From the IMG/VR virus record IMGVR_UViG_3300036770_002436, positions 1 through 22,706 of that record: a DNA stretch of 22,706 bases; one strand, given 5' to 3'. The notes beneath the pieces were generated by a model. It was not told where the DNA came from, did not search any database, and saw nothing but the letters and a program-made list of their open reading frames with translations. The position numbers and the translations under genes are program-made. Shown here piece after piece: positions 1 to 22,706 of the stretch. Every line of letters starts with the position of its first letter. Position 1 is the first letter of the stretch. The stretch comes from a virus.

Positions 1-220
1 TGCCACCTTCAGGCTTCACGTAGTTATCCTCTTTAAGGCTAATCAGCGCCCCGCCTGCGGTTTCCTTGGTCCATGCTGCGAGTTTAACCGTCTCGCCTGC
101 GGCATAAGACCGATCCAGTTTCAATTCTCCGCGCCAGTCTGGGCCTGCGCCCTTCTTAAAGCGGTTGGTCAGCAAAACACCTGTGCCTGGCTGTCGTTCA
201 CGTTTTTCGTAATCACTCAT
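1..220 (-). CDS. Phage hypothetical protein, 3' end cut by window edge
   Basis: Reading leftward from ATG at 220, an open frame of 73 codons runs off the window without a stop. The visible protein begins MSDYEKRERQPGTGVLLTNR and then reads roughly GELKLDRSYAAGE and LAAWTKETAGGALISL. This layout (GTG-x-L near the N terminus, a G-x-L strand, then AAWTK...GALISLK) recalls the small beta-rich DUF736-like phage proteins, which I hold only as an inference. Its ATG overlaps the stop of the upstream gene by 8 bp, so it is the last visible member of the minus-strand operon and is probably translationally coupled. Function is unknown. Confidence 0.7.
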   Translation of the reverse strand, partial: MSDYEKRERQPGTGVLLTNRFKKGAGPDWRGELKLDRSYAAGETVKLAAWTKETAGGALISLKEDNYVKPEGG

Positions 221-503
221 CTTGATACCTTTCTGATTTCAACGTTTTGGTTCTGAAGAACCCCTGATATTCGGGATACTCGTGCATGAAGAGACGTGCA
301 TAGTAGGCAATAAAGTCATTACTGATTTTGAAGTCATCGCCCTTTGTCTCGATGCTGGTTTCCCACCTGATGCGATTGACAATGAGCCAGGCAGATAACT
401 TCTTGTGCCCCCTGTTAATCGCTTGCATGGTGAACCGCTTGAATAAGTCATAAACATGCGGGTTCTCCTTATGCCATGCCCACCACTTGCGCTTTGTGTC
501 CAT
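213..503 (-). CDS. Small phage protein of unknown function (96 aa)
   Basis: A 96-residue basic, aromatic-rich protein starting MDTKRKWWAWHKENPHVYDL. The middle (FTMQAINRGHKKLSAWLIVNRIRW, shown in part) and the C-terminal segment with YYARLFMHEYPEYQGFFRTK look like a compact helical domain. I remember similar hypothetical proteins from proteobacterial phages, but none with a function. It begins 7 bp after the annealing-protein stop at 511 and overlaps the next gene by 8 bp, so it belongs to the early recombination/replication operon. No catalytic or metal-binding pattern is visible. Confidence 0.8.
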   Translation of the reverse strand: MDTKRKWWAWHKENPHVYDLFKRFTMQAINRGHKKLSAWLIVNRIRWETSIETKGDDFKISNDFIAYYARLFMHEYPEYQGFFRTKTLKSERYQDE

Positions 504-510
504 CGCGCAA

Positions 511-1371
511 TCACTCCGATTCCTTCCGCAATTCCAAGGCTAGGCGCTGCTTAACCTTCCCAATGCCATCAGACAACAGCATGTAGGACGCCTTGCTCTC
601 AGTCCTGATCGTGTCAACGATGAATGAGTTGACCTCTTCAAGTTGATCCAGGCGCGCCATCTTGTCGCTAGTCGAAAACTTCTTGCTGTTCTCGATCTTG
701 TCCACCATGTCGAGAAATCCGCCCACCCAGTCATCATTGGTTGCGTAACGTGCGTAGGCTTCCTTGGCTCCGGGCACCATAAACACAATGCCTTCCTGGA
801 CCTGCTCGATGGGCTTGACGTCTTCAGTGATAACCATGGGCATGACCCTGGCTTCTGGAATCGTCTCTACTTCTGTCTCATCCATCATGCCCAGGCCACA
901 ATGCGCTAGGACTGCTCGCCTGATTGCTTTTGTAGTCGCTTTAAGGATTGCATTAGCCAAAGCGTCACCTCTTGCGGCCCCAACGGAGACTGCACCCTGA
1001 TTTTCCGAAACTCTGCCATCAGCCGCAGTAACTCGAACCGAGACAATGTAAATGTCATCAATTCGCTCCCGATGCGTAATTTGAGTTGACAGTCGATGAA
1101 TTGAACAGAGTTGCTGCGTGGCTCCCGCGTTGGCATACAGAATCTCCTTGCCGTTTAACTTCAGTAGATCAAAGGGTTTAGCAGCAGCATCCAGGCCCAC
1201 TTGCTTGCAGCGGAATAGGTAATACTCCTTCTTCTGCGCCTCGTTTAGACCAGACAAGTCACCTCGAAGAACGATGGACTCCTGAATCTTTGGATCAAGC
1301 ACTTGACGTGGCTCGACCTGGCCTGGTGCAATGCCTTGCACCGCGTCACTTAGACTGCGTACGTTTTTCAT
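511..1371 (-). CDS. Candidate single-strand annealing recombinase (RecT/Bet-like)
   Basis: A 286-residue protein with a conserved-looking core at about residues 44-170: EAQKKEYYLFRCKQVGLD, KPFDLLKLNGKEILYANAGA, then a basic helix (about 143-160) with TTKAIRRAVLAHCGLG followed by MDETEVE. An N-terminal 'critical fraction and diet' segment and a basic helix ending in G-x-G-M-x-DETE are familiar from phage recombination proteins that anneal single strands. The 170-286 tail is charged and probably helical. It lies one small gene away from a YqaJ-type exonuclease, the usual partner that resects DNA for such annealing proteins, which strengthens the call. The start is ATG at 1371 behind AAGGAAG. 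It overlaps the end of the upstream gene by 26 bp. A RecT versus another annealing superfamily cannot be decided by eye. Confidence 0.6.
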   Translation of the reverse strand: MKNVRSLSDAVQGIAPGQVEPRQVLDPKIQESIVLRGDLSGLNEAQKKEYYLFRCKQVGLDAAAKPFDLLKLNGKEILYANAGATQQLCSIHRLSTQITHRERIDDIYIVSVRVTAADGRVSENQGAVSVGAARGDALANAILKATTKAIRRAVLAHCGLGMMDETEVETIPEARVMPMVITEDVKPIEQVQEGIVFMVPGAKEAYARYATNDDWVGGFLDMVDKIENSKKFSTSDKMARLDQLEEVNSFIVDTIRTESKASYMLLSDGIGKVKQRLALELRKESE

Positions 1372-1600
1372 ATTCTTCCTTCATTTGATAGTAGATAGCG
1401 CCTTCTTTGCCAAACCAAAGGCCTGCGCACGTCATTTCCAAGTCATTGCTAACCGGATTCATGCGCAGTGCGTCTTTGCGGCCCTTCTCATACCCTTTGT
1501 CATAGCCTGCGGCATACACGTCTTCTTCTGGCACTGCGGTCCACCAGACAACGAAGATGCCTACGCATGCCCCCACCAGGGTGCTGACTAGGTGCTTCAT
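1346..1600 (-). CDS. Small single-pass membrane protein (84 aa)
   Basis: The protein starts MKHLVSTLVGACVGIFVVWW. Residues about 4-22 are a hydrophobic segment, either a signal anchor or an uncleaved signal, and it is followed by acidic residues and a glycine/tyrosine-rich linker GYDKGYEKGRKDALRMNP. No lipobox is visible. The ATG at 1600 overlaps the stop of the exonuclease gene as ATGA, and the 3' end overlaps the annealing-protein start by 26 bp, so it is wedged between the two recombination genes. The GY-x-KG-x-E-KG-R pattern occurs in other phage small proteins I remember, without a function. It could tether a complex to the membrane or be unrelated to recombination. Confidence 0.75.
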   Translation of the reverse strand: MKHLVSTLVGACVGIFVVWWTAVPEEDVYAAGYDKGYEKGRKDALRMNPVSNDLEMTCAGLWFGKEGAIYYQMKEEYEKRTQSK

Positions 1601-2490
1601 TTGACTAGGAACCGGCGTGAGCCAGGTTGCTCGACAATGAACTGCTTATAAATGTCAGGCATGGCCTTCTCAAACAACTCGGCAGAGAAACGCTTGCTCG
1701 ACTTGGCTGTTTTCCAGGTGCAAAGCACGTCACCATCAACAGATACCAACTCAGCGGCCTCCATCATGTAGCCCTGCAACTGCTTGAGCCAGGCTGCCTC
1801 CTTCGTCTCCAAGTCCTTGATCTGCGCCTTAATAGCCTTCAACTGCATCGCTGCATGCTCAAGGCTTTGAGTGGCAATGAGTTTGTTGCCATCGTCCTGG
1901 CGGTAGACCAGTTTGGCGGCATCTCCCATCGTCTCAGGATCAAATGAGCGTGCCTGGATACGTCCCCAGAACTCAGCCATCTCTCGAATGTGCAGGTCCA
2001 TCAGGTCAGCAGAGAAAGACTGCGGATAGCCGCATATTTCCTGGCCTCCAAAACAGACCACCAAAACGACGTTCTCAATCTGGTGGACAGTCGCTTCATG
2101 CAAGCATTGCACGCGGTAGCCAATATCAATGGTGGATTCGCCATCGTCGCCATACTTCTTGCGCTGGTGAACGCCCAGGTTCTTCACCTCATAGAGTGTC
2201 CTGCCATCCTCGCTTATGTAGTCAAAGTGAGAGGCCATCCACTTCTCTCTCGGGTGGTACAGGGCATAGTCTGCATCCTTGAATGCAATGCCTTTGCGCC
2301 TGGCGTATTCCTTCATGATTGGCTCTTGCATAACAAGGCCCATCTGGACTGCTTCCTTGTCGCTCAAGTCATCCAGTGGCTTGGCACCAATCTTCTCGGC
2401 GTAGACCTCGCCGCCCTTGCCTTCAACAAACCGGCGTGCATCGCCGGACCATAGCGCCTGGTTACGGACTTCGGGTGAAAAGTCACTCAT
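1597..2490 (-). CDS. YqaJ-type phage exonuclease (PD-(D/E)XK fold)
   Basis: A 297-residue protein with the nuclease motifs of the lambda-exonuclease/YqaJ family. There is a G-x(3)-E helix GLVMQEPIMKEYARRKG with E56, then D90 in ASHFDYI and the E-x-K pair E101/K103 in TLYEVKNLG, then a Y-x(2)-Q helix with Y125 and Q128. The metal-binding D...E-x-K set is complete, so activity is expected. Family members degrade one strand of duplex DNA to produce the tail bound by an annealing protein, here the candidate at 511-1371. The 210-297 tail contains a coiled-coil-like region (about 205-240). The ATG at 2490 overlaps the upstream stop by 8 bp, and its own stop overlaps the next start as ATGA. Confidence 0.87.
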   Translation of the reverse strand: MSDFSPEVRNQALWSGDARRFVEGKGGEVYAEKIGAKPLDDLSDKEAVQMGLVMQEPIMKEYARRKGIAFKDADYALYHPREKWMASHFDYISEDGRTLYEVKNLGVHQRKKYGDDGESTIDIGYRVQCLHEATVHQIENVVLVVCFGGQEICGYPQSFSADLMDLHIREMAEFWGRIQARSFDPETMGDAAKLVYRQDDGNKLIATQSLEHAAMQLKAIKAQIKDLETKEAAWLKQLQGYMMEAAELVSVDGDVLCTWKTAKSSKRFSAELFEKAMPDIYKQFIVEQPGSRRFLVK

Positions 2491-2668
2491 CTGTGCCTCC
2501 TAGAATCATGGGAATGTGGTCGCTATCGCGCTTGGCGTAGAGAGTGAAAGTCACTGTCCTGCCGTCTGCTTCAGTCACGTGGATAGCACGCCAGACTGTA
2601 GACCCGCTGCGCACAATGTCATCAATCACGACGTGTTCAACGTCATGAACGTCAATACTTATACTCAT
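2483..2668 (-). CDS. Small hypothetical protein (61 aa)
   Basis: A 61-residue acidic protein starting MSISIDVHDVEHVVIDDIVR, with alternating hydrophobic residues (TVWRAIHVTEADGRTVTFTLYA) that suggest a small beta-sheet. The start is ATG at 2668 behind GAGGGG, and the stop overlaps the exonuclease start by 8 bp. I recognise no family. The tight coupling makes it part of the recombination operon. Confidence 0.75.
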   Translation of the reverse strand: MSISIDVHDVEHVVIDDIVRSGSTVWRAIHVTEADGRTVTFTLYAKRDSDHIPMILGGTDE

Positions 2669-2694
2669 ATCAGCCCCTCATAAAGTTAGAAAAA

Positions 2695-2871
2695 CTACCA
2701 AGTGTGGTGAGACTCAAGCCAGGCATTCTCACGTTCCAACAACCGCACCCTCGCCTTTAAGGGTTCTACTTCAATCTTGATTGCTTTGTTGACCAGGGCC
2801 ACGATGAAATCATTGGCGTCCATCCCCTGCGGGATCGTCTCAATGATTGCCGCTATCTCTTCCCTAGTCAT
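2695..2871 (-). CDS. Small hypothetical protein with C-terminal coiled coil (58 aa)
   Basis: I start this gene at ATG 2871, not at the upstream TTG at 2928. The ATG forms an ATGA overlap with the stop of the preceding gene (2868-2870), the operon's usual junction, whereas the TTG would give a 61-bp overlap and a low-complexity glycine/glutamine leader. The protein begins MTREEIAAIIETIPQGMDAN and ends in a leucine/arginine heptad-like helix (KARVRLLERENAWLE). The function is unknown. The acidic helical N terminus and C-terminal coiled coil suggest a dimer or a partner-binding peptide. Confidence 0.7.
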   Translation of the reverse strand: MTREEIAAIIETIPQGMDANDFIVALVNKAIKIEVEPLKARVRLLERENAWLESHHTW

Positions 2872-3065
2872 ACGACACTCGTAATCCTGACCGCCACCTT
2901 GACCACCTTGGCTGCTCTTTCCTGCCAAAAATGGTTGTCTTCAAGCCAGGCCTGCGCTTTCTTCCTGGTTTTAAACAGCAGCACCTTCAGGTCATCATCG
3001 GTGTATTCATGGCGTACAAACGTGTTATTCCTCGTTTGTATTGCCCACATGTCTAGTCTCAGCAT
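2868..3065 (-). CDS. Small hypothetical protein (65 aa)
   Basis: A basic 65-residue protein containing MWAIQTRNNTFVRHEYTDDD, then LLFKTRKKAQAWLEDN and a final KVVKVAVRI strand. This order (a short beta-hairpin, a basic helix with K/R-K-A-x-A, and a C-terminal KV-x-V strand) is common among small phage proteins, function unknown. ATG 3065 follows GGAG at 8-bp spacing and overlaps the previous stop as TGATG. A GTG one codon upstream (3068) is an alternative start. Confidence 0.72.
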   Translation of the reverse strand: MLRLDMWAIQTRNNTFVRHEYTDDDLKVLLFKTRKKAQAWLEDNHFWQERAAKVVKVAVRITSVV

Positions 3066-3235
3066 CACTCAGTCTCCGCCATCTCATAGGACAGGCGTGC
3101 ATTGCGTAACATGATTACGCTTGCAGTGAGTAACTTGATGGAGCGCCTAGCCTTGTCAATTGCCTCTTGCAACTCGGCTTCTTTGGCGCGAATGTCATCG
3201 ACTACTTTGTAGTCGTAGATCACTTGATCGTTCAT
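3065..3235 (-). CDS. Small helical protein, first gene of the leftward operon (56 aa)
   Basis: A 56-residue frame translated by hand: MNDQVIYDYKVVDDIRAKEA at the N terminus, then a helical stretch with ELQEAIDKARRSIKLL and a C-terminal SYEMAETE. It has GAGGGGG upstream of ATG 3235, and its stop overlaps the next start as TGATG. It is the first gene behind the candidate promoter at 3279-3307. It looks like a single long amphipathic helix or helical hairpin. No family is recognised. Confidence 0.68.
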   Translation of the reverse strand: MNDQVIYDYKVVDDIRAKEAELQEAIDKARRSIKLLTASVIMLRNARLSYEMAETE

Positions 3236-3278
3236 GTTAACCCCCTCATCAGTTAGGACCGGATAGAACTACACCTGC

Positions 3279-3307
3279 ACATTAAACGCTAGGACACACA
3301 CTGTCAA
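3279..3307 (-). promoter_or_regulatory. Candidate sigma70 promoter for the leftward replication operon
   Basis: On the minus strand a perfect TTGACA (3302-3307) is followed by TAATGT after 17 bp (3279-3284), or by the better hexamer TTTAAT (3281-3286) after 15 bp. The predicted start of transcription is near 3272, about 37 bp before ATG 3235. Its position, orientation and exact -35 agree. The -10 is imperfect. Confidence 0.55.
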
Positions 3308-3360
3308 CAACTATATCCATTGTATTTTTTAATCGACTGACGCTCTTCCATAGGTAGCCA

Positions 3361-3535
3361 GATGCCTGTGGATAAGTCTGTGGATAACTTTTGGGGAACT
3401 TGGGATGGGGTCCATATATCTATAGGTAGTCTATATCCTATAGGTCTATACGGTTTCTTATACCGTATACGAAACATAGATAAATAAAAAAAACAATGAT
3501 AGATGACCTATAGATATAGGGCTGTGGATAACTTT
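3361..3535. other. Candidate replication origin: DnaA boxes around an AT-rich segment
   Basis: Three exact copies of TGTGGATAA (the complement of the DnaA R1 box TTATCCACA) lie at 3367-3375, 3379-3387 and 3523-3531, all in the same orientation, the first two 12 bp apart. Between them is a very AT-rich tract (3411-3516) with CTATAG palindromes at 3420-3425, 3438-3443 and 3508-3513, a perfect 8-bp inverted repeat, and an A-tract. This is the arrangement expected of a bacterial-type origin with an unwinding element. No replication initiator gene is visible in the window. A host DnaA-binding regulatory site is the alternative. Confidence 0.55.
3447..3469. repeat. Perfect 8-bp inverted repeat in the candidate origin
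   Basis: TATACGGT (3447-3454) and ACCGTATA (3462-3469) are perfect complements around the 7-bp spacer TTCTTAT. It could be a protein-binding dyad or a cruciform in the AT-rich tract. No T-tract follows, so it is not a terminator. Confidence 0.6.
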
Positions 3536-3540
3536 TCATG

Positions 3541-3600
3541 GCCTGATCGTTTGCCATAAGCCGACTGATCGGCATTCATAACCTGATCGGTTGCCATAAG
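3541..3600. repeat. Three iteron-like imperfect direct repeats
   Basis: Units of about 20 bp share CTGATCG at 3543, 3565 and 3583. The first and third (3542-3560 and 3582-3600) share CCTGATCG-x-TTGCCATAAG with one mismatch and lie 40 bp apart. The middle one keeps CTGATCGG and CATA. They begin 10 bp after the third DnaA box. Near-helical-turn spacing next to DnaA boxes is how iterons are arranged in initiator-controlled origins. The function here is inferred. Confidence 0.55.
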
Positions 3601-3833
3601 AGTCTCGCGTGAGCCGAAGAGCGCCAGGGACGCGCTGCGCCTTTGAGGGCTGCGCGCTCACCTCACTGGTGGCCTGCGACGCGATAAGGGCACGCGGGGG
3701 CCATGGTGGGCACGGTGGGCAGCCGTGGAATTGTCCGAAGGGTGGCGGATAGGTGAGGGCCACTCAGGAAAGCCCCTCACGGGCTGCGTGGCGGGTTTTC
3801 CACCTCGGGAAGGGTAAGGGATGGGCAGGCAAT
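3601..3833. other. Gene-free G+C-rich intergenic stretch
   Basis: No convincing coding region. A short minus-strand frame across 3536-3763 is proline-rich low complexity without a matching ribosome site. The stretch contains a 6-bp inverted repeat GTGAGC/GCTCAC (3609-3614, 3656-3661) and a small AGCCC-CTCAC-GGGCT hairpin (3771-3785). It separates the origin-like block from the terminator of the next cassette. Confidence 0.5.
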
Positions 3834-3855
3834 AAAAAAGCCCCCGAAGGGGCTT
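3834..3855 (-). terminator. Intrinsic terminator of the minus-strand G+C-rich cassette
   Basis: On the minus strand AAGCCCC-TTCG-GGGGCTT is followed by a run of T (complement of the A-tract 3834-3839). The stem is 3838-3844 with 3849-3855 and the loop is a stable TTCG tetraloop. It lies 22 bp beyond the stop of the small membrane gene at 3877, so it closes the cassette transcribed from 5358. Confidence 0.85.
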
Positions 3856-3876
3856 AAAAGAGGATCGGCAGCCGGT

Positions 3877-4017
3877 CTAATATCCGGCAGCCACCCCGAG
3901 GGCCATCATGAGCCATAAAAGGCCATAAAAACCGGCAGCCGCGATAATGCAGAGAATCCAGAAGCCGAAGCCCCCGCGCTGCATGATTTCTTCGATTTTT
4001 TGCTCAAAACGGCTCAT
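3877..4017 (-). CDS. Very small membrane protein (46 aa)
   Basis: A 46-codon frame translated by hand: a polar start MSRFEQKIEEIMQRGGFG, then residues about 17-46 almost entirely hydrophobic (FWILCIIAAAGFYGLLWL and MMALGVAAGY). This is one long or two short membrane segments with an N-terminal amphipathic helix. ATG 4017 overlaps the end of the cysteine-cluster gene by 14 bp, and the stop is followed at once by the intrinsic terminator, so it is the last gene of the cassette. Candidate roles such as membrane anchor, holin-like protein or toxin-like peptide are guesses. No family is recognised. Confidence 0.68.
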   Translation of the reverse strand: MSRFEQKIEEIMQRGGFGFWILCIIAAAGFYGLLWLMMALGVAAGY

Positions 4018-4708
4018 TTTTCCCCCCTTCGATTTTTACCAATGGAATCACCCGGCGCGCTGTGGAATCGGCCATCTTTGCGCGCATGCCGTGTGCTAAA
4101 AAGCCCACAATTGTCTCCCGGTTTGCCCGTGAGCATAGGCCACATGTCTTGCATGTGACATTTTCGCGGGTTTGCGCCGGGCAAACGACGATAGGCCTAC
4201 CGGCAGGGGTGAAAGCCTTTTCCGGCGTGTCAGTGGGCACAATTGCCACCACCGGCCCGGCTTTCAATTCTGCAAGCCTATCGGCTTCCCCTGCATCATC
4301 CGCGCTTAGATTCACCGTGAACCCGGCCCGGTTTGCGGCTCGAATTGCCCGGATGGCCTGCGCGCTTTTCTTGTGGGAATAGGTAAAGCCCCTTTTCCCT
4401 AAGTTTGCCAGTACCAGAGCCGCGAGGGCTTTTGAGTCTATTTTTTCACCCTCGCCCGGCAAATCCCCCGCGACATTGTGGCGCCACAATGTGCCCACCG
4501 GCAGCCGCTCGATTTTTTCGCACAATTCGGCCCACGATAGGCCATCGGCTGCGCGATTCCACGCGAGGGCTGTGTGATAACCCTCGGCATAGCACGACCC
4601 CCGATAATGGGGGCAGGATGGGGGGCAAGTGGACCGCTGCGAATAGGTGACCGGGATTTTCCCGGTCTTAGCATTCGCAGACTCTTGAACGAATAGGGCA
4701 TGTGTCAT
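4004..4708 (-). CDS. Cysteine-cluster phage/plasmid protein, possibly radical-SAM-like
   Basis: A 234-residue protein. I start at ATG 4708, preceded by AGGGGGG, rather than at the GTG at 4726. Two cysteine clusters are visible: CPPSCPHYRGSCYA (C28, C32, C39) and CPAQTRENVTCKTCGLCSR (C176, C186, C189, C192). Between them run segments WRHNVAGDLPG (75-85), GFTYSHK (107-113), FTVNLSADDAGEAD (130-143) and GPVVAIVP (151-158), spaced like successive strands of a barrel. I remember a phage/plasmid family with this pattern (DUF7227-like). The first cluster, a GD-containing second segment and an auxiliary C-terminal cluster recall radical SAM enzymes, though CX3CX6C is not the classic CX3CX2C. The function is unproven. 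It sits with two small genes often seen alongside it. Confidence 0.75.
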   Translation of the reverse strand: MTHALFVQESANAKTGKIPVTYSQRSTCPPSCPHYRGSCYAEGYHTALAWNRAADGLSWAELCEKIERLPVGTLWRHNVAGDLPGEGEKIDSKALAALVLANLGKRGFTYSHKKSAQAIRAIRAANRAGFTVNLSADDAGEADRLAELKAGPVVAIVPTDTPEKAFTPAGRPIVVCPAQTRENVTCKTCGLCSRANRETIVGFLAHGMRAKMADSTARRVIPLVKIEGGKNEPF

Positions 4709-4722
4709 TTTTTGCCCCCCTC

Positions 4723-4929
4723 TCACAGTGTGATCCGGTCTGCGGTTTTTTCGGTGATTTCACCGGCCCGGTGCAGCGCGTCGATAAAGTCTACAAACGC
4801 GCAGCGCGTATCAATCGGGTAAACCAATTCGGCGCTTTTGTCCGATTGATTCCACGAATATCGATACCGGCGACGCGGCAAATCGGGGTGGGTCTGCCAG
4901 AAAAGAGCGCGGATTTCTGCGTGCGTCAT
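4723..4929 (-). CDS. Small hypothetical protein (68 aa)
   Basis: A 68-residue protein starting MTHAEIRALFWQTHPDL and ending in TRCAFVDFIDALHRAGEITE-KTADRITL. The C-terminal motif TRCAFVD-(F/Y)-(I/V)-D-x-L followed by G-x-I-(S/T)-E-x-x-A-x-R is familiar to me from hypothetical proteins of proteobacterial phages and plasmids. ATG 4929 follows GAGGGGGG, and the gene ends 15 bp before the start chosen for the cysteine-cluster gene. No catalytic pattern is visible. The helical C terminus could bind DNA or a partner. Confidence 0.78.
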   Translation of the reverse strand: MTHAEIRALFWQTHPDLPRRRYRYSWNQSDKSAELVYPIDTRCAFVDFIDALHRAGEITEKTADRITL

Positions 4930-4941
4930 TGTCTGCCCCCC

Positions 4942-5358
4942 TCAATCGAGCCGTGAACCGGCGTGCGCTTCGATGCCTGCATTCCGCAGGGTTTGCGCGT
5001 AGGCTGCCGCGTAAGCCTCTTTTCGGTCTACGCTCTGCCCGAATTCACTCACCCACACACACAAGCCCGAAGGATAATGAGAGCGTGCAAGCCCGGCTTT
5101 TTTTGCCCACCGGCCCCATGCGCTATTGCCTGCAAATGCCACCCACGCGAAGCCGCATGCCCCATCGTCGATTTGCTCAATTGGCTGCCCGGTGGCTGTG
5201 CAAACCACCATGGGAATAGGCCTGCATTGTCTGCCTGCCTCGATGCCTGCCGCATGTGCGATGCCTGCGAGGGCTGCGAAGCCTGCGACGCGCTCTGCGC
5301 GCTGCCGTGTGTCGTGTGCGATTTTTTCGCGCAGTGTGGTGAATTGTTGAGTCTGCAT
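4942..5358 (-). CDS. Hypothetical phage/plasmid protein, first gene of the cassette (138 aa)
   Basis: A 138-residue protein with a helical N terminus (1-40), PIPMVVCTATGQPIEQ (48-62), GACGFAWVAFAGNSAWGRWA (66-85) and a C-terminal block with GLCVWVSEFGQSVDRKEAYA and GIEAHAGSRLD. The middle and C-terminal motifs (GFAWV-x-x-x-x-GNSA-x-x-R-W and AGSRxD at the extreme C terminus) match a hypothetical family I remember from phages and plasmids of beta- and gammaproteobacteria. Its function is unknown. ATG 5358 follows AAAAGGGG. It is the first gene after a promoter with an overlapping dyad at 5386-5421. Confidence 0.8.
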   Translation of the reverse strand: MQTQQFTTLREKIAHDTRQRAERVAGFAALAGIAHAAGIEAGRQCRPIPMVVCTATGQPIEQIDDGACGFAWVAFAGNSAWGRWAKKAGLARSHYPSGLCVWVSEFGQSVDRKEAYAAAYAQTLRNAGIEAHAGSRLD

Positions 5359-5385
5359 TGTGAACCCCTTTTCAAGTTTAGGAAG

Positions 5386-5421
5386 TGTGCGCTCTATGTG
5401 ACGCGCACATGTATATGTTAA
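5386..5421 (-). promoter_or_regulatory. Candidate promoter with overlapping dyad for the minus-strand cassette
   Basis: On the minus strand TTAACA (5416-5421) is followed after 17 bp by CATAGA (5393-5398). A perfect 7-bp dyad TGTGCGC (5386-5392)/GCGCACA (5403-5409) straddles the -10, as an operator would. The first gene starts at 5358. The -10 matches only three consensus positions, so the promoter is tentative while the dyad is certain. Confidence 0.4.
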
Positions 5422-5442
5422 CGCAAAGGGGGCAGGGGTTCC

Positions 5443-5501
5443 CTATATATATATGTTTTTTTTTCTATAGGTTTGTAGGTATCTATAGACGGAATCTATA
5501 G
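5443..5501. repeat. Second CTATAG palindrome cluster
   Basis: CTATAG occurs at 5465-5470, 5483-5488 and 5496-5501, just after an alternating TA tract (5443-5452). The same hexamer occurs three times in the candidate origin at 3420-3513, and I saw none elsewhere in the window by eye. It could be a site for a phage-coded regulator or initiator. Confidence 0.5.
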
Positions 5502-5530
5502 GGGATGGGCGCACGGGTGAAGGGATGGGG
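5501..5530 (+). other. G-quadruplex motif 1
   Basis: G-runs at 5501-5504, 5507-5509, 5515-5517, 5522-5524 and 5527-5530 are separated by loops of 2, 5, 4 and 2 bases. This satisfies the canonical four-run G3+ pattern with loops of at most 7. It begins at the last base of the third CTATAG. Confidence 0.55.
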
Positions 5531-5568
5531 CCTGCAATCTATCGCGCTCTGCCGTCGATCAATTCTCA

Positions 5569-5600
5569 GGGGCAGGGGCCACCATGGGGAAGGGGAAGGG
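5569..5600 (+). other. G-quadruplex motif 2
   Basis: G-runs at 5569-5572, 5575-5578, 5586-5589, 5592-5595 and 5598-5600 have loops of 2, 7, 2 and 2 bases. This is a second canonical quadruplex motif on the same strand 39 bp after the first. Confidence 0.55.
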
Positions 5601-5805
5601 AAGAGGCATGCGTGCCCTCTCCCCGCGTCCTGCGTGCCATGGGGAAGGGGTTTGCCTGCGCAGGGATGGCCTCGGGCAGCGCACGCCACGCGCACGCCAC
5701 CACGGGCACAATGGCTGCGAGACAGAGAGACGGCTCGGACTGGACGGGTATGGTTGGACCACGATGGGCCACGCCCCCTCGCTTTTGCGCGCCCCATTCC
5801 GCTCC

Positions 5806-5832
5806 CCGCCCCAAGGAATTTTTCGTTTTTCC
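5806..5832 (+). repeat. 27-bp regulatory repeat, copy 1
   Basis: CCGCCCCAAGGAA (5806-5818), a 5-base variable middle, then CGTTTTTCC (5824-5832). The second copy is exactly 72 bp downstream at 5878-5904. The flanks are identical and only the middle differs, as expected for a paired protein site. Confidence 0.55.
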
Positions 5833-5877
5833 GAGTAGCCACCAGTGCGGCTGTTTTACTTCCGCACGTGGTTGCGA

Positions 5878-5904
5878 CCGCCCCAAGGAAAAATCCGTTT
5901 TTCC
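5878..5904 (+). repeat. 27-bp regulatory repeat, copy 2, forms a perfect hairpin
   Basis: Same flanks as copy 1, but the middle makes a perfect dyad GGAAAAA (5887-5893)-TCCG-TTTTTCC (5898-5904). It lies about 30 bp upstream of the candidate extended -10 of the rightward operon, a suitable place for an activator or repressor. Confidence 0.55.
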
Positions 5905-5932
5905 AGATACGCACGTTGTGCGTTTCTTCGTG

Positions 5933-5955
5933 TGCTACAGTTCGTTTGTAACTGT
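5933..5955 (+). promoter_or_regulatory. Candidate extended -10 promoter and operator dyad for the rightward genes
   Basis: TGCTACAGT (5933-5941) resembles an extended -10. No good -35 is present at 17 bp, so an activator may be needed. A perfect 6-bp dyad ACAGTT (5937-5942)/AACTGT (5950-5955) with a 7-bp spacer overlaps it and ends just before AAGGAG of the first gene, so it could be an operator or a leader hairpin. Confidence 0.35.
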
Positions 5956-5968
5956 GAAAGGAGTACGT

Positions 5969-6181
5969 ATGTACAAGATAGATAAAGGTGTAGCGTTACC
6001 GAAGGAGAAGGTGAAGCACAATTACCCGCATGAGCAGTTGCAGGTGGGTGAGAGTTTCTTAGTGCCTGGTGGCAACATGAATGTGCTGTGTAATTACAAC
6101 CGTATTAAGGGTAAGAAGTTAGACCGCCAGTTTGTGTGTAGGAAAGAAGGGGATGGGATACGTGTATGGCGAGTGCGGTGA
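5969..6181 (+). CDS. Small phage protein, first rightward gene (DUF7303-like)
   Basis: A 70-residue basic protein starting MYKIDKGVALPKEKVKHNYP, with HEQLQVGESFLVPGG (residues about 25-39) and a C-terminal GDGIRVWRVR. The pattern 'I-x-K-G-V-x-(I/L)-P ... YP-x-E-x-x-V-G-(E/D)-S-F-x-V-P ... IRVWR-x' is shared by many small phage and plasmid proteins (DUF7303-like, from memory). It has an even basic charge that suggests DNA binding, without a known function. ATG 5969 follows AAAGGAG at 5-bp spacing. Longer in-frame extensions upstream enter non-coding low-complexity sequence and are rejected. It is the first gene of the rightward operon and could be its regulator. Confidence 0.75.
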   Translation: MYKIDKGVALPKEKVKHNYPHEQLQVGESFLVPGGNMNVLCNYNRIKGKKLDRQFVCRKEGDGIRVWRVR

Positions 6182-6369
6182 TAAGTACGCCAGAGCAACT
6201 GGCAGCAGATGATGCGAAGAAGAGGTACATGGAACACGTGTATGGGATGACGCATGCTCAGTTGTTTAATGAGTTGATGCGTGTACATGGGGAGAGTGCC
6301 AAGATGATTACGGAGTTACAGGCCAAGGTGGATGAGTTGCAAGCCAAGGCAGAAGATGGGCAATCCTAA
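6166..6369 (+). CDS. Small hypothetical coiled-coil protein (67 aa)
   Basis: A 67-residue helical protein. After MASAVISTPEQLAADDAKKR it has MTHAQLFNELMRVHGESAKM and a C-terminal heptad-like ITELQAKVDELQAKAEDGQS. The repeated ELQAK unit (twice) supports a short coiled coil, so it probably dimerises. It overlaps the preceding gene by 16 bp. Ribosome site AAGGGGA is somewhat distant. The function is unknown. Confidence 0.7.
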   Translation: MASAVISTPEQLAADDAKKRYMEHVYGMTHAQLFNELMRVHGESAKMITELQAKVDELQAKAEDGQS

Positions 6370-6658
6370 CGATGAGGCTGATGGGGGTATTGATCCCAGG
6401 CTCAGATGTTTCTCATGTGGGGAAGTGCATGAGAGGGCCAGGATCGTTACGACGGTTGATGGCAGGGAGATGGGGAATTATCAGGACGAGTGGCGCAGGT
6501 ATCACGAAGCCATGTGGGTCTTGAAGAAGTTTAGGACGAAGAAGACAAGGCAGGGGTATCTGAGCCGCATTGCCGAGATACGGGGAGAGCGTGCCATGCA
6601 CGAACTCAGGGCTGAAATGATGCTGTTATGGACTTGGAAAAAGGAGAATCAAAAATGA
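6356..6658 (+). CDS. Hypothetical protein with a CxxC knuckle (100 aa)
   Basis: Starting at ATG 6356 (MGNPNDEADGGIDPRLRCFSCGEVHER), six bases after AAGG and giving a 14-bp overlap. A second in-frame ATG at 6332 is possible but overlaps by 38 bp. A C-F-S-C-G-E-x-H element at residues 18-24 could bind one metal with the following histidine. The rest is a basic helical region rich in K/R (WVLKKFRTKKTRQGYLSRIAEI, shown in part). It may bind nucleic acid. No known family is recognised. Its stop overlaps the next start as ATGA. Confidence 0.72.
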   Translation: MGNPNDEADGGIDPRLRCFSCGEVHERARIVTTVDGREMGNYQDEWRRYHEAMWVLKKFRTKKTRQGYLSRIAEIRGERAMHELRAEMMLLWTWKKENQK

Positions 6659-6885
6659 ATGAACTGGACCCTTGGAAACATCGTTCGAGTGGCATGCGAT
6701 GCAAAACTTGCATGTGGTTTGTTCCAAAGCAGACTGTTAGGCAAGGAACTATTAGTGAGGCTGAACCGGTTTACCACCTGGGAAGGTGCCGAAGACACGC
6801 TCCAACCATAAATGGGTATCCAGTGGTGTTTGTAAACGACTGGTGCGGCGATCATAAACTTGATGAAAACAAAGCCGGTCTATGA
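6655..6885 (+). CDS. Small zinc-binding phage protein (76 aa)
   Basis: The start is ATG 6655, 8 bp after AAGGAG and overlapping the previous stop as ATGA. An in-frame ATG at 6628 is upstream but lacks such support. The protein has RCKTCMWFVPK (C16, C19) then LGRCRRHAP and NDWCGDHKLDE. The four cysteines and histidines (C-x2-C...C-x2-H-AP...WCGDHK) look like a treble-clef or zinc-ribbon, a pattern common among small phage proteins that I remember without a function. Overlap at 6882 couples it to the next small gene. Confidence 0.75.
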   Translation: MNELDPWKHRSSGMRCKTCMWFVPKQTVRQGTISEAEPVYHLGRCRRHAPTINGYPVVFVNDWCGDHKLDENKAGL

Positions 6886-7037
6886 ATCCTGGCTTACTGA
6901 CAAGTTTGATCTGGTGGCTTTGCGAAAAACTGAATCATCCGTTTTCGCGCAGGGGTTGGATATTTAATGGCATGTACCACCGTGACTGCCGCTGGTGTAA
7001 GCGCATTGTGAGTGAATCAGTAAGGGGCGAGAAATGA
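6882..7037 (+). CDS. Tiny cysteine-containing protein (51 aa)
   Basis: A 51-codon frame: MNPGLLTSLIWWLCEKLNHP, then RRGWIFNGMYHRDCRWCKRI and VSESVRGEK. Both ends overlap neighbours as ATGA (6882-6885 and 7034-7037), which is good evidence of a real gene despite its size. H-x2-C-x2-C at about 33-39 could bind a metal. The N-terminal stretch is hydrophobic (LLTSLIWWL), so membrane association is possible. Confidence 0.7.
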   Translation: MNPGLLTSLIWWLCEKLNHPFSRRGWIFNGMYHRDCRWCKRIVSESVRGEK

Positions 7038-7261
7038 GCATAGAGGCAATGAAGGAGGCGGTGGCGGCCTTTGACCGAATCATTGATGGCTGCAACGGCA
7101 TCGACGAAGAGGACACCCACCCAGAGGCAAAAAAGGTGGCTAGGCTGGTCAGGAAGGATTGCTTGCGCGCCCTGGAAGCACTCTGCCAGGCGATTGCAAA
7201 GGCAAAAAAGCAAGAGCCTGATGACGACATTTACGACGTTTGGAAAGAGAAGAACGCGTGA
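7034..7261 (+). CDS. Small hypothetical acidic helical protein (75 aa)
   Basis: A 75-residue, mostly helical protein (MSIEAMKEAVAAFDRIIDGC ... RLVRKDCLRALEALCQAIAK) ending in an acidic tail PDDDIYDVWKEKNA. ATG 7034 overlaps the previous stop as ATGA and has AAGGGG upstream. The stop is coupled as GTGA to the glycosyltransferase. No known function. Confidence 0.75.
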   Translation: MSIEAMKEAVAAFDRIIDGCNGIDEEDTHPEAKKVARLVRKDCLRALEALCQAIAKAKKQEPDDDIYDVWKEKNA

Positions 7262-7926
7262 GGTCTGTGGCTGTGGTCACTGCGACGACCGGTAGGCCCG
7301 AGTTGGAGCAGACGATTGAATCTGTGGCTGCCCAGACGTACCCGTGTAAGCACTACGTATTCTTTGACGGGGTAGAACCACGTCCCCTGCCAAACCAGGT
7401 TTTGACTGTGAACCTACCCGTAAAGACTGGTGGGGATGGTGTTCTAAATCACGGAATCGTGGCTGCCTCTGCTTACCTGGTGCAGGAAGACTTGATCTGT
7501 TGGGTGGATGACGACAACTGGCTGGAACCCGAGCATGTGGAAAGCCTGGTCGAAGCCATAGGCGAGAACATGTGGGCGCATAGCCTGAGAAAACTGGTCA
7601 ATGCCGATGGCACGTTTTGGGATTACGACGATGGGGAGTCCCTGGGCGTGTGGACCGGCTTTGTAGACCTGAATTGCTACATGATGGACAGAAAGCGCCT
7701 AGCCGTGCGCATAGCGCCTTCTTGGTACACCATGGGTAGTGGTGGGGTGATGGTGGGTGATCGGGCGGTCTATGCCTCGATTAAGGGCTTACCTGGCCCT
7801 TGCAGTGGGGTGTACAGCGTGAACTACAGGCTTAACTCTCGGGTGGACCTGCGTGGGTTTTTTACCCAGGCCAATAACGCCATGAGGCAGAAGTTTCCAA
7901 ACCAATTACCGTGGAGAAAAGCATGA
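7258..7926 (+). CDS. GT2-like glycosyltransferase
   Basis: A 222-residue protein started at GTG 7258, which overlaps the preceding stop as GTGA. A TTG 18 bp upstream is possible. The N terminus VAVVTATTGRPELEQTIESV fits the nucleotide-binding first strand and helix of GT-A family 2 enzymes (residues 4-22). The metal-binding DXD element is WVDDDNW (D84-D86). A strand WYTMGSGGVMVGDRAVY (about 155-175) follows. Family members transfer a sugar from a nucleotide donor to a lipid, protein or saccharide. The acceptor here is unknown. It sits with a methyltransferase just before the terminase, so modification of virion or host-surface saccharide is a guess. It is shorter than typical GT2 enzymes. Confidence 0.8.
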   Translation: MRSVAVVTATTGRPELEQTIESVAAQTYPCKHYVFFDGVEPRPLPNQVLTVNLPVKTGGDGVLNHGIVAASAYLVQEDLICWVDDDNWLEPEHVESLVEAIGENMWAHSLRKLVNADGTFWDYDDGESLGVWTGFVDLNCYMMDRKRLAVRIAPSWYTMGSGGVMVGDRAVYASIKGLPGPCSGVYSVNYRLNSRVDLRGFFTQANNAMRQKFPNQLPWRKA

Positions 7927-8510
7927 GTTACGCCTTTAGTTTTGACTGGTTTACCCACAATGCAAACAACTTTCTGGCAGTCAAGAACGTCTTACCTGCC
8001 AAACAAAACATGCTTGAGATTGGATCGTTCGAGGGCAGGTCCATGGTATGGATTGCCAAGAACATGCTCGAAGACGGTGGCACCCTGGTCTGCATTGATA
8101 CTTGGTTAGGCGGTGTAGAGCATCGCACCGTGGGCATGGACCTAAACGTGATCGAAGAGAGGTTTGACCACAACCTAGAATTGCTGGCAATCGAAGAGCC
8201 AAACAAAAAGGTGGTCAAAAAGAAGGGGCGCTCGGCCCAAATGGTGGCTAGTCTTATTGACTCGCCCAAGTTTGATCTGATCTACGTGGACGGCAGCCAT
8301 GAGGCTGCGGATTGTTTGAGTGATGCCGTCATGTGTTGGGAAGTGCTAAAGCCCGGTGGCGTGATGATCTTTGATGACTATGGCTGGAATGACAGGCCGG
8401 TAGGACCGTTTCACCCCAAGCCTGCGGTGGATGCGTTTATCAACTTCTTCCACAAAGACTTGACCGTGTTGTACATGAACTACCAGGTTGCGGTGCAAAA
8501 GAAACCATGA
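7923..8510 (+). CDS. Class I SAM-dependent methyltransferase
   Basis: A 195-residue protein. Start ATG 7923 (ATGA overlap, GGAG 6 bp upstream) is preferred to the GTG at 7911. SAM-binding motif I is MLEIGSFEGRS (E32-x-G), motif II has VCIDTW (D59), and motif IV is FDLIYVDGSH (D123). The post-motif is LKPGGVMIFDDYGW (D151-D152). The combined layout is that of the Methyltransf_24/CmcI-like group. The substrate is unknown. The preceding gene is a glycosyltransferase and the two could modify the same molecule. The stop overlaps the terminase start as ATGA. Confidence 0.85.
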   Translation: MSYAFSFDWFTHNANNFLAVKNVLPAKQNMLEIGSFEGRSMVWIAKNMLEDGGTLVCIDTWLGGVEHRTVGMDLNVIEERFDHNLELLAIEEPNKKVVKKKGRSAQMVASLIDSPKFDLIYVDGSHEAADCLSDAVMCWEVLKPGGVMIFDDYGWNDRPVGPFHPKPAVDAFINFFHKDLTVLYMNYQVAVQKKP

Positions 8511-10267
8511 ACTTTGACCGCGCCAAGTTTTACCACTTCTGCAAGCACCTAAAGATTGAAACCAAAGAGCAGGGCATGCGTGTCCTGGGCGATCAGTTGC
8601 TTGGCACCCAGACGTACGTCATGGATGAAGTGGCCCGAGGCTTGGCTGAAGACAAACACTTCTTTGTGGTTCTCAAAGGCCGTCAGTTAGGTATAACCAC
8701 CATCAGCCTGGCGCTTGATCTGTACTGGCACTTTGTCCACCCCGGCATGCAGGGCACCTTAACAACGGATACAGAAGAGAATCGTGAGCAGTTTAGAAGC
8801 ACCCTTCAAATGTACATGGACGGATTGCCCAAGGAATACAAAATCCCTCTCATGTCCCACAACCGCAACCAAATGGTTCTCAAGAACCGATCACGCCTGT
8901 TCTATCAGGTTGCAGGTATCCGAGCGAAAGGTGGCCTTGGGCGCGGAAAAGGAATTACGTTTCTGCACGGTACTGAGACATCTTCTTGGGGTGACGAGGA
9001 AGGACTGGCTTCCCTCCTTGCCTCCCTTGCCGAACAAAACCCCCTGCGCTACTACATGTTCGAGTCCACCGCCCGAGGTTTCAACATGTTCCACGACATG
9101 TGGGTAACAGCCAAACGCGCCAGGACACAGAAGGCCATTTTCGTTGGCTGGTGGCGCAACCAGTTTTACTCTGCTGACCCAAACAGCGACATATACAAGG
9201 TCTACTGGGACGGGAAACTCAACCCGGAAGAGAAAGAGTGGACCAAAGACATAAAGAAAATCTACAACTACGAAGTCAATAGCAGACAGATTGCCTGGTG
9301 GCGCTGGAAACTGCACGAAGGCCTTAAAGACGAAGGCCTGATGTACCAGGAATTCCCGCCGACAGAGGATTACGCCTTTGTCATGACCGGAACCTCCTTT
9401 TTCAGCACCGCCCGATGCACCGATGCGATGAAGTCTGCCAAGAAAGAGGCGTTTATCTCCTATCGCTTCTCCATGGGGGCCAATTTCCAGGACACGCAAC
9501 TGCTGCAAAGCACTGAACGCCTGGCAACACTGAAAATCTGGGAAGAACCCGTCTCCACTGCCTACTATGTGATCGGTGCAGACCCCGCCTACGGCTCAAG
9601 TGACTGGGCAGACCGCTTTTGCATCCAAGTTTTTCGCTGTTACGCCGACGGAATGGACCAGGTGGCTGAATTTGCCACTTCCGAACTCAATACCTTCCAA
9701 TTTGCCTGGGTGATTTGCTATCTGGCGGGTGCCTACACGAATTCCACGCTGAACCTGGAAGTCAACGGGCCGGGCCAGGCCGTAATCCAGGAAATGCGCA
9801 ACCTAAAGCGCCAAGCCACGGCTTTGCCGGGCAATGAGGGCCGAGAACTGACCAATGTGCTGTCAAACATGCAGCACTACCTCTGGCGGCGCAACGATTC
9901 CTTTGGAATCTCGAACTCCATCGGGTGGGTTACGACGCATAGCAGCAAAGAACGCATGCTCAATTACTTCAAAGACTATTTTGAGCGCGGCATGCTCAAC
10001 GTCTACAGCACGGAGTGCATCGACGAGATGAAGGGCATTGTGCGGGACCAGGGCACGATTGCCGCCATGGGCCGCGCCAAAGATGATCGAGTCATGGCAG
10101 CAGCCCTGGCAACCGCCGCTTTTGCCGAACAACTACAACCCAGGCTGATCCAAATGCGATTGACGCGGGAAAAGAAGGTGATTCAAGATGATGAGGCCGA
10201 AAACGGAGGCCAAGCACAGGTCGGGAAGCAGGTTTCTAACTACTTACGCGCACTGGGGTTCCAATGA
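8507..10267 (+). CDS. terL: Terminase large subunit
   Basis: A 586-residue packaging motor. The ATPase has Walker A KGRQLGITT (57-65) and a Walker B-like ITFLHGTE with E157. The linker QEFPPTEDYAFVMTGTSFF (about 281-299) and the nuclease domain with D359 in VIGADPAYG, E418 in NLEVNGPGQ and D527/D528 in AKDDRVMAAALA complete the metal-binding triad. It cuts and pumps DNA through the portal. No conventional small terminase is recognisable upstream. The HTH protein downstream (10264) is a candidate partner. The start overlaps the methyltransferase stop as ATGA. Confidence 0.93.
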   Translation: MNFDRAKFYHFCKHLKIETKEQGMRVLGDQLLGTQTYVMDEVARGLAEDKHFFVVLKGRQLGITTISLALDLYWHFVHPGMQGTLTTDTEENREQFRSTLQMYMDGLPKEYKIPLMSHNRNQMVLKNRSRLFYQVAGIRAKGGLGRGKGITFLHGTETSSWGDEEGLASLLASLAEQNPLRYYMFESTARGFNMFHDMWVTAKRARTQKAIFVGWWRNQFYSADPNSDIYKVYWDGKLNPEEKEWTKDIKKIYNYEVNSRQIAWWRWKLHEGLKDEGLMYQEFPPTEDYAFVMTGTSFFSTARCTDAMKSAKKEAFISYRFSMGANFQDTQLLQSTERLATLKIWEEPVSTAYYVIGADPAYGSSDWADRFCIQVFRCYADGMDQVAEFATSELNTFQFAWVICYLAGAYTNSTLNLEVNGPGQAVIQEMRNLKRQATALPGNEGRELTNVLSNMQHYLWRRNDSFGISNSIGWVTTHSSKERMLNYFKDYFERGMLNVYSTECIDEMKGIVRDQGTIAAMGRAKDDRVMAAALATAAFAEQLQPRLIQMRLTREKKVIQDDEAENGGQAQVGKQVSNYLRALGFQ

Positions 10268-10662
10268 TCGACGTTTTGACCGTAGCCGCCATTGAAGAAC
10301 GCATCAAAAACATGAATGCAAACCGCAAACGCGGCTTTCCCATGGAGGAATTCGCACGTTTTGCCTGCGTGGACTACCGAAACATGAAGAAAATGATCTT
10401 CGAGGGCAGCATGCGCATGACCGAAACCAGCCAAAGACGGCTTTCTCGGGCACTTTTGGCTCTCGAAATGGGCGAGGCAGGCATCCGAATGGATATTGCA
10501 GGCCGCAAATTCCTGGGTTATCACGCCCAACATGAGGTTAAACCGACCATCAAACGGGCTACAACCCTGGTCAGGACTGAAAACGGGTTCAGTTTAAGTG
10601 TCAAACCAGTGAATAAATACGATTATTCACGTGATAATTTGTTAAGTAAGAAAAGGGGCTAA
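10264..10662 (+). CDS. HTH DNA-binding phage protein, possible small terminase substitute
   Basis: A 132-residue basic protein. Residues 24-57 (GFPMEEFARFACVDYRNMKK through MTETSQRRLSRALLALE) resemble a Xre/Cro-like helix-turn-helix, here 'F-A-x-x-A-x-V-D-Y-R-x-M-K-K-M'. The C-terminal half is basic and without a known domain. It follows the terminase at once with an ATGA overlap. A small terminase role or a repressor role are both possible. Sequence alone does not decide. Confidence 0.65.
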   Translation: MIDVLTVAAIEERIKNMNANRKRGFPMEEFARFACVDYRNMKKMIFEGSMRMTETSQRRLSRALLALEMGEAGIRMDIAGRKFLGYHAQHEVKPTIKRATTLVRTENGFSLSVKPVNKYDYSRDNLLSKKRG

Positions 10663-10664
10663 CT

Positions 10665-11081
10665 ATGAGTGTATTGCATGACTACAAATGCCCAGTGCAT
10701 GGGTACTTTGAATCAAAAGAGGCAGTGTGTCCTGCTGGCTGCACTGATGTTCATGTTGTATTTTTGAAGCCAATTAGTGTAAAAAGCGAAGGTACGAAGC
10801 ATAATGATCGTACACTCAACCAACTTGCACTGGATTTCAAGATGGGTGACATTAAATCGACCAAGGAAGGCGAGGCTCAACCGCCACGCTTTGCGCAGCC
10901 AACTAACCCGTTCGCACCGCGATGGGGGAGTCCTGGCGAACTGGGCCAATACAACCTGCGCCCCGTGGCAGATGAGGCTGTTTCTGGCATGGCTGCCGTT
11001 AAAGGGTCTGGCGCACCGTTGTCTGGCCCGAAAGTCGGTTCTTACATTGCCGACCATGAGAATCTGAAGATCACGCCATGA
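10665..11081 (+). CDS. Zinc-ribbon-containing phage protein (138 aa)
   Basis: A 138-residue protein with an N-terminal zinc-ribbon pattern YKCPVHGYFESKEAVCPAGC (C9, H12, C22, C26) like FmdB/rubredoxin-type ribbons, then a disordered proline-, alanine- and glycine-rich region. It lies between terminase and portal, where similar small proteins occur in this type of phage. The function is not known. The start ATG 10665 is two bases after the previous stop with AAGGGG upstream. The stop overlaps the portal start as ATGA. Confidence 0.75.
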   Translation: MSVLHDYKCPVHGYFESKEAVCPAGCTDVHVVFLKPISVKSEGTKHNDRTLNQLALDFKMGDIKSTKEGEAQPPRFAQPTNPFAPRWGSPGELGQYNLRPVADEAVSGMAAVKGSGAPLSGPKVGSYIADHENLKITP

Positions 11082-12745
11082 GAATCCCCAAGGAGCCAGT
11101 AGACCGTCAACAGTTTTACATGGAACTGATTGACAAGTGCATGGTTTCGCAGTCGGAACGCATGTCGGTGTACACCATGCTGCGCTCCTACTACCTCTTT
11201 GGCGCAGGCATGGACGAAGCACCTGCCCACTTCAACAAGATTTTCCCGCATATCGACCAGTTGTCGTCGTTTATGTACTCGGCGGAGACTACGCGCTTCT
11301 CTATCCAGATTGGCGCCTCTGAGCCTGCCTCGTATCACAAGATGATCCCGGCGCTGACCAAGGCGCTGCATGACTACTGGATCAACTCGAACGCAGACCA
11401 GGTATTTGCGCAGTCTTTGAACTGGGCGCTTTGCTACAACAGCACCTTTGTCAAACTGGTTTGGCGAAACGGCATCCACCCGTACATGGTCGATCCCGGC
11501 GTCTTTGGCGTACTGCGTGAAGACACGCCTTACACGGACCGCCAGGAGGCGATGGCCCAGGAATACTACATGACCAAGAGCGAACTCTACTCGCGCCTTT
11601 GGTCCCACCCGCGCAGGGAAGAGATTGTTAACCGCATTGCCCTTGCCGAGCAGCAAACCAAGCAATACCCGCAGGGTGTTGAGCGCCTGGTAACGTCAGC
11701 CATTGACCCGACCATCTACGGAAACGTGCAGATGAGTCTGGCTGGCACCATGACTTACACCCCCAAAATTGGTGAGCCAACGGTCAAAATGCGTGAATTG
11801 TGGGTGTTCGATGATGAGATTGGTGATTACCAGTGCATCACGATTGCAGACCCAGACATTGTGATTTATGACCGCCCTGCCAAGAGTCTTTTCCTTGAGG
11901 GTGAGCAGCCATTCATCCAACTGTGCCCCAACCCGCAGTACGACTACTACTGGGGCCAGTCCGAGGTGCAGCGCCTAGTCTTCCTGCAAGACATGCGCAA
12001 CAAGCGCCAGGCCCAGATTCTTGAACTACTGGACAAGCAGGTAGACCCGCCAAAGGCGATCATGGGCTTTACCGGCATCCTGGACGAAAAGAACTTTGCA
12101 CTAAACCGTGCCGGTGGCCTGCTGGCCTCTGACATGCCAAACGCCAAGGTTGAGGAATTTACCCCCAACATTCCTGGCGACCTGTTCCGCGAACTCTCCC
12201 AGATTGATGACATGTTTGCCGAGGCCTCTGGTATTACCAGCGTGCTGGCTGGACGTGGCGAGTCTGGGGTGCGATCCCAGGGGCATGCAAGCCAACTGGC
12301 TAGACTAGGTTCGAGCCGGGCCAAGAAGCGTGCCATGGTTATTGAAGACAGCCTGGAAAAGATGGCTACCCTGTACCTGAAGATGATGCAGGTCTACGAC
12401 AGCACGCCATTGACCGACACGGACGGTAACAAATTCATTCCCGCGCAATTCACGCCAGACTTTGTGGTGAAGGTCGATGCGCACTCCAACAGCCCAATCT
12501 TCATGGAAGACAGCCGCGAACTGGCCTTTAGCCTCTTCAATGCTGGCGCCATTAGCAAGTCCAGGTTGATTGAACTGATGGAGCCGCCGATGAAGGAATT
12601 GCTGCTGGATGACATTAAGAAGGCTGACGAGGCAGCGGCAGCAGCCCAAGCCATGATGCCACCCCCAGGTGGTGAAGGCGGAGGCGAACCCGGTGCAGCA
12701 GAGGCAGGGGCAGGTCCAACTCCACTGAGGGCAATCAATGGCTGA
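11078..12745 (+). CDS. Portal protein
   Basis: A 555-residue portal, the ring through which DNA is packaged. Diagnostic segments include CMVSQSERMSVYTMLRSYYL, DYYWGQSEVQRLVFLQDMRN followed by KRQAQILELLDKQVDPP and then SGVRSQGHASQLARLGSSRA near residues 395-415. The C-terminal tail is glycine- and proline-rich low complexity. Size and position between terminase and scaffold fit the podovirus-type portal family. It is coupled by ATGA to the gene before, and its stop is overlapped by 8 bp by the next start. Confidence 0.9.
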   Translation: MRIPKEPVDRQQFYMELIDKCMVSQSERMSVYTMLRSYYLFGAGMDEAPAHFNKIFPHIDQLSSFMYSAETTRFSIQIGASEPASYHKMIPALTKALHDYWINSNADQVFAQSLNWALCYNSTFVKLVWRNGIHPYMVDPGVFGVLREDTPYTDRQEAMAQEYYMTKSELYSRLWSHPRREEIVNRIALAEQQTKQYPQGVERLVTSAIDPTIYGNVQMSLAGTMTYTPKIGEPTVKMRELWVFDDEIGDYQCITIADPDIVIYDRPAKSLFLEGEQPFIQLCPNPQYDYYWGQSEVQRLVFLQDMRNKRQAQILELLDKQVDPPKAIMGFTGILDEKNFALNRAGGLLASDMPNAKVEEFTPNIPGDLFRELSQIDDMFAEASGITSVLAGRGESGVRSQGHASQLARLGSSRAKKRAMVIEDSLEKMATLYLKMMQVYDSTPLTDTDGNKFIPAQFTPDFVVKVDAHSNSPIFMEDSRELAFSLFNAGAISKSRLIELMEPPMKELLLDDIKKADEAAAAAQAMMPPPGGEGGGEPGAAEAGAGPTPLRAING

Positions 12746-12917
12746 GAACATTTCACCGTCACAAACCCAGACGATGATTAAGTCTGGCGACCAACCCCGC
12801 GCTACGGAGCGCAGCATCTCCGAGGTGCGGTCCCCCGCGTCCATATCGTACGTGCGGTATGGAATCAACAAGAACCCAGGCCGCAGCGTTACGGGCCGCA
12901 CCACTTCCAGGAGTTAG
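12738..12917 (+). CDS. Small basic hypothetical protein (59 aa)
   Basis: A 59-codon frame: MAENISPSQTQTMIKSGDQP then RATERSISEVRSPASISYVR and YGINKNPGRSVTGRTTSRS. The start overlaps the portal stop by 8 bp, and the next gene starts 3 bases after its stop. It is basic, serine/arginine-rich and probably disordered. A small virion-associated or scaffold-associated peptide is a guess. Confidence 0.62.
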   Translation: MAENISPSQTQTMIKSGDQPRATERSISEVRSPASISYVRYGINKNPGRSVTGRTTSRS

Positions 12918-12919
12918 CC

Positions 12920-12985
12920 ATGTACGGAAAAGGTATGAAGAAACCTATGAAAAAAATGCCGATGCGCGATAAAAAGCGCAAGTGA
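12920..12985 (+). CDS. 21-residue Lys/Met-rich peptide
   Basis: MYGKGMKKPMKKMPMRDKKR followed by K, then stop. It has a textbook ribosome site AGGAG 6 bp before ATG 12920, follows the previous gene by 2 bp and is followed by the intrinsic terminator at 12991. The repeats of M-K-K and its strong charge suggest an RNA-, DNA- or membrane-binding peptide. No family is recognised. It is too short for comparison to be trusted, but the gene context is good. Confidence 0.5.
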   Translation: MYGKGMKKPMKKMPMRDKKRK

Positions 12986-12990
12986 GGCAG

Positions 12991-13017
12991 AGGGGCTGTG
13001 CATTTAGCCCCTTTTTT
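12991..13017 (+). terminator. Intrinsic terminator after the portal gene cluster
   Basis: AGGGGCT (12991-12997), loop GTGCATTT, AGCCCCT (13006-13012), then six T (13012-13017). Strong stem with a T-run on the plus strand. Confidence 0.87.
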
Positions 13018-13020
13018 ACG

Positions 13021-13049
13021 TTGACACGATAGTTACAATGTATTCTAGT
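13021..13049 (+). promoter_or_regulatory. Promoter for the capsid/tail operon
   Basis: A perfect TTGACA (13021-13026) lies 3 bp after the terminator T-run. A TCTAGT at 13044-13049 is 17 bp downstream and matches four of six -10 positions. Transcription would start near 13056, before TAGGAG and ATG 13073. Terminator followed at once by a promoter indicates a transcription boundary between packaging and morphogenesis genes. Confidence 0.65.
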
Positions 13050-13072
13050 TTGATGCGTCATAGGAGTTACGC

Positions 13073-13504
13073 ATGGCTGTAGAGTCAAAAGACATGATGG
13101 CAATGATGAAGATGGACCAAGGCATGGGTGCCGAGGCTCCCACTTTGCCTCCGTCTGAGCAAGGCGCGGCTACTCCGCCTATGGCCTCTCCCATGTCTAC
13201 TCCTGAAGAGAAAAAAGGTGAGCAAGAAAAAGCGCGCCTCAACGTGATGATGGCCCTGGACATGCTTCAGTCTGCTGTCGGTGCGTTTCCTCCCGACACG
13301 GACGAGGGCAAAACAATTGAAAAGGTTGTTGCAGACATTGTGCGCCGCTTTGGTGAGCGCGAGTCTGATACGCGACAACTCATACCGGCTGAAATCCTAC
13401 AAATGATTCAGACTTTGCCGCAAGCGGGTGGTGCCACGCCAGGGCAAAGGACAGCAGCAATGGCACCCGTTGAAGGTGCAACCGCACCCCCATTACCCAT
13501 CTAG
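13073..13504 (+). CDS. Hypothetical Met/Pro-rich virion-operon protein (143 aa)
   Basis: A 143-residue protein with a methionine-rich N terminus (MAVESKDMMAMMKMDQGMGA), an acidic/proline-rich disordered region, a helical core (EKARLNVMMALDMLQSAVGA through IVRRFGE, about 51-100) and a Pro/Ala-rich tail. The start is behind TAGGAG. It is the first gene downstream of the TTGACA promoter, two genes before the likely scaffold. Possibly a scaffold accessory or head protein. No family is recognised. Confidence 0.75.
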   Translation: MAVESKDMMAMMKMDQGMGAEAPTLPPSEQGAATPPMASPMSTPEEKKGEQEKARLNVMMALDMLQSAVGAFPPDTDEGKTIEKVVADIVRRFGERESDTRQLIPAEILQMIQTLPQAGGATPGQRTAAMAPVEGATAPPLPI

Positions 13505-13512
13505 GAGCAGAC

Positions 13513-13698
13513 ATGGAACTCTTCAAACCCAAAGGTGCCCTGCAACCTCGTCGTCCAACCGACAATTCGCAGAACAATGGTCAAATTGTGAACACTCCCC
13601 GTTTCTCTGAAATGGGTGGACTGTCCAACGCTGCCAAGGCTGGCAAGAAAAATGCCATGACCATGAGCAAGCCTGGCGATACCAAGCGCATTTACTAA
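13513..13698 (+). CDS. Small hypothetical protein (61 aa)
   Basis: A 61-residue basic, disordered-looking protein (MELFKPKGALQPRRPTDNSQ ... MGGLSNAAKAGKKNAMTMSKP). TAGGAG precedes ATG 13513. It lies between the previous gene and the scaffold candidate with short spacings. No recognised domain. Confidence 0.7.
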   Translation: MELFKPKGALQPRRPTDNSQNNGQIVNTPRFSEMGGLSNAAKAGKKNAMTMSKPGDTKRIY

Positions 13699-13718
13699 AG
13701 ACTGAAAGGGGCTAAACC

Positions 13719-14249
13719 ATGAGTCTTGAGAACTATTCACCAGAAGCAATCGAAGAACTGGCTGCGCTTTCTAAGCGCCTGTCGGAAGACCCTGCCACCC
13801 GCAAAGATTTCCTGCGGCTGACCAAGCGGGTCCACCCTGATCTGCCGGTGCCTGAGATTGAGATGGAAGAAGCGGTCAATCAGCGTGCTTCTGCTGCCGA
13901 GCAACGTGTTGCCCAATTGGAGGCAAAACTAAAGCAGCGTGAAGTGCGTGATGAACTGATGAAGCGGCGCAATGCACTCAAAGAAAAGGGCTATGCCCAA
14001 TCCGATGAGGACATTTTGGAAATCGAAAAACTGATGACCGAGAAAGGCATTGCGAATCATGAGACGGCTGCTGACTACTGGCAGAAGTCCCGTGAGTCTG
14101 CGGTTCCGACTCCTAATGGTTTCCCGCAACCCGTAATGTCGCGTTTTGACATTAAGGGTTACATGAAAAACCCAGTTGGTGCAGCACGTGAAAATGCTGC
14201 GGCGGCTCTTGCGGAACTCCGCAAGAATCCAAAGCCGATTGGACTGTAG
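13719..14249 (+). CDS. Scaffolding-like protein
   Basis: A 176-residue highly charged protein. A helical N terminus, a coiled coil at about residues 47-90 (EEAVNQRASAAEQRVAQLEA, KLKQREVRDELMKRRNALKE) and a basic C terminus (KGYMKNPVGAARENAAAALA, ELRKNPKPIGL). Size, coiled coil and position immediately before the major capsid gene are what one expects of a capsid scaffold, which guides shell assembly and is then removed. Sequence similarity alone would not prove it. Start behind AAAGGGG. Confidence 0.72.
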   Translation: MSLENYSPEAIEELAALSKRLSEDPATRKDFLRLTKRVHPDLPVPEIEMEEAVNQRASAAEQRVAQLEAKLKQREVRDELMKRRNALKEKGYAQSDEDILEIEKLMTEKGIANHETAADYWQKSRESAVPTPNGFPQPVMSRFDIKGYMKNPVGAARENAAAALAELRKNPKPIGL

Positions 14250-14267
14250 TTGGTTTGGGGCTTTTTT
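14231..14267 (+). terminator. Weak attenuator or terminator before the capsid gene
   Basis: AAAGCC (14231-14236) can pair with GGCTTT (14259-14264), followed by a T-run to 14267. The loop is long (22 bases) and the stem short, so partial termination at best. The position before the capsid gene would allow read-through control. Confidence 0.3.
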
Positions 14268-14287
14268 AACAAACTTCGGAGGTAATT

Positions 14288-15298
14288 ATGCCTATTGGTG
14301 GCGGCATCCTTCCGGCTTCGGGCAGTAACCAGTACAACGAGTTAACGTACGTTACTCGTCGGGCGTTTATCCCGAAGTTGGTCGTTCAAATCTACAACTC
14401 GACGCCCCTGATGGCGGCGCTGATCGCTAACAGCCAAACCGCTTCTGGCGGTGTGTCTTCAGTGACGGTTCCGGTCCAGGGTTCCCAATTCGTAAACGCC
14501 CAGTGGTCTGACTACTCGGGTTCGTTTGCTCAACCTTCGGTTCAGCAAGGTGCTTACCAGGCTGAATTCAACCTAAAACTGCTTGTTTCTCCCGTTCCCT
14601 TCCTGGGCATGGAAGGTGCTGTGCAGCAGGACTACGCAATCATTCCACTGATCGAGGCTCGCATGAATGACGCGACCAACGTCATGATGGATTCGATGGC
14701 GACTGCCCTGTACAACAACACCTCGAACCAGCAGCAGTTTATTGGTCTGCCTGCCGCCATTGACGATGGCTCGGGTACCGCAACCTACGGCAACATTGAC
14801 CGCACCACGAATACCTGGTGGAAGTCCAAGCAGTACGCTGCTGGCTCGGTCAACCCCACCCGTCAGAACGTCCTTCAGTACATTTCCGGCACCGTGAAGA
14901 ACGGCGCTGAAGTGCCTACTTTTGGCGTTTGCGGATTCGGTACATGGACGCTTCTGGCCCAAGACTATGTGGGTCAAGAAAACTACATGATTACCCCCGG
15001 ATCAGGCTTTGACGGTGATGCTAACGGCCCTCAGGCTGCGTTCCGCGCCCTGATGGTTGCTGGCGTGCCCATCTATCCGGACCCCTATTGCCCAGAAGGT
15101 ACTCTGTACTTCCTGAACACGAACTACATGTCGCTCTACATCCATGAGCAGGCATCGTTTGCGTTCACTGGGTTTGAGTCCACCCTGCCGAACTTCCAGA
15201 TTGGTTACGTTGGCGCCGTGTTGATGATTGCTGAACTCGTCAATACCAAGCCAAAAGCCATGACGAAGATTACCGGCTACAACTCACTTAGCCTGTAA
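14288..15298 (+). CDS. Major capsid protein
   Basis: A 336-residue protein behind a GGAGG ribosome site. The N-terminal ELTYVTRRAFIPKLVVQIYN followed by STPLMAALIANSQTASGG, a GGVSSVTVPVQGSQFVNAQW strand, the long helix PLIEARMNDATNVMMDSMAT, and the central Y-x-G-x-I-D-R region fit the HK97-fold capsid proteins of podovirus-like phages. It is the most strongly translated gene by context (perfect ribosome site) and is downstream of the scaffold candidate. It forms the icosahedral head. Confidence 0.85.
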   Translation: MPIGGGILPASGSNQYNELTYVTRRAFIPKLVVQIYNSTPLMAALIANSQTASGGVSSVTVPVQGSQFVNAQWSDYSGSFAQPSVQQGAYQAEFNLKLLVSPVPFLGMEGAVQQDYAIIPLIEARMNDATNVMMDSMATALYNNTSNQQQFIGLPAAIDDGSGTATYGNIDRTTNTWWKSKQYAAGSVNPTRQNVLQYISGTVKNGAEVPTFGVCGFGTWTLLAQDYVGQENYMITPGSGFDGDANGPQAAFRALMVAGVPIYPDPYCPEGTLYFLNTNYMSLYIHEQASFAFTGFESTLPNFQIGYVGAVLMIAELVNTKPKAMTKITGYNSLSL

Positions 15299-15310
15299 GG
15301 AGGATAAATC

Positions 15311-15646
15311 ATGTCTTTAGCGATTAACAAAATCCTCGTTGCTGGTGCTAATGCCAACTCTGACGGTGCCTATTTTCAGGCAAGCACTGTTACCGTTCCC
15401 AATGCCTCGTCCTACGTGTTGACGGCAGGCACTTACTACGTTTACCCCACGGCAAACGTAGTGGTGCAGGTTAACAACTCGTCGGCTGGCAATGCGTTCG
15501 CTAACGTGATCGCAAATAACACTGGCGGCCTGGTTATTGCCGACGGTGTTAACGTGCGCCTGACCGATATTGGCGAAGCCGGTAACGTCAACGTATCTGT
15601 TGTGACGATCAACGGCGGTGAAGCCGCTGGTTCGACCTACGCATAA
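15311..15646 (+). CDS. Small beta-rich virion protein (111 aa)
   Basis: A 111-residue protein with no charged runs and alternating beta residues (MSLAINKILVAGANANSDGA ... ASSYVLTAGTYYVYPTANV). It resembles head-decoration or cement proteins in size, composition and position just after the capsid gene. The gene follows an excellent ribosome site AAGGAGG. The family is not recognised; a decoration role is an inference from position. Compare the similar composition of 20611-20940. Confidence 0.72.
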   Translation: MSLAINKILVAGANANSDGAYFQASTVTVPNASSYVLTAGTYYVYPTANVVVQVNNSSAGNAFANVIANNTGGLVIADGVNVRLTDIGEAGNVNVSVVTINGGEAAGSTYA

Positions 15647-15655
15647 GGGGGCACT

Positions 15656-16072
15656 ATGGACGCTAACAGTGTAGGTACCCAGTTACCCAATAGGTTTGGA
15701 CAAATCCTGTTGGGGCAATTGATTAGCGCCAACATGAACTCGACTGCGGATCAGCAGATTACTATTTTCTCTGCACCTGCTAAGTACATCATTCGCCGTA
15801 TTGTGGTTACAAACGCCTCCGTCAGCCTAACCACGGCTGCCGGTGGTGTTTATCCCGCAGTAAGCAAGGGTGGAACAGCAATCGTTGCTTCAGGACAGGC
15901 ATACAGTGGCTTGACCGGCGCTGCCAAGTTTATCGACTTGACCATCGCTTCTGGCTACACTTCGGGTGGTGATGTTCTTACTGCCTCGAACATTTATCTG
16001 TCTTTGACGACTCCACAAGGTGCGGCGGCAACCGCCGATGTTTATGTTTTTGGTGACATTGTGACGCTATGA
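15656..16072 (+). CDS. Beta-rich virion protein (138 aa)
   Basis: A 138-residue protein (MDANSVGTQLPNRFGQILLG ... QQITIFSAPAKYIIRRIVVT) rich in Thr, Ala and Ser, with alternating hydrophobic strands. Likely a structural head or neck protein from position. AAGGGGG precedes ATG 15656. The stop overlaps the next start as ATGA. I do not recognise the family. Confidence 0.72.
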   Translation: MDANSVGTQLPNRFGQILLGQLISANMNSTADQQITIFSAPAKYIIRRIVVTNASVSLTTAAGGVYPAVSKGGTAIVASGQAYSGLTGAAKFIDLTIASGYTSGGDVLTASNIYLSLTTPQGAAATADVYVFGDIVTL

Positions 16073-16413
16073 CTACTATCTTTGTACGCAACAACGGTAA
16101 CGACCCCCTGGTAGATTCCTTCAACGGAGTCACTTACAACTTTGCCACCGGTGAAGAGGTGGAGATTCCCGAGGTTGCTGCAAAGCATATCTTTGGTTAT
16201 GGCGATGACAATAAAGAGCCTTATTTTGTAAGGCTTGGCTGGATGAAGATGAACACAGACCTTCCAATGGCCTTGGATCGTATGAGTAGGTTTTCATTTA
16301 GCAAAGAGTCTTCCAAACCCGTCCACGTGTCAGCCCCCGTGGTGGAACGAGTAGCCGCGCCCATGCCTAAAGCACGGGTTGCGGCGAAAGGGCCATCCAA
16401 ATCAGATGAGTAA
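16069..16413 (+). CDS. Hypothetical virion-operon protein (114 aa)
   Basis: A 114-residue protein: an N-terminal beta region MTTIFVRNNGNDPLVDSFNG ... FATGEEVEIPEVAAKHIFGY, a charged middle, then a disordered Val/Pro/Lys-rich tail. Similar small proteins (with V-E-I-P-x-x-A-A-x-H-I-F-G) are found between capsid and adaptor genes of podoviruses in my memory. Function unknown. Coupled by ATGA to the gene before. Confidence 0.73.
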   Translation: MTTIFVRNNGNDPLVDSFNGVTYNFATGEEVEIPEVAAKHIFGYGDDNKEPYFVRLGWMKMNTDLPMALDRMSRFSFSKESSKPVHVSAPVVERVAAPMPKARVAAKGPSKSDE

Positions 16414-16415
16414 AA

Positions 16416-17054
16416 ATGGCAACAACGCTATCGGGTTACATTACAGAAACCCGCCGGTTGCTGCATGACGTTAACGCGAACTTCTGGACCAACGCTGAGT
16501 TAACGGATTACATCAACGACGGGCGAAACCACCTGATTCAGGATACCGGGTGCAATCGCGTATTGCAGACCTACACTACGGTCTACAACGTCGAAACCAT
16601 TGACTTTTCTGCGCTGCCGCAAGGCACGGACACAATTGACGTACTGACCATCAATCTGTACTGGGGCAACAGCCGTGTGCCTTTGTACTACATGGCCTGG
16701 TCCAACTTCAACGCGCAACTGCGCTTTTGGCAGAACTACACTGGACGCCCAGTAGGGTTTTCCATGTATGGTCCCAAGCAGATTTATATTGGTCCCAAGC
16801 CTGACCAGGCTTATCTGATCGAATTAGACACGGTGGTACTCAAGCCACCGTTGACCGATGCAAGCCCCACTGAAACGCTGCCCACGCCCTTTACTGAGGC
16901 GGTGCCGTTCTATGCGGCCTACATTGCTAAGTACCAAGAGCAGTCCTATGGCGAGGCTGAGATATTCAAGCAGGAGTATCAGAAGCACGTCATGCAGGCG
17001 CTAAATACAACTTTTACTCGACGGCTGCCCACACCATACATATCGGGGTACTAA
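16416..17054 (+). CDS. Head-tail adaptor, P22 gp4-like
   Basis: A 212-residue protein with N-terminal TLSGYITETRRLLHDVNANF then WTNAELTDYINDGRNHLIQD (residues 3-43), the helical pattern of the DUF6682/gp4-like phage adaptor family, followed by beta-rich strands and the conserved-looking RPVGFSMYGPKQIYIGPKPD. Adaptors form a ring under the portal that connects to the tail tube. It starts two bases after the previous stop, and ends 1 bp before the tail protein gene. Confidence 0.8.
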   Translation: MATTLSGYITETRRLLHDVNANFWTNAELTDYINDGRNHLIQDTGCNRVLQTYTTVYNVETIDFSALPQGTDTIDVLTINLYWGNSRVPLYYMAWSNFNAQLRFWQNYTGRPVGFSMYGPKQIYIGPKPDQAYLIELDTVVLKPPLTDASPTETLPTPFTEAVPFYAAYIAKYQEQSYGEAEIFKQEYQKHVMQALNTTFTRRLPTPYISGY

Positions 17055-17055
17055 C

Positions 17056-18786
17056 ATGGCTGCCGTTGAGCAAAAGAAACAGTATGCCGTCGTTAAGGAC
17101 TTCAAGGGTGTAAACACCAAGAATAGCCGCACCGTCATCGAGAATGGCGAGTTTGCTTGGCTAGAGAACGCCATGCCCATAGGCTTTGGCAACCTGCGCA
17201 TCATTGAAGGCAATGATCTGGTCAATGCCAACTGTTGGACCGCCAACGTGACCTTCATGGGGTCGGTCAACATCCAGAATAACGAGTACGTCCTGGGCTT
17301 TCAGGACGATGGCTCGGCCCAATACGTCAACCTGACCACGGGTGCCCAGGGCAACATTGCCAATGCTGGCACGTTTTCCAATTCTGACGTGATGATTACG
17401 CAGTGGAAGAACGAGCGTGCCCTAATTATTGACCCCAACAATGGCTACAAGACCTGGGATGGAATTGACCTGATTGATATTGGCTCGGTCAACAGCGTAA
17501 CCATTGTTAACGGTGGGGCCACCTATGCGGCCTCCAACACGACTGTAAGTTTTAGTGCCCCTGACCAGGCCAACGGAATCCAGGCCACTGGTGAGGCTGT
17601 CATCGTTGCCAATGCCGTCTCTGAGATTATAGTGACCGAGGCTGGCACCGGCTACACCAGTGCGCCCACCATTACGATTACGGGGGGCGACGGCAATGCC
17701 AATGCCACCTGCACGATCCTAAACCAGAATGGTACCGACGTAGCCACCTTTTCTGGGCGCACCTGGATTGCTTCGGATCGAACCGTGTTCTACACGGCAG
17801 CAGACACGTACAACGACTTCATTAACATCACGGCTGGCTTCCTAACCATCTCGGATTCGACCCTGCGCACGAACATCACGCGCATTCTGTCAGCCAACAA
17901 CTTCCTCTACGTCTTCGGTGAGGATTCCATCAACGTGTTTTCGGACGTGCGGGTAGACTCTTTGACCGGCGTAACCTTGTTTACCAACACCAACGTCTCG
18001 GCGTCGGTGGGTTCTAACCTCAAACACGCCATTTTCCCGTACTTCCGGTCCATTTTGTTTATGAACGAGTACGGGGTCTACGCTCTGGTGGGTGCCACGA
18101 CGACCAAGATCAGCGATCCGTTAGATGGCGTTTTTCCGCTGATTGACTTTACAGACTACGTTTCTGGTGGACAGTGCCTTATCAACAACATTTTGTGCGC
18201 GGTGTACAACTTTCGGTACAACGACAACGGCACGATGCGATGGATTCAGGCTGCGTTCTTCGAGCGTAAGTGGTTTTTTACTAACCAGTTAACAGACACT
18301 TACTTTGTGGTGCCTGGCGTCAAAGATGGCTTCTTGAACCTTTATGGCACCACCGGCAATAACCTGTACCAGTTTTACGAAGATGCCGACAACCCGGTAA
18401 ACGTGGAGATTGTCACGGCCCTGTTACCCATGGGTGATCCAATACGGGATAAACAGGCGCTAAAGATAGGCATTGAGGCTACTTTGGGTGATGAGCCAAT
18501 CATCCTGGAGGCTACGGTGGACTCGGAAAGGCAGGTTTCCCCCCCGATCATCTTCCAAAACTCTATTTTTTGGACCAACAATTCTTTGCAAAACGTAGAC
18601 TGGACCAACACGCTAGGCAACATCCTTTCCTGGATTACAAGTCAGAGTGGTGGTGCCGGTTACTTCTTGTACAAATCAGACGCAAAGATGTATGGAAAGT
18701 ACCTTGGAATGACTATCACAAGCGATGCAACCCCATTTACAATCAATGGGTTCGAGTACGAACATGAATTGAGAGCGAGGTTCTAA
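17056..18786 (+). CDS. Podovirus tail tube/stabilisation protein (P22 gp10-like)
   Basis: A 576-residue protein. The N terminus AVVKDFKGVNTKNSRTVIEN followed by GEFAWLENAMPIGFGNLRII is typical of a family of podovirus tail-nozzle or DNA-stabilisation proteins that begins with this 'D-F-x-G-V-N-T' signature. Later parts contain the expected alternating beta strands with many Asn/Thr. Residues about 147-224 contain two related beta repeats (see repeat feature). Its order, adaptor then this gene then fibre, agrees with a tail hub or nozzle role. CGGGG precedes ATG 17056. Confidence 0.75.
   Translation: MAAVEQKKQYAVVKDFKGVNTKNSRTVIENGEFAWLENAMPIGFGNLRIIEGNDLVNANCWTANVTFMGSVNIQNNEYVLGFQDDGSAQYVNLTTGAQGNIANAGTFSNSDVMITQWKNERALIIDPNNGYKTWDGIDLIDIGSVNSVTIVNGGATYAASNTTVSFSAPDQANGIQATGEAVIVANAVSEIIVTEAGTGYTSAPTITITGGDGNANATCTILNQNGTDVATFSGRTWIASDRTVFYTAADTYNDFINITAGFLTISDSTLRTNITRILSANNFLYVFGEDSINVFSDVRVDSLTGVTLFTNTNVSASVGSNLKHAIFPYFRSILFMNEYGVYALVGATTTKISDPLDGVFPLIDFTDYVSGGQCLINNILCAVYNFRYNDNGTMRWIQAAFFERKWFFTNQLTDTYFVVPGVKDGFLNLYGTTGNNLYQFYEDADNPVNVEIVTALLPMGDPIRDKQALKIGIEATLGDEPIILEATVDSERQVSPPIIFQNSIFWTNNSLQNVDWTNTLGNILSWITSQSGGAGYFLYKSDAKMYGKYLGMTITSDATPFTINGFEYEHELRARF
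17494..17727 (+). repeat. Two tandem beta repeats inside the tail protein
   Basis: Residues 148-183 and 191-221 share V-T/I-V-x-x-x-G-x-x-Y-x-x-(A/S)-x-x-T-(V/I)-(S/T)-F/I, including the second copy's AGTGYTSAPTITITGGDGNA. The GSGY-(T/S)-SAPT-V-x-(I/F) repeat is a familiar add-on of phage tail and some bacterial adhesin proteins. Confidence 0.6.
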
Positions 18787-18787
18787 C

Positions 18788-20134
18788 ATGACACTGCCAG
18801 TAACTATTCCCAATACCTTTGCCAACGCTACCACGTCGATTCCGCTGGCAAACCTAGATGCCAACTTTGTAGCCATCTACGATGCTGTCAACGGCATTGG
18901 AAACGGCGCAGAGTCCCTGGCTAACGTCAGCATCACGGGCGGCACAGTGAATAACGTAGCCGTTTCTGCAACGACGCTAAACACGTCGGGCCAGGTTGTT
19001 TTTAACGATGCTGGTGCAGATGTTGACTTTCGTGTTGAAGGCGATACAGACGCAAATCTGCTTTTTGTGGATGCAAGTACAGACAGGGTGGGGATTGGCA
19101 CGAGTTCACCGAGTAGCAGGCTTGCTGTTATTGGTCCAGCATCAACTACTTCTACGATTCGTATCGAAGGCGGTTCTGGGGCTAATACAAATGCTGTTTT
19201 AGATTTAACAGGCCGTGGTTCTGGCGATCAATACAACAACATTGAAATTAGAAGTATTGGACAGGACGCTCTTGGTGGAACATTAAGTTTTCATGTTGAT
19301 GACACATCAGGAATTATACAAGAGCGTATGCGTATCACTTCCGCTGGCGAGGTGCTTGTGGGTGGCGGGACTACGGCAATTACTGCTGGCCCCGCACTTA
19401 CATTGGTTCCATCAACTGTAGGAATAGCAGGGCCACAGTTTAATATTTTTAGAGATGACACTAGTGTTAGTAGTGCAAACTATTTGGGGCAAATAAATTT
19501 TTACGGTAACGACACCACTGGAAACACGCCAACAAAACACGCATTTATTGGAGCAATAGCAGCCGGCACTCACTCCGCAGGTGATAACCCAACAGACTTA
19601 GTGTTTGGTACTACGCCTGATGGGTCTGAGACTGTTGCTGAGGTTGCTCGGTTTGATGGGGATGGCTATCTCCGCATGGCCTCTGGCACTGGTGGTATCC
19701 AATTCAACGGCGATACCGCAGCAGGAAATGCGCTGGATGACTATGAGGAAGGGACTTGGACTGTTGAGTTTTATGATGCTTCAACTGGCGGCAATGTTTC
19801 ATCAACAACTGGAACTGGGTATTACACAAAAATTGGTAGACAAGTTACTGCAGTGTTTAGTGTATCTAACATTGTTACAACTGGAATGACTGCTGGAAAT
19901 GTTTTTTATTACACACTTCCGTTTGCAAATACAGACATACTTACCGTTGGAAGCATAAGACTTTACGCAAATGTTAATGATGCAACTGTTTCACTTTGTT
20001 CTCAAATTAATGCAAACGCATCAAGAGGTGCTATTACAGAATCAATAGATAATAGTACTCTTGGTAATGCCATAGTAAGTGATTTTATTAGTGGAGCATC
20101 GGATTTAAGTGTAACCATTACATACTTTGTTTAA
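18788..20134 (+). CDS. Tail fibre / receptor-binding protein
   Basis: A 448-residue protein. The N terminus (TIPNTFANATTSIPLANLDA, residues 6-25) carries the T-F-A-N-A-T-x-S-I-P-L-x-x-L-D-x-N-F tail-fibre pattern. Residues about 48-60 contain SITGGTVNN, a collagen-free fibre repeat element, and residues 100-113 contain RVGIGTSSPSSRLA, common in fibres of aquatic phages. A C-terminal LDDYEEGTWTVEFYDASTGG (about 314-334) starts a likely receptor-binding domain. The distal half is AT-richer than the N-terminal part, consistent with mosaic exchange. Likely to bind host surface saccharide or protein. Confidence 0.78.
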   Translation: MTLPVTIPNTFANATTSIPLANLDANFVAIYDAVNGIGNGAESLANVSITGGTVNNVAVSATTLNTSGQVVFNDAGADVDFRVEGDTDANLLFVDASTDRVGIGTSSPSSRLAVIGPASTTSTIRIEGGSGANTNAVLDLTGRGSGDQYNNIEIRSIGQDALGGTLSFHVDDTSGIIQERMRITSAGEVLVGGGTTAITAGPALTLVPSTVGIAGPQFNIFRDDTSVSSANYLGQINFYGNDTTGNTPTKHAFIGAIAAGTHSAGDNPTDLVFGTTPDGSETVAEVARFDGDGYLRMASGTGGIQFNGDTAAGNALDDYEEGTWTVEFYDASTGGNVSSTTGTGYYTKIGRQVTAVFSVSNIVTTGMTAGNVFYYTLPFANTDILTVGSIRLYANVNDATVSLCSQINANASRGAITESIDNSTLGNAIVSDFISGASDLSVTITYFV

Positions 20135-20177
20135 TTATCTGCCTCGGGCGATGCAGACGGACTGAAAGGAAAAACAG

Positions 20178-20456
20178 ATGGCACTGGAAAAACAAACAGT
20201 AGTAGACAAGATCGAAGTTGTTGAGGTTGGCGTCGTGCAAGTCCGCACGGCCACTCGCATTGTCGAAGACGGCAAAGTCCTATCAACTTCATACCACCGG
20301 CATACTGTTGCCCCCGGTCAAGACTACTCTGGTGAAAACGCACGGGTACAAGCGATTTGTGCCGCTACGCACACACCAGAAGTTATTGCGGCTTATCAGG
20401 CTGCTCAACCAGTAGAACCGACACCTGAACCTGTTGTTGAACCTGCTGGCGAATAA
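20178..20456 (+). CDS. Small hypothetical protein with acidic Pro-rich tail (92 aa)
   Basis: A 92-residue protein: MALEKQTVVDKIEVVEVGVV then VRTATRIVEDGKVLSTSYHR and HTVAPGQDYSGENARVQAIC (beta then helical), ending in EPTPEPVVEPAGE. The VQVRTAT-x-I-x-x-D-G-x-x-(L/I)-S-x-(S/T)-x-H-R pattern is familiar from small proteins found near fibre genes. It has an AAAGGA ribosome site. Tail-associated or assembly role is a guess. Confidence 0.72.
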   Translation: MALEKQTVVDKIEVVEVGVVQVRTATRIVEDGKVLSTSYHRHTVAPGQDYSGENARVQAICAATHTPEVIAAYQAAQPVEPTPEPVVEPAGE

Positions 20457-20458
20457 GC

Positions 20459-20608
20459 ATGGAGGTGACTCTCAAACTCACTGTAGAAGAAGTCAACGGT
20501 ATCTTGCAGACGCTTGGGCAACTGCCGACTTCTAGCGGTGCATGGCCTTTGGTCGTCAAGATCAAGCAACAGGCAGAAGAGCAACTGCCTAAGAAAGAAG
20601 AGGAATAG
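20459..20608 (+). CDS. Tiny hypothetical helical protein (49 aa)
   Basis: A 49-codon frame (MEVTLKLTVEEVNGILQTLG, then QLPTSSGAWPLVVKIKQQAE and EQLPKKEEE) starting 2 bases after the previous stop and ending 2 bases before the next ATG. The order L-T-V-E-E-V-N-x-I-L-x-x-L-G-x-L-P followed by V-x-K-I-x-x-Q is one I recognise as a recurrent tiny phage protein, unknown in function. The ribosome site is weak, so translation probably relies on coupling. Confidence 0.66.
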   Translation: MEVTLKLTVEEVNGILQTLGQLPTSSGAWPLVVKIKQQAEEQLPKKEEE

Positions 20609-20610
20609 GT

Positions 20611-20940
20611 ATGGGTACACAGGCTTTCACCAAGATGGGCAACACGGTGGCGTTTACCGCCGCTACAACTGCGCCTACTGCGGTGCAAGCCGTGTCCTCC
20701 ACCTTGGGCGGCAATCAGTACAGAATCATCAATGCTGGCCTTGTAACGGTCTTTCTGGGCTATGGCGCTACCGCGTCTGATGCAAGCAACAATGCTGCAA
20801 TTGTGACCACTACCGGCGACTCTCTGCCGTTGTTGCCTGGCACCGACGAGATACTGACCTTTGTGCCCAACGCCTACTTTACTGGCATCACTGCAAACAG
20901 CACGGCAGTCGTGTATGTGACCCCAGGAGACGGCCTGTAA
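20611..20940 (+). CDS. Small beta-rich virion protein (109 aa)
   Basis: A 109-residue beta-rich, charge-poor protein (MGTQAFTKMGNTVAFTAATT through LGGNQYRIINAGLVTVFLGY). Composition resembles the 15311-15646 and 15656-16072 virion proteins. In a tail-fibre neighbourhood, it could be a small tail or head-decoration protein. AGGA precedes ATG 20611. Confidence 0.7.
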   Translation: MGTQAFTKMGNTVAFTAATTAPTAVQAVSSTLGGNQYRIINAGLVTVFLGYGATASDASNNAAIVTTTGDSLPLLPGTDEILTFVPNAYFTGITANSTAVVYVTPGDGL

Positions 20941-20961
20941 TCCGTCATGGTGTTAAAATAT

Positions 20962-20981
20962 AGCCTTCTTAATAGGAGGCT
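20962..20981 (+). promoter_or_regulatory. RNA hairpin that would hide the HNH ribosome site
   Basis: AGCCTTC (20962-20968) pairs with GGAGGCT (20975-20981) with one G-U pair and a six-base loop TTAATA. The 3' arm contains GGAGG of the Shine-Dalgarno AGGAGG (20974-20979), 4 bp before ATG 20984. Transcripts that include this leader would be translated poorly. Confidence 0.55.
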
Positions 20982-20983
20982 TT

Positions 20984-21442
20984 ATGAAAGTATGTTCGGT
21001 TTGTGCGGCAGAAAAAGATGAGGGTCAGTTCTACAAAGGTTACGCAAAGTGCAAGATTTGTTTTTATGAAGTAGTAAAAAAATACAGGTCTAGTGATGCT
21101 GGTAAAAAAGCAAGACAAAGAGAGGCTATAAACGCTAGGTTGTCGGGCAAGAAACAAATTAGACAACAGAAGTATGAAGAAACAAAAAAGGGAAAGTTGG
21201 TTGCGGAGAGTTACCGTAAAAGGAAACATCAAACGCCTGAAGGAAAGGCTAGGATGGCTGCAAAAAACGCTGTTAGGTACGCATTGAAAAAAGGAAAAAT
21301 TGTAAAAATGCCGTGTTTAATATGTGGTGAAGAGAAAACGGAAGCCCATCATCCCTCATATGCGTGGGATATGCGTCTTTGCGTGACATGGTTGTGTTCT
21401 CAGCATCACAATGAAATACACAACCCTCCGTTGGAGTTGTAG
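20984..21442 (+). CDS. Free-standing HNH endonuclease, probable homing enzyme
   Basis: A 152-residue protein. An N-terminal CxxC-type zinc element (C4, C7, C23, C26), a basic lysine/arginine-rich middle, then an HNH core: MPCLICGEEKTEAHHPSY (C111, C114, H122, H123) and VTWLCSQHHNEIH (C138, H141, H142, H146). These give the metal- and DNA-cleaving motif of phage HNH enzymes, complete as far as can be judged. It is AT-richer than its neighbours and is inserted between virion genes, which fits a mobile homing endonuclease. A hairpin masks its ribosome site. Confidence 0.87.
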   Translation: MKVCSVCAAEKDEGQFYKGYAKCKICFYEVVKKYRSSDAGKKARQREAINARLSGKKQIRQQKYEETKKGKLVAESYRKRKHQTPEGKARMAAKNAVRYALKKGKIVKMPCLICGEEKTEAHHPSYAWDMRLCVTWLCSQHHNEIHNPPLEL

Positions 21443-21444
21443 CC

Positions 21445-22706
21445 ATGTTAAAGACCGTATCCTCAACCATCAATGCCATAGGCGCCCTGAACTACAAGGG
21501 CACTTGGAACGCTAGTACCAACACGCCCACCCTTACGTCTGGTGTAGGGGTTAAGGGTGACTATTACGTAGTCTCTGTTGCTGGCACCACCGATCTCGAT
21601 GGCACTGATTTTTGGGGAGTCGGTGACTGGGCCGTATTCAATGGCGCTATTTGGCAACGGGTTGAGGGTGGTTCAGAGACAGAAACAGACGCAATCATCT
21701 TCAATACTCTAGCCAATGTCACAGTGACCAATGGCGAGATGGCTTGGGACAACGATGACAAAAGACGCACCGTTGCCGTTGGAATCAATGGCGACACGTT
21801 TTACATGTTTCAAGATGAAATCATCAGGATTCGGGCTAGTGCGCCGATTACCAAGGGCCAGGTGGTCATGTTTACCGGCACCTTGGGGGCTTCTGGTGGC
21901 CTTACGGGGGCACCTGCATCGGGTCTAACCCCCGAGCAAGCCAACTACATTCTTGGGGTTGCTGAAGACAACTTCAACACAAATGACTGGGGCAACGTCA
22001 AAACCCTGGGTGAGATTTTTAATATTGATACCACTGGTGGCGCAGAGAACTGGCAGCAAAGCGACGTTCTGTACTACAACCCGCTGGTGGCGGGTGGCTT
22101 AACCAACGTCAAACCAACGGCGCCTGCTGCCATTGCTGTCATTGCTGCGGTGGTTTATGTCAGTGCCTCTGCTGGCATTTTGTTTGTACGTCCTACCTAT
22201 GGGTCTGTTTTGGGTGGAATGAACGGGGACGTAAACCTTACCAACGTAGCCAACAACGAGATCATTAGTTACGACTCGGGCACCCAAGTATGGGTCAATC
22301 TGCCTGCTGCAAACCTTGTTGCTGGCATAGGACTTGACGGCGGTGGCTTAGCCAATGCCAACTCAACCGTAACGTTTGACCTGGCTAATACAACGGTTAC
22401 GTCAGGCACCTATGGCGATGCAGCAAACGTGGCTCAGTTTACGGTGGATGCCCAAGGGCGTCTGACTGCGGCTGCCAACGTTGCCATCTCGATCTCCACT
22501 GCCAACGTCACTGGCCTGGGCACCATGGCGGTCCAAGACGCCAATAACGTAGCCATTACAGGCGGCAGTGTAAATGTCGCAACGCTTGAGGGTGCAAACG
22601 TAACAGTGACCGCTAACTTGTATGCTAATTTAGCCACTGCAAACACGGCTGCCATGCCTGATCCTAGCCTGCCGTTGAACCCTGAAGGCTACTTAGAAGT
22701 GGTTAT
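21445..22706 (+). CDS. Tail fibre protein, 3' end cut by window edge
   Basis: At least 420 codons with no stop from ATG 21445. The N terminus includes NAIGALNYKGTWNASTNTPT and GVGVKGDYYVVSVAGTTDLD, the repeat pattern of fibre shafts. Later GTYGDAANVAQFTVDAQGRL (near residues 327-346) is the signature fibre repeat, and AMPDPSLPLNPEGYLEVV comes near the right edge. It shares the 'NV-x-ITGG-x-VN' element with the fibre at 18788. The start follows the HNH stop by 2 bases, with a weak ribosome site (GGAG at distance), so it may have been separated from its original upstream neighbour by the HNH insertion. Confidence 0.8.
   Translation, partial: MLKTVSSTINAIGALNYKGTWNASTNTPTLTSGVGVKGDYYVVSVAGTTDLDGTDFWGVGDWAVFNGAIWQRVEGGSETETDAIIFNTLANVTVTNGEMAWDNDDKRRTVAVGINGDTFYMFQDEIIRIRASAPITKGQVVMFTGTLGASGGLTGAPASGLTPEQANYILGVAEDNFNTNDWGNVKTLGEIFNIDTTGGAENWQQSDVLYYNPLVAGGLTNVKPTAPAAIAVIAAVVYVSASAGILFVRPTYGSVLGGMNGDVNLTNVANNEIISYDSGTQVWVNLPAANLVAGIGLDGGGLANANSTVTFDLANTTVTSGTYGDAANVAQFTVDAQGRLTAAANVAISISTANVTGLGTMAVQDANNVAITGGSVNVATLEGANVTVTANLYANLATANTAAMPDPSLPLNPEGYLEVV

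Follow-up and report, generated by a model that had tools for sequence, protein, structure and literature searches.

How does a tailed phage start to copy its DNA if its family encodes no recognisable replication initiator, and could a short noncoding stretch carrying binding sites for host DnaA serve as its origin? The question is raised by a 22,706-bp linear viral contig of a tailed phage, the whole of which is called the window here. Its early genes are read leftward and its structural genes rightward. One leftward operon encodes a single-strand annealing protein (511–1371, minus strand, weak Rad52 match) and a YqaJ/RecE-like exonuclease (1597–2490, minus strand), a second leftward operon encodes a DUF7227 protein (4004–4726), and the terminase gene lies at 8507–10267 in rightward orientation. 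The slot directly before the terminase (7240–8510) holds a glycosyltransferase (PF00535) and a methyltransferase-like ORF, and its content varies between relatives. In the noncoding DNA upstream of the exonuclease operon, a sequence-only reading had noticed DnaA boxes, an AT-rich stretch and iteron-like repeats, and had suggested host DnaA-dependent or plasmid-like replication, possibly with a phage-plasmid lifestyle.

Tandem DnaA boxes next to the least stable stretch of the window

The exact nonamer TGTGGATAA occurs three times in the window, as first noticed, and all three copies are on the plus strand in a single orientation: box 1 at 3367–3375, box 2 at 3379–3387 and box 3 at 3523–3531, with no further copy. 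About 0.1 copies are expected by chance (shuffled sequences contained 0.10 on average, and none of 100 shuffles reached three). Boxes 1 and 2, separated by a gap of 3 bp, form a tandem array of which box 1 is kept in relatives, while box 3 lies beyond the AT-rich block and is kept in part of the family only. Reading the DNA beside the boxes by eye against the published rules for DnaA-trios (PMC8287927), we found a single TAG adjoining many boxes and no run of three.

Between boxes 2 and 3 lies an AT-rich block (3412–3521), a putative unwinding element bounded by an imperfect inverted repeat, in which 3412–3434 pairs with 3499–3521 (23 nt, 87% complementary). Of all 80-bp and 150-bp segments in the 22.7 kb, those of lowest stability begin at 3414 and 3369, respectively. 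The motifs ascribed earlier to this stretch are indeed there, with CTATAG copies at 3420, 3438 and 3508 and a perfect 8-bp AT-rich dyad, TATACGGT-TTCTTAT-ACCGTATA, at 3447–3469. Taken alone, the dyad is marginal in the window (p ~0.06). Several relatives have dyads at a comparable position, 48–85 bp past box 2, with a sequence that differs by lineage; they are significant in about half of the tested lineages and not in the remainder. The DNA adjoining the array is the least stable, or the second or third least stable, of every array-bearing genome, and an AT-rich block adjoins the array nearly always, L040 being the exception on that side.

Instability alone cannot mark an origin, because a second AT-rich CTATAG block (5441–5505), upstream of the second leftward operon and devoid of DnaA boxes, is almost as unstable as the block of the array. 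It contains three further CTATAG copies (5465–5501), which shows that the motif is not specific to the box region, and it is possibly a shared regulator site. A box-free CTATAG block also precedes the second leftward operon (ArdC or DUF7227) in the relatives G006 (from ~6191) and G002 (from ~5929).

The 20-bp imperfect repeats that had been described as iteron-like are present, with three copies of CTGATCG...CATAA on the plus strand at 3543–3599, but an iteron role found no support. The closest relatives, L002 and L083, do not have them, their box region being otherwise near-identical, and elsewhere the motif was found in single copies only, in L007 and L089. These repeats probably lie outside the core element.

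Conservation of the tandem pair among relatives

By scanning IMG/VR for the exonuclease and the terminase we collected 160 related loci, among which 27 distinct contigs, picked by their genes, extend from the exonuclease gene into that of the terminase. In 21 of these 27 spanning contigs, the tandem pair was found with the 3-bp gap unchanged, at the same place and in the same orientation, so that the comparison with close relatives proposed in the sequence-only reading came out in favour of the boxes and their spacing. The six contigs without the array are L111, L113, G004, L072, MW202753 and MW202825; an apparent array in MW202753 (27217/27229) was rejected as a chance match, with one mismatch per box and a location within a coding region.

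In 13 clusters with less than 70% identity, both nonamers are 90–100% kept and the flanks fall to roughly 30–60%, figures that overstate conservation because these segments, unlike the 27 spanning contigs, were picked by their boxes. In distant relatives, with exonucleases 42–47% identical, three to four boxes lie upstream of the exonuclease in the same orientation, spaced by 12, 11 and 11 bp; having been found via the box pattern, they are evidence of persistence and not of frequency. In L446, the array is located at the other leftward operon and in opposite orientation, again beside AT-rich DNA and, as read from the sequence, ~39 bp from a promoter-like sequence.

Promoter, terminator and GC skew

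Next to the array, upstream of the exonuclease operon, we found a sigma70-like leftward promoter (3279–3307, minus strand) that matches the consensus and is kept in relatives; it consists of a -35 element TTGACA (3302–3307), a 17-bp spacer and a -10 element TAATGT (3279–3284), and is not listed by a stricter consensus scan. On the other side, a leftward terminator-like hairpin (3838–3855, minus strand) would insulate the block against the second leftward operon. Depending on the lineage, the -35 element and the boxes are 27, 37–39, 46–48 or 59 bp apart, i.e. in steps of about one helical turn. Exceptions are one lineage with 77 bp and L011, L020/L023/L027 and L040, which have no clear promoter at this place.

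An analysis of GC skew, which had been suggested as a check, did reveal a cumulative minimum near the array, but the minimum tracks gene orientation, and with this confounder it gives no clear origin signal. When only leftward genes were considered, those left of the array were more G-skewed than those right of it in 8/8 genomes, as a fork origin predicts. One-strand skew at third positions agreed in 6/8, and rightward genes trend oppositely in complete genomes.

Gene content of a complete relative and the host

Which replication genes accompany the array? The relative G006 (36,037 bp, with a slightly degenerate array) is probably complete because it has a 45-bp terminal repeat. We compared 58 of its predicted proteins with Pfam, and 30 of them, mainly non-structural, also with PHROGs. 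These proteins include an exonuclease, an annealing protein, an SSB-like protein, RusA/PDDEXK-type nucleases, ArdC, a small winged HTH protein, and lysis and virion proteins. No polymerase, helicase, primase, helicase loader, Rep/O-type initiator, integrase or partition protein was detected in this comparison (Pfam for 58, PHROGs for 30 proteins). The early-region ORFs of at least 150 aa encode the annealing protein, the exonuclease, ArdC and a glycosyltransferase-like protein, with no unassigned one among them.

Since G006 has no recognisable replication genes, a host factor must load DnaB. DnaA at the boxes is the simplest candidate, the other being PriA-type restart on recombination intermediates. 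The phage-plasmid lifestyle considered earlier finds no support in the same gene content, as this complete, array-bearing relative has no Rep, partition or integrase genes by Pfam/PHROGs.

A terminase scan of bacterial genomes revealed no prophage, and its sole match was a phage-sized 37.6-kb contig in a Balneolaceae MAG. This contig (G015:C8; L186, L189, L190) resembles a whole phage of the family in circularly permuted form; as it is probably a binning artefact, Balneolaceae are not reliable as the host. A search for tRNA genes as a clue to the host found none.

Natural variants without the array

L072 lacks exactly 59 bp containing the array, with flanks that are otherwise near-identical, and retains the promoter and the CTATAG/dyad block; if this is no assembly error, the array is dispensable in L072. 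L054, whose exonuclease is 72% identical to that of the window, has no array and encodes an O-like initiator, a DnaB-like helicase and a CHC2 primase fragment. This contig (IMGVR_UViG_3300047284_000257) joins the exonuclease operon of the family to replication genes that are common in another phage group, and it may be a natural recombinant or a chimera. Another 80 loci with an L054-type helicase have neither the exonuclease nor the terminase of the family and were left out of all counts.

In the clade L111/L113/G004 the element is missing altogether, and there are genes for a beta-clamp-like protein (PF02767). The respective genes are located at 6530–7171 in L111, 6536–7168 in L113 and 35438–36046 in G004, and such a gene is also present in L013. 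The clade represents a single event and a clamp is no initiator; a more divergent clamp-like gene occurs together with the array in L024, L026 and L490. A partial scan of L111, L113, G004 and the circular MW202753 and MW202825 identified no initiator gene. A link between loss of the array and replication genes is suggestive only, and the variants would be consistent with exchangeable replication strategies without proving them.

Discussion

The most likely reading of the region 3279–3531, which we hold with moderate confidence, is that of a borrowed oriC-like origin run by host DnaA. It builds on the boxes, their spacing and conservation, the instability of the adjoining DNA, the layout of promoter and terminator and the lack of recognisable replication genes in the complete relative. 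Of the replication modes proposed in the sequence-only reading, dependence on host DnaA is retained as the best explanation of a conserved array beside an unstable block with no initiator seen, and the phage-plasmid part finds no support. Host DnaA would bind the tandem boxes, and in the branch of the window also box 3 past the AT-rich block, forming an oligomer that would melt the block. The helicase DnaB, primase and Pol III would be loaded next, all three supplied by the host, as no gene for any of them is apparent in the phage. Transcription that runs leftward from the early promoter nearby may help. In a later shift to recombination-dependent replication, the exonuclease and the annealing protein of the operon would convert the products into concatemers for packaging.

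In favour of such a predicted origin we count the boxes far above chance, the pair in 21 of the 27 spanning contigs and the three to four boxes at 42–47% exonuclease identity, as well as L054, which has an O-like initiator and a helicase where the array is missing, and L446, in which the array is relocated yet lies beside AT-rich DNA. Against it we count the 59-bp loss in L072, the array-less clade and the circular relatives MW202753 and MW202825, the second unstable block without boxes, the lack of a clean skew signal and of a convincing DnaA-trio run, and the helically phased relation of array and promoter, which would suit a role in transcription.

This last point leads to the main rival explanation, in which host DnaA upstream of the leftward early promoter would activate or repress the exonuclease operon, and replication would start at another place, or on recombination intermediates by PriA-type restart. 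A promoter of the TTGACA-17-TAATGT type adjoins the array in most lineages, the distances that step by about one helical turn are as expected of an activator contacting RNA polymerase, L072 retains the promoter without the array, and DnaA, with boxes near a promoter, has a known effect on transcription at ori-lambda (PMC3985674). We nevertheless consider this explanation less likely, given that the independent distance classes are few, that the 77-bp lineage and several lineages with no clear promoter depart from the pattern, that in L446 the boxes face the other way with respect to the downstream operon, and that the replication start of an initiator-less phage would be left unexplained. The two roles, origin and promoter control, are not mutually exclusive.

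The true origin could also be the CTATAG/dyad block itself, bound by a phage protein in the manner of a plasmid initiator, with the DnaA boxes in the helper role that they have in P1 and iteron plasmids. In most lineages the array comes together with CTATAG-type repeats or AT-rich dyads, and L072 keeps both without the array. The absence of an initiator-like protein and of an unassigned early ORF of at least 150 aa in G006, the different block sequence in distant relatives and the recurrence of CTATAG at the promoter of the second operon, which better suits a regulator, make this improbable. Least probable to us is that the array acts as a sponge, titrating host DnaA and slowing host replication, or that it is a neutral remnant of a host or plasmid origin. 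Its boxes are predicted sites at the level of sequence only, and many phages carry such arrays, as either idea would have it; the sponge needs no fixed position and the remnant would decay, whereas the two to four boxes per genome occupy one fixed place beside unstable DNA and are kept while their flanks diverge.

How does a host-DnaA origin of this kind compare with known systems? In P1 oriR and other iteron plasmid origins, DnaA boxes adjoin an AT-rich block as they do here. An iteron plasmid or phage-plasmid origin found no support, as the iteron-like repeats of the window are not conserved and neither a Rep gene nor a partition gene is found among the 58 proteins of the complete relative. 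The window itself is a fragment. Small bacterial plasmids with tandem DnaA boxes replicate in the oriC manner, and our three-box query matches 3-kb bacterial plasmids, e.g. from Buchnera, at 88% identity; those are plasmids, whereas the present carriers are phages. Lambda ori resembles the element in having DnaA boxes by an early-region promoter in a tailed phage with an exonuclease/annealing operon, but lambda encodes an initiator, O, and a helicase loader, P, neither of which is seen in the array-bearing relative of this family. A lambda-type origin found no support, with an O-like initiator and helicase or loader absent from G006 and seen only in the array-less L054. Tandem boxes no more than 3 bp apart beside an unwinding region are the commonest predicted layout of bacterial oriC (PMC8287927), and the element shares with this basal unwinding system the consensus tandem boxes, the gap of at most 3 bp and the least stable DNA next to them. 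It differs from bacterial oriC by its place in a phage genome, by having two to four boxes only, no convincing DnaA-trio run and no dnaA nearby, and by a function that is a predicted one.

Are tandem boxes confined to this family? A scan of 2.9 million viral contigs for exact TGTGGATAA-NNN-TGTGGATAA returned at least 120 stretches, with an estimated chance expectation of roughly one in the whole collection. Among the matches listed, the majority of those examined are located outside ORFs of at least 100 aa and in other phages, which makes tandem DnaA boxes a recurrent phage feature of which the studied family is one well-supported case. In IMG/VR, more than 118 loci (L373–L490), mostly of other phage groups, have exact tandem boxes, and clusters of 5–9 boxes occur, e.g. 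in L414, L420 and L459.

As a rule, the tailed phages known in detail supply an initiator or a helicase loader of their own, if not more. In a literature search that reached few subscription journals, we found no published description of a tailed phage relying on host DnaA alone. Origins of the oriC type are known already; what is new, in our moderately confident view, is to find one in phages with no recognisable initiators. The conserved oriC-like element and the apparent absence of such genes turn a start by host DnaA alone in a tailed phage into a testable question, and the frequency of tandem boxes in viral contigs suggests that this question reaches past the studied family. As a tentative picture, a widespread and probably lytic family of tailed phages may have dropped initiator, helicase, loader and primase in favour of a minimal oriC mimic driven wholly by host DnaA, which some relatives would have swapped for other replication modules. 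If true, this would tie phage growth to the initiation control of the host, provide a minimal natural origin and hint at how related phages exchange their replication modules, and the tandem boxes in many unrelated viral contigs would then mean that the strategy is a common one.
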